Source: Chondrosia reniformis
Lineage: Eukaryota; Porifera; Demospongiae; Chondrillida; Chondrillidae
Reading direction: 5' to 3'
Assembly: GCA_947172415.1 (NCBI GenBank)
Contig: OX359196.1
Location: 126,501-190,500, forward strand
Length of the DNA: 64,000 nt
Below the pieces are notes generated by a model, which was not told where the DNA came from, searched no databases, and saw only the letters and a program-made list of their open reading frames with translations. This document shows, piece after piece, positions 1 to 64,000 of this stretch. Each line of letters opens with the position of its first letter. The stretch's first letter is position 1. The position numbers were made by a program, and so were the translations under genes.

Positions 1-511
1 GGAGAGATATGAAGCTAACGCTTTGTGTCAGCATTCACAGACATCTATAGAGCATGTCTAATGAGTTTTGAAAATGTTGATGTGAAAAACATTTCAATAT
101 ATACATTAAGGTCTTCTATGATATGTACAGTGTACAGTTATATAGTGCTCTAGCTGGGCAAATATGAAGGTTAATATACTTGGCCATGGTGTGATGTATT
201 CACATGTATATATCATGTTCATTGCATTTTTATATGTGTCATCATATTCAGGTATGGAGAAAGTTGTGTATGCATATATATGTTAATCAACTGTTTTGTC
301 GGACATTTGCTAGATGTTCAATGATATCAATATTCTAGATTAGGTTAAACAATGGAGCTAACATTCCAGTGATTAATTGTTTTTGTGTCCTCCTGCTTCA
401 AAGTTTATGAGTGTGGGAGCCAATTGAATAGGCTGTTTTTATAGTGAGTTTAAAATGTAGTAGTATGTAGGTGTCAAGCTACTGTTTATTAGGCAGGTGC
501 ACATTATCCAA
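1..511. other. Left-edge intergenic stretch
   Basis: AT-rich DNA downstream of the minus-strand receptor gene A. I see no exon, repeat or RNA gene in it; it presumably holds the 3' UTR of gene A. Confidence 0.5.
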
Positions 512-2189
512 TCAGTTCATACTCATACTCCCAATGCAAATGTATCCAATTGGTGAAATTGGCACTTTGACATTTTCAGACTCTTTGTTTTGATCTTGTG
601 CTAAGCTTGACAGTGTGTCCTGCTCCTTCTTATTGTCCTTTTCACTAAACTCTGTCCAATCTTGTATAATAGTTCCTGTGTCACTTGACATATTATCCAA
701 TTCAATCAAGGTGATGTTATTTATTGCCTATACAATACAATATTTATATAACAGCCATATTTATCAACTTGTACAAAGGAGAAAGTGACATGAAACTGTA
801 TCCTTATCCAAAGTTCTATAGGTTTTGGAAGAGGATGCTCTTTGGAACTTCAATCAAGCTCCTGAAATGGCTATATAGCTTAAATCTAGGTAATTGTATG
901 GTGAATGTATATATTTCAGAAACACTCACATCTCTGACACATTTTTTTGAGATTTTATTTCTGTTTAACCTTGCACTATACAATAAATCAGTTTATGAGG
1001 CATTATACGCATAGTTTGTGAAAATATCATGTCAATGTTTACCTATATATATTAACATGCTTACTTCAAGATGCAAAGGGAAAGTCCCACAATGGCTAGA
1101 CCCCCAACTAAAGCAAGTGGAGTGACTACTGCAATCAGAGCTACATTTAGTTTTGCATAACCATCACTTCCTGTTGAATTATTCTGCTCATAATCAATAG
1201 CATCACCTATAGAGTTTGGCAACATTAGCTGATTTTTTGGTACATGTCTACAGTAGCATATATCGAGAAGTTAAATTTTGATTACAACAGTTTTTCATAT
1301 ACACATGCATACATGTATCTAAATGGTTATATGATAGATATTATAATAGTATGTGAACTGATACTATAGAATGACCAGAAACACTTTATAACCTGCAAAA
1401 GTGCAGTTTCCATAAATTGGGATTTGTTTCTCTTCCTTGATGTGATAAAGCTTAAGAATAACTTGGCAGTCTGTTTTCCCAACATTTCTACTCTCATTTG
1501 TAGCAACCTCATCACAACCATCCAAAATAAAGTCTTCAACAAGTGAATATGTTCCGTTTTTCAAAGGACTGCCTCCAAATCTACAAGTCAGCTATGAAAT
1601 GTACAATATAGGATAGTTATATATATATATATATATCTACCTAAAGCTATGCACAGACCTATATTCACATATTGCAGGTTGTGTTATAACAGTATATGTC
1701 TGTGCAGTTAATGCTCACTATCTCTACAGAGTCATCTTTGTATGTATAGCATTCCAGTTCTGGTTTGAAGTTGTAGTATGCACCAGGGTTGTAAAACATA
1801 GTTGTGAATGTCACATTTGGATGTCGTGTTCCATCCTCACAGGAAATATTAGGGAGAATCACTATACAATAGAAAAGAACATTGAAACATTTAAGGAGAT
1901 TAAACACTGGCCCAAGCTTAACTGTGTACTCTTAGCCATAGGTCTCCGTGTCTGTATTTCAGATCTCAATTAATTACAGTACTAATCAATTAGTCAAGAT
2001 AACTTTATATTTATGTAATGCGTATATTAAATATTATTGTTAATTAAGTTAGACATATATATTCCTGAACCAACTCATATATGATCATTCACTTGAAGGT
2101 CTTTCTAGTTGTGTAGAAGTTGATGCTATCAGATCAGATAGAAGAAAATACACTAAACTTGTGGGGAGAATTGTTACTAATCGCTTCAT
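512..2189 (-). CDS. Receptor-like type I membrane protein A (tandem family)
   Basis: I do not recognise this family. Exons by phase: 2189-2093 (ATG plus hydrophobic signal peptide MKRLVTILPTSLVYFLL), 1861-1669, 1580-1393, 1206-1065, then a last exon ending at the stop at 512. The middle exons carry an N-glycosylated ectodomain with about eight cysteines. Exon 4 carries a transmembrane helix (VALIAVVTPLALVGG...). The layout and most intron phases match genes B, C and D, which supports homology despite low identity. The tail is rich in Glu/Asp/Lys and ends SPIGYICIGSMSMN, where IGYICI fits the ITIM consensus; gene D ends with a similar LGYVPI. The start of the last exon is not settled: the only in-phase acceptor I see is weak (near 675), and a small extra juxtamembrane exon in 740-900 is possible. 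Likely a cell-surface recognition receptor; ligand unknown. Confidence 0.68.
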
Positions 2190-3661
2190 CACTCTTATAC
2201 CAGCTAACAATTCGGTTGCAAAAGCTCTGTAGAGTGTCAAGCAAAGGAATTTAACAGTATATATATAAGTGCTCTACCCACTGACAGGAAGTACTATCCA
2301 CAGGAAGTACGCCCACCTTGCATATACGTGTCCTAAAAGAGCCCGCGTCAGAGCCATCGAGATTTACCAACAAACATGTAATTAGCCCTCTGTCATGATT
2401 AAGTATAAATCGCTTCAGTCTCATCGCTCTGGGCTCAAACCGAATCTATAATGTGTGCAGCAAATACACGCATATATACGTCGTTTAAAATATATTCGTC
2501 CTATCAACTCGCAAAATACATCCCCCTTCTCCACTACCTCTCCCCCTCCCATCCTCCTCCCCTCCACTCCCCCTCCACTCCCCCTAGGCCCTCCCCTCAC
2601 ACATTTAGGTTCATTTTTTTCTGCCCAATTCCTAGTATTGAGGGTTGAACTGAAGTCTAATTAATAGGATGACACTTGTTTGTTGGCTAATTACTTCACC
2701 ACTGTAACATGTAGTTGGTTTGTTTCCTGAAATGACTAGAGGTAACCTCAGACCCGTTGCTAGGAGTCACCTCAGACCAGGAGTAGCCAAAGACTTACTA
2801 GTAGAACACAATTTCATACCAATTTTAAATTAATTGCTTTCCTGATTTGAATAAGCTTGTAATGCTACCTTGTAGTGTACAATGTTTTCTCGTGCTTTAT
2901 ATCCTATTTGGACCATGTAGTGCATGAGAATAGCTGTTAATATTTAACAGGTTGAATAGTATAATTATGCAAAGTGTGGAAATTGTGTTTATGTACCCAC
3001 TCCACTTGTACAGTAGAATAATGTTATACGAAATTCAAGGGACTGTTTAAATATTTCTTGTTAACAGCTAGCTATACATATCTATGTCTAATTGTCCTGC
3101 CATTTCGGATGCCTTTACTTGCAGAATAGTACCAGTTACAGACACATTTTTGTCACGAACAGCTTTGAACCAAAACAACTAAGCGTCTTCTACTTCTTCA
3201 AACTCGGCCATCTGTAGTCCCTATACTACTAGTAGAACACAGTTTCTTATCAATTTTGCATGTATGCAAAGTATATCCTCATCAAAAAGGAAAAAGATTG
3301 AAAATGTGGAGAAATGATTCAAAATTTTAACAAAATAGATAATTACATGTCATTTATGTACATCGGTTCCTTTTTGGGTTAATAATTAACTGAAAAGGGT
3401 CCTCTCAGTATACTATTACTTCCAATTTCAATTGCTACAGCTCCTTACAAATCATGAACAGTGCCTATAGCTCTTTGCTTATTTACCTTACACTAAACGG
3501 AAGTGATTTCATGTCTCAAACGGAAGTAAGTGCTTCGATACGTATATTCGCTACAGAATTGCAATATATATCTTTATATCTTTTGTGTTTAAGTGCTGTT
3601 TGTCCCTGTCACTTTTTCGTTCTATATAATCTATACTTGTGCACGTCTGCACGTCTGCAAG
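2190..3661. promoter_or_regulatory. Shared upstream region between divergent genes A and B
   Basis: About 1.5 kb between the start codons of gene A (minus) and gene B (plus), so it should hold both promoters. It contains a C-rich stretch at 2520-2590 with no exon-like signal. No convincing TATA element or repeat family was seen. The open frames in it are short and lack family resemblance. Confidence 0.45.
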
Positions 3662-5630
3662 ATGCGTCAGGTGCTATTTTTAGCTCTACTGTTCTTCAGA
3701 ATTTATCGAGCAGAGGGAGGTTAGTAATTGGAACAAAGAAGCTGTAAATAATGATTAATCATATAATACTTTATGTCAGCTTGATAGTATATACTCGTAT
3801 TAATTGCACGTTAAATCGACGGTTCATTAAAAAATCAAAAATCTAAATATTCAAATGTTGCATTTCCCTCATATTGTATATGCAGGATCTGTTCTGCTAC
3901 TCGATGCAGAGTTGGAATGCCAGCAGTTCCCTTGGCGGATCAATTTCACTTATGTCTTCAACAGTAGTTTTGCTTGGGACCCATTTGGATCATACAGATA
4001 CACTATTACCTGCTATGAACCCTCAGCACAATATTGTGTGAGTATATATAATACATGTGTTCAATATAACTTTCTATAGAGTGTGTATACTTATATATTG
4101 AATCATGCTGCAATTTATATTATAGTTTACACATATTTTAATATGCAACTCCAAGTATGCATTACTTTAAATGAGTCACTGCACGATTCAATCATGCATG
4201 ATTGTGTGATGATGTATGCAGGTTATATAGGCACAGTGTAAATGTACATCAACCAATCAATTGACTGGTCTCCCAAACAGGAGGTTGTTTATATACACTT
4301 ATAATACAGTATTTTTACATATAAAAGTTTGATAATTATATAAGCTACTAGTGTCATTGCATTACTACGTACTGAAAAGGGGGAAATAAACTATATAGAG
4401 TGAGAGCTTTGCATGAGTACATGGCACAAGAGTCTTCTCCTCCTTTTTCTCCACTGAGCCAGACAGTTTATCTGGGAATGTCATCCTTCATTAGTGCATG
4501 ACCTTGAAAGTCTTTATGTTTCCTCATCTTGCACTACTCATACATAGCTATAGATAATATATCAGCTTTTGACTGATATGGTTTCAGAATCACAAAGAAT
4601 TCTCTTTAGAAAATTAATTGATGACTTAAGCTAACACACATACTTCCAAGCACTGGCTGGAGCTGATGTGTGATGTAAGGATGGTGTCATGACCTGAAAC
4701 AACTTGGCTACAAAGCCACAAAATACAAGATCATCACCTCCTACCAGACACATGAATGTAGTGTCTAATTCACAGATCCTCTCTATATGTATATAAATGA
4801 AGGTATTGAACTGCAAGACCAAATGATTTTAAAGACTTTTTAAATTGAACAGATTTTTAATTGAGACCTTTTTGATTATATAAAATCCATTTTATATTAT
4901 ATACATATATATATATATATATATAGGGTATGATTGTTCAGAAACGTGGCCTGACAGTGAAAAGAGAAGACTCCACTTACTATGTTCATGAGTTGGTGGA
5001 TGACATTCACTTGATGGAGAGGCCTGTACCATGCCAGGACCTGGAGGAGGCCAGCAACAACACTCCGTACTGCACTATAGACTTCTTTATGGAATGGTTA
5101 CAGTACAAACCAGTGCAACTTAGAGTTTTATGTGAACCAGCTGAGGGTATGTATTATATGATAGTTTGTAAATTCTGCAGCTGCTTCATTATAACATTTT
5201 ACATTGCATCAGATCCCTCGATACAAAATGTGACATGTAAATGTGATGATCATGGCCTGTCTAGTCTAGAAGTTATTCTCCTAGTGTCTCTCTCTGCTGC
5301 TACTGGCCTGATACTGATTGTGTTGGCATCAGCTCTGGTTCTAATTAGGTATGTATACATACGTCAGGATCAGTTTGTGTACCATGCACGTATATCTATA
5401 TACAGGTATACATACACTCATACCTGCACCATAATATATAGTATCTGCATGGAATTATAACACACAATAGAGATATTCCATGTAGGATTTGTTATACATA
5501 TATATATTTCTGTCATGCACAAAGGTATAATTGTTGCAAAAAAGTTTCAGCTCTGTGCAAAGGGAGAAACTGCAGTTTTGAAATGGATATGAGTGATGTT
5601 GTCATCAAAGACGCAGATGTGGATGGATGA
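3662..5630 (+). CDS. Receptor-like type I membrane protein B (tandem family)
   Basis: Exons 3662-3719, 3886-4037, 4927-5146, 5213-5348 and 5525-5630 join in phase to 223 residues. Exon 1 is a signal peptide (MRQVLFLALLFFRIY). Exons 2 and 3 form the ectodomain and share with gene C the spacing FPW..NFTY..NSSF, ITCYEP and NNTPYC. Exon 4 encodes NVTCKC then a helix (ILLVSLSAATGLILIVLASAL). The cytoplasmic tail is only about 35 residues, starts with a Cys/Lys-rich juxtamembrane stretch (YNCCKKVSALCKGRNC) and has no ITIM-like tyrosine, unlike A and D. Intron 2 (889 bp) is AT-rich with no recognised element. Function unknown; inferred to be a short-tailed member of the same surface receptor family as A, C and D. 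Confidence 0.75.
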
Positions 5631-5785
5631 AAGAGAATTGCCTAAATATATACACTCAGAATTAATTATGTCATGATACTACAATATTTGCAGAATTAAG
5701 TTACAGTAACAATTACTGTAACTGTATATACATTATTACGTTATTAATGTGCCCATGTATGCATATATAGCTATAAGCAAAAATA

Positions 5786-5930
5786 GTGGGTTATGTGTCA
5801 GATGTAGCTTTCATGAGATTTGTAGTTTTTGATGAGGAATACTTTGGCGAACCAAACTTCTTAGGTCAGGCGACTTTCCAGCCTTTGGAGTGGCTACGTA
5901 TACCGCTCTGTTGGAACAGTTGTCCAAACA
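5786..5930 (+). pseudogene. Orphan fragment of a phospholipase C-gamma-like C2 domain
   Basis: The plus strand encodes about 40 residues including MRFVVFDEEYFGEPNFLGQA. This resembles the C2 domain of PLC-gamma, where the family has FLRFVVYEEDMF..NFLAQATFP. The frame degenerates right after WLRIP and no flanking PLC exon is present. It lies between receptor genes B and C, so it reads as a relic exon or retro-fragment rather than a gene. It could instead be a captured exon used by a neighbour, but no splice partner is visible. Confidence 0.55.
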
Positions 5931-6310
5931 ATTCTAAGCACTATAGCTATATATACCATTTTCTAACATCATATACTAATCCATAACATCACCTGTAAAC
6001 TGTAAATTGAAATTTCCATTCAAAAGGTGAGGGGTTATACATGTATAGTGAAATCTAAAAACTAAAGGTATAAGAAGAATGTTAACAATGTAAATAAGCC
6101 AATTGCGCAGCAGCAATAATCAAACGCGATAACACGCACTTTTCGATACGACCCTTATACGTACCGCCAGGGTAAAGTACATATTCACGAATATGATTTA
6201 ATAGTGTTGCTCATATCTATATGGCTGCAACTCGAGTAGGAAATTGGAAGTTCTCATGCATACTTGAAAATTTAATTTGACAGGTGTATACGTAGTAAGC
6301 TCCGGTCGAG

Positions 6311-8047
6311 ATGGTCTGGTTCAAACTGCTAGTAAATCTGGCCCTGATGGTCTCGCAAGTTAATGCAGGTTAGCAAATTATATTAATTATATATGGTATA
6401 TATTCATATGGTTACACTATGTGCGCCCAGACAGTCGGGCTATGTATACCTGGGCGGACGGCTTAAGTGGCGATGGTTTATTACGTACGTGCCTAGGTAT
6501 AGCCCTGTGCCCCTTAACCAGAACTGGCTGGCATTTACATATACACATTATAACCGTATGTATATGCGTTGGCACTTTAAAAATAATTATTATAATAATA
6601 TAATATTGTCATCTCACTAATTTATGATAATTATATTATATAATCGCCATGTGTATATGTATAGGTGCCGTCATCTTGTTGGATCACAGTCTCTCTTGCG
6701 GTTCCTTTCCCTGGACTTTCAATTTCACGTTTTCTTACAATAGCAGCTACGAGTTCGATCCACCTTTTAAATCGTATAGTTCAGCTTATGGATACAAAGT
6801 TACTTGTTACGACCCTTCGACAAGAGCGTGTGTGAGTTGTTCAACATTTGCATAACGTATCTGTGTATATACATTGTAGCCACTGTTGCATCCCTACTTC
6901 TTACTGTCGAATGCACTGCACATCTGACACTATAATCATGATCAACGGGTTGGTACGTAGGGCAATATCGAGAATGCACGCAAAAGCGGATTGACAGTTG
7001 GATCCATAAATGATAAGAAAGGTCCCATTGAAATATATATTGCAAAGAAAGATTTCATAAATGTAACTTGTCCTTACAATGCTGATGACACACCGTACTG
7101 CTCATTGGAATTTAATGTGGACTTTAAAAGAGTACCCGTGCTACCAGATCCAGTTTTCTGTTCAGGTACACGACCTATAGCTGCATGTTACTTTACTATA
7201 TACTGTTTGAAAGTATGCTCTATACATGACACACTCTAGTTCCGGAGATAGCTACTCCTACTGATCCTCAATCTCCTACTGATCCTGTGTTAGTCCTCTC
7301 TGTATCATTCTCCATCGTATTCCTATTTGGAATTGGACTGACTGCTCTACTTGTTATTTTGATATTAAAGTGAGTGATCACAAGCTAGGAATTACATGTA
7401 TATAGCATAATAATTGGTATAACCCTAACCTGGCTATACCTCTGGGTTGGAAATGTTCAATCTCTATATTATATTATGTGTGCTTATGTTGTTTATTACA
7501 ATCAAACCACAAGTAAGAAATCATTCTAAAATATAAAGAAGAAAATTAATTGTTGGGAATCAAACATAGGACAGCTGGTTATGACCACCAGTGCTCTGCC
7601 ACTGAGCTACAATTGCCACAGCAATCCTCCATGTTGCAGCCTCTTGTACAAGCTATACAAGTAATTAGTCAGGTTCACTGATTAGTGATTCTCTTTACCA
7701 GAATCAGTTGATATAATCAACTATAATATGCATTTCATTGAATGATCCTGTATGGAATATACCTATAGCTGATAAAGCATTATATAGTGCATGCTTATTG
7801 TATAAATGTCATAATATGTACAATTGACTCTTAAATATATAATGGTGATGTACATCTGTATGATAGATGTCTGAGACTCCCACCAAAGAATATCATTATT
7901 CATTCAGTCTGTCGGAACTATACAGATATAAATGATGTTGATGTAGAGAAGGCGCTGGCAGTGACCATCACTGAAACAGACTATTGCAATAAATCACAAT
8001 TCAGTGAAAATATAGACCCAAAGAGTGCAGCTGCAGTTGTAGAGTAA
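6311..8047 (+). CDS. Receptor-like type I membrane protein C (short tail, paired with D)
   Basis: Exons 6311-6368, 6665-6831, 6961-7165, 7240-7369 and 7867-8047 join in phase to 246 residues. Exon 1 is the signal peptide (MVWFKLLVNLALMVSQ). Exons 2-3 give a cysteine-bearing, N-glycosylated ectodomain; exon 4 a Pro/Thr stalk (TPTDPQSPTDP) and an uncharged transmembrane helix. The 60-residue tail starts KCLRLPPKN and holds NYTDI and ETDYCNKS. YCN fits the Grb2-type SH2 motif pYxN, but no ITIM is present. Exons 1-4 and introns 2-3 are almost identical to gene D, while intron 4 and exon 5 are not. Intron 1 holds a TAA-tailed SINE-like copy absent from D, and intron 4 a tRNA-derived SINE. Probable surface receptor; ligand unknown. 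Confidence 0.82.
6436..6610 (+). mobile_element. TAA-tailed SINE-like element, copy 1
   Basis: In intron 1 of gene C. Shares the core CTTAAGTGGCGATGGTTTA and AGCCCTGTGCCCCTTAACCA with copies at 9475, 11427 and 29608, followed by an A/T trinucleotide-rich tail. It carries the same GCGGACG segment as copy 2. Non-autonomous; no open frame. Confidence 0.7.
7499..7629 (-). mobile_element. tRNA-derived SINE, copy 1
   Basis: On the minus strand it begins with a tRNA-like head: TAGCTCAGTGGCAGAGC (A-box like), a CTGGT..ACCAG anticodon-stem-like hairpin around CAT, and GTTTGATTCCC (B-box like). An A-rich body and TGTGGTTTGATT end follow. Two further copies lie in MTMR14 introns. It sits in intron 4 of gene C, antisense to that gene. 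The anticodon loop does not fit a functional tRNA, so I call it a SINE rather than a tRNA gene. Confidence 0.72.
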
Positions 8048-8718
8048 TTAGAAGATCTAGACAGCTAATTATAAGAAACCACACTGGACTAATATGCTCA
8101 AGGATCATATATACACTATGTATACATGTTCTGTACATGATGTAGTTCATTATTGATAGTGTTTTAAAGCAGATATTAAACACATTGTAGTTTGTCTTTG
8201 AAAAATATAGCTTCTCTTGCAACAATTTGCTTAACTTTGTGATGTAGCACTTAAACAGTATCAATTTTACATACTACACAATTGCGTAAACACTTACAGA
8301 AGACTTCCAATTCCCTTGTGGGACTTTGCTGAATCTCAAGTATGTGGAAGCTTTATAGGAGCACATTTGTGAGTTACAAATAAACTTTATCACATGAGAC
8401 TCATATACCATACAAGGTGCACTGGTGATGTGACAAATTTTAGCCTTATTGAAATACAAAACAATCCAACTTCTATTATGTTGTAAGTTGATGATTGAAA
8501 TATCCTTATATAAGATATGCTTTAATTACAATTAAGACTATATGCTGCAAATTATATCCACTTATTCACTATATAGTGCATGTGGTATACAGTACATTTG
8601 GCTTCCTTTGAAGCAGCCATATAGTATATATATCTTTCTTGGAGCCATATAAATTATTTACCTTAGTATATACACTGGAACCTGCACTGTATATATCAGA
8701 GAGTACGGTAGTACTCTC
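8048..8718. other. Intergenic stretch after gene C
   Basis: AT-rich DNA between the stop codon of C and the foldback element. It presumably carries the C 3' UTR. No coding or RNA signal seen. Confidence 0.5.
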
Positions 8719-9465
8719 TATGTAGGGATGGTACGGGTTGTTTCGTTTTCCTCATACATTGGTATAGGAGCGAAATTCCGAATTAGGCTGAAAATCGCCA
8801 AAACGAGACTATGTAGAGTTGAATATAGAACAAACATGCTATAAATTGGCCTTGAAGGCAAGCGACCGTGTATCGTTGGTAAACGAACGAACTTTGAAAT
8901 CTCCCATTTTCGTTTTCTTCTTCTTCATCTTCTTCTTCTTCATCTTCTTCATCTTCTTCGCCCGCTGTAACTAAAAAACGAAATAAGCCTTCGGACTACT
9001 TCTTAATCGAAATTACTCTAAATTTTCCGAGCTGTATTCTTTTGTAGAAGCGAGAGCGATAACGCTATTATTGAGTATGACAGTTTTCATGGCTCAAGAG
9101 TCAAGACCTCAATAAATTCGCCATTTTAATGACGTCATAATCAGTCGAAGATTGCAAAACCAAAGTGGTTTAAAATACAACGAATTCCTAGCTTATGCTC
9201 CATAAAAAGTACAGAAACTAGAGAAAAATAAAAATTTTCTACAAAAATAGTGAAGATGTAGGGATGGCACAAAAAGCATAGAAACAAGAAAGGGATGTTA
9301 CACAGTGAAGCATTAGCTATGCATGAATCCTACAAGCAAGGGTGTTGTATGATTCGTGCATATATAGCTAATGCTTCACTATGTAACATCCCTTTCTTGT
9401 TTCTATGCTTTTTGTGCCATCCCTACATCTTCACTATTTTTGTAGAAAATTTTTATTTTTCTCTA
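8719..9465. mobile_element. Foldback/MITE-like element with near-perfect palindrome
   Basis: Positions 9219-9329 and 9351-9465 are near-perfect reverse complements with a loop of about 20 bp. TGTAGGGATGG occurs at 8719 and 9257 and inverted near 9415, so the palindrome may be one end of a larger inverted-repeat element starting near 8719. The left part contains a CTT-rich microsatellite (8913-8962) and a GCCATTTT..TGACGTCA segment near 9118. No transposase frame is present. Transcription through it would make a roughly 110-bp dsRNA hairpin. Confidence 0.72.
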
Positions 9466-9474
9466 TATGTATAG

Positions 9475-9770
<296 letters not shown>

Positions 9771-10381
9771 CTTACACTGCACATGGTAATCAAATTACAA
9801 GAAATCATCAATATGTCTTTAATTTGCGTCCATTCACAAAACAAAGTCCTAAACTCTAGATCTGTAAACATTCTACCAGCAGTTCACCTTGATCAATCTT
9901 CACACGACTCTATCACTAACGTCCCTATTCATGTCACCACTGAGATACTTCAAACTGCCTTGAAATCACCACGCACTACCACCTGGCTTTCCAGCTGAAA
10001 CCTTTGAATCTGATCAATCAACAATTAATTGGAAACGTTCTTCACTGTCTCAGGTGGTGGCATATTGTTGGTCTGTAGTGCCATGTGTGACGTCATCAGA
10101 GATCTATTATTATAGCGATCTGGTTCACTAGGCGACAACACATATTAAAAGAGTAATTCGATGTGAAGTGCGTGACATCCATGATAGGTATCTGAAACCT
10201 TACGAGTCAGCGGGGTCGGGTCTCATTCCTCTAGTGCTCCAAGGGTATATAAGCTTACGAACAATTAATGAGACATGTATTTATTGTGATCGAGGAGGAG
10301 AGCGTTGTGAGTCCAAAAATTGTATGGCAGAGCGCATTTTGTGATCTCAATAACATTCCATGCAGGAAAATCTCTGTCGAG
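9771..10381. other. Upstream region of gene D
   Basis: No exon recognised. It contains a CRE-like TGACGTCA near 10089 and GTATATAAG near 10245, which could be promoter elements of gene D. Only the last few bases before the start codon match the upstream of gene C, so the duplication boundary lies close to the start codon. Confidence 0.45.
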
Positions 10382-12037
10382 ATGGTCTGGTTCAAACTGC
10401 TAGTAGATCTGGTCCTGATGGTCTCGCAAATTAATGCAGGTTAGCAAATTGAATACACTATATAGACTACAGTCTGTTTATAAAATCGTCATGCATTAAT
10501 TTGTGTATGTAGGTGCCGTCATCTTGTTAGATCACAGTCTCTCTTGCGGTTCCTTTCCCTGGACTTTCAATTTCACGTTTTCTTACAATAGCAGCTACGA
10601 GTTCGATCCACCTTTTGAATCGTATAGATCACCTTATGGATACAGAGTTATTTGTTACGACCCTTCGACAAGAGCGTGTGTGAGTTGTTCAACATTTGCA
10701 TAACGTATCTGTGTATATACATTGTAGCCACTGTTGCATCCCTACTTCTTACTGTCGCATGCACTGTACATCTGACATTAATCACGATCGACGCGTTGGT
10801 ACGTAGGGCAATATCGAGAATGCACGCAAAAGCGGATTGACAGTTGGATCCATAAATGATACGAAAGGTCCCATTGAAATATATATTGCAAAGAAAGATT
10901 TCATAAATGTAACTTGTCCTTACAATGCTGATGACACACCGTACTGCTCATTGGAATTTAATGTGGAGTTTAAAAGAGTACCCGTGCTACCGGATCCAGT
11001 TTTCTGTTCAGGTACATGACCTATAGCTGCATGTTACTTTACTATATACTGCTTGAAAGTATGCTCTATACATGACACACTCTAGTTCCGGAGATAACTA
11101 CTCCTACTGATCGTCAATCTCCTACTGATCCTGTGTTAGTCCTCTCTGTATCACTCTCCATCGTATTCCTATTTGGAATTGGACTCACTGCTCTACTTGT
11201 TATTTTGATATTAAAGTGAGTGACCACACTATACAGAGATTAGGAATTGTATTTGACACTTTCATTATAAGATTACCTACAACTCAAAGACATCCGTTAA
11301 GGTGATATGTGTATGCATGGATAAAGTGATTCAATAAGATCAAAAGCCTTGAAAATGTCAATACAGATACAGATACTATCAGTATTATATCATCATGTTA
11401 AACTGCATGACTGGTTGGTTATAATGTCCAGGTATAGCCCTGTGCCCCTTAACCACTTTTGGTTTGCTTTTTATACTTTCATTGTATGCATGGGCACTCT
11501 ATATAATAATAGTATTATTATTTTTATGTTTGTAGATATAGATTTGTATAATACAGTATATATGAATATGTGGGAGACCTTTGACACATATATTATGTAT
11601 ACAAGTATATATATATATTTAGGTGTAGGAGAAACTTCAAACTGAGAGCAAATGCAATTTGTCATCTCAGTCTCAACTACTTGGATGACTTTATAAAAGA
11701 TGTTGATCCGGAGAAGGCAACAATCTTCAACGAAACAGACTATTGTAATGGAGATTCAAATTTAGAATTTCATGAAAACAAAGACAGTTCAACAGTTAAA
11801 GGAGACAAAACTAATGTTTTTGATGAGGAGATGTCGACAGAAATAACTCTTAATGAAGTGAAGTCATTGGAGACAAATTCTTCTCATGTTGATACTCCAT
11901 CTGCACAAAACTTAACTAACATTGACATCAGGAAAACTAAAATAGATTCCACATCTTCTGAAGCAGACAGTGGTGTAGTACTGGGATATGTACCCATTGG
12001 ATCATTACAGGAGAAATCAGATTGTCTCCCAAAGTGA
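10382..12037 (+). CDS. Receptor-like type I membrane protein D (long ITIM-like tail, paired with C)
   Basis: Exons 10382-10439, 10513-10679, 10807-11011, 11086-11215 and 11623-12037 join in phase to 324 residues. Signal peptide, ectodomain, Pro/Thr stalk and transmembrane helix differ from gene C at only 13 residues by my count. The tail is 138 residues, acidic and Ser/Thr-rich. It holds LNYLDDF, NETDYCNGD (same YCN motif as C) and near the C-terminus VVLGYVPIGSL, where LGYVPI fits the ITIM consensus [SIVL]xYxx[ILV]. AATAAA at 12121 is a likely polyadenylation signal. Intron 4 contains a truncated SINE-like copy. Inferred to be the inhibitory-type partner of gene C; phosphorylation and ligand are not shown. 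Confidence 0.85.
11427..11515 (+). mobile_element. TAA-tailed SINE-like element, copy 3 (5' truncated)
   Basis: In intron 4 of gene D. It starts at CCAGGTATAGCCC and continues through the TTAACCACTTTTGG and TGTATGCATGGGCACTCT segments shared with copy 2, then a short TAA-rich tail. Confidence 0.7.
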
Positions 12038-12656
12038 CTACTATATATACATACACATGAGGTGTAGTACGGACAATGTACTGTATATAGAACACTCCAA
12101 TGGTCATTGTTTATTGAACCAATAAATAGCATCTACAGCAAAACCTATCACTATATTGCACGTGCATTCAATGTAAACAACCAAGCCAATAACTAAAATA
12201 TGATATAAATGCAAGATAGTTCAACAACACATTCTCTCGTGTGTGATTGAGTGGTTTCAATATATGCATTTATACAGTTTCAATGATGCATTCCTAACAA
12301 TCCGCTACTATGCTAACACTTACATATTATAAATGGTTAAGCCAAGATAAGAGACATCTATATGTGTGAGCATCATCTGATTTAACTGTTATTATAACAA
12401 ACTATTTTGATGCTGTAGATTGTTTTTATGTATTCAAGTAAATCAATTGTTTCAGCTGACTAATGGAATGGAGTAATCTACTTAAAAAGTTGAAAGTTAT
12501 TTCAGTTAAAGAATATTAACTTTAGTAATATCTACATACACTAATATACTAAATTAACATGATATGATTATAACTTCATTAGGAAGTAAACATAAACACC
12601 TATATTCATGAGATGAGCCAACAAGAGGCAATGCCTGGATAGCCCCAAAAAATGGA
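12038..12656. other. Intergenic region between convergent gene D and MTMR14
   Basis: Contains the D polyadenylation signal at 12121 and presumably the MTMR14 3' UTR. AT-rich, no exon or repeat seen. Confidence 0.5.
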
Positions 12657-15600
12657 TTAAAATTTCAAGCTTGTTAACTTATTGAAAAGGTTCCCTAAGC
12701 TACCAGAAGGTCCTTCATTATTGGGTTGTATGGAGCACTTGTACACAGACAACACCAAATCTCTAACAGACAGTAATCTCTCTCTTCTCCCAGAGGGGGT
12801 GTGGCTCAGAGATGACCTTTGACCTTTACTTGCTGGTGGATTGTCCTGATGTATTCCATTGGGAATTTCCCCATTTCTGGGCTGCTCATGAGGACTGAGA
12901 GAGCTGGAGAGAAGACTTGCTACGGGAGCATCTGAGACAGACAGCACCTGCCAACTGAAGAATGAGTTCTATTGAGTTAAGCTAGCACCAGGAAGGTTAA
13001 AGCATGACTATTCACAAACAGTTAATAGACAGATAAGTATATCTTGTCAGGATCCAATAAAATTGAATATAAAACCAATTAATGTCTGATTGTACAGTAT
13101 GATGCATACGTACCTGCCTACTGAGTCATCCATCTAAAACGAGAGAAAGGTCTGGTAAACTCTACACGTGTTGAAATGTAGTACATTAACTCACTTCATT
13201 CTCCTGTCTCTTGTTGTCGATGGTGAGGGGTGCGGCTACAGTATGCTCAGCTGCGTCTTCCCTACACAGGACAGTGGTAAGGTCCTCCATAGAAGAGTCT
13301 GAACCTGATGTATGGGAGACCCTCCTTCTGCTGGAAGAAGTGTCTACAGCAGTAGTAAGAGTTGCCATAGCAACCTCATATGTACACACAGTCTATCACT
13401 CAAGTACTAGAAGCTAATATGACATACACACTTACCAAAAACTGTATGTCTGTCTAGCCCAACCGATACATTCAAAGCTGCACTATAAAACAGAATGTAT
13501 TCCATTCATAAGTGAAAGGTTAAAGGTGAAAGTTCAGAAGACTGTAGTCACCTTTCTCTTTGAGGAACATTACATTCAAAGTTTGAGTCACAAATGTACT
13601 TCAGAAAATCAAAGCAAAAATAGAGAATATCTTCACCACGAGATAGTCTATCACTTAACTGGTGGCTACAAGTCAAGTAGTCCAGAGGGAGAGGGAGAGG
13701 GAGAGGGAGGAGAGGGAGAGGGAGAGGGAGGAGAGGGAGAGGGAGAGAGAGGGAGAGGGAGAGGGAGAGGGAGGAGAGGGAGAGGGAGAGAGAGGGAGAG
13801 GGAGAGGGAGAGGGAGAGAGGGAGAGGGAGAGGGAGGGAGAGGGAGAGGGAGAGGGAGAGGGAGAGGGAGAGGGAGAGGGAGAGGGAGAGGAAGAGGGAG
13901 TTGGGTTGGATGGGTAACTTTGAGTACAATTGCTGCTAATACTGACCCAAACAGAAACCAGTCATAGGCAATTGTGTAGTACGCAATCTCTGGTGGAGTA
14001 AGGGTCTTGTGAACTAGTCCATCCTACATACGGAGCAGACATCTTGTCAGCATGCCTCTGGTTAATGGACACGCTGTTTGAAGAGAGATATAGAGCTGTT
14101 CTACATGCACTCAATAACTTACCGCCCACAGGGACAACCTGAGTAGAGAAGTAAAGAGAGGAGTTCTATCCCAACCAGAAATGCAATGTATAAGCAGGCC
14201 TCCAGAATCTACAGAAAAGGGAGAATCACAAACATTCACACTTTGTGTGAAATGAATGGAATGAGCCCTCTCAGCATTCCAGCAGGACTGACCTGACGAC
14301 AGGTGTGCCAGCATGACCCGGAGGTAGTTCTGGGTGATCTCAACGAGGTCCCACTGATGGTGCTGGAGAGGGTCAATGTCGGCCGGAAGGGTCACCGAAG
14401 GTGGGAGGCTTAATTCCGCATCTACCTCAGACTGTCAAACGGCAAGTGCCAACCAATAATACATATGAAATATCAAGTGATAATCAAACCACAAGTAACC
14501 ATTTTCAAATGTCATGAAAAGGGAAAAACATAAAAGAAGTATTTGTTGGGAATCAAACATAGGACAGTCAGTTATGACCACCAGTGCCTCTGCCACTGAG
14601 GTACAATTGTCACAGCAATGTTCTCAGTGTTCTCCCTAGGCCCTTTCAGCCTTCATCTTGGTCTATAATGTTCATGTTTCAACCTCTTATACTAACATCA
14701 CTTCTAACCTGGTTCCAGTTGAATTTGAGGTTCTCTGCTTTGTATCCTTTGGACTTGTAGTCTCTGAAGAACTCACAGCCGGGATAGGGCATGGAGGCTA
14801 TGGCAAAGTCACAGTATCTCTGACTTCGATCCACCTTCTCTGACGAAGAGACACTAACAATTGGAGACACAGAGTGAAATATGAGATCCGTAAGAGAAGC
14901 AGCTAGCAGGGTTTGGGGGTGGGGCAGGGGACATTTGCTCCATCTTTAATACAAATACCCTCCTTGAATAAAGTCAAATTGCCAAATTTTAATAGCAAAC
15001 AAATGTATAGAACTATAATGTAATATAACTTGTCCACTTGTGATATTTTCTAAAAGAAACCTCACTTAACTGGTTATACTTCCAAACACGGCCTACGTGT
15101 GACTATAACTTGAACTCACGCTATGCCGTATTTTATCTTTTTATTTTCAACCATCAAATCTGCAATCATCTTAACATGAAGCGTCTTTAGCAGTTTGATG
15201 TCCTGTAATCTGGTCTTAGTCAATACATCTTCCTCCCTACACAATGTGTACAGAAATGGAGGCAAGTAGTACCACCTCATACTATGTTTTGCTAATATAT
15301 TTACAGCAATATGTCATGTTGGCTATCAAATTCCATATTCTGTCTCTTTCTGCATACTTGCTAACTACTTTATAGCACACTCACACTTCACTGGTTGCCT
15401 TCTGAGATGATGTTCTTGATGGAGGATCTTGTCTAGTGTGAAATGTTGAGGCGACATTGCTCCGTCCATTCGGACCTCCACTACCTGGTATCTGGTAATT
15501 CCATATGCCTAAAAGAAAAGAGAAGAATTGTCTTCTCTAAATAAACCCTCTCTTCATCTCCCCCTTCCCACCTCCATCCCTCCCCCCCTCCACCCCTCCC

Positions 15601-17599
15601 CTTCCTCTTCTCCCTCCTCCACCCCTCCCCCTCCTCTTCTCCCTCCTCCACCCCTCCCCCTCCTCTTCTCTCTCCTCCACCCTGCCCCCTCCTCTTCTCT
15701 CTCCTCCACCCCGCCCCCTCCTCTTCTCTCTCCTCCACCCCGCCCCCTCCTCTTCTCTCTCCTCCACCCCGCCCCCTCCTCTTCTCTCTCCTCCACCCCG
15801 CCCCCTCCTCTTCTCTCTCCTCCACCCCCCCCCTCCTCTTCTCTCTCCTCCACCCCGCCCCCTCCTCTTCTCTCTCCTCCACCCACCCCCCCCACTTACT
15901 TGCAAGCCAATCGTAGCCCTGCCTACTGCACAACTCAGCATAGGTGGCCAGTGTTGCCGAGCGACAGATGTGGGTGTGGCCTTGGAGCAATATAACTGGG
16001 ACAACAAATCGAGACCGACATCGTGCGGTCCGAGACACCACAAACATTTCTCTGAGAACATTCAAGTCATCTACACCAGGAGGACTGCAGACAATCAGAC
16101 ATCACATGACATCACATGACATCACACTTGCAAAGGTATACTGTACATAGGTATATAAAGTATGCAGTGGACAGTGAGCTTCTAGTATTCGGCAGACTTC
16201 ATTTGATTGCTTATAATACTTCATTAGATTGAGACTACAGTCAAATTCAAGAAGTACATACTCATGTATTGAGAACACTTGGTTTCATATTAACATTACT
16301 CAATATTGTAATGCATATAAAGTTTATTATCGATCAAGTACCTTGCTTAATAAGTACTTTTCCATATTCCCCTATTGGTACGTACTATCAGAGTTTGACT
16401 GTATCTTTTAGATGGTACATATTTTGACTCTTTGAGAGTCTAAAATGTAATTTGTCTTGGTAAATCTTCTGGCCAGACCCCGAGGGTCGAAATCGAATCA
16501 GAAGATTTACCAAGACAAACTGCGTTTTTAGACGCTCAAAGAGTCGAAAGATGTATCATCTAAAATATAAGTTTGACGCAATTAGAAGAAATCCTTATTC
16601 TATTAGTTTGACTGTAGTTAACAATATCTCCCGGTCACATGAGGCGGGATGCACAACTCACTGTCGTATCATTGCTGTGTTGGGCACATCTTTCTCATGT
16701 ATTGGTACAAGAAGTTCTGAGGGATAATGGTTGCACAACACACCATTGTCATTCCTAACAGTCTAAAGGTCAGAGAAAGGTCAGAGTACATATCTCAAGA
16801 GCATCTATAGAAGATTCATATCCTCATCATTGAACTCTGGATATTACCCCTGCCCACTCATGTCCCCTGAGGAGTGCAATGAGCTAATGGGCGGAACCAA
16901 AGTTCACTTGATGGGAACCAGAGTCTCCCCCTAGCCACTCAAAAAGATTCATGTTAGCAACAATTGCAAGCAAGGAAGAAGCACATGTTAACATGTCTGT
17001 ATGAATGAATCAAACCACAAGTTATTAGAATCATTCTCAAATGTCATGAAAATGGAACACCACGAAAGAAGCAATTGCTGGGTATCAAACATAGGACAGC
17101 TGGTTATGACCACCAGTGCTCTGCCACTGAGCTACAATTAACACACAGCTGTGACATTCACAGACCAGTGAATTGGACTTACATTGAACTCGTAGTCTTT
17201 TCCTAACAAGTGAAAACATCTCTTTAAAACAATTTCACTCTACATCAACAAAAAGATATAAGTAAAAGTACAGTATGTAATGATTAATTAGAGAACGTCA
17301 CGTGGTCTACCTTAATGCCTTATTAGGACAACAGCTCCTATATGCGTCGTTAGTTTAGCCAAAGTGTTATTTTGCGATTAATACAACCACAGTTTGTGGC
17401 TTACCTTGTTACCCGAAGTTGCAGTTCTGTAGTTGTGAGAGCAAAAATACTCGAGCAGTTCACAGATACATTCTGTCGTGACGACCGACCCGTCCCAACT
17501 CTTCCTAGCTCCCTTAAAGCCTTCCCACACTTCTTCCTGATCGATAAGTACTTCGTCCATCTCTCGATTGTCTTCAACTGAAGACGACGCTGTTGCCAT
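12657..17599 (-). CDS. MTMR14: MTMR14 (Jumpy) phosphoinositide 3-phosphatase homologue
   Basis: Fifteen exons join in phase to 613 residues: 17599-17405, 17239-17183, 16762-16662, 16084-15900, 15508-15385, 15236-15120, 14853-14709, 14431-14293, 14208-14123, 14023-13947, 13653-13552, 13482-13436, 13343-13195, 13133-13114, 12954-12657. The CX5R active site is HCISGWDRTPLF (Cys 363, Arg 369), diagnostic of MTMR14 within the myotubularin family. Other landmarks are ARCRSRFVVPVIL, HICRSATLA, DLMVENKK, PYPGCEFF, YDWFLFG and a C-terminal SWQ plus SGSLGNLF segment. Known family role: removes the 3-phosphate from PI3P and PI(3,5)P2 and restrains autophagy. Human MTMR14 is about 650 residues, so this looks full length. 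One exon is only 20 nt. Introns carry two SINE copies and two minisatellites. Confidence 0.95.
13684..13904. repeat. Purine (GAGAGG)n minisatellite
   Basis: Almost pure G/A tract on the plus strand in an MTMR14 intron. It produces long Arg/Glu/Gly or Ser/Leu/Pro frames that are not genes. Confidence 0.9.
14481..14621 (-). mobile_element. tRNA-derived SINE, copy 2
   Basis: Same element as at 7499, with the body CAAATGTCATGAAAA that is also in copy 3. It lies in an MTMR14 intron in the gene's sense orientation. The A-box-like region is slightly degenerate here. Confidence 0.72.
15547..15898. repeat. CT-rich minisatellite, about 36-bp unit
   Basis: Units of CTCCTCTTCTCTCTCCTCC plus CACCCCGCCCC repeated about nine times, directly abutting an MTMR14 splice donor (15899). 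Confidence 0.9.
16411..16563. mobile_element. Foldback element with GACCC..GGGTCGAAA centre, copy 1
   Basis: Arms GACTCTTTGAG..TTGTCTTGGTAAATCTTCT and their reverse complements flank a central AGACCCCGAGGGTCGAAAT. The centre matches, in inverse orientation, that of the element at 40355, which points to one family. Lies in an MTMR14 intron; no open frame. Confidence 0.65.
17006..17150 (-). mobile_element. tRNA-derived SINE, copy 3
   Basis: Third copy, in an MTMR14 intron. Head GTAGCTCAGTGGCAGAGCAC and the CATAACCAGCTGTCC region match copy 1; body CAAATGTCATGAAAA matches copy 2. Confidence 0.75.
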
Positions 17600-18043
17600 C
17601 GATTACAACTCGAGTATTTCAAAATTAGCTAAAATGGCCGTTCGTATTATAATGATATTCATGAGGTGTGACAACCGATTGTACATGCAAATAGTATTAT
17701 CGCATCCTATATTCGCTACACTGTATGTATGCGCATAGAGCACTCGGCGACTAGCACTTGTAAACAAGTAATACTACACTATGCTACAACCAGTTTCACC
17801 CATTTAATCACAAACCATCGGTTATTGTCACTTTTGACATGCAGCACATGTGAAATGAACTAATATATCCACATACATATCTACATGTAATTATTTATAC
17901 AAGTAGATTGATGTATATAACTGATGAAATGAAATATACAAACATGTATTTGGTAGAGCTTTAAACTGTCAGTGTTCATTCACAGCTGACACTTCTTGAT
18001 GTCCTCTGAGGGAGTTTCACATCTCCACTGCATTCTTGCAAAA
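17600..18043. promoter_or_regulatory. MTMR14 promoter region, with AAAATGGCCG motif
   Basis: Gap between the RYBP stop codon and the MTMR14 start codon (both minus). AAAATGGCCG at 17631-17640 is a YY1-like motif of the kind repeated at other starts in the window. The remainder is AT-rich with no exon seen. Confidence 0.5.
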
Positions 18044-19094
18044 CTAGTGATATTCTGTAATACGGGCTACAATACCTTTGTAGTTCACGTCAACAGAAAC
18101 TCCAGATTGATAGTTGAGGTCCGGAATACGTGGCCTACGTAATAAACAGTAACCAGAAATGTCCTCTATCTAGACCAAACCACAAGTGTCCTCTATCTGG
18201 ACCTAACCACAAGTGTCCTCTATCTGGACCTAACCACAAGTGTCCTCTATCTAGACCAAACCACAAGTGTCCTCTATCTGGACCAAACCACAAGTGTCCT
18301 CTATCTGGACCAAACCACAAGTGTCCTCTATCTGGACCAAACCACAAGTGTTCTCTATCTAGACCTAACCACAAGTGTCCTCTATCTGGACCTAACCACA
18401 AGTGTCCTCTATCTAGATCAACCACAAGTGTCCTCTATCTAGACCTAACCACAAGTGTCCTCTATCTAGATCAACCACAAGTGTCCTCTATCTAGACCTA
18501 ACCACAAGTGTCCGCTATCTAGACCTAACCACAAGTGTCCGCTATCTAGACCTAACCAGAAATGTCTTCTATCTAGATCAACCACAAGTGTCCTCTATCT
18601 AGACCTAACCACAAGTGACCTCTATCTAGACCTAACCACAAGTGTCCTCAATCTAGAAGTGACAGCCTACCATTGCTGGCCATTGGGTTTGATTGGACGA
18701 GTTTTTCCTTTAAGTTTTCTCTTTTGCCTTTGGATAATGATTCTCTGCTGTGTGGGGGAGGAGGGAGGGTCCGGAGACACTGAACGCGACGACGACGCTG
18801 AGACCTGCTTTTCTGGTCGGGAGGGACCACCTTCAGTCAAATTGTAAAACTCTGTTACGTGTGGCTGCAATCTAACGGGAAACAGACGCGCAATCGGCTG
18901 ATATACAACACTACATAATGCGATACTAAGTAGATACAATAGATGACCTTCCAATAGACTGTCGGGAATTAGTCTCACTTGGCCTGTCTGGTAGAGGTGC
19001 CTCTTGACGCGGAGCACATGGAGCACTTGAAGGAGCTCTGCTTGTTAATGTAAGTACAGAACGGACAGTCCCATCCACCTGAACCAGAAGACAT
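18044..19094 (-). CDS. RYBP: RYBP/YAF2 homologue (Polycomb-associated zinc-finger protein)
   Basis: Three exons, 19094-18979, 18871-18671 and 18134-18044, join in phase to 135 residues. Residues 8-27 are a RanBP2-type zinc finger with W8, C10, C13, N17, C24, C27, followed by SRGTSTRQ, as in RYBP/YAF2 (KGTSTRKP). The middle is Ser/Pro and Lys-rich. The last exon encodes RPRIPDLNYQSGVSVDVNY..ARITEYH, which parallels the RYBP C-terminus (RPRLKNVD...VTV...VIITDF) that binds RING1B. Known family role: ubiquitin-binding subunit of variant Polycomb repressive complex 1. It is shorter than human RYBP (228 residues) because the central linker is reduced. The second intron is almost filled by a 27-bp minisatellite. 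Divergent from CCDC77. Confidence 0.92.
18157..18658. repeat. 27-bp minisatellite in RYBP intron 2
   Basis: About 19 tandem copies of ACCACAAGTGTCCTCTATCT plus GGACCTA/AGACCTA variants. The long frame across it (18130-18495) is not a gene. Confidence 0.93.
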
Positions 19095-19200
19095 CGCATC
19101 GCCTTTATACAACCACAAAAATGGCTGCCCAGTAGATCAAAGGGAAATTCCCTTCACGTTGTAACTAGGCGACGAATTAGCCGGGTAATTTCGATCCTAA
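19095..19200. promoter_or_regulatory. Bidirectional promoter RYBP / CCDC77 (106 bp)
   Basis: Only 106 bp separate the two divergent start codons, so both 5' UTRs and the core promoter must lie here or overlap. AAAATGGCTG at 19117-19126 resembles a YY1 site. No TATA box. Confidence 0.65.
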
Positions 19201-21450
19201 ATGGATTCTCCTTCAAGATCACCACAGAAATCCTCAAATGTGAGCCAATTAAACGATACATCACCTCTGCCATCTATAAACGAGCGACTGGGCCACTTAC
19301 GTCCCTCCAAGGAACTGCTCGAGTATTACAGACTAAAAATAGCAGAGTTTGACGACGAGTACGAGGCACTATCGAGGAAGCTTGACCTTTACAAGTGTAC
19401 CTACGAGGATCAGGTGAGGAGACCTTGCGTTTCTGGTTTGCATTAAATTGTTATTAGGTCACTGTAGAATATACACACGTCCTCGCGAATATTGCAGAAA
19501 GATTTGATAGACAGACATTTAGCTCAATAGTTTAGTTGTAAAGCATTGAACACTCGCAGCTGTTAAACACTTTGCAATATACATATCTGGTACTATGTTC
19601 ATTGTTGGTAGGTCCAATGGAGATATACAGAGAGGTCCCTCCACATATAATATAGGTTTAGCCTTATTAAAATGCCTACAACTAGGAATAACCCAACTAA
19701 GGTATAACCCAAGACAGCGCTTCCTATATATTACATTCTACAGTAAAGGCCTATAGGCCTATAGGGAACTACGTAATTTTAGTGAGTTTGGGTTGGGATA
19801 CAAGAGGGAACTACGTACATGGAGATACGTATATCCCTCCTCATACAAAGTGTATAAAATATATATACATAGTACATCTATTCTACAGTAAAGGCCTATA
19901 GGGAACTACGTACATAAGTGTAGTGAGGATACAAGAGTCTTTTCTTATTCTTCTGCTCCAGACAGAGTGTTGGAGTGTGTTTGTCTAAAAGTTTAGTTAT
20001 TCCATTTAGTGCCCTCCTCTTGTCTGTTAGCACAAACATGAGTGGGAGATGAGGCAGAGAGAAGAAGAGATAGCAGAACTGCAGAAGGCACTCAGCGACA
20101 TGCAAGTGTACCTCTTTCAAGAGCGTGAACATGTCCTCCGACTTTATTCTGAGAACGACAGATTGAAGATCAGAGAACTTGAAGATAGAAAAAAGATTCA
20201 ACATCTTCTCTCACTGACCCAACCAGTCTGTTCGGAGATAACCTATTTTCACAAGGAACCGCATAGCAAAGTGCTAGTCAACCAGTACAAACCACATCAA
20301 AGGAAAGAGAAACCATATCAAAGGGAAGCTGGAGAGGAGGGTGGATCAGATGGAGAGGAGGGGACGGCTAACGGAAGGGGGCCTGGTGGGCACAAACATA
20401 TTCACATCTCCAAAACCAGACATAAGAAGGTTGTTAGTAAGAAGGAGGACAGCGAGGGGTCTGAACCGGATATAGACCAGGAGACCATGGTGCTGACGGT
20501 GTCCTCCCTCAAGGCCCAATTGGAGGAGCAGACCAGACTATGTAGGGACCAGGTGGATGGACTGCTGGAGGACAGACGTGTGCAGCAAGAGGAGTACCAG
20601 GCAAAGGAGGAGAGAGACAAGGCACAGATAAGAGGCTTAATGGAGAGACTGCAGAATGCCCAGAGCCTTCTCTACCAGAGCACCAAGGACTATCTGGATC
20701 TCAAGTATGAGCTGAGAACGAGGGAGAGAGGCTGGATGGCAGAAAAGGACAAGCTACTGAGGAAGATGGACGCATACAAGCAGCAGGTTGACGAGAGTCA
20801 GGGTATAGACCCAGTGCTGGGGATGAGCTTTGCTGAGCCGTCAGAGGAGAGTGGTGCCACCAGAGCAACTGTCAACCAGTTGAAACTGCAGCTGCAACAA
20901 GTGCAACAGTTGGCAGAGAACTATCGCGAGCAATGTGTCAAGATGGAGGACGAAGTGTGTCAGCTGAGAGAAGAGGTGGAGGCCTCGAGAGAGCTCTTTA
21001 AGGAGAAAGCATCAAAAGCTGTAAAGCGTCTTGAAGTAGTAAATACTCGTTACAACACTCTTGAAAAGAGAAGAGACTTGGAAATTCAAGGCTACAAAGC
21101 AGATATAAAGATGCTTCGAAAGAGATTGGGTGAATTAGAAAAACAGCTCTACAAAGTAAGTGTTCCTGTTCATGACAATATATCAGGTTATGTGGACGTC
21201 CGGTGATGTACCATAGTATACACTGCCCATATATGGCATCAATGGGATATCATCACTACACAGGACTGCAAATGGTGCATGTATTTCCATTCTGCAGTTG
21301 ACACTGAGCATGAGCGGAGCACAAGACACAGAAGTGCTTTCCGCCGTCAAGAAAACAACTGCCAACACTCGCCGGCTCCTCGGGGACCTGCAGCACCTCA
21401 AAACTAAAGTGTATGGGATGGAGAAGAAAGTGTTGACTGTTCACAACTAA
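19201..21450 (+). CDS. CCDC77: CCDC77 centrosomal coiled-coil protein homologue
   Basis: Three exons, 19201-19413, 20031-21155 and 21298-21450, join in phase to 496 residues; human CCDC77 is 488. Landmarks are HLRPSKELLEYY, REEEIAELQKALSDMQV, FQEREHVLRLYSENDRL, IRELEDRKKIQ, EQTRLCRDQVDGL and a C-terminal coiled coil ending LKTKVYGMEKKV. The match to the CCDC77 family is near-verbatim in the 20060-20220 block. Most of the protein is predicted coiled coil from the heptad-like Leu/Glu/Lys pattern. Known as a centrosome-associated protein; no enzymatic motif. Intron 1 contains two copies of an AAAGGCCTATAGG..GGAACTACGTA motif (19743, 19889). The next gene starts 162 bp downstream on the same strand. 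Confidence 0.95.
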
Positions 21451-21612
21451 ACGAACCGCTCCCACGCATACAATTTATTTACATTTTCCTGATATGGTCG
21501 TGTGTGATTATTGAAGGAATGCTTGTGTAAATTGTACTTCCGATGAACGCTATAGGATAGCTTGCAGGCTTGACATTGCCAAGATCTTCGAAAGGCGTTA
21601 CTTGACCTGGCG

Positions 21613-24600
21613 ATGGAGTTGGCGATGTATTTGTCTACTTTAATCGCAACCTTCCTTTTGTTTCGAACGCATGTCGGAAAGGCTGGTGAGTGGAGACGAG
21701 TAGCGGATTGCAGAAAGTAATAATTATATGTAAATGTCTGCATTCGGTAGAGTTCTCCCAGGAGCTGTATAAAGGCGTGTTGAGGGAGGACGATTCAGCC
21801 AATAAAACAGTCGCAAGGATAATCTTTAGTGGAGAGGATTCCATCCATCTGGCAGGAGTGCGCAGTGATCACTTTCAAATGGAGGAACTGGGCGATGGTA
21901 GCCGAGAGGTACGATCGGTGGAGGCGCTGGAAGCGATGGAGTACCTAATAACCTTGGTCGCTCTACCTACGCTCCAGTTTGCGTATGTACAAGTTAAAGT
22001 GAAGGCAGTCAGTAAGGGAATAGAGCACCTATAATAGCTATCTAGTGTATTGTCACTGTAGATATCACTGCTAGTATACTGCTAGTATACTGCTAGTATA
22101 CTGCTCCGTGTATACGACATTTAGCTTATACAAAAAAGTACAGATACTGTAACTTACAGAAGTTTAAGTGGGTGAACATGACATTTCTAACACTACCTTG
22201 CCCACACTTGCTTGCTTGAAATAAAACATTCTGTCAGTTGCAACTATTTGTTACCTCCAACTGCCAGTGGACGTGTGCCAGCGACAGGTATTTGGTGCGT
22301 GCAGTCAGGCCTGTACTGAGGACCCACTTCTGGACACTGGATACTACTGCTCTTGTATTGATGGATACACACTACAACAAAATGGCTACATCTGCCGAGC
22401 CAATGGTGAGTGGGAGGAGAAACCATCTACATTAGTAACTTGTTAAAACTTTACCTTTTCCTATCCACTTAAAGGTGAATGCTATTTATAAATGTTTCGT
22501 GCCTTCGTTCCATGCACATACATATATACGTATCTACGCATATGCACATAGAATACATATATAGAATACATATATAGAATATATAATATAGAATATATAA
22601 AAATGTGCATTCTCTTGGAGCTTAGGATGAGGAGGGGAGACTCTTAATTCTCCTCTTCACTGCCTCACTGACTGTCCCATCTTGTCCTCCACCAGATCCT
22701 CACGTCAGCTATCTGGTCGCCACAGAGGAGGGGCTAGTGCAGTATAACACTTGGACTGAAGCGACCAAGTTGATCAGAGCTATGGAGGACGGTATAACTG
22801 CCCTAGCTCATTCTTCTGCTAATCATGTAAGACCTTTCAACCAGAAGAGGGAGAAATGTAATTTCATATCTTTTGTCTCTCTGTACAGGTGGCATTTGTG
22901 GCAACTGGGAATGCCATATTTGGTGTTACATTTTATGGTACACTAACTCAGACCTATTTCAGCGATCCATCCCTTCCAAATGGTGAGGCAGTCTTGTATA
23001 TACAGTATTATAAATATTCAAACATATAAAGACATGCTATTCCATTGGAGAACACTCCACTGCATCTCTATTTGGGTGTCAGATGAGGTCATAGGATGGC
23101 ATTTGTACTTAATGGTATTTGAAGGGGGCGTGTTGTGCTATCTGTGTGGGTCAGTGTAATACAAAGGCTTCTGAGATGCCTAGTCCTTAGTTAAGAATAT
23201 CCCTTCAGTGAGAGATATGGAGGTGGACATAGACATGACTTGCATCATATCTGCAGGCTTATGTGTGTGTATCTAAATATGGTTCCTTTGAAGTCCTTTG
23301 CTCAACTGCTGAACTGTACTTAGATGCTATGTTTCATTAAATGAACTGTTGTAGTAAATAGTGTATTTGAGCAGTTTAATATTTTCATTTTATAATGTGA
23401 ATTACTTGAATTACATTATTAACAAAAGTGTATTTGATATGTTAGGAAAGCTCAGCATTTCAACTCATAAATACAATTTCCTAATTCTCTGATTAATCAG
23501 ACAAATATATTCTTTTGAATTGCCACTATACATTATATGAACAATCTAGACTAGATCTAGACCATCTTCCAAAACATTATGGTTAACATGTCTATGAAGC
23601 TAAGGAAGTAAAAATACTTAAAAACACAATCCTCTTTGACTAGTCACTTGGGGCAAATCTAAAGAGCCTTGGATGAGGATGTCGTTGGTCTTCTTCTCCT
23701 ACTTCCTCTACTGGGCCATGTATTGAATATTGTATATATTCCCTTTCAGATGACATTCATGAGATGGTATATGACTGGATCAACAGAATACTCTTTTTCA
23801 GTTCCAAATCTCAAAATACATTATTTGGATTGCAAATTGACCAAAGCAACTCTCTTCCCATTGAGATGGTCATTCTGCCAGAAGGCAGCTTAAAAGGCCT
23901 TGCCATTAGCCCCTCTACAAAGTAAGCTTCATCCACAATACAAGCTACGTATACTGGTCCTTTATACTCATTGAAGAATGTGAGTGTCAGTATGTGTTAT
24001 GGAGATTGAGATTTGATAACATTGTCTGCCTCTCTGATAGTGAATTGTTTTGGTCAAATGAAGGGGGCGGGGCTAAGCTCTACAAGATGGAGTATGATTC
24101 CTCCAGTTTGACTGTCCTGAACACAGTTTTACTGTTGACTGACCCATCAGGGGTGGGGGGAATGACAGCCGATCTTGTCCAACAGAGGCTGTACTTGAGC
24201 TCAGCAAATGGAACCATTTTCTCTGTGACTTTTGATGGCAACGATAATCAAGTTTTGTTTGAAGTTGCTGACACTTCTCTGCTAACTAAACTGGATGTCT
24301 TTGAAGACTTTGTGTACACTATAGTGCCATCGTCCTCCAGTGTACTGAGACTGGACAAGTTTGACAGAAATGGTAAACCTGACTGTCACATGACCACCAT
24401 ATGACTGTCACATGACCACCACATGACTGTCACATGACCACCATATGACTGTCACATGACCACCACATGACCACCATATGACTGTCACATGACCACCATA
24501 TGACTGTCACATGACCACCACATGACTGTCACATGACCACCATATGACTGTCACATGACCACCACATGACCACCACATGACCACCACATGACCACCACAT

Positions 24601-27600
24601 GACCACCACATGACTGTCACATGACCACCATATGACCCCACATGACCACCACATGACTGTCACACGTCTCCCACTACGTTTACCCTGTAGAAGTGTTCTT
24701 TGATGACGAGCCCCATTACACAAGTTTTCCGGACCTGCAACTCAACTCTCCAATTGTTGTGGTCCACCCACAGAGGCAACCAGAAGAGGTTACTGGTGAG
24801 TGGGCGTGTCCTTGGTAACTGTTGGGAGTATCCTTGGTAACTGTTGGGAGTGTCCTTGGTAACTGTTAGGCGTGTCCTTGGTAACTGTTGGGCGTGTTCA
24901 CTCGTTTCCTTTTACGTATGTCAGATGTGAATGAATGTCTGACCTCAAATGGCGGATGTGACCAGGTGTGCCACAACTTTATCGGCCATTTTCAGTGCAG
25001 TTGTCACCATGGTTACCAACTGAATGCTGATGGATTCACTTGTAATCAAAACGGTTAGCCAGTTATTAAATAAAATAGATATTTATATACGTAGTGTGTA
25101 TGTGGACTAAATACAACATCAGAACCTATACTGTGTGTGTACATACAGTGGAGTGTGGATCAGATGTTGCCTGCGATCATGGGTGTGTCTTGGTGAATGG
25201 GTCCGTCCAGTGTACCTGTCAACCGGGTTATACACTGAGTGCTGACGGCACGTGTGAGGACATCAATGAGTGTGACACTGGATCACATGACTGCTCACAT
25301 GACTGCATCAATCTGATTGGTCAATACAAGTGTACCTGTCCCCCAAAACTGTTCCTGGCCAACGATGGAATGACATGTACTGGTAAGTGTAATTGTGATT
25401 GGTTACCATAGCAACATGGTCATGTGATGTGCTCATGTGATGTGTTTGTTGAAGGTTGCTCTATTGAAAATGGAGGCTGCAGCCACATCTGTACTACCAT
25501 GCCAGGAGGGTTTGAGTGCCATTGCCGTTCTGGATTTAGATTGGGAATGGATCTGAAAACCTGCTTCCCTATAGAAGGTAATAACATTGATAGATGTGTA
25601 CATGCTATGCATAGAATTAACTCCCTCTCTCCTCTCTCCTCTCTCCTCTCCTCCTCTCTCCTCTCTCCTCTCTCCTCCTCTCTCCTCCTCTCTCCCCTCC
25701 TCTCTCCCCTCCCCCCTGCCTCTCCTCCTGTAGTGAGTAATATAGTACTCTCTTCTCTGAGAACCCAAGGTGGAGTTTCTGGTCACACTGTGTTCACTGC
25801 TGACCTTAGTGGCACGGCTCTCAGCCGCCTTGTGGACGTCAATAACAATGAGGACCCGTCCACTGGTCTCATTTATGGGATGGAATATGATTTGGTGGAT
25901 CAAGTGTTGTTCTATGCTGATAGGACTAATGCCCAAATATGGAAGGTTCCCCTTCAAAGACTCATTCGTGCGACAGACTTGAGACAAGTACGTCGTACAC
26001 TCTACTATAAGACACAAAAGGTAATTTATTCTGCTCAACTTTCCTAGAAAATTGCAGACAACGTGAATGCTTGGAGTTTAGCATTTGACTACATCAAAAG
26101 AGAGCTCTACTGGACAGACGACAAGTATGTTTATCAGACAGTAAAGAGAAGCGATGGATATACCATGGAATACAGGACTTGAACTATCCACATCCTCTCT
26201 ACCAGTCTTGCTATTTCTGTTACAATTGCTCTCTCTCTCTCTATAGAGTTGGTGCTATCTGCAAGAGTGCCATTGATACATTTGAGGGTTGCACTCAAAT
26301 CCACTCGGGACTTGATACTCCACACGGCATTGTCCTGGATCCAATTGGGTGAGCTACTTGACCATATAAGGGTACTACACCATATAAGGGCACTACACCA
26401 TATAAGGGCACTACACCATATAAGGACATTCCTATAGTCAACCATAGGTGCTGTATTTCCTCTTCCATTTCAAATCCAGGAAGTTATATTGGAGTGAAGC
26501 AGGGAATAGCCATCGCATTATGTCTTCTGATTTGGATGGCAGTAATGTTACCATGGTAACCTCAGATCTACAGGAGCCTGGTGGCTTAACCATTGACTTT
26601 GTGTCTCAGCGTCTCTACTGGGCAGACTCTTTGGGTGGATCTGTCGGTTATGTGGGACTGGTGGACCAGCAAGTGGTCACACTACAGAAGAATCTTTCTG
26701 AAGCACCTCTCCAAGTAGCCGTAGATGGACACTTTGTCTTATGGACTAGTGGAGGAAGTGAATTCTACAACTTTTTGGATGACAGAGCACCTTCAGTTGT
26801 ACACATGACAGCACTTGAGGAGCCCATCCTGTATTCCTTCCAACTCTATGGTATTGTGGTTGTCAATAGCAACAGAAGACCTGAGCCAGGCTACAGAGAG
26901 TGTTTAGAGGATGCCATTGGCTGTAGTTACTTTTGCAATGTTGAGGATGGTGGGAGCTCCTTCTCATGCTCCTGTCCTCCCAACTTTGTTCTGACAAATC
27001 AAACTCAGTGTGGTACGTACTGTAAATGAGACAAATACTATAATGATGCTAGGTTGCTATGACAACCAATTTCTGTATCACTTTCTAGTTCAAATAGCAT
27101 GTGAGCTTGACAATGGTGGTTGCAGTCAGATCTGTAACTCCACAGCTAACGGAGCAGACGCACACTGCGAGTGTCAAATGGGGTACTTGTTAGATTCAGA
27201 TGGAAAGACCTGCATTAGTAAGGATTCCTCCTAACTCACTCTATCCATCAAAACTGACTGACAAACTTAGTTTCAAAAACTGTTAAATTTAATGTAATTC
27301 AATAATGCAAATCGGACTGTAGTAATATTGGTATACTCTTAATACTCATTTCACAAGCCTACTGCATCGTACATAGGTATATGTGAACTGGGTGACTGTC
27401 CAGATGGTACCTTGTGTCTGGAGCAGCAGGGGGAAGTCCCTGTCTGTGCCTGTCTCCCTGATTCGGCAGTGGATGGCTGTACTCCAGTGGATCCATGTGA
27501 CAATATTACTTGTCAAAATGGAGGGACCTGTTCCCCAGTGTCTGTGATCTCTCACAGCTGCTTTTGCACACCAGGTTACATTGGAGAGCTGTGTGAAGAG

Positions 27601-30600
27601 AGTGAGTATGACCATCATGTGACCATCATATGACAGTAACCATAGCAACCTAAAATATCTGTTCAGTTTGCCCAGAAGGCACATTTGGTCAGGATTGCAA
27701 TGAGACGTGCCCACCCTGTGTGAATGGAAGTTGTGACCACAGAAATGGATCATGTAACTGTGACCCTGGGTACACAGGGGAAGCTTGCGACATACGTGAG
27801 TACACTTCAGAAGATATTTAATTAGAGGGTTTCACTCATTTAGCAAACTTGATTTCCTTCTTGTAAAGGCACTTGTGAGGGAGGCCCAGGTGACTGTCCA
27901 GATGGCACCTTGTGTCTGGAGCAGCAGGGGGAAGTCCCTGTCTGTGCCTGTCTCCCCGATTCGGCAGTGGAGGGCTGTACTCCAGTGGATCCATGTGACA
28001 ACATTACTTGTCAGAATGGAGGGACCTGCTCTCCAGTGTCTGTGATCTCTCAGAGCTGCTTATGTGCACCAGGTTACATTGGAGAGCTGTGTGAAGAGAG
28101 TGAGTATGACCATCATGTGACCATCATGTGACAGTAACCATAGCAACCTAAAATATCTGTTCAGTTTGCCCAGAAGGCACATTTGGTCAGGATTGCAATG
28201 AGACGTGCCCAGCCTGTGTGAATGGAAGTTGTGACCACAGAAATGGATCATGTAACTGTGACCCTGGGTACACAGGGGAAGCTTGCGACATACGTGAGTA
28301 CACTTCAGAAGATATTTAATTAGAGGGTTTCACTCATTTAGCAAACTTGATTTCCTTCTTGTAAAGGCACTTGTGAGGGAGGCCCAGGTGACTGTCCAGA
28401 TGGCACCTTGTGTCTGGAGCAGCAGGGGGAAGTCCCTGTCTGTGCCTGTCTCCCCGATTCGGCAGTGGATGGCTGTACTCCAGTGGATCCATGTGACAAC
28501 ATTACTTGTCAGAATGGAGGGACCTGCTCTCCAGTGTCTGTGATCTCTCAGAGCTGCTTATGTGCACCAGGTTACATTGGAGAGCTGTGTGAAGAGAGTG
28601 AGTATGACCATCATGTGACCATCATGTGACAGTAACCATAGCAACCTAAAATATCTGTTCAGTTTGCCCAGAAGGCACATTTGGTCAGGATTGCAATGAG
28701 ACGTGCCCAGCCTGTGTGAATGGAAGTTGTGACCACAGAAATGGATCATGTAACTGTGACCCTGGGTACACAGGAGAGTCTTGCGACATACGTGAGTACA
28801 CTTCAGGAGATATTCAATTAGAGGGTTTCACTCATTTAGCAAACTTGATTTCCTTCTTGTAAAGATACTTGCGAGGGAGGACCAGGTGACTGTCCAGATG
28901 GTACCTTGTGTCTAGAGCAGCAGGGGGAAGTCCCTGTCTGTGCCTGTCTCCCCAATTCAGCAGTGGAGGGCTGTACTTCAGTGGATCCATGTGACAACAT
29001 TACTTGTCAAAATGGAGGGACCTGCTCTCCAGTGACTGTGATCTCTCAGAGCTGCTTTTGTACACCAGGTTACATTGGAGAGCTGTGCGAAGAGAGTGAG
29101 TATGACCATCATGTGACTATCATGTGACAGTAACCATAGCAACCTAAAATGTCTGTTCAGTTTGCCCAGAAGGCACATTTGGTCAGGATTGCAATGAGAC
29201 GTGCCCAGGCTGTGTGAATGGAAGTTGTGACCACAGAAATGGATCATGTAACTGTGACCCCGGGTACACAGGAGAATCTTGCGACATACGTGAGTTGGAT
29301 TGCACAACCAAAGGAAGATATTACAATTATAATTTTATATTAGATATTACAATTATAATATATTTTTTAATATTAAAAAATGTGGAAAAAACGAAACTAC
29401 ATCGGATAATAACCCCATGGCTCCCTCCCCTGTGTATATTGCACTTATATTTTATTACTTTTGTGTATACATGCACCTACGTTCATTATCTACATTACCC
29501 ACATCATCCCACTCTGCGAATCACCCTTCACCCTTTTTTCACTTGAACTAAATAATGCACCACCTCCGAACTCGGTGCTTGTGTATGTGACTGTTTGGGA
29601 AGTGCAGCCTGGTAGCCTTAAGTGGCGATGGTTTATACGTGTCCAGGTATAGCCCTGTGCCCCTTAACCAGAATAATAATAATAATAATAATAATTATAC
29701 AATTATACCAAATATATTGTGTTGTATTTCTGCAGCCATCTGTACAATGCCTTGTCAAAATGGAGGCACTTGTGTGCTCCCAGACACTTGTGAATGTACA
29801 CCTACGTACAGAGGAGACGTATGTGAAGAATGTAAGTACTTTACTGCTATATACGTACGTATATGTATGTGGGGAGTGTGGGAGTATGTGGGGAGTGTGG
29901 GAGTGGAATAAGGTTAAATGTCTGCTATAGAAACTATATAAACTTGACATAATGAATACTTGTACAATATAGTGACTTGTTCTGATGACTATTGCTTCAA
30001 TGATGGTCAGTGTGTAGTGAGATCTGATGGGATTGGCTGTCTGTAAGTTGAAGTGGTTCACATAGCAGATAGTATAGTGCTATCAGTGTCTCTCCTTCAT
30101 ACAGTTGTACTGCAGGATTTATTGGTTTGAGGTGTGAAGACGTTAATCTTAACTTTCAACGCGGTGACCCAACACTGTCAAATGGTACACTGTCATTACT
30201 ATAATTAGTGACACAAATTACTACGTTATTACCCACACACACGTATAGACATTAATAGAGTACATCAGTCAATGGTCGATCTGAAGCAATGTAGTCAGTC
30301 AATGGTCGATCTGAAGCAATGTAGTCAGTCAATGGTTGATCTGAAGCAATGTAGTCAGTCAATGGTTGATCTGAAGCAATGTAGTCAGTCAATGGTTGAT
30401 CTGAAGCAATGGTCTCCATAGACTAATGTGCAACACATGATATGTGAAATGCACTTTGTCCCTTACCTTGTTTCAAATGAAGTCACTGCTCTAACTCGAC
30501 CTTGTTAGGAGAGGTAGCCGGGATAGCCACGTCATTGATAATATTGGTGGTGTTGTTAGTTGCAGCAGCTGTGATCGTTGCTCTTGTATTTGTCAGCAGG

Positions 30601-31019
30601 AGGATAGCGTAAGTTTACAGTACAAAGTTGTGTGTGAGTATTGTACTCTATATAATATTTAATGCGTACATATATGCATGCTTAATGCATAGTAATTTAG
30701 CCAATCAAAGTTGTATATAACATGTAGTAAGTTAGCTTATGAATATGTATTTTGCTGAAAACTGGATAAAACTCTTAATAACTACATACGTACATATCAC
30801 TGTAAATAGTATGGTTTTCATCAAACTTATTCTGTAAATTAAAGGAAAAACAAGTTGATTGAGGGAGTCGGTGTGTCCTATACCAACGAGGCCTATGGAG
30901 AGGTAGGGTATGTCAGTGCTGACAAGTTGGGCAATGCTCAGACTGAAATGTCTACTGTTATTACAAATGAGTCTTCCCAAGGAAATGACGATGATCACAT
31001 CTACGATATGCCAGTTTGA
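21613..31019 (+). CDS. YWTD (LDLR class B)/EGF-repeat type I transmembrane receptor
   Basis: About 29 exons join in phase to about 1,634 residues. Exon 1 (21613-21685) is a signal peptide. Two six-bladed propeller-like regions (exons 2-7 and 12-15; YWTD, YWSE and YWAD motifs at 26113-26620) alternate with EGF modules, including a calcium-binding type ([12 protein letters not shown], 24925). Exons 17-24 are four copies of an EGF-EGF/laminin-type pair. Two more EGFs follow, then a transmembrane exon (30509-30608) and a 58-residue tail (30845-31019). The tail has [12 protein letters not shown] and C-terminal HIYDMPV; YDMP fits the CRK-type pYxxP motif. No LDL-A modules are visible, so it is LRP/EGF-precursor-like rather than a classical LDLR. 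The exon 2/3 junction (22011/22238) is the least certain. Ligand unknown. Introns hold many minisatellites and one SINE copy; intron 5 (22983-23749) is empty. Confidence 0.88.
24373..24662. repeat. Tandem ATGACTGTCACATGACCACC array
   Basis: Imperfect units of about 20 bp fill intron 7 of the YWTD/EGF receptor. They carry many CACATGAC E-box-like words. Confidence 0.88.
24806..24898. repeat. Short tandem array in intron 8 of the YWTD/EGF receptor
   Basis: Four imperfect copies of TCCTTGGTAACTGTTGGG with GCGTG/AGTA linkers. Confidence 0.85.
25617..25730. repeat. CT-rich microsatellite in intron 11 of the YWTD/EGF receptor
   Basis: Pyrimidine tract of CTCTCTCCT units immediately before the acceptor at 25733. 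It may extend the polypyrimidine tract. Confidence 0.85.
26362..26425. repeat. Four tandem CCATATAAGG (CArG-like) units
   Basis: Four perfect CC(A/T)6GG decamers at 26362, 26380, 26398 and 26416, an 18-bp period, in intron 14 of the YWTD/EGF receptor. Confidence 0.8.
27377..29289 (+). repeat. Fourfold tandem duplication of a two-exon EGF unit (498-bp period)
   Basis: Exon pairs start at 27377/27667, 27869/28165, 28367/28663 and 28865/29161, an exact 498-bp period from copy 1 to copy 4. Introns are included. All exons are phase 1-1, so copies can be added or lost in frame. Copies 2 and 3 are almost identical. Confidence 0.95.
29608..29692 (+). mobile_element. TAA-tailed SINE-like element, copy 4
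   Basis: Cleanest copy: GGTAGCCTTAAGTGGCGATGG, then TTTATACGTGTCCAGG, AGCCCTGTGCCCCTTAACCA and an AAT tail. In intron 24 of the YWTD/EGF receptor. Confidence 0.78.
30265..30414. repeat. 30-bp minisatellite in intron 27 of the YWTD/EGF receptor
   Basis: Five copies of CAGTCAATGGT(C/T)GATCTGAAGCAATGTAGT, nearly perfect. Confidence 0.92.
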
Positions 31020-31556
31020 TCATTAGAACAGGTCTTTTTCAGATGTATATTGTGAAATCTCAATTATTATTAACTTATATATTTATGTATATAACGCTTG
31101 TACCAGTAATTTGGCCAAAACACAGTCAATGTTAATATTGTACATGTAGTCATTCAACAGGCAGATCTGTAACTCCACAGCTATATTTATGTATTTATGT
31201 GTTACATTTGTTTTTATACATAAGCACTGTATGTGTATCATATTTGAATTGAAAACTACTTACTTTTAACAAGAGAAACACGAAAAATGTCAATTAGATG
31301 CTCTAAAAGATGATCCTTTCAAAAGAGAATGTCAACATGCAGAGCTGGCAGAGTGGTCAGGAAACAATGTATTTAAAAGGCAAATTGATTAATTGGCCAT
31401 GGCTATATACAATGTAAGATAGAAAGCTACCGATTGTCAGAATTATGAATAATGAATGAACTCTATTGATAATCCTTTAAACACTCCATAAATGGCTATT
31501 ACTGTATAGATAATGTATCTCATGTCATGATACAATGTACATCTGTGAAGCAAAGA
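31020..31556. other. Convergent intergenic region, YWTD/EGF receptor and TIMMDC1
   Basis: AT-rich and should hold both 3' UTRs. It contains GCAGATCTGTAACTCCACAGCT near 31161, which echoes an EGF-exon segment of the receptor near 27123 and may be a small duplicated scrap. Confidence 0.45.
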
Positions 31557-32840
31557 TTACTGTTTAACTTTTTCACCACTACCGTCACCACTACTGTCAC
31601 AACTACCGTTACCACTACTGTCACTACTACCGTCACCACTACTGTCACCACTACTATCACCACTACCGTCACCACTACCGTCACCACTACCATCACCACT
31701 ACTATCACCACTACCGTCACCACTACCGTCACCACTACCGTCACCACTACTATCACAATTGCTGGTGTTTAGGGTGTAGTAATCAGTTAATTTCTTTTCC
31801 GAGTGATCATGTGACTTCTCTTGGGAATCATCTTTGAAATCCTCTAGGCAGACAATCAAATTGTCTGTTGACTTGAGCCTCTCATTCCTACGTATGTGCA
31901 ACAATATGGAGCTGTCATAGATTCACCACATGATCTAACAACTGATGCAGACACTGAATGCAAGTTACCAAAGGTCTTTCTTCTGCCTTCTCAATCTGTC
32001 TCTCTCCAACTTTCTCTGTTCAATTCCACTTCTACCAAATGTCGCCAGCTCCAATGCACGCACACAAAGTCCTACTGGTAAACTGCACACATATAGTTAC
32101 ATATAGTTATGTTACATTCGTATATCTTACATGTTAGTTAGTTAGTTGTGTAGTAAATACACAAGTACAGTTGCTATAGACCCATCTAAAATGGCTGACA
32201 GTAGCTAACCTTAACAAGAATCCCAAGAATGCTCCTCCAATAACAGGTTTGATTCCATGGCGCACCTTGAACACGCCCCCTGTCACGCCTACCAATGAGA
32301 AAGAGTCACTACTAACAAAGCCATATAGGTGCATACTAAACTCACTTCCAGCTACCACATAATTGAAGACATCATCTTTGTTTCTGTACACTGATGAGAG
32401 GGTTCTCCCCATGGTAAATATTCCAGCAAACAGTCCAAGTTTCCATCCCCATCTTGACCCATACCTCACAAATCCCTTAAGTGCTGCTGCATGCATCTCC
32501 CTCTAGTCACATGACAATCATATGATCACTACAAAGATTTTACATAAGCACTGCATACGACCTTACCTGTGCCTGCATTTGAGACGGAAACTTTGCAAAC
32601 TGTTTCGATGCAATAAACTTGTCTGCACCAACTCGTGCACCGAATAATCCTCCGGCGAGAAATCCCGTTATTGTAGATAGTAATACTATATTAGACCAGT
32701 CCCGTAGCTCCTCCGGCACCTCCTCTCCATACCTGCGCGTGGAAGTTGGTTTAAGGGAGGCGTGATTGGCGGGTAGCAAAGTTGTACCTGTATTTGAATA
32801 GGAGCTTGATTCTTTCCAGTCCCGTCTCGCTATCGGCCAT
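31557..32840 (-). CDS. TIMMDC1: TIMMDC1 homologue, complex I assembly factor, with Ser-Gly-Asp repeat tail
   Basis: Six exons, 32840-32788, 32732-32567, 32502-32346, 32288-32210, 32082-31969 and 31887-31557, join in phase to 299 residues. Diagnostic segments are RYGSRWGWKLGLFAGIF and VYRNKDDVFNYVVAG, matching human TIMMDC1 RYGWRWGWR and VYRNKDALSHFVIAG. Tim17-like glycine-rich helices follow (GGVFKVRHGIKPVIGGAFLG), then a charged EQRKLERDRLRRQKKD segment. Known family role: inner mitochondrial membrane protein needed for assembly of respiratory complex I. Odd feature: the last exon runs into a minisatellite and encodes about 60 residues of SGDG/SSGD repeats before the stop, which human TIMMDC1 lacks. 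The start codon ATG overlaps a YY1-like AAAATGGCCG. Divergent from POLR1G by 49 bp. Confidence 0.93.
31572..31758. repeat. Coding minisatellite CACTACCGTCAC-type
   Basis: About thirty 6-bp half-units of ACCGTC/ACTACC. On the minus strand they stay in frame with TIMMDC1 and encode Ser/Gly/Asp repeats. Confidence 0.9.
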
Positions 32841-32889
32841 TTTAAAAGGTCAGCTGTCACTGGGGAATTCCCCGTCTAGCCAAAGAGCC
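32841..32889. promoter_or_regulatory. Bidirectional promoter TIMMDC1 / POLR1G (49 bp)
   Basis: The divergent start codons are only 49 bp apart. AAAATGGCCG (minus strand, 32834-32843) covers the TIMMDC1 start. The two 5' UTRs must be very short or overlap in antisense. Confidence 0.65.
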
Positions 32890-34090
32890 ATGAACTTGCG
32901 AGAGAGAGTTTCAAAAAGCTTTGAAAAGATTCCTGCTTGCCATACCATTCCACGGGACGTGAAATCAAAGGACTTATATCTCATACAAGTGCCTGCATCG
33001 GCAAGTCTGCATTGCGCAATCACAGAAATGTTACTTGATAGATCTTGTGCAATGTACAGTTTGACGTTGAGCTGTTGAATGGAGCGAGTGTCAAGTTAAC
33101 CGGAGATAAAGCTCTTGAATTAACCAAAGAGGTACGCATTGCATCGCTATCTCGTTCTACCTGCACTCTCTATGCCCTATCTCACTGCCAGACTGGAGGA
33201 GAAGACTTTAGTTACAGAACATCAGTAGAGTCCATTGAACCGCAGGTAGGTGCTCCTGAAGGGGAAAACCCTGTCAATCATGAAATGTAGCTGATCCACT
33301 TACAGGTGCTGCCAGTAATGTTGGTACCAGATCAGCAGAACTACACCACAGGTGGGAGCTGGGGGTGTGGTAGGTGGGAGCTAGGGTGTGGTAGGTGGGA
33401 GCTGGGGGTATGGTATGTGGGAGCTAGGGGTGTGGTAGGTGGGAGCTAGGGTGTGGTATGTGGGAGCTGGGGGTGTGGTAGGTGGGAGCTAGGGTGTGGT
33501 ATGTGGGAGCTGGGGGTGTGGTAGGTGGGAGCTAGGGTGTGGTATGTGGGAGCTGGGGGTGTGGTAGGTGGGAGCTAGGGGTGTGGTAGGTGGGAGCTAG
33601 GGTGTGGTATGTGGGAGCTGGGGGTGTGGTAGGTGGGAGCTAGGGGTGTGGTAGGTGGGAGCTGGGGGTGTGGTAGGTGGGAGCTAGGGGTGTGGTAGGT
33701 GGGAGCTGGGGGTGTGGTAGGTGGGAGCTGGGGGTGTGGTAGGTGGGTGTGGCTATGTTGCCAGCCTAATAAGAGATATGTTATTGCAGGTTGCACAATT
33801 GCAAACCAAATTCAAATCTATAAAAGCTTTGATGTTCCTTTGCCAACTGTACCCGATTGCAGTCAAGTCAATATAGTACAACCAGAAGGACTCAGAGAGA
33901 GATGGAGACCATTTGGATGTGGTACAGTTACTGTAATGTTGTATTTATGTCCAACTAAATGTAAAGTGGTACGTGTGCATTATAAGACAATTACTTTTAT
34001 ACATACCACTTTACAGATGAGCCTCCACTACTGGCAAAGAAGAGAAAAACTTCGTCGACACCCAAGAAGAAGAAAAAGAGAAAACACTAA
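32890..34090 (+). CDS. POLR1G: POLR1G (RPA34.5 / CD3EAP) homologue, RNA polymerase I subunit
   Basis: Six exons, 32890-33000, 33060-33131, 33192-33245, 33306-33351, 33790-33921 and 34017-34090, join in phase to 162 residues. The N-terminal part reads DLYLIQVPAS then FDVELLNGASVKL, like the human LWLIQAPADF..FNGRHVPL segment of the RPA34-type dimerisation barrel. GLRERWRPFGCG matches GLRPRFCAFGG, and the protein ends in a basic PKKKKKRKH tail. Known role: forms the A49/A34.5-like heterodimer of RNA polymerase I in the nucleolus. Intron 1 is a 59-nt GC-AG intron (TCG|GCAAGT); using the nearby GT instead would delete the conserved VPAS. Human POLR1G is far longer because of a Lys-rich extension absent here. 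Intron 4 is a G-rich minisatellite. Confidence 0.82.
33352..33752. repeat. G-rich 21-22-bp minisatellite in POLR1G intron 4
   Basis: About nineteen copies of GGTGGGAGCTGGGGGTGTGG and variants, G-rich on the sense strand. Confidence 0.92.
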
Positions 34091-34414
34091 AAGGAGGAAT
34101 TGATTATACAACTTTGTCGATAATGAATGAAAGATTGAAAATTTTAAATGATCAGAGACATACTTAACTAGACAGTTACTTGCAGAAATGTCTCTTATGC
34201 CGAGTACACTAGTTGAATTAACAATTTACAAACCTTTGCTTCTTCGCTTTAATCGTTTTACAGATTAAACTTCTAGTTAGCGTGTGATTAAGAAAAGCTT
34301 CGAAGAGATTCGACAGACGACTCCTTTATGCATTACAAATTTGTAAGGTTATCAAATTTACCAAAGATTGCGATGAAAATGTTTCTCGCGCCCCTCTGAT
34401 ATAGTAGTCAGCAA

Positions 34415-34570
34415 CTTCGTCAGCCATTTTATATCCATTGCGTGAAATCCCCAAAAAACTATAATTAAGGCTGACGTCATCTAAACACGTGACCGTCATT
34501 TCCTAATTTGGATTTTGCGCGGGAAAATGAAATGCAGCCATATAAAAGGACTTGAGGTGTGAAAAATCTC
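34415..34570 (+). promoter_or_regulatory. Strong composite promoter without an obvious coding gene
   Basis: In order: CAGCCATTTT (YY1-like, 34421), TGACGTCA (CRE, near 34473), CACGTGAC (E-box, near 34485), TTTTGCGCGGGAAAA (E2F-like, near 34513) and ATATAAAAGG (TATA-like, near 34541). The order and spacing look like a promoter firing rightwards near 34570. Confidence 0.6.
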
Positions 34571-35230
34571 AGTTTACCCCCAGTGGCTTACTTGACGCGT
34601 GAGATTGCTAAAGTTTCTGTGCCTGACGGTGGTCTTTCCTTATCCCGAGTAGTCCTGTTCGGAGCGCTAGACAAGTAGACCCAGGATTCCCCTCGGCTCC
34701 GCCAGCGAGCTGAGAATGCGGCCTGGTGTCACGTTGGATATGCAATCTGATCAGGAACTCAGTGGGAGGGTTGGTGCTTGGGATTGGTCCTCACTAGCTC
34801 TGGCTTCGGCTGGGGTCTGACGGCACGGAGATTGAGGTAATCACGTAACTATGTAAGTTGAAGTCGGTTGTCGACACCTGATTTGGGCAGTTGTTTCGCC
34901 AGTCCCCACTTCAAGGACGTCATCCGATCCTGAGGAGTTAAAGGTGTGGCAACACACTGATTCTCATCGGGGCAGTTTGCGGTTCGGGAGGGTCGGACTT
35001 GGCATAGGCTGAAAGTGAGGCTAACGCTGATCGATTCCTATGTCATGGCTAGTAACTCCATGAGTGCAGATTACTGCGCAGTTACAGCTTCTGTTACACA
35101 ATAGTTAGTGTCAACGCTGTGGGGTGGGGCACGATGTACTTTCACCTCCTCGTGGTGTGCCCTGGGGCAACTCTACTTGAGTTGTGCTGAGAGAAGTACA
35201 TGACCAGTTTCAAGATCTATCTTTCTCCAG
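34565..35230 (+). ncRNA. Candidate structured non-coding transcript
   Basis: Downstream of the composite promoter is a GC-richer block with no open frame of useful length. Near 35123-35205, ATGTACTT pairs with AAGTACAT and encloses two smaller hairpins (CACC..GGTG, and GCAACTC..GAGTTGTGC), a three-way-junction-like fold. I found no match to the U snRNA, 7SK, SRP, RNase P or MRP landmarks that I know. It could instead be the 5' end of a spliced gene with small exons. Confidence 0.35.
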
Positions 35231-35589
35231 TTAAGTACTTAATTAGGGTTAATTGCATCATATATTTCATGTATTTTCATTCTGTAGGATATGGAGGAGC
35301 TGTTGTGTCTTGGAGCTACATTTTGTGAAATGCAGATTGTGCAATATGCAGATGCTTTCATGTGACAATTAAGTTACTGTGTAACATGCTCTTATAATTT
35401 GATATTTGAACTAGTCACTAGCTGCCAACACACTCATTCCTACTTCTAATATCATTTTTTGTAAATGGTTCATTCGCTATTTAGAATGTACAAGATTAAT
35501 GCATATTTAAGATGTTATCATGGCAAAAATCAAATAAAATGTTTATATAAAAATTGATCAAGAGATGGACAGCACTTTTGTGCTGATAG
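35231..35589. other. Intergenic stretch before the ARIH1 stop codon
   Basis: AT-rich, no exon recognised; probably the ARIH1 3' UTR on the minus strand. With 34091-34414 it completes the gap between POLR1G and ARIH1. Confidence 0.45.
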
Positions 35590-38488
35590 CTAATCTGTGA
35601 ACTCCCAAATCCCTTGAGCATACCCCTCGTAGACATGTTGGAGTAGAGCTTTGCGTCGAGCATCACAGTACCTAGCAATGGACAGAACAGGATTCACCAT
35701 GGATAATTATACAGTTTCTATGTAACTACTTTAGTATCAATCCACACATATGAGTGTGGCTAATTATACAGTTTCTATGTAACTACTTTAGTATCAACTC
35801 CACACATATGAGTGTGGCTAATTATACAGTTTCTATGCAACTACTTAGTATCAATCCACACAACACATACATACATATATACATACATATGATTGTGGTA
35901 AGATTACAATGGACAGTAAAAGGCTTTACACATACATTATACAATTTAAATAATCAGTCATTAGCCAATGAATGGTCTGTAAGGTGTAATTGATTACAAA
36001 CCAGGTTTCCCCAAGTATTCAACTAGGGTAGTTTAAAGGTGTTAACCTCAATTTGTCCATTGTGCCCAACTTGAGCTTGCCAAATTCACTCTTTGTTGAA
36101 ATTTCCTTCTCAAGGTACTCTGAAAGCTTCTCCGTAGCAATCTCCAAATCTCCCTGATTGGACTGCATTCAATAGGTACAGATACATCAATAAGAGACCA
36201 TCAGGCTTATTAAGAGCCCTAGGCCAACTACTCACCTCAAAGATCACACATTGATTGTTCTTTATCAGATAATAAGCAAAGGCGTAAGTATACTGCAGGG
36301 TATTGCGACACTTGCCAAGGACATCCACTGCCTGTTGGAGGAAGTGAGTCTGCAGGATAGAAGGCATTGAGAAGAAGAGATTGCAACATCAGGTCTGATG
36401 GGACAACTCCTCTCACCTCAACTTGAGATATGTCCAACTTTTCCAATTCTCTTCTCTTCTCCTGAACCATCGCATTGAGCTTGTGTTCAAACTTGCTGCT
36501 CTTCCAGTGGTTGAGGTACCTGTTGCAGTAGTGGAGATACCTCTCCAGGGAGGCCCGCGACTTGGCCTGCTCATTCCTGGCTGTTTTGGAGTCAGTCTCA
36601 TTGAACCGGTTGCAGTTGTACCATGAGGACCCATGCCGGTCCCACGCCCCCAGACACACCCAACAGAACTCCATCCTACAAGCTTGATTGCGACAGGTCA
36701 TGTGATTGCAGCCTCCATTTTTCTCAATGGGAACTCGGCACCTTGGACACTCCTAGCAAAGAGAAGGGGACTTGCCAGATCATGCGAGGATCATGTGACT
36801 GTCACATGACTGCCATACCTTGGTATTCACATGCAGCCAGTTGGCAGTTTCACTTTCATCATCAAACTTTTTCAACCACTTGCTCAGGAAAGAACAACTG
36901 ATTGGTTCATGTGGTTTTCGTTGGCAACCAAAACTAAAAGACATCAATATTACAAAAAAGTGTTTCATTTCAAGAGTTTGACAAAATCAAAAGACATCCT
37001 TATTCCATTGTAAACAATCTCAAAGACACAGCGGAGGAGCACGTGTAATGAGACATCAGAAAACAAAGGAAGGTAGCGGAAGGTAGCACTCACCAAAACT
37101 CGTTCCCACAGAGGCACTGCACTCCCTGCTCCTCCCGGTCTGGTGCCAGGATGGCGTTGCCACAGCCGGGAGAGGGACACCACACCATGCTGCGGTTGGC
37201 TTGCACAAAACTACTGGTTATCAGGTACTGGTAGCGCTTGCGAATGTTGAGATCCTTCATAACAGAACTACGGATGGAAAGACACTTCACTCTATTTCTG
37301 GATGGAATGATTTGTGGTAGCAGTGAATACTTACAGTACAACATCTTCGCTGACAATGATACCACAGTCAACTGTCGGACAGTAGATGGCCTATTAAGAT
37401 GGTGGAAAGGAGACATTGAGGGAGTGTCTAGTATACACTGTTGGCTGTGGGAGGTACGTACCTCTGAGCGACCTAGTTCCAATATCATTGTCTTCAGGTA
37501 CTCCACCCAACACTGGTGGCAGTAGAGATGTCCACATTCCAAGCCAGTCATATCCTAGGGGAGGGGTTGGAATAGGATTGTTGGGGTAGGAGGGGGTTTG
37601 TTGGGAGGAGAGGGGGTTTGTTGGGGTAGGAGGGGGATTGTTGGGGTAGGAGGGGGATTGTTGGGGTAGGAGGGGGATTGTTGGGGTAGGAGGGGGATTG
37701 TTGGGGTAGGAGGGGGATTGTTGGGGTAGGAGGGGGATTGTTGGGGTAGGAGGGGGATTGTTGGGGTAGGAGGGGGATTGTTGGGGTAGGAGGGGGATTG
37801 TTGGGGTAGGAGGGGGATTGTTGGGGTAGGAGGGGGATTGTTGGGGTAGGAGGGGGATTGTTGGGGTAGGAGGGGGATTGTTGGGGTAGGAGGGGGATTG
37901 TTGGGGTAGGAGGGGGATTGTTGGGGTAGGAGGGGGATTGTTGGGGTAGGAGGGGAGAATTGGTGGAAAGGATACCTTTTTTCCATAGGAGCAATAACAG
38001 ATATCGCAAACTATTTCGTGCACCTGCGTGGCTGAGGCTCCGCACTGCACCGTCAACTGTGCAATAAACAAAGACAACTCAACAGTGGACCTCACCTCAA
38101 AGGACATCACAAGCGCCCGGTGCGATTGCCATACCTTTGGTTTGATAAGCTCCAACTGTTTCTTTGGTACTACCAAATGAGACTCCTTGTAAAGGGCGTC
38201 TCTGCTGTCTGAAAAGTAACGCGACAAAAGCTCGTCTTTGTCCCACTTGAGATGCGAAAGGAGCGCCCTAACGACAGGTCGAGGAAGTTGGAAGACTGTG
38301 TTCACCTCGTCCACAATGTCAAACATTTTAGATTGAATCTTGTCCGGAGTGAGAACGTCAAAGTGAAAGGAAGCGGAAGACTTTATTCCGCCTTCTTCGA
38401 CTTCCATTCCTTCCATGTAGTCGCTGTCTCCCTCCTCACTATAAACATCTTCGTCATATTCTTGATCAGATTCGTAAAATTCTGCCAT
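35590..38488 (-). CDS. ARIH1: ARIH1 (Ariadne) RBR E3 ubiquitin ligase
   Basis: Ten exons, 38488-38135, 38056-37976, 37554-37462, 37390-37335, 37267-37094, 36933-36819, 36752-36417, 36349-36236, 36162-36047 and 35671-35590, join in phase to 506 residues (human 557). Order: acidic N-terminus, UBA-like region ([22 protein letters not shown]), RING1 starting at CDIC (135-138), IBR (CPSPGC..CLCG), RING2 with [12 protein letters not shown], and the Ariadne domain ([26 protein letters not shown]). Cys 311 is the predicted catalytic, ubiquitin-accepting cysteine. Known role: RBR ligase activated by neddylated cullin-RING ligases. It lacks the long poly-Gly N-terminus of human ARIH1. Intron 2 is filled by a 20-bp minisatellite and intron 9 by a 58-bp tandem repeat. 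Confidence 0.96.
35700..35865. repeat. About 58-bp tandem repeat in ARIH1 intron 9
   Basis: Three copies of a unit containing TAATTATACAGTTTCTATG and TCCACACATATGAGTGTGGC. Confidence 0.85.
37556..37955. repeat. 20-bp G-rich minisatellite in ARIH1 intron 2
   Basis: About twenty copies of GGGGTAGGAGGGGGATTGTT, near-perfect, G-rich on the plus (template) strand. On the minus strand it stays open as Pro/Thr/Ser-rich frames, which is a repeat artefact. Confidence 0.95.
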
Positions 38489-38815
38489 TCTCTCTATCTC
38501 TCTCTAAATTGGCCGCTTCGAAACAAAATGACTCAGGGTTTAATTCGTCGCCATTTATTCTTTAGTTTTATAAATAGTAACATTGCCCTTCCAAGTCACA
38601 AGCTACTATATTTAGCTGCTACAAGTGGCTTCCTTGTCGGTTCCAAATATGGCAGAGTATGCGCCATGTTTGCGGTTGTTACTATAGCTACTAAGAGTCA
38701 TGTGTGTCATGGCCGACGGAGAAGTTAAACTGATTTTCACCTTTATTTTGTGAATTAAGGAATCGCCAGTTTTAAACTAAAGCTTCATCGTCCCCGATTC
38801 GCGGCGACAAGGACG
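38489..38815. promoter_or_regulatory. Divergent promoter region ARIH1 / FOXN
   Basis: 327 bp between the start codons of ARIH1 (minus) and FOXN (plus). It contains ATATGGCAGAG and CATGGCCGACGG words but no exact AAAATGGC motif and no TATA box near either start. Confidence 0.5.
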
Positions 38816-40922
38816 ATGAACGTTACATCCATTTCGCCTCTCAAAGATCCCGATTTGACAAGCTTAAATTGGTTAAACAAACCAAATGTTTTGACTTCCG
38901 TCTGCTCACCTTTGGTGACGACCATCGATGGCGACCTTAAGCAAATTGCCGCCAAGAGGAGGGTCAAAGATCCAAACTACAGGAATCAAACTTTGGATAA
39001 CCCGAATCGGATGCTGGATGCCATTTTAAATGTCAGGATACCTCGAAATGGGATAGTGGATACCAACCGTCCGCAACTCTCCTTTGCCTGCATGATCTTT
39101 ATGGCCATTGAGTCATCTTCAGTCAAGATGCTCCCAGTGCGCGACATTTACCAGTGGATCATGTGCAAGTTCCCGTACTACAAGACGGCTCAGGCTGGCT
39201 GGAGGAACTCTGTTCGTCACAACCTCTCTTTAAACAAGTGCTTCTATAAAGTGGAAAAGTCCAAATTGCAAGGTTGGATGACGTCCTTTATGCCAAAGGG
39301 GAGCTACTGGACGATAGACAAGCGATATCGCAGAAGTCTGCTGACGGCCTTAAAGAGGACTCCGTATCATCCGTACCACAAGTACTTTCAAATGAACTAT
39401 GCAGAAGAAGAGGTTTTTGGTATGTTTGTACAAAGAACAATATCAGCTGACCATCAAGTGACCACAGCCATGGCAGTTAATGATATTCATTACAATAGCC
39501 TACATCAAAGCAAACATTGGGTTTCCTATCCTGGTTATATAAAGTCATGAATATCATTACTGGATTGGGTGACACCTCTTTTATGTAAACAAGTCTGGAT
39601 GCTCAAAAATTAGAGCAAATATAAGTATTCAGGTCATTAATAGAACTGGTTGTCATGGTAACATGCAAACAATGCACTTTACTATACCTAATTACCTTGG
39701 CAACCAAATCTGTAATAATATGATACCCAATACATTGATCTATAGTGAGTTATTAACTGTTCAACTGTTTCTTCTCCATGATAGATTATATAGTCTATTG
39801 TCTTGGTTAACTTTCATCTCTATTTATACAGTTTCTATGGCATACCTAGTACATATAGATTGATACTGTAGTACTGTCTGTCTGTATCTCTCCCTCTCAA
39901 AGGTGAAGTTGACATGAATCACAACTTTGGGATGTTTGGAGTTCCACCGATCACGCCAGGTTATTACAGCTACCATCAACACATTCCTTGGGAGAGTGTG
40001 CAATGCTTGCTTTACTTATCTCTGTAGTGACCCTGCATGCCATTGAAATGGACCACAGTTATGCGGTGCCAATAAGGGCTATTAGCAGGTACATGAGATC
40101 ATTCTTTGTGCATAGTGGGAATTTCCCAATTGACTCAGTACCTGTCAACAGAGATGCATTCACTTTCAAGTTGTCAATACCTATCTCACAGAAGGTCCTA
40201 CCTAATTAACTAGCTCTTAGGAAATACATTTAATTTGGAGGAAAGGAATGTTAAATGGCTATCAAACACTTTACAATTTTATACTTCAACTGCACTAATA
40301 ACAATGCCTATTGTATCTATAATAGAATGAGGATTTCTTCTAACTGCGTCCAACTTATCTTTGGAAAGGGTCATCTTTCGACTTTGGAAGCATCTAGAGA
40401 CACAGTTTTGGTTCTTCTTTCTGCCAAACGTTTCGACCCTGGGGGGTCTTCTTCAGTGATTCTCTAGACACTCCCAAAGTCGAAAGATGACCATTTCCAA
40501 AGACCTATTGTGTCTGTCACTAGTGATTGTCACTAGCGATTGTGTCTGTCACTAGCAATTGTCACTAGCGATTGTGTCTGTCACTAGCAATTGTATCTGT
40601 CACTAGCGATTGTGTCTGTCACTAGCGATTGCGTCCATTTCCCAGGTCCAACAATCTTGAGTTAGCCGAGGAGTCTACCATAGCTCACGTGGAGGCAGAG
40701 TTGAGGAGGATGACAGGAATGAAGGACGCTGCCTACGAGTCAGGAGAGGACACTTCTGAGGAGGAGGAACTGGAGAGAATGGAACAGTTGCCGACTGCTC
40801 TGAACGACAGTGGCTATTCAGACACTGGATCCACCATAGGGGATCTGGATGGAGCCAATGCCCTCCTCCGTCTTGCAGCCACGCCCTCTGGCACACCCAT
40901 TAAGCACACCAAGGTTGCATAA
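38816..40922 (+). CDS. FOXN: FOXN2/3-type forkhead transcription factor
   Basis: Exons 38816-39419, 39903-40023 and 40646-40922 join in phase to 333 residues. The forkhead domain spans about residues 85-178, with recognition helix NSVRHNLSLNKCF. The N-terminal DLTSLNWLNKPNVL matches FOXN3 ELTNLNWLHESKNLL, LKRTPYHPY matches LKKTPYHPH after the domain, and the C-terminal NDSGYSDTG and ALLRLAATPSG match FOXN3 DSGYA and SLLHLAG, so FOXN2/3 fits better than FOXN1/4. Wing 1 carries an insertion (GWMTSFMPKG). Known role: nuclear repressor linked to cell cycle and checkpoint control. The exon 2/3 junction is the only in-phase choice I found, but donor CT|GTAGTG is weak and a small exon could be missed. 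Introns hold a foldback element and a minisatellite. Confidence 0.87.
40355..40507. mobile_element. Foldback element with GACCC..GGGTCGAAA centre, copy 2
   Basis: Arms TCTTTGGAAAGGGTCATCTT/TCGACTTTGG and reverse complement flank a centre that reads on the minus strand CTGAAGAAGACCCCCCAGGG then TCGAAACG. In FOXN intron 2. Confidence 0.7.
40507..40640. repeat. Tandem TGTCACTAGCGATTG/TGTCTG array
   Basis: Alternating 15- and 17-bp words abut the acceptor of the last FOXN exon (40645). Confidence 0.85.
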
Positions 40923-41105
40923 AATGTCAATCATTTCAATCCCATCAACTTTCAGCAATTTTCACAAGTTTAATTTCAGTTTGTACAATTTCTACGTTTT
41001 TCAGACATTTTCATAAGTTTTTCTACAGAGAACAGATTTCAGAGATTTCTTATATCAGATCTGTAATCATATTCATCATTTATACGTAACGACTTCGAAA
41101 CGAAG

Positions 41106-42035
41106 ATGGAGGGGCTGATGGGCGTGCTTCTACTGCTGTGTGTCTTGGAATCGTGTGTCGCAGGAATAGCTCGTTTAACTAACGGTAACTATAGTCACGA
41201 AGGACGCGTGGAAGTGTACAGTAACGGACAGTAGCATAATGTATGCATGGATTGATGGGGATTCAGAACTGCCGACTTGATCTGCAAGGAACTTGGTTAC
41301 GCCTTTGCTCTGCATCCTTCAGATGTACGCATCTTTGGCGAAGGAAGCTCTAATTTACTATCGATACCACTTGTATGCGATGGCTCGGAGAGGAAATTGG
41401 AAGATTGTCACTTTAAAGACGACGATTTCTGTCCCCACTCCAGAGATGTGGGTGTGGTATGTTCGCCGGAGCCTTTGAAGGCGGGGTCGATCAGGTTGGA
41501 TGGGAGGGGCACATACGAGGGCTATCCCTGTGGCGAGGTGCAGGTGTACCTGGATGGGAAGTGGGGAGGGATATGTGACAAGCGAGACACATGGAATGAG
41601 GTGTCTGCAGATGTAGCTTGCAGACAAATGGGGTTTCTCATATGAACATAAACAAAAGCGCAAACAACTTGTCGGGTCTGTCTACTGCACTGGAGTCACG
41701 TCTCATAGACTGTCACTATGATAGGGAGACATCGGAGTGCTCTCAAAAGACTGGTTCCAAAGTTGGTGTGAAGGGATGTTGCTATTATAAGACCTCGACC
41801 ATGTGGTCTGCTTATCAAGTGGTTGACCGAGTGGTTGACCAAGTTGTTGACTGGCTTGGTCCTGTTATGTGTGAATATCTCAATTGTTCCTTTGTGTATC
41901 TGTTATTATTGTCATAGCCAGCCAAACAGACATGCCGCCAATGAGGTGGTAGCCTATAATGGCCCACCACCCATGATGATTCTAATTCTAGTCCGGAGAA
42001 ATATGGTGATGCTAATCAGGAGAAGAATCCAATGA
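41106..42035 (+). pseudogene. Decayed SRCR-domain membrane receptor
   Basis: The ATG at 41106 opens a signal peptide (MEGLMGVLLLLCVLESC) and an SRCR domain: GRVEVYSNGQ, ADLICKELGY, LVCDGSERKLEDCHF, DVGVVC. In the same frame are a TAG at 41232 where the conserved Trp of GQWGTVC belongs, and a TGA at 41253. A second SRCR (SIRLDGRGTYEGYPCGEVQVY, ICDKRDTW, VACRQMGF) then needs at least two frameshifts (near 41640 and 41690) to reach ESRLIDCHYD and KTGSKVGV. A transmembrane-like segment and tail (AYNGPPP) end at 42035. With two nonsense codons and two frameshifts it is a pseudogene. A 36-nt intron removing both stops would delete conserved SRCR core residues. Confidence 0.8.
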
Positions 42036-42338
42036 TATTGGCTGGGCAGATAACCTCTGTGTTTGTAGTATATAGACAGTGTCCATTCTTATAAAGTCAC
42101 TTTAGCAGCTTTAGAAATAGCTCAATTTTGTGAAACAAATAATTTTTCTTATAAAAACATTTTATATTTTGTCATTTCTGTAGTTTAGTTAGATAATTTT
42201 GAACATTGAGCACACACTACTTTTACTGGCAATCCCAATGCAGACATCATATAGTAGTGAAACGTCAAATGTAGTGGAGACACTCATATCCCATCTATTC
42301 ATGTAGTTGATGAGGTCAACAGTGTAATTCAATGAATG
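42036..42338. other. Convergent intergenic region, SRCR relic and HEMK1
   Basis: AT-rich; HEMK1 3' UTR expected. Nothing else seen. Confidence 0.5.
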
Positions 42339-43569
42339 TTATTGTTCTCTTCTCAAATGGCAGAATCGCAGCCTTAAAACAAAAGGCAGAGATTGAGACA
42401 CAATCAGCTAATAATGCAAAGGTCACGGACCTCTGAGTAAAGTCTGGATGTGGCTTCATGAAACGCAGTCCCCAATTTTGATTTTCCTCCACTGCTTGAG
42501 CAACTGATTCCCACTGTCCCAAACCAAGTTCAAACCAAAGATTTCTAAAGTGGAAACAGAAATGTACTCCAACTCAAGTAGCTACTCAGAAAACTCAACT
42601 CTTATAGTCCACTGACCCACATGGACTGAGAATCCTGTGAGCATCAGCCATGATTTCCATGGCAACACTCAGTCCAGAACTACCTCCATCTAGGGCCTGA
42701 TTGTCCTCATACTGAGCTACCTCAGGTTCTAGTGTTTCCATGGCAACAGATGGAATATAGGGTGGATTGCTGACAATGGTAGTATATGATGGCAAATCAG
42801 ATTTGAAAACAAATTCTTTGAATGTGACACAAATCACATTAATTTGGTCCATAACTCCAAAACTATACAAAGAGGATTGTTAAAGTGAATTAAGTATCTC
42901 CCAGGCAGAAGAGAGATAGCTAATGTCATATTTGATTTATATTTGAAATGCTTTCTTCTCACTGTAAAGCGTTTTCCACTGTCAGCCGGCAAGCCTCTTC
43001 TGAAGGGTCAATAGCAGTGATGCGGAGCTCTGGGACTTCCAATGCCAACGAGACTGCTATACAGCCACTGCCACAACCAACATCCAAAACATGTCCGTGA
43101 GGTTCACCTCTTATCACTAGAGACACCAAGTCCTCTGTTTCTGGTCTAGGAATGAGAACTGGAGGAGCCATCTTGAACACTTGACCTCTAAATGATGATT
43201 CTCCAAGAATATACTGGACTGGTACCCTACCATATATATAGTACACACAGCTGATGAGGCCGGGCAAAGGAGAGTGGGTGACATTACCTTTTCAGTCGCT
43301 GCCTGCACATCACTTCAAAGCGTCTCCAGCTGCTCTCTCCCAAGCATTCAGCCAAATCATGACAACTAGCATGACATGCCTACATGCACATCAAGTGAAA
43401 TAGGATTGAGGTGTGAATGCAATGTACTATTAGAGTACCTTCCACTTACTTCACCTTCAGTCAATCCTTCTTTGATAGCTAGATGCTGAAGAAAGTATTT
43501 CACTGCCAAACCAGATTCTGGAACGTTTTTAGACCTTAATAATTGCAACCATTTTCTCCATATTTTCAT
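42339..43569 (-). CDS. HEMK1: HEMK1 / PrmC-type glutamine N5-methyltransferase
   Basis: Six exons, 43569-43450, 43379-43288, 43226-42963, 42862-42617, 42544-42431 and 42372-42339, join in phase to 289 residues. Landmarks are VPVQYILGES, PPVLIPRPETEDLV, SAM motif I VLDVGCGSGCIAV (117-129), catalytic NPPY (191-194, SNPPYIPS) and C-terminal RLRFCHLRR matching human RPRFLHIRR. Known role: methylates the glutamine of the GGQ motif of class I release factors, in mitochondria for animal HEMK1. A mitochondrial presequence is likely in the basic N-terminus (MKIWRKWLQLLRSK). Human HEMK1 is about 338 residues, so the N-terminus is shorter. The stop codon of the upstream mucin gene lies only 191 bp before this start. 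Confidence 0.93.
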
Positions 43570-43760
43570 TTTTATAAATCCATTAGTTGCTGAAATGTCG
43601 CTCGATCATGGTTCGATTCACTTTTCTAAATCGATATCGTCCACCATCTTGATTCTATTGCGTAATATACTTTAGTAGTTAGAAGTGCATTAATATTACA
43701 TAAGTTAAAAGGTGTCTCACAAAACTGAAACAATCAAATTTACATTCACTTTACAAGCAT

Positions 43761-45130
43761 TCAAATCTGTAAGTCTTCATTTTCAAATTCTAAAACAGGT
43801 TCGTATGGCCTTTCAGCAAACTAAATGAATAAACAGACATAGAGTACATGTAACACGTAGGTACGCTGTCAAAATTACAATAGCTTCAAATACCTCTTAC
43901 AAAGAACATTACAAGTGAATGCGTATAACTTAAAGACACAAGTCCTAGCTTACATTTATCATTTGCACTGTATCGCTATCCTCGTCATAGATCTCTCCAT
44001 CATAGTCGTCATCATCGTCTGAAGCGGCATCAAAGTTATACAAAGGAACTCTCTGTAGTCGCACTCTCCTTCTCATTCGTGCCTTTACTGCGCAGCAGAT
44101 ACACAGCTGGCAGGGGAGAGGAGACATGAATGCAGCTATACTGAATGAGGTATATAAGACTTACTATGATTAGGGCCAGTGCAACTATGCAGATGAAGGC
44201 TGCCACCAGAGATGTTCCAGTAATGATGGCTGGAAGGACCCACTCCCAAGGTAAGGACACTGGAATGATCTGGCTGGTTGCAGTTTCAGAGGGCGTGGCA
44301 GAGGATGTCCCAGAGGGCGTGGTAGAGGATGTCCCAGAGGGCGTGGTAGAGGATGTCCCAGAGGGCATGGCAGAGGATATCCCAGAGGGCGTGGCAGAGG
44401 ATGTCCCAGAGGGCGTGGCAGAGGATGTCCCAGAGGGCGTGGCAGAGGATGTCCCAGAGGGCGTGGCAGAGGATGTCCCAGAGGGCGTGGCAGAGGATGT
44501 CCCAGAGGGCGTGGCAGAGGATGTCCCAGAGGGCGTGGCAGAGGATGGTCCAAAGGGCGTGGCAGAAGATGGTCCAAAAGGCGTGGCAGAAGATGGTCTA
44601 AAGGGCGTGGCAGAGGATGGTCCAAAGGGTCTGGCAGAAGATGGTCCAAAGGGCGTGGCAGAGGATGGTCCAAAGGGCGTGGTAGAAGAAGGTCCAAAGG
44701 GCGTGGCAGAAGATGGTCCAAAGGGTCTGGCAGAGGGTTTATATGAGCCACTAAAATTGATTGTTTTTGTGGATGTCGACACTTCTTGAGTGCCGACTGC
44801 AGTTGATAGCAACTTGGAATTAGTTATAAGTGACGTTGTTGCCACACTCGCAGAGTTACTTGCCCCATTACCCGTGGCTGCGGTTGTAGCACTTGGAAAT
44901 ATTGCGTTACTTGTACCGTTGGAAACAGAGTCTCTAGTCTCTAGATGTGGCGTCTCGACTACAGTGGACGAACCTACTCGAGTTGAAGTTGAGAATGTTC
45001 CATCGGACCTAGAGACACTCGCTGACAGAGAATTAATCCCTAAAGAGGTTTCAATTGTACAAAAAAAGTAAAGAAAAATACAAAACCTAAACTGCTCGAC
45101 CATTCTCGAATTCGGGGAATTACCCGTCAT
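43761..45130 (-). CDS. Mucin-like Ser/Thr/Pro-repeat type I membrane protein
   Basis: Exons 45130-44165, 44106-43954 and 43820-43761 join in phase to 392 residues from the first ATG. A second ATG at 45103 is the better start, since it begins a clean signal peptide (MVEQFRFCIFLYFFC). The ectodomain is Ser/Thr-rich, then carries about nineteen 8-residue repeats: SSATPFGP type followed by SSATPSGT type. One transmembrane helix follows (WVLPAIITGTSLVAAFICIV), then a Cys motif (CICC, possible palmitoylation), a basic stretch and a strongly acidic tail (DDDDDYDGEIYDED) with tyrosines, ending YEPVLEFENEDLQI. No lectin or enzyme domain is seen. Probably an O-glycosylated surface sialomucin-like protein. 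The stop codon of the IRAK-like gene is only 95 bp upstream. Confidence 0.82.
44280..44745. repeat. Coding 24-bp minisatellite of the mucin-like gene
   Basis: About nineteen copies of a 24-bp unit in two subtypes, AGAGGGCGTGGCAGAGGATG/TCCC and GGCGTGGCAGA(A/G)GATGGTCC/AAAG. Frame is kept throughout. Confidence 0.93.
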
Positions 45131-45225
45131 GTGACCTTGTAGCTACTTCCCTTACAGAAGATTTTGAAGCTTTTTCATGATCTACATTAATAGTAGGTTG
45201 CTATAGAAACGATAATGCGTATATG

Positions 45226-47611
45226 CTATGTAATGGGACAAACTTCAGAAGATTTTGGTCTTTTTGAAGGATTTTGTCTCATGCACTCCATCACCATGCC
45301 AACCAGAGACGTGACCTGTTCTATGCTCCATTCAATAGTAACATCAGCCAAGTTCTCCAACTCAACTTCAGACATGGCACTCTGCACACAGGGAGAGGGG
45401 CTGTACACACCAGACTGACCTACAGGGCCTCTAGACTGACCTACAGGGCCTCTAGACTGACCTACAGGGCCTCTAGACTGACCTACAGGGCCTCTAAACT
45501 GACCTACAGGGCCTCTAGACTGGCCTACAGGGCCTATAGACTGGCCTACAGGGCCTCTAGACTGGCCTACAGGGCCTCTAGACTGGCCTACAGGGCCTCT
45601 AGACTGACCTACAGGGCCTCTAGACCGACCTACAGGGCCTCTAGACCGACCTACAGTGCCTCTAGACCGACCTACAGGGCCTCTAGACCGACCTACAGGG
45701 CCTCTAGACCGACCTACAGGACCTACAGACCGGCCTACAGGACCTACAGACCGGCCTACAGGACCTCTAGACCGATCTACAGGACCTCTAGACTGACCTA
45801 AATAGCTACAGTGCACTCACCAAGTTTCCCAATTTGTACACCAACTTGTTTGATAACATTTCAGCAATAATCTAAAAACATACATAAAGACTTTAATCAA
45901 ATATTTAAACAAACACATACTACATGCAATATTAATTTTATCAACAATCATCTGATAATGATGATGTGAACCACAAGTGTTTAACTCACAACGCCCAGTG
46001 CATACACATCACCAGAAGGTGTAATTGTTCCTGATTTGGCTTCTGGAGACATGTAGCCTTCACTGCCAATTGGTCTGCCAGTGCTTGTCCGTGTCTTGTC
46101 AGCAGCAATCACACGCACAATGCCAAAGTCAGCCATCTTTCCTCTAAAGTCTCTATCCAGCAACACATTATCACTACATTGGAGGCAGGTATGTGGGCTT
46201 TAATTAGAGAATACATCCTTATTTGGAAAGATGGCTTAGGAAGAGAACAAAAGTGAGTTTAAGCAGGCATCATGCATTAGGAGAGGCAGGGTCAGGGTTG
46301 AAGGTGAAAAGGTCGGTACCTCTTGACGTCCCTGTGAACAACGTTGTGCTTATGCAGGTACTCAAGAGCTGCTGTAATGTCACACAAAATGGAGATCCTC
46401 CTGTTGACGTCCATCATCTATATACACACACACACATATGCTGGCACATTACAGTAAGAGCAAACAAGATTTGCTACAAATATTCATTATAACTTACAAG
46501 TTTCTTATCTATGACAGTTTTAAGAGATCCATTTTCCATAAAAGGAGTCAATATGCAAAAGTTGGGACCATCCTTTGAAATGCCATATACAGGAAGTAAA
46601 CAGGGGTGACGATATCTAACACAAAAACAGGAAGTAGACAGGGGTGACATAAACAGGAAGTAGACAGAGGTGACATAAAACAGGAAGTAGACTAGGGCTA
46701 CTGAAAAGGACATTTGTGCAGCAAGTACAAGAATACCTTTTCATGCTTTCCAGTTCCCGTTCAAACTCTAACATTGCTTCTTCGTCAGAGGCTAGCTTTT
46801 GCATGCGTTTTGCAGCACAAATCATTTTGCCTTTAGTCGGGTGACGCAGTTTCACATGAAACACATCACCAAACCCTCCTCTGCCAATCTTGTAACCTCC
46901 TTCACCATAAGAGCGCTCAGAAAAGTCCCTAGTCTCCCGCCTCAAACTCTCATACGGGACAATGACAAGTATACCTTCTGCAGCTACAAATATTAAAAGC
47001 AAAATACGTGAGGTTACTGTAGAGATGGTAGGTGGGGTTAATATATGCGTCTTACAAGGGTCCCACATTAGCGGCTGCGAGGGCGAGGAGGTAGAAATAC
47101 TGGTAGATATATGAGTGGAATTCTGCGTGAAATCGGAAGTAGCTTCCGCCTGATTTGAACCAGATTTGGATGACAGAGAAGGCACTTGCGGTTTTGCAGA
47201 CAAATGTGAGCTGACAGATTGTGGCGGAATAGCGCCGACAAGGTTAAAAGAAACAGATTGCGCTGTATCAATCTTCTTTGAGTGTTTGTTCGTCTGCTTC
47301 TTGTAATCCAGTGCCTTCTGCACAGTCGTGCGGTGGGCATTCTCCAATTTGTAGCTAAACGTGTGCATCCCATTCTGGTTGCAGACTTTAATGACAGTTT
47401 CCAGTTCCATTTGTTGCGAGAGGTGCCTAAGGAGAGCTAAACTAGGGCTGTTCGCCTTCTTAAAACTCTCAATGTCGCTCGGCTGCACGCATGCGGGGAA
47501 CTGACTGGCCATATAGCGCCACCCCAGCGACCCTCCTCCGCTCTCTTCATCTCTATCTAGATCGCGACATATTGATTTCAAGAGATATTCTTCAATATCA
47601 AATATTGACAT
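45226..47611 (-). CDS. IRAK-like death-domain serine/threonine kinase
   Basis: Seven exons, 47611-47056, 46983-46737, 46615-46498, 46417-46320, 46173-45990, 45871-45821 and 45381-45226, join in phase to 469 residues (human IRAK4 is 460). The N-terminal 100 residues look like a death domain (GWRYMASQF, DIESFKKANSPSLALLRHL). A Ser/Thr/Gln linker follows, then a kinase: glycine loop GRGGFG (219-224), Lys 244, HRDVK (Asp 337), DFG (355-357), SEGYMSPEAK, GDVYALGV. FSERSYGEGGYKIGRGGFG resembles the IRAK4 FDERPISVGGNKMGEGGFG block. The residue aligning with the IRAK tyrosine gatekeeper appears to be Thr. By family role it would sit downstream of MyD88-type adaptors in Toll/IL-1 signalling. Intron 6 is a 21-bp minisatellite. 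Confidence 0.88.
45412..45805. repeat. 21-bp minisatellite in IRAK-like intron 6
   Basis: About eighteen copies of CTGACCTACAGGGCCTCTAGA and variants. It reads open as a Gly-Gln-Ser-Arg-Gly-Pro-Val repeat on the minus strand, but spliced phases exclude it from the protein. Confidence 0.9.
46616..46712. repeat. Tandem copies of the IRAK-like exon 3 start sequence
   Basis: Three roughly 27-bp units with ACAGGAAGTAGACAGGGGTG lie in intron 2, next to the exon 3 acceptor. Exon 3 itself contains the same word (ACAGGAAGTAAACAGGGGTG). Confidence 0.8.
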
Positions 47612-47789
47612 CTTCTTTTAAATACGTTCAAGCCGTAAAAGTGTTCAAAGTACAAGAGCTTCTCGGAAGAAGGGAAATACCCTTTACCGCGCATTTACCA
47701 TGTATACATAACACAATGGGATGCAAAATAATTTATACATCGCATATATAATGTGGATATTCGACCAAATAACACATTTGCCTTGCATG

Positions 47790-50700
47790 TTATATGGAGG
47801 TGGAGTGGGGGCCCTGTGCCCCTCCCCACCCAGTATTAGCGGCGGGATAGTTTCTTGTGTGCTTGCTTGGCTGAATGGTCTGTCTGTTGGTTCCAGTGGA
47901 CCCCTCCCCACCCCCCTGGGGCATGGGGGCAATGTAGGGGTAGGTGGGAGGCATCTGTACATATCCGTACTGTGCTGCCGTGGCTGACCCGCCCATGGGG
48001 GGGACGTTGTAGTTGATGGCAGATTGCTTGCCGTCAAACTGCTAGAGAGAGAGGGAGGAAAAGGCTAGATGGACTGATCATTGGTGCAACTAAAAAGTCT
48101 TTATACTACCACACTGCACTGCTATGCAACTGCTTTTAAAAACTACCACACTGCACTGCTATGAACTGCTTTTAAAAACTACCACACTGCACTGCTATGC
48201 AACTGCTAACAATTTCTAAAAAGTGCCGCACTGAATTAATTTTAAATGTTTTAATTATCAAGTTTAAAGAAATTACCAAATGTAGACAATTATTTAAGAC
48301 ACTGTACCTGTTTGAATGCTGTGTCTGGATTGCCTCCCGCATTCTTCCCTTGTGTGGCGGACCCAAAAGGACGATGATACTCTAATCCTCCCCCGCCCAT
48401 CTCCTCATAGTTACCAAAGGTTGAAGTGGAAACTGGGAAGGCTGACCCTTGACCTCCAGGGAAATTCCCTTGGTTGCCTGGCTTCATTCCACTCATCTGC
48501 TGTGAGTAAGGTCCAATAGGGTACACCCCCATCCCATAATAGGGAAAGAAGGGTGTGTTCATATATGGGTGGGGCTGTCCCTGCTGTAACCCAGTGCCTG
48601 CAGGAGTGGACAGATCAACCAATCAAATACTAGCAGCATCAACTCAATGCTCAACTAAATTATTAGACTTGAAACTCAAGTCTGAACCAGTTTCAGTTAA
48701 ACACATTCCAAAACTGAAAAAGTCTTAGTATTGAATGTAAATATATAATATAATATAATATATATCATAATAATATATAATAATATAATAAAATATGTAT
48801 AATAATATAGCTACCTTGTTGGTGCTGCTGGTTAGCTGAGGATGGAGAAGTGACGTCACGACTTTTGGAATCTACACATGAAATAGTAATATAGAAGGAA
48901 TTAAAAGACAAACAATATAAATTTAAAAACACTAACACGACACACTGAAACTACTTCTCTATAAACTTGCCTCCAAAAGCAATCAGTCCACCCTCCCCTC
49001 GACTCATTGGAGGATATTCTGATGAGGACACGTGATGGTAGTACTGAGAGAAGAGAGGGAGTACTAAGTAGGCGTGGCCAGTTGCCTAGTAACATAATGT
49101 ATCAAGTAGATCTTACCATATTGCTGTCAAAGTACGGCACCGCATGAGGAGGATGCTATATAAACAAGAAGTCATTTTATATAGAGAACATGGCATAGGA
49201 ACATGTAATAAATAGCAAGTACCATCATGTAAGGAGGCATCATCTGGTGGTGTGGGTAGAGCACCTGCTGCGGCTGCCCACCAGCGGTTGGCTTGCCGTG
49301 ACCTATCAGAGCCAGGACACAATTATGCAATTTGAAACAAGATGGCTGACACTTCTGTTATGTACTTACAAAACTCTGAAATGATTATGTGGCCGTAGTA
49401 ATATGTAACTAGCTGTGCATGCGATTATTAGATACCGTTAAGTACAGAGTAGACATTGCCTGATGGATAACTTTTTATCCCATGCTAATAGACTATTGTC
49501 AGTGTATATCTCTGAGGTCCCCCGTGCATGTGTGGCTGTACTGTGCATGTACCTTGATGGACAGAGCTGGATGCAATCCTTGTCTGTGTAGTGCTAGGCA
49601 GCGTTAGAGTCATTCCAGCAGACACTGTTGAAACAGTCTTTGAAAAGGACTCCTAAATGGATTGAACACACACCAAACTGAAATGAATATTGGAATGGGA
49701 ATGTGAATATTGGAATGGGAATGTGAATATTGGAATGGGAACCTGGTATTAGCACTGATATAGGTTTACCTGCAGTTTGGGCGGTAACTGAGAGGTGGCA
49801 GAGGAGGGAGTGCTGGTGGGTACCTGGGTTGCCAATGGCGACCCTTGCTGGCCCTTGGGAAGGTGCTGGGGAGCAGAGCTCTCGGAGGCCACAGCGAAAC
49901 CTCTCGACTGGGGGAGGGCACTGGAGTAGCTCATTGCATCAGCTATGACCTTTTGGGAGAGATGAGATGAAAGGTGAAAATGAGGACTGCCAGTGAACTA
50001 GTTTGTGCTGATGACCTCACCTGATGCGATACAGGTTTGGACAATCCAGGGGGAGGTTCCAACTTGGAGGGCGTGTCTGATGTCGGAGGAAAACTATTAG
50101 AAGATGATTTTGTCTCAGAGACAGTTAAACTTGATGGAAATTCCCTATACATACAAACATGTGTATTATGTAATATAATTGTACCTCACATTGCATACAT
50201 AGGGGAGGATAATATCATACGTGTACATATATATCAATACATACAAACATGTGAGAATACGGTATACACATATCAATACATATATATATAGTATACGTGT
50301 GAGAATATGGCGACTCACTCTTTTGGTTGTTTGGGTGAAGCTAGCGAGACCACAGGAGGACTTGTGTCACTGACAACTGGTTCCTGTAATGTTAAAACAT
50401 CATTTGACAGAAGCTGACAGGTCAGGGACAAGAAGACTAACTTTTCTAACTTCCTGTAATGGTTCCGGTTCCGGTTCTGTGGGTCCTATTATAGTATCCC
50501 CAAATCCAATACCCAAATTTCCAAACTGAAGTCCAAGTTCGTCCATTGTACTCGTTGGCATTTCAACAGGATCAGTTGGAATCTGACAATGTACAGACAC
50601 AAGTCACATGGAGAGCTACCACAAGGGGTGGTATACTTTGTACTCTGACCTTTGACCTCGTTGCTCGCTTTGGCTTTGCTTTGGTCATCCTTTCTCCTTT

Positions 50701-52298
50701 ATCTTCTTCAACACTAAACTGGACAGTTCGTGTTGCCTTGGAAACGGGAGGAGCAATAACAGTTGATGGAACTGCAGACCTAAACATACAAAGATCACCT
50801 CTAACACACAATACACACATTTATACACAATACAGGGCATAGCATTACTACATAATTATACACATTCCTGCACACAGTAGCTTGTACAATTTAACAATCA
50901 GTGAACTGTGTAACATACTTTATCTCCAAGGTGTGGATCTGTGCTACCTCCTCCACCTCCCACTCCTCCTCTGCCACATCTGGGGCTGCCACCGGACCAA
51001 TCTACAGGAAGCAGTTTACAAGTGATAGTGTCAGTTCACTCGTCTAGCCGCCTCTTCCAACCCACTGAGAGAGATGTGATTCCTGGACTGCCCCAGTTCT
51101 CCTCAAGCTCATTATCTTGTTTGATCTCAGCTGGTACCAGCTCCATGTCCCAGTTGGAACTGGGATCTGACAGAGGGGCAGGGCGAACTGGTCTCCCACC
51201 ATTTCTGGAAGACCCATCTCCTCGACTGCCCCTCCCCCTTCTACCCTGGCCACGCCCCCTTGAAAAACGACCTCTATCTGACTTGTACCGAGACCTATTC
51301 TGATGTGAAGAGGTCTGCCCGTACCGTGACCTTCCCCTATAACTCTTCTGCTGTTCTATGATAACCACATCAGCTGCTGTACCATCACTGAGACCACCTC
51401 TTTGACCTACGAGGAGGGGCAGGCAAAGTGGGCGGGGCTAATGTCAAAAGAATATGGATCAGGTGACTTACTTGTTTTGACATGTTTTCGATTATGTTTC
51501 TGTCCCTCCTGTTTTGGTCGATCAGTAGAGTTAGTCACAACTTGATTTAAAGAGGTATCTTCACTTTCACTTTTTTTCTTCCCTCGCTTGGCTGTCACTG
51601 TCCATTCACCCTGAAGGTTAAAGTACAAAGTTCAAGTTCTAAAGTCATTCTCCCCTATTGCAGAGTTTTTGAATGTCAAACAGATTCACACACAAATAGC
51701 TCTATATATACTGATGCAAGTCTTCTGTAACTGCACTACTTACAGTGACATCTCTGTTGTCCTCATCAAGTAAGGCTGCAGCAGCCTTCTCCGGGTCATA
51801 GTCATTGTCGTGAAGAGCTATTGATATCTCGTCTTCACTCCTGTCGCTCACCACGGCCGCTACTTGCTGTATTCTCTCCTCAAAGTCTGCCGGACTTGAG
51901 TCGGACAACATCCTTGCCACGTGTACAGCCTCAGCCGGGGGCTAACAGAATAGGGACACAATAAAGAATGAAACTAGAAATTCACAGGAAAGAATATAAT
52001 CTAAGAGAGGATGGATTCCGAGAGGATCATTTACAAAATAATTTATTCCAAATAATCAAAGTTTGCCAATAAATATAAACAAACAAACACTTTATTCCTC
52101 CCGTATTACGCTACACTCTTCCACAAGTGTGGCGACCGCTTGGCCACAGAACTATGTCATCAGTATACAGTAACTTTGACACTCCACCCCTCCCTCCCGT
52201 GACAGGCGGGGAGGCGCGTGCGACAATACCTGTACCTGACTTACTCTATTCAGTTGTGGCTTGAGTTTATCAGCCTCCACGCTCGTCTTAGTACTCAT
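47790..52298 (-). CDS. UBAP2L: UBAP2 / UBAP2L (Lingerer-type) UBA and RGG protein
   Basis: Seventeen exons from 52298 to 47790 join in phase to 781 residues: 52298-52245, 51941-51744, 51610-51472, 51406-51066, 51001-50919, 50779-50650, 50582-50442, 50383-50319, 50144-50021, 49949-49770, 49652-49553, 49302-49223, 49155-49117, 49043-48971, 48871-48815, 48597-48308, 48041-47790. Order: UBA domain (ARMLSDSSPADFEERIQQV..IALHDNDYDPEKAAAAL), an Arg/Gly-rich segment (RGRGQGRRGRGSRG), a NWD..EEEWE acidic stretch, ELGLQFGNLGIGFG matching the family LQFG motif, then a long Gln/Pro/Tyr-rich C-terminus (PYYGMGVYPIGPY, TGWGGAQ). Known role: stress-granule nucleation and ubiquitin-linked RNA-protein regulation. 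Exon 14 uses a GC donor (GGAG|GCAAGT). Small repeats lie in introns at 48105-48205 and 49687-49741. Confidence 0.93.
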
Positions 52299-52715
52299 TT
52301 TATATAAAAAATGGCGGAACTAGGGGGAGGATCAGAAGAAATTCGGTAATTTTGACTTAACCAACCACTTCACAGACACTTTGCTTGAAACACTTCAATA
52401 TCTTGTCTCTCGTCAAAGATCCCGACTCGTAAATTAGACAATGCCGTTTTCTACTGTTCGTAAAACTTACTTTTTCGGTTCAGCAGAGAAATCGCAATAA
52501 ATTTCCCGGCAAACCAGATGGATTGTCACGTGGTGACTGACCAGGATTACATAATTGAAAATGGCGGCCGCAGTGGGATTGTCCTCCATTATAAAGAATA
52601 CAAACCACAGAGAATGTGACATCATATATATATAATCACACAATATTAAACACCACAATGTGACATACAGAAATATATAAAGTTTGCAAATACAAGGTAT
52701 ATCCTATATAATTTA
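52299..52715. promoter_or_regulatory. UBAP2L promoter region and 3' end of the giant FN3-like gene
   Basis: AAAATGGCGG occurs twice (52307-52316, just 5' of the UBAP2L start, and 52558-52567). Both are exact YY1-type words. The rest is AT-rich and should include the 3' UTR of the upstream minus-strand gene. Confidence 0.55.
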
Positions 52716-55700
52716 TTAAAGGGTACTCAGGAACCTGAAGACGGGTGTGTCTAGTTGGGAGATGTTATAACTTGATGTAAAGTTTGAATGTATCAATACT
52801 GAATCAGTGGCTTTTAGATTGGGAGCTGTGAAGGCTGAGATAGTGGCAAAGTAGTCGTTGCTTGGGAGGAGGTGAGGATGTTGGAAGGACTGGATTGTGT
52901 GGCGTGTTTCAAACCATCTGATCACAGACCCACTCCCAATTGATGTCCCAATACTGACTTCAAATGTCAGAGATGAACTAGAATAGAACTTGTCTGTCCA
53001 GTTGACAGTTAACAGTTGTTCAAGTACATTCCAATAAGCCAAAATGGGTTTGCCTGTAAAGATACAGAAACAGGAAGTATACATGTTATAAAAATAGAAT
53101 GTATATTTTATGATTTAAGATGTTACACTCAATGTTAAAGTGTAAAAGTTCTGATACACTCACTGTATGTAATACAGTACATGTCACGTATACTAACAAT
53201 TTCTATAACGTTTGTTGCCAAGTTGCCTTGTTTCCAAAGGTAATTAAAAATTTGATTGATCATCCATATAACACTTGTGGTTTCAGGCTATTAAGATAAG
53301 ACAGCCTACAGACTTACCTGTGTCCACTGGAGGGTCTGTTGAAGAGTTGAACAGGAGGGTGACCGTCTGGTCTGGCTCTCCCTCCAAACTGACTGTCCTC
53401 AGCTCCAAGAGGTAATTAGTGGCTGGATCCAAAGCAAGGTCTCTCAGCACTAGTTGCTGAACCATACCCAAGTCTATCCAGTCAACAACGGCAGTATCAT
53501 TGATCCGGATTTCATAGATTGAGGGTGGACTAGACTGAGATAGTGGATAGTGGAGGAGCCAGGGGTCAAGAGGAATTATATCAGGTTGGAGCAGAATAGG
53601 GCACTCTAAAAGGGGTGGTACTATACTGGTTGGAATGTTCTGGTATTGATACAGTCCGGCACCATTGACACACACTAATACTACAGCAGCATGATCATAT
53701 CCCCTATTGAAAGTCCACTTAATTTGAAAGAGATTTTGGTGATAAGTATAGTTGCTCAATGGATATCCATTTGATAAAAGAGTACTGTAGCAGCCACTAA
53801 CGCCACTTTCCTCGTCAGTGGCGCTCCAAGTGACCTGCAAAGAGGAGCCAGTGCAGAGAGCATGTGTTTCCACTGTGTAGTCTTTAAAGGTTGGAGGAGT
53901 CAAGTCAAATGAAAATGATGAAAAAGTAAACTCTTTTTGGAAAGACCCTTTACATTTATAGGATGTGTACACACTAAAAGTGGCCTTATGGTGTCCCCTT
54001 ATCCTCCTACGAGCACACATATTCTGATATCCATATTTCTGCAAACGCTTCCCAGCTGCTGAGACCTTGTCAAGTGTAGTGCCTGTGGATTTGATGTCAA
54101 CATTCCAACAGAGGTACACAAAGGACAGAGAGTTTGCCAACCAACGTTTTCTAACATCAAATACACTATTAATATCAATGTCGTTACTTTCGGAACAAAA
54201 GGATAGCACGACATTGTCCAGTAAAAGGGTAAAGTCCCTTCTATTTCCAATTTGTATAGTAATCTCATCTCTGAGTGCCTGAAACCTGTACAAGACTACA
54301 CTCCACGCAGCTGCCACTCTAAACCTCAATGTGCTAACTTTGGATCCATCACCGTGCCCAACAGTCAACCACCCTGACCTCGGTTGACTGTGCACAGAGG
54401 CTAGTTTAACATAAAAAGCAAGATGATATACTTGTTCAGTCTGCAATTGCACTTTCTGCTCAACATAGCTTCCCTTTGTAAGAGCAGCCATCTTTGTGCC
54501 GTGAAAAGGGAAGTCAGAGAAGTCTGGTTCAACTGTTACTGAAGAGCCTGACAGAAGCCATTCGTCCACTTTATTCATATTACCATTCTCAAAAGAAGGA
54601 TTTTGTATTTGATTATAAGCATCCTCAAACAAACACTTGATTCCCATTGGCTTATCTCTGCAATTGTTGGGTTTAAACCACGCCCCTACTGGCTTAACAA
54701 TGCGCTTTAAAACCTTTTCAAAGATGCCTCTTTTCCGTCTGCTGACACTGTTTGACAGCAGTGCGTCAGTATCCTCCAACATGCTATTCCAATCAGAGGT
54801 GTTTGACCTAATTCCATTAATATCTACTGCTCTGATGTAATAGAGTAAATCATCGCCTGTCAGAACAACATCAATAAAGTGCACTAGGCCAATGGGCGTG
54901 TAATCCTCATTGGTGGGCGTGGCATTGACAGGAGTCATGGCTAGCTCATAATGACTGATTGGTGAGAATTGGTCGTAGAAGCCTGACCAGGTGAGCCTGG
55001 TAGAGTTGGATTGTCGTGTTGAAATCTCAAATATCTCTCCACTGGTGGGAGGTGTAGTGTCGTACACAAATCCATCAGAGAATGATGTGACAGTCACTCC
55101 TGAGCTGTCAGTAGCAGTGACAGAGGTGTAGTATTGATTGCCATCAGAGAGAATGGGGAGGGTTATGTTAATAGTGGTTGCCATGGTGCTAGTAGAAGAG
55201 ATTACATCATCACCTGAAATGAAACAAGTCTATCATGATAACGCAACATACAAAACACATTCCCATTCCCACTTCTATATATACATCCCAAACTTCGTAT
55301 CAGCTCATGAACAATATCAATCAAGCTTATGATGAGCTGTAAAAATCTATTTTTGAAATGTATCATTTTGCCCTATAACACATACACACATACACATATA
55401 TATGTACGTACGTACCTCCGGGAGTGGTTCCAATTCTAATTTCAAATGTTAATTCCTGTTCCATAACTCCAGGTTTGAACACTCTGTCCCAAGACAGTAC
55501 GAGTGTACTAAGAGACACATAATCCACGTCCACTCCATCCCCTTCGATCACCCTTCTCCCTCTCACAAGTGATGGGCCAATCAGATCCACCATAATGCTT
55601 TCTGACCTAAATTCAGAGTATTCTTCAGTGCTGTGCCATGCCCTCACCAGAAACTGGTACCTGCCCCCATGCAGCAGAGGGGAAGTGGGCGTGTATATGA

Positions 55701-58700
55701 AGGAGTGGTTCAGTTGCCCGGGATACCATACATTGTTGGATCCAAACGTTTGATTGGCTAACACAACAGTCCACTCCAAGTGGTCCACGCTCCCAAAAAT
55801 TGTCAATGCAGCTTGCAACTTGCCACTCTGTCCTGTATACAATTGACCATTTCCTCCCCTGTGGTATATACTCAGGTCAGATAGGTTGATATCCACACTG
55901 CCACCAGTAGCAGCCATCTCCCTACATTGCGCAACCACAGAAGGGTCAACAACGCACTTCTCTCCTCTGGCTCCGCAGGTGCAGTGACCCATACAACTGA
56001 GTACAGCACACGCGTGCGACCTCACTAGCCCCAGACTCCCGTTCCTACTGGTACGGCCCTCAGCAATGAGGAAGCTCCCCAGTACAGTCTTGCTTGCCAG
56101 ACCAACCCCATTGACTGCCCACATGCTGATGTACACAACACTCCCTCTGACTGCCCTTCTTGTCAGTACAACTTGTCCACTACTCTCACCCTCTGAGGAT
56201 ATGAGTTGAGGTCCATCCGAGAGGTCGCTACTGAGGTACTCTGATCCCACAGTGACCCACACCTCCCTCACTCCACTATGCACATCAACGAATCCTAGCC
56301 AAGCGAGACTCAGATAGCCCCTTCCTGCCTGGTTCCTCCAAGTCATACTGCCAGGAACACTGCGAGACAGATTGAAGGCCGACGCTGTGTCAATAGCAAA
56401 GTAGCCGTCTATTGGAGGGGAGGAGTCTACAAGCACTGCCTCACTGGTACCCCTCACACAGAGCCCAGCACTGGAGCAGTGTGTTGTAACTAAAGAGTAT
56501 TCAGTGCCATCTTCCAAATCAACAAAGGTCTTTAGTGAACCATCCAAATGAGAATTCTGGAGTGGAAGTGGGAATGTTGTAAACTGGGATGGAATCAGAG
56601 ACCAATATACTTGTGGTATCCTATCATTAGTGGGTGGAGTTACATTCCAAGATAAACCAATCAAATTGCTACTATATTGAGTATTTTCAATTAGGGAACC
56701 ACCAATGTTTACATCTATGATTGGAGAGCTGTTAATTACAGGAAATTCCTCATTGATTCTGATACCTTTGGATCGACCAATCATAAACAGACCTGCATTA
56801 TTCACAGCTACCAGTGTTGAGTACAACATTGTGTTGCTAGGTAACGACATATTAAGGGGTATTACAATAGTTGTTGCAGAAGCAGCCAGATTAGTGGGCG
56901 GAACCACAGAATGGTCACCAGGGGTTACCCCAACATACAATGTGTGATAGGCAATTCCAGATTCCAAGTCATAGAAGCCATTCCAACTCACAGAAATGAA
57001 GGAACTACAAAAGAGAATGAAGATACTACAATTTAGTGTATGAATATATCCATCTCCAGCAATACACGCATACTTTGGTAAGGAACATGCATTTCACAAT
57101 CTGATAGGAATGTCCACAAACTGAATAAACTGTACAATATGCATCACAAACCTCATTGGCTGATGTGAGACACCAGGTACATAGCCATCCAAAACTCTAC
57201 CCAACACGGGTGGGGTGGAGTCGACCACAATCCCATTAGAGTGGCCGGAGGTACAGACATCTTGGTCAGTGCAGGCTGTGACGCTGATGTAGTACTTTTG
57301 TCCGTTTACCAGATCAAGGCCCTCAGACATATACTCAGTTGTGTCAAACAAGGCAATGTCGCTCTCCACATCTCCGCATCCTTGACAGGTACCAATGGAC
57401 CAGGAGTACTCGATGAAGCTGTCTGCATCCGTGAAGCCACACCAGTGAGCAGAGAGAGTGTTCAGAGATGTGGTAAAGTCCACATCGTTAGCCTCCATCC
57501 CATCTCTGACCACGCCCACAATGGGTGGGGTTGTGTCCACTGTGTAGGCATTAGATGAGTATACCTTTTGTAGACCGAGTACATTAGTGACCTAAGAGTG
57601 GCAAGGAAGAAGGGAGGAGTGGTGAGGGGAGAGGAGAGGAGTGGTGAGGGGAGAGGGGAGGAGTGGTGAGGGAGAGGGGAGGAGTGGTGAGGGAGAGGGG
57701 AGGAGTGGTGAGGGGAGAGGAGAGGAGTGGTGAGGGGAGAGGAGAGGAGTGGTGAGGGGAGAGGGGAGGAGTGGTGAGGGAGAGGGGAGGAGTGGTGAGG
57801 GGAGAGGAGAGGAGTGGTGAGGGGAGAGGAGAGGAGTGGTGAGGGAGAGGGGAGGAGTGGTGAGGGATGGATCCAATAGTTAACATATTGCATACATACG
57901 TACATTTATAAGAGTACATATTGTGTGTGTCTTACCTTAATATTAGCAAAAACAGAATCACCATCTGCTACATTAAGGCTATCTGTGTAGATCAGCTCTC
58001 TAATTATAGGGTCTACCTCCTCCCATCCAGAGACATCACTGTACCCTGGGAGAGTGCCCAGTGAGACTTCAATGGTTGCTAGGCAACTCTCTTTCTCAAT
58101 AACGGGGGTCCATTCAACAGTCACACTCTCAAGTGATGTAATAACTTCAGGGTACATCCAGACATTAGTAATGGTGGGTGGAGTTGTATCTATAACAACA
58201 GGGTTTGACTCATTATATGAGACTCCACCTACTAAATCAATTCCTCTCACTGTTACATAATAAGGAATACCGGGGAACAAGTCAAGATTGGTTACCATGG
58301 TTTCATAGGCCACACCCACATTGGTGTATGGAGTGATGTCACTTTCTCTTTGAGCTGTCCCAATAGCATATTCATAGTAGGCTATGCTGGAGGCATGGTA
58401 TCCCGTAGCAACAGAACTAAACTCCTCCCACTTTATATAAAGTTCAGTACGAGATGTCTGGTATATCTTGTCAGGACAACAAGGTAAGCTAGTCCCAACA
58501 GATTGGGTAGCAAAGGGCGTGGCAGTTATGGAAGAGGGGCGTGGCAGCTCTGACACCACCAATACTCCATCAGTGCAGTGTACTGCTCTCCTAGGGGATG
58601 GGATGACATCTGGTTCTATTGCATCACTGGGGAGAACCCTTAAACACATAAAGTAGGTGTGGCCATGCTCTAACTGGAGGTTGCTAACAGTGACATAATT

Positions 58701-61700
58701 TAAGAAGGTGTCTCCACAAGCGATGGCCTGGTCACATGAGAGGAAGTTGGGCTGCTCTGTTACTGACCAAGCATAGGATTTGAATCTGAGTGAGGGCCAG
58801 GCAGCTGCAATCTGATTGGCTGAACTAGTATAATCAATGTCCACTATCTCATCAGTAGAATAAGTCACTTCCTGCCATGTGGTTGCCATAGTAACAGGGA
58901 CACTGCTTGGTAATATATCCCTAACTATGGGACGTTCAAACATTACATCTTCTTGCTCAAAGATTTCACCATCAACTGACCACATCAAAGGAACTGTCAG
59001 CTTTGATTTATCACCTATTGAAATCTCGGTAAATCGGACAGTCACAAAAGTCTCAACTTGCGCATCCAGAGGAAATGGAACTGTTGCCATAGTAATGGTC
59101 TCTGGTTGCCATGGTAATAGAATGCTTCCCCCATATTGATCATGCCCAATGGTCCATTCAATGGAAGCACTCTCATTACTAGTTATCCACACTACAGACA
59201 CAGTTGAATCAGAGGGCGTGTACACCCCTGTTGCTTCCAGGAGGTGTGGCACCTCCACCAGTTGAATGGGAGTGGCACTGTACACTCTTGGCAGACATGC
59301 ACTTCTGTGACACAGGTCCACTCCAGCGTAAACCACAACCTCTGATAACATCACATCTGCCAAGATGGCCTCTCGGGTCTGTCCTGTATTGACTAGATCG
59401 GTTACTCTTTCAAATGTACTGTTATCTTCAGTGTACAGGGCTACAGTGTAGTGGGAGATGTGAGTGAGGAGGTCCGAGGGGAGGGACCACTGGAGCTGGA
59501 CCACACTGGCTGAGTTCTGATCCTCCACACTGATAGTGACATTATCCAGCAATACCTCTACATTCAGCAGCACAGTGACACCATCAGATACAGCACTTGT
59601 GGTTCCACTATCTACTTCAGCTACTACTATTACAAAGTATGTTTGACCAGACAAGAGAGGAAGTGATGGAAATGCATACCAGGTATCCATGCCAACAGTT
59701 GTCAATGGCAACACATCAGTGTCTCCAGGTTGTGTGCCCAGACCAACGCTGTACCCAACAGGCAGAGAAGGATGAGCAAATCCTTGCCACACGGCATACA
59801 GGGAGGCGGGGTCAGTAACCATGTCAACGTCCTCAGCTATGATAGTGTCGTTCAAGTCTATAACATTGACAACATCAAACACGTGACCTGGGGAGGGAGG
59901 GTTGGCGAGGAATGTAAAGTCACTTGTCTCAACAGAGGACAATCCAAGATGGTTTGTTACTTGAACAGTGAGGTAGTAGACATCCCCATTAATCAAGTCA
60001 GTTGTTTCCAGGACAACACATCTGTCTCCAGGGCAACCACCACCAGGTGTCACTGCTGTAAATGGCACAATTTGTTCACCGTATGGTGCAGTACCTATAT
60101 AAATATTACGTGTATATATAATGCTGATTTATACATGCAATAATGAGTAGAAATCAAAATATTATATATAAATATAAAATGATAATAATGTAAATATAAT
60201 TATAATAATATATATACGTACTCACCAAAGGCATATTTCACAGTCACTGAGTCAATTCCTTCTTCTACTTCTTCAATCTCTGCATTTAACCAAGTGGCAG
60301 TCACAGTACTGTCGTCATACGTGATGGTAATGTTGCCTTTAAAAGTGGGAGGAGACGTATCCATGACAACTGGGCCCAGCATTCTACTCCCAGTATTCCC
60401 TGCAAAATCAGTTGCTAGCACGTTAACGAATAGGGTTGTACCACTGATGAGCTGAGGGTCATACAAAGTGTAAAATGGTGTCCTTCCAGTCCCGGTAGGT
60501 GCTTGTATATCTGCAGATCCATTTAGGAGCAGGGTAGTGGTTGCTATGGTGATGATGTAATCAGCAATGCCATAGTCATCCAGGGCATTCCAGCTAAAGT
60601 TCACAAAAGAGTGGTACGGTACAAACCAGGCACTTGAGGTAACCACAGTTGATGGGACACTAAAGGATTCAACCACGGGAGCCTCCTGGTCAATGGTGAC
60701 ACCATCAGAGCAGACTGGAGCAGACGGACGCTGAGCATTATTGTAGGCCACTACTGAGAGAACATAAGAGCCCGTTGAGGGAGCAGTCCAACTGAGAGAA
60801 GTGGCAGAAGTCTGATGTGACTAGGAAAGGAAGAGAGACAGGAGAATTTGTAGTCATTCAATGTGCTACAGCAATGGGTGGGGCTATGTGGGTATGGACA
60901 TACGTAATCTTGATTCAAAAGGACACATACATAAGTAGAGATGTTGTTTATATGTACCATTTCCTCTGTAAAGATTGAAGAGTTCTGACAAGTGTCACTG
61001 ATCATGTAACGATAGAAGGCAATATCAGTCTCCCGATCAAAGAACCCCGCCCACCAGAATATCACGACAAGATTGTTCTGATAATCAATGTCATAACTTC
61101 CCACTCCACCCTCTGATGCCACGCCTTCAAGGGGCGGGGTCACATCCACAGTGAATCTCAGCTGAAGAGAGGAGCTGATCCGAGCATTATTGGTGACGAT
61201 GACTGTGAGATAGTAATCTGTGTCGTGCCGAGCCTGAAGGACAGACAAGTCTGCTTCAGTTGGAGTGAATGAGTGGTGGAGAGGGTGGCAGTGAAACAAG
61301 CTGTCACACACACAGTCTGGTAGACTGCAAGATGTCTGTAGAGACAGGAAGAAAACAAGACAAGGGGTAGAATAGCAGTACCATCCAAGTCCATAATCTT
61401 TAATAAAGATTTCAATAACTTATAATCACATGACACAACTCACACTGTCAATGTTCCCAACCATAACACGTCCACTGCCAATGTCAGTAGCTGTCTCGTT
61501 GCTGCCTAGGCTCCACTCTATTCTGTACAGTCCGCTATGCTCATCATACGCATCAAACACTCCAAAGAGGTCTGTAAAGTGACGCGATCCCAAAAGACTA
61601 AGTTTTACATTGGCATGCTCAATGTACAGATTTCGTACTACGGGCGGACTAGAGTCTACATGAACCAACACAGAGTCGTACTGGAGGCGTGTCTTGTAGT

Positions 61701-64000
61701 CTGTGGCTCGGAACCACACCCTCACACTCATCCCATCAGTCCTGCTGACAGGTACAACTATGTTGTCAAGGAAAATGTCCTCTGTAGACACCCACCCACT
61801 TGTGGGGCGTGTCAGGCTCTCAAAGGAACGCCCACCTTCACTGTCTACAATTACAGTGTAATCTAGCTGTATTACCCCTTGAGAATTGCGTGTACCATTA
61901 CGAGGGTACATCCCTGTCGTTAAGGGGTGGTCATATTCAGTGGGGATATTTCCAAGATAAAAGCTAGCAACCGGTGCCAACCAGTCCCGGTCTACCATGT
62001 GGGTGTTGTAGAAGTGGCCCCTCCCTGTTATGGAGAGGGGCTGGGTGGTAGAGTTGAGCCAGATGAAGGCGGTGCTGGGGACGGCTGACGTGACCACTAA
62101 AGGCTTGCTCTGGTCCACCTCTAAAGTGGAGTTGACGTCGTACAGCACTAGTCTCCTGGCTCGCTGCACATTGCCTGCCTGATCGTGGACACTGAGCACC
62201 AGTGAGTAGGGACTCTCCTGGGGCAGGGAGATTGGAGTGGAGAGGAACTGGGAGGTTGTGTCATTAAATTCTATTGTAGCCACAAGTGGGTGTGTCCTTT
62301 CCATGATTGCCCCTCCCCCATATACCAGCAGATATACATCAAGTACATAATGGGACAGCCCAGAGGGCATGTCCAGCCATCCTCCCCAAGTAATTAAGAG
62401 GTCATCCTCTTCAGTGTACTCCACACCAGCTTCTAATATAAACTGGTTCAATCCACAATTAATTATAGGGTCTACCTCACAATGGGTAGGACTCAGCAAA
62501 TCCAGGACATAGGTTGCCAAGCCAATATAGGGAATTCCCCTATAATAGTGTCTGATAGGTACTCCTGCATCAAAGTCATTTAAATCCAAGAATCCTCCAT
62601 TTTCTGCTACCACATTCAACTGAAATGTATCGCCATGGTAAAACATGTGACTTGAAAGGTCTGATGACATGGCAGTCACATGACACATTACTAGAGTTTG
62701 GATTGGCTGATCTGGTGTTGGCATGGAAACTGAGCAATTGTGCTGTGTGCTTGACACCATGATGACAGGATCTAGATAAAGTATTTAAAGAGTACCTTTC
62801 AAATGTAGCCCAACTCTCTCCTTATACCTTATCTAGTTTTACAAGACTATAGGTACTTGAGATTAAAACAATAATTTAAGTACATCTTTCATGTCTGCTA
62901 TATAGTGTAATTTCCCAATAATTGTACTCTGTGCAACAGTGCAACTCACTTGAAGCTCTGTACAACCCGGTCTCCAGGTGAGAGGTTGCCACGCCCACCT
63001 CAAAACCTGTCACATAGGCGGGGGCAGCAGGTACGCTGGTAGGTCCCCGGAAAGAGACCTCCCACTGAACAGAGAGAGAGGTTGGTATAAAGTTGATAAA
63101 GGTCAGAGGAGAAACTGTGTCATTGTCACATGGCAACTCCTGAAGTGAGGTATCCATGGCAACCATAGACTGACAAGAAAAGGTGTCAACAGTATTTGTT
63201 ACTGCACAGGAGAAAGAAGACATTCCAACATTCTTACCTAATTGGTCTCCTAATAATAATTATTGATAGTGTATAAGTATGGTTATAAAATAGGATGATA
63301 TCGTTGTGCAATAGGATGGTGTGGTTGTGCAATGGGGTGGTGTGGTTGTGCAATGGGGTGGTGCGGTTGTGCAATAGAGTGGTGTGGTTATGCAGTGGGA
63401 TGGTGTGGTTATGCAATAGAGTGGTATTCTCTTGGGCTCACAGTTCAAACAATCTGGCCCCTCAAAACCGTCAATGCAGACACAGCTATCTTCACTTCCT
63501 GTGCAGTTGCCAGGGTAACAGAAACTCCTCAACCAGGAGCAGAGAGGAAGGCACTCGTCTCTCAAGTTCTCATATGCAGACTCCCCAAATCCAAGTCCAT
63601 AGTTGGACTCACAGATTTGACAGTACTGGTTGGATTCGTTGCTGCAGCGCACATCTTCACAGAACTCAATTGGAGTGCACACTACAAACAAGAAAGATAT
63701 AGAGGGCTCATCACCATGGCTGCAGCTATATTGGTTACCATGGCAACTGACCAGTACACTCAGGTGCTGTATCACTCCAGAGGCCAGTGTCCTGACATGT
63801 CCTAACTCCGCCCACTGGTCCTCTGGACTGGTAGTAGCCATTCTCACAAGTGTAGACCACACTGTCTTGATAGAGGAAGCCATCTCCACTTCGTATACTA
63901 TTGTCAGGTACTCCAGGATCACCACAACTCACCTCAAGCTCACAGAAAGTGTACCTCCATCTTCGATCACTACACCAGAGAGACCACACTTAAACACACA
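52716..64000 (-). CDS. Giant FN3-like/EGF/Sushi extracellular protein, 5' end outside the window
   Basis: Eleven exons are visible and join in phase to about 3,165 residues: >64000-63752, 63681-63442, 63237-62950, 62771-61444, 61335-60958, 60820-60226, 60094-57936, 57591-57152, 57004-55416, 55213-53318, 53053-52716. The right-edge exon carries a Sushi/CCP domain (VSCGDPGVPDNS, CENGYYQSRG, CQDTGLW). A Cys-rich EGF-like exon follows (CPLCSW-type, CVCIDGFEGPDC). The remainder is a chain of beta-sandwich repeats marked by VDTTPP, VDSTPP, VDSSPP, MDTSPP or VDVTPP and by W-GF-D-SGI-Y. These look FN3-like. A CMGHCTCGARGEKC insert lies near 56000. The protein ends FRFLSTL with no transmembrane helix, so it is probably secreted matrix or a bound surface component. 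Individual domains are divergent; the family name is not certain. Confidence 0.85.
57602..57866. repeat. GA-rich minisatellite in the giant FN3-like gene
   Basis: About fourteen copies of GGAGTGGTGAGGG(GAGAGGA) in the intron 57592-57935, purine-rich on the plus (template) strand. Confidence 0.92.
63286..63425. repeat. Tandem GGTGTGGTTGTGCAATGGG array
   Basis: About seven imperfect 19-bp units in an intron of the giant FN3-like gene. They read open as His/Thr repeats on the minus strand, which I treat as an artefact. Confidence 0.85.

Follow-up and report, generated by a model that had tools for sequence, protein, structure and literature searches.

The window analysed here, a stretch of 64,000 nucleotides from the sponge Chondrosia reniformis, begins with a row of small genes for type I membrane proteins. 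Do these genes form a receptor family and, if so, what could it recognise? The initial annotation had described four clustered receptors with a common exon plan and variable tails, and had proposed a recognition or immune-type family, perhaps specific to sponges. Our analysis partly supports this interpretation, and adds two further members (E and F). It also shows that one gene, D, is recombinant and that the members with long tails carry an ITIM-like motif.

Gene models and extent of the cluster

The gene models confirm a set of four genes for small type I membrane proteins, A to D, on a common exon plan with variable tails, spanning 512-12037 (stop codon of A to stop codon of D). Gene A lies on the minus strand (2189-512, 280 aa) and has six exons: a signal exon (2189-2093), two exons for a six-cysteine ectodomain (1861-1719 and 1591-1393), a transmembrane exon (1206-1065) and two tail exons (975-930 and 727-512). 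Genes B, C and D are on the plus strand. Gene B (3662-5630, 223 aa) consists of exons 3662-3719, 3886-4037, 4927-5146, 5213-5348 (transmembrane) and 5525-5630, the last of which encodes a tail of 35 residues. Gene C (6311-8047, 246 aa) consists of exons 6311-6368, 6665-6831, 6961-7165, 7240-7369 (transmembrane) and 7867-8047 (a tail of 60 residues), and gene D (10382-12037, 324 aa) of exons 10382-10439, 10513-10679, 10807-11011, 11086-11215 (transmembrane) and 11623-12037 (a tail of 138 residues). Each of the four models has an ATG start, GT-AG introns, a single open frame and a stop codon. The matching intron phases noticed earlier were borne out: the first four introns are in phases 1-0-1-2 in A-D and also in F, exons 1-4 and the fourth donor of E fit the same phases, and the tail of A contains one additional intron in phase 0. 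There is one strong transmembrane segment per protein. The ectodomain, about 120 residues encoded by two exons, carries N-glycosylation motifs; its cysteines number eight in B and six in each of the other members.

Genes E (C8:214250-213075) and F (C8:209949-208374) are found outside the window on the same chromosome, about 70 kb from A-D, so that the whole cluster comprises at least six genes at C8:127-214 kb. No further members appear among the matches listed in whole-genome tblastn searches with A, B and F (E up to 10), from which member counts are lower bounds. HMMs of the B-F exons also found none over C8:116501-220000 and 20 kb more flank, where the best extra matches have E values of 0.24 (exon 2), 0.48 (exon 3) and 0.053 (transmembrane exon) in the former and 0.026 (exon 2) in the latter.

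Kinship of the members and nature of the ectodomain

Genes B-F are related to one another, as judged from their sequences. They recover each other by genome tblastn, B chiefly via exon 2; B exon 3 reaches exon 3 of E and F with E values of 0.08-0.09 at best, and C exon 3 as query gives no match to B exon 3 at E ≤ 0.001. Between C and F, divergence is faster in exon 3 (39% amino acid identity) than in exon 2 (63%). All 13 exon indels in the pairs C/D, E/F and D/F are multiples of three, compared with 7 of the 31 intron indels (P = 1.5e-6, Fisher's exact test).

The place of A is different. It had been singled out as the most divergent gene and the only one in opposite orientation, and indeed it lies on the minus strand and its similarity to B-F is not detectable by tblastn or profile searches, so that kinship with B-F at the level of sequence was rejected. 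Its profile score is reached by 141 of 200 shuffles, and by 124 of 200 with the cysteines fixed. A has the same intron phases as B-F and a similar cysteine spacing (P = 0.007), yet no sequence match; the C-terminal 8-mer shared with A occurs in 34 of 2000 shuffles and the 6-mer in 266 of 2000. On its architecture, six-cysteine framework and C-terminal motif, we tentatively include A in the family, but A may be unrelated to the rest.

The ectodomains had been said to match no known family, and at the level of sequence this proved correct. The suggested HMM search of the assembled proteins was run, and Pfam gave no match above cut-off for the full proteins A, B, C, D and F; none of the five B-F ectodomains has any Pfam match with E up to 10. 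The Pfam rows obtained (DOP1_C, TMEM52, PIRT, DUF1833 and FXR_C3; E 0.0048-0.17) all fall short of their cut-offs and lie in transmembrane or tail regions. Searches of PDB sequences returned chance-level rows only, with a best E of 0.048 (zinc finger, calmodulin, cystathionine lyase, enoyl reductase and aromatic synthase; E 0.048-4.4), and the B-F ectodomain profile has no PDB match. A known domain was thus rejected at the sequence level for Pfam and PDB sequences. In the same genome, with 150 of 722 candidates scored, PF00047 identifies at least 48 Ig exons at a limit of E ≤ 1e-8, which a weak Ig match would miss; none of them lies in the cluster. Class I and II cytokine receptors have paired FN3 domains, with WSxWS in class I. 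The cluster proteins have one short ectodomain and no FN3 match, and by reading WSxWS is absent from A-F. Among 234 pattern stretches from bacterial and archaeal genomes and 81 from IMG/VR, no relative was confirmed, a result that concerns prokaryotes and viruses and is uninformative on other sponges. Our literature search of open-licence papers found no report of such a sponge receptor family or of such tails.

A chimeric gene and two kinds of tail

C and D had been called near-identical, which holds for exons 1-4 (94.8-98.5% DNA identity; 94% amino acid identity over the 123 codons of the ectodomain) and fails for the tail exon (49% amino acid identity over 53 codons). A plus-strand segment of C at 6649..7382, which covers exons 2-4 and the intervening introns 2 and 3, is 96.2% identical over 734 bp to the ectodomain and transmembrane segment of D at 10499..11228 (plus strand). 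The identity ends 13 bp past the transmembrane exon, and introns 1 and 4 differ between the two genes. Further downstream, the end of intron 4 and the tail exon of D (11529..12055, plus strand) share 94.7% identity across 532 bp with C8:208878-208357 at F. In exons 1-3, D is C-like (132 sites join C and D, 3 D and F, and 5 C and F), and in exon 5 it is F-like (58 sites join D and F, 2 C and D, and 1 C and F). The max-chi-square break falls at positions 481-499 of the D coding sequence and is reached by 0 of 2000 permutations; it places the inferred crossover zone at 11136..11154 (plus strand), within the transmembrane exon, with C-like sequence upstream and F-like sequence downstream. D is thus a chimera that combines the ectodomain type of C with the tail type of F, its junction lying inside the transmembrane exon, and the C/D pattern is best explained by recombination in this shared exon. 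The tail of C looks maintained rather than debris, since it keeps its frame relative to the tail of D (5 of 5 indels in-frame) and shows dN 0.435 and dS 0.832. There is no sign of positive selection in the C/D ectodomain, where nine changed codons give dN 0.024 and dS 0.026 (small counts).

We searched the cytoplasmic tails of these type I membrane proteins for ITIM-like motifs, defined as [ILVS]xYxx[ILV]. Long tails ending in such a motif are found in A, D and F (F by reading). In A the motif is IGYICI, within IGYICIGS (533..550, minus strand), and its tyrosine, with no other in the tail, stands tenth counting back from the C-terminus; in D the motif is LGYVPI, within LGYVPIGS (11981..11998, plus strand), with identical letters in F. 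The motif is absent from the tails of B and C, and E, whose tail is cut short, has none as read. Among shuffled tails the motif occurs in 6.4% for A (1.3% with the tyrosine at most 20 residues from the end) and in 16.3% for D (2.4% C-terminal). In both tails, which are otherwise dissimilar, it stands close to the C-terminus, and the -2 and +3 residues fit an ITIM. Smith-Waterman scores between tails were reached, among 500 shuffles, by 0 for C-D, 4 for B-D, 70 for A-D, 111 for B-C and 203 for A-C. The tail of C has two tyrosines, one in its single YTDI and one in ETDYCN; by reading it contains no ITAM, having only this one YxxI, and its transmembrane segment SIVFLFGIGLTALLVILIL has no charged residue.

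SHP-2-type phosphatases are the usual partners of ITIMs. At C3:9.106-9.117 Mb of the same genome, SH2, SH2 and PTP exons occur in this order, twice, and one SH2 exon there matches PTPN11, with an E value of 1.6e-33 for two-SH2 chains. The genome therefore has SH2-SH2-PTP gene sets of SHP-2 type, although the single stretch of the SHP-type locus that was read did not show the active-site signature of the PTP.

Possible function, alternatives and known systems

We see about an even chance that the cluster is a small family of modular surface receptors with long-tailed ITIM-like and short-tailed forms, possibly paired inhibitory and non-inhibitory ones, in which the tail exon sets the output. The six-cysteine ectodomain would be displayed at the cell surface and bind a putative ligand, and the cytoplasmic exon would be the module that fixes the signal. 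In A, D and F, phosphorylation of the C-terminal tyrosine would bring in an SHP-2-type phosphatase encoded by the sponge itself, and signalling would be damped; B, C and, as read, E would act without this inhibitory motif, giving opposed outputs. C and D would show the principle best, with almost one ectodomain on two tails through recombination in the transmembrane exon. Recognition is more plausible than from the cluster alone, because of the two additional members, the recombinant D and the ITIM-like motif in the long-tailed members, and the cluster is a candidate for recognition of self or microbes in the sponge. Some observations count against the receptor family: the six-residue motif is short, is frequent in shuffles without the C-terminal condition and fits YxxI/L, six genes are few for an immune receptor set, and C has neither the ITAM nor the charged residue in the membrane that would mark a classical activating partner.

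It is rather unlikely, in our judgement, that these are ordinary lineage-specific small membrane proteins for adhesion or uptake, whose tyrosine is a sorting signal and whose tail exchange is neutral gene conversion. The endocytic consensus is YxxI/L and the same tyrosine fits it; gene conversion is common between close copies, dN does not exceed dS in the changes between C and D, and only six members are among the matches listed. However, the flanking residues fit an ITIM in both dissimilar tails, the genome has SH2-SH2-PTP gene sets, and the different tail of C remains in frame. That the ectodomain is a highly divergent Ig, FN3 or cytokine-receptor-type beta-sandwich, invisible to sequence profiles, is a possible if doubtful alternative, which would place the family, as a new branch, within a superfamily already known and is compatible with the modular receptors on function. 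Its length, richness in cysteines and N-glycosylation motifs suit such a fold, as do its phase-1 borders, which are common to many extracellular modules. The Pfam failure of all five B-F ectodomains, the lack of a PDB match for their profile and the Ig exons found elsewhere but not in the cluster argue against it.

It is also very unlikely that part of the cluster is an artefact of assembly or decay, with C/D or E/F being alleles set in tandem and C and E dying copies. Exons 1-4 differ in DNA by 1.5-5.2% between C and D and by 0-1.9% between E and F, as alleles of a variable species could; the tail exon of E matches that of D over only 41 bp and its frame ends after 23 residues; and, according to the genome paper, 4 haplotypic duplications were taken out (PMC12181767). 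On the other hand, introns 1 and 4 and the tails differ between C and D, the tail of C is in frame, and the primary assembly, built from HiFi and Hi-C data, has a QV of 69.8 (PMC12181767).

The modular receptor family can be compared with known systems. Vertebrates have the paired inhibitory and activating receptors KIR, LILR and SIRP. The sponge cluster resembles them in its clustered genes, in similar ectodomains on ITIM and non-ITIM tails, as in the near-identical ectodomains of C (non-ITIM) and D (ITIM-like), and in the exchange of ectodomain-tail units. It differs from them in its sponge host, in an ectodomain without a detectable Ig domain, and in the short-tailed C, which lacks a charged transmembrane residue for recruiting an ITAM adaptor. 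We consider it distinctly unlikely that the cluster is a full sponge counterpart of NK-type or allorecognition clusters, with a new ectodomain fold, an ITIM-SHP axis and ITIM/non-ITIM pairs that arose by recombination in the transmembrane exon; if true, this axis would trace inhibitory receptors for recognition back to the root of the animals.

Among invertebrates, the fester co-receptors (FcoR) of the Botryllus fuhc locus, according to a 2025 review, are likewise type I proteins of one cluster with ITIM or YxxI/L/V tails, and the single YTDI of C parallels their core YxxI/L/V motif; FcoR proteins of 520-610 aa contain Ig as well as sushi domains and come from 53 loci to date, compared with one short six-cysteine domain and six genes in the sponge (PMC12065747). 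Hydractinia Alr genes are also clustered in a basal animal and their candidates are reported to carry ITIM/hemITAM-type motifs, but they are placed in the immunoglobulin superfamily, with 41 members, and the sponge cluster has no Ig match (PMC12065747, PMC11999971). Aggregation factors are further candidates in sponges for the recognition of cells and of self versus non-self; they are described as extracellular proteoglycan complexes, whereas the cluster proteins are single-pass membrane proteins (PMC11999971). The cluster would offer a concrete locus for genotyping in fusion/rejection assays. According to the 2025 review, candidate allorecognition proteins are not conserved among sponges, cnidarians and ascidians, and ITIM and hemITAM motifs occur in Botryllus receptors and Hydractinia alr candidates (PMC12065747). 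A sponge cluster with ITIM-like tails on an unclassified ectodomain would carry this ITIM/hemITAM thread into the sponges.

Structure and membership of the receptor gene family

Gene models were spliced by hand at GT-AG borders for A (minus strand, window 2189-512), B (plus strand, 3662-5630), C (plus strand, 6311-8047) and D (plus strand, 10382-12037), and the resulting frames are complete, encoding 280, 223, 246 and 324 amino acids, respectively. Introns 1-4 are of phases 1, 0, 1 and 2 in each of the four genes, which bears out the shared exon plan with matching phases proposed in the initial annotation: exon 1 encodes the predicted signal peptide, the ectodomain is split between exons 2 and 3, the transmembrane segment lies in exon 4, and exon 5 (exons 5 and 6 in A) supplies the cytoplasmic tail. 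Every protein has a single strong transmembrane segment (mean hydropathy 2.6-2.9) and six ectodomain cysteines, except for B, which has eight. All 13 exon indels among paralogues are in frame, whereas only 7 of the 31 intron indels are multiples of three (P = 1.5×10−6), which supports the predicted exon borders.

Exons 2 and 3 of C also have matching counterparts at C8:209-214 kb, on the opposite strand of the contig whose positions 126501-190500 form the window. Gene F (C8:209949-208374) is complete, with 319 amino acids, and gene E (C8:214250-213075) is intact from the signal through the transmembrane segment, its tail exon as read ending after 23 residues. The genome searched comprises 117,379,552 bases in 15 contigs; excerpts of the assembly's description give 117.37 Mb in 14 chromosomes plus the mitochondrion (PMC12181767). 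In whole-genome tblastn searches (E up to 10), A returned at least 6 matches, all to itself, and B and F returned at least 11 and at least 18, all within B-F, with no other locus among the matches listed for these three queries. B is linked to the other members chiefly through exon 2, its exon 3 being weakly similar (28% identity, E = 0.08-0.09). HMMs built from the exons of B-F gave convincing E-values for B-F alone across 103.5 kb of neighborhood, and a further 20 kb of flank added no member. The gene family is real and more structured than initially described.

A shares position, exon plan and intron phases with the family, and the spacing of its six cysteines is nearer to the family's than random placement (P = 0.007). 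IGYICIGS, at the C-terminus of A, is similar to LGYVPIGS in D, with equally good 8-mers in 34 of 2000 shuffles (10-mers, 26; 7-mers, 54; 6-mers, 266). A was not recovered by the exon HMMs, its hhalign score against the B-F profile (10.7) was matched by 141 of 200 shuffles (124 of 200 with cysteines held), and another profile comparison gave E = 0.33. A is a probable but unproven member.

At the sequence level, the ectodomains indeed match no known family, as had been claimed. Pfam searches found nothing above cut-off for the full proteins A, B, C, D and F, and no match at E up to 10 for any of the five B-F ectodomains. The B-F ectodomain profile had no match among PDB sequences at E up to 10, and PDB searches with a six-gene profile, B alone or A alone returned chance-like rows only. 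As a control, a genome search with the immunoglobulin profile PF00047 (E ≤ 1×10−8, 150 of 722 candidates scored) detected at least 48 Ig exons, none of which, among the matches listed at this threshold, lies in the receptor cluster. Ordinary Ig exons cluster at C6:8.12-8.18, C8:6.78-6.86 and C9:4.54-4.62 Mb, possibly as Ig receptor families. A scan of 10 open frames placed an LDL-receptor class B/EGF-type gene at window 25.4-27.0 kb (plus strand) and an ARIH1-type RBR ubiquitin ligase at 36.2-38.5 kb (minus strand).

Ectodomain and tail exchange in gene D

The alignment of C 6649-7382 with D 10499-11228 spans 734 bp at 96.2% identity; it takes in introns 2 and 3 and ends 13 bp beyond the transmembrane exon. 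From inside that exon onward D matches F, with 86.7% identity over D 11119-11376 and 94.7% over D 11529-12055. Informative coding sites in exons 1-3 group C with D at 132 sites, D with F at 3 and C with F at 5; the corresponding counts are 18, 2 and 1 in exon 4, and 2, 58 and 1 in exon 5. The best break falls within exon 4, at D coding positions 481-499, and its score of 187 was reached in none of 2000 permutations (maximum 18.7). D is a chimera of a C-type ectodomain and an F-type tail. It follows that C and D join almost the same ectodomain to different tails, and their reported near-identity holds for the ectodomain (94% of amino acids, 123 codons) but not for the distantly related tails (49%, 53 codons). 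C and F, too, share 97% identity over 110 bp in the last part of the transmembrane exon, so this stretch can act as a homology joint linking ectodomains to tails.

Protein identity between C and F is 39% in exon 3 and 63% in exon 2, with high dS (0.8 and 1.1). The C and D ectodomains differ by 7 nonsynonymous and 2 synonymous codon changes and the D and F tails by 5 and 0, counts too small to claim positive selection.

Between C and D lies an inverted repeat (window 9219-9465) with 107-nucleotide arms, 97% complementary and 33 nucleotides apart, hairpin or MITE-like. A 94-bp repeat (92.6% identity) occurs upstream of D (9576-9668) and in D intron 4 (11427-11520), with related pieces in C intron 1 (6428-6605) and E intron 3.

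Tail motifs and a candidate effector

The ITIM consensus, [ILVS]xYxx[ILV], fits the sole tyrosine of the A tail (10th residue from the end) and the last tyrosine of the D tail (16th from the end), and is absent from the B and C tails; the F motif is identical in letters to that of D. Shuffling the A tail yields a motif at any position in 6.4% of cases, and one whose tyrosine is no more than 20 residues from the end in 1.3%; for the D tail the figures are 16.3% and 2.4%. Since this tyrosine also fits the endocytic YxxI/L signal, inhibition is a candidate function of the ITIM-like tails. A DYCN stretch common to C, D and F fits a YxN site. Instead of an ITIM, the C tail has one YTDI, in keeping with the core YxxI/L/V motif reported for Botryllus FcoR tails (excerpts of PMC12065747), a match so short that it means little by itself.

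A candidate SHP-type effector is encoded at C3:9.106-9.117 Mb, where the exon order SH2 (PF00017), SH2, PTP (PF00102) occurs twice on the minus strand. In the 10 kb of this locus read, the SH2 core FLVRxS occurs three times and WPDHGVP once, and there is no match to an HCSAGxGR-type signature; the signature may be interrupted by an intron or, in the second set, fall beyond these 10 kb. Against PDB, a 43-residue SH2 exon matches PTPN11 chains (E = 1.6×10−33 where the chains have both SH2 domains); a query with two extra letters matches chains of the N-terminal SH2 alone (E about 2×10−17).

Elsewhere, PTP-domain exons cluster at C6 0.6-1.26, 3.07-3.14 and 6.1-7.0 Mb and C13 1.65-1.96 Mb, and the genome has at least 173 PF00102 matches (150 of 531 candidates scored), which suggests a large PTP expansion in Chondrosia reniformis. 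SH2 clusters are found at C9 1.355-1.361, 6.61-6.70 and 7.35-7.38 Mb, several in open frames of about 300-480 amino acids, and one 395-residue frame (C9 1.355-1.356 Mb) has three SH2 matches.

Proposed mechanism and comparison with known receptors

In our model, the ectodomains would bind a putative partner, long-tailed members would inhibit via ITIM and SHP, and short-tailed members would lack this brake. Such an arrangement fits the anatomy of paired receptors. We say that the cluster may work like these rather than that it is such a system, because C, a short-tailed member, has no charged transmembrane residue of the kind by which classical activating partners are defined. The interest of the cluster lies in ectodomain-tail exchange together with ITIM-like tails of predicted function in a sponge, and no such receptor family was described for a sponge in the literature searched, mostly titles and abstract openings. 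According to excerpts of PMC12065747, Botryllus FcoR receptors combine Ig and sushi domains with ITIM, hemITAM or core YxxI/L/V motifs, and ITIM-type motifs are also found in Hydractinia alr candidates. Compared with these systems as described there, the sponge cluster is alike in tail logic and clustering, but not in its ectodomain.
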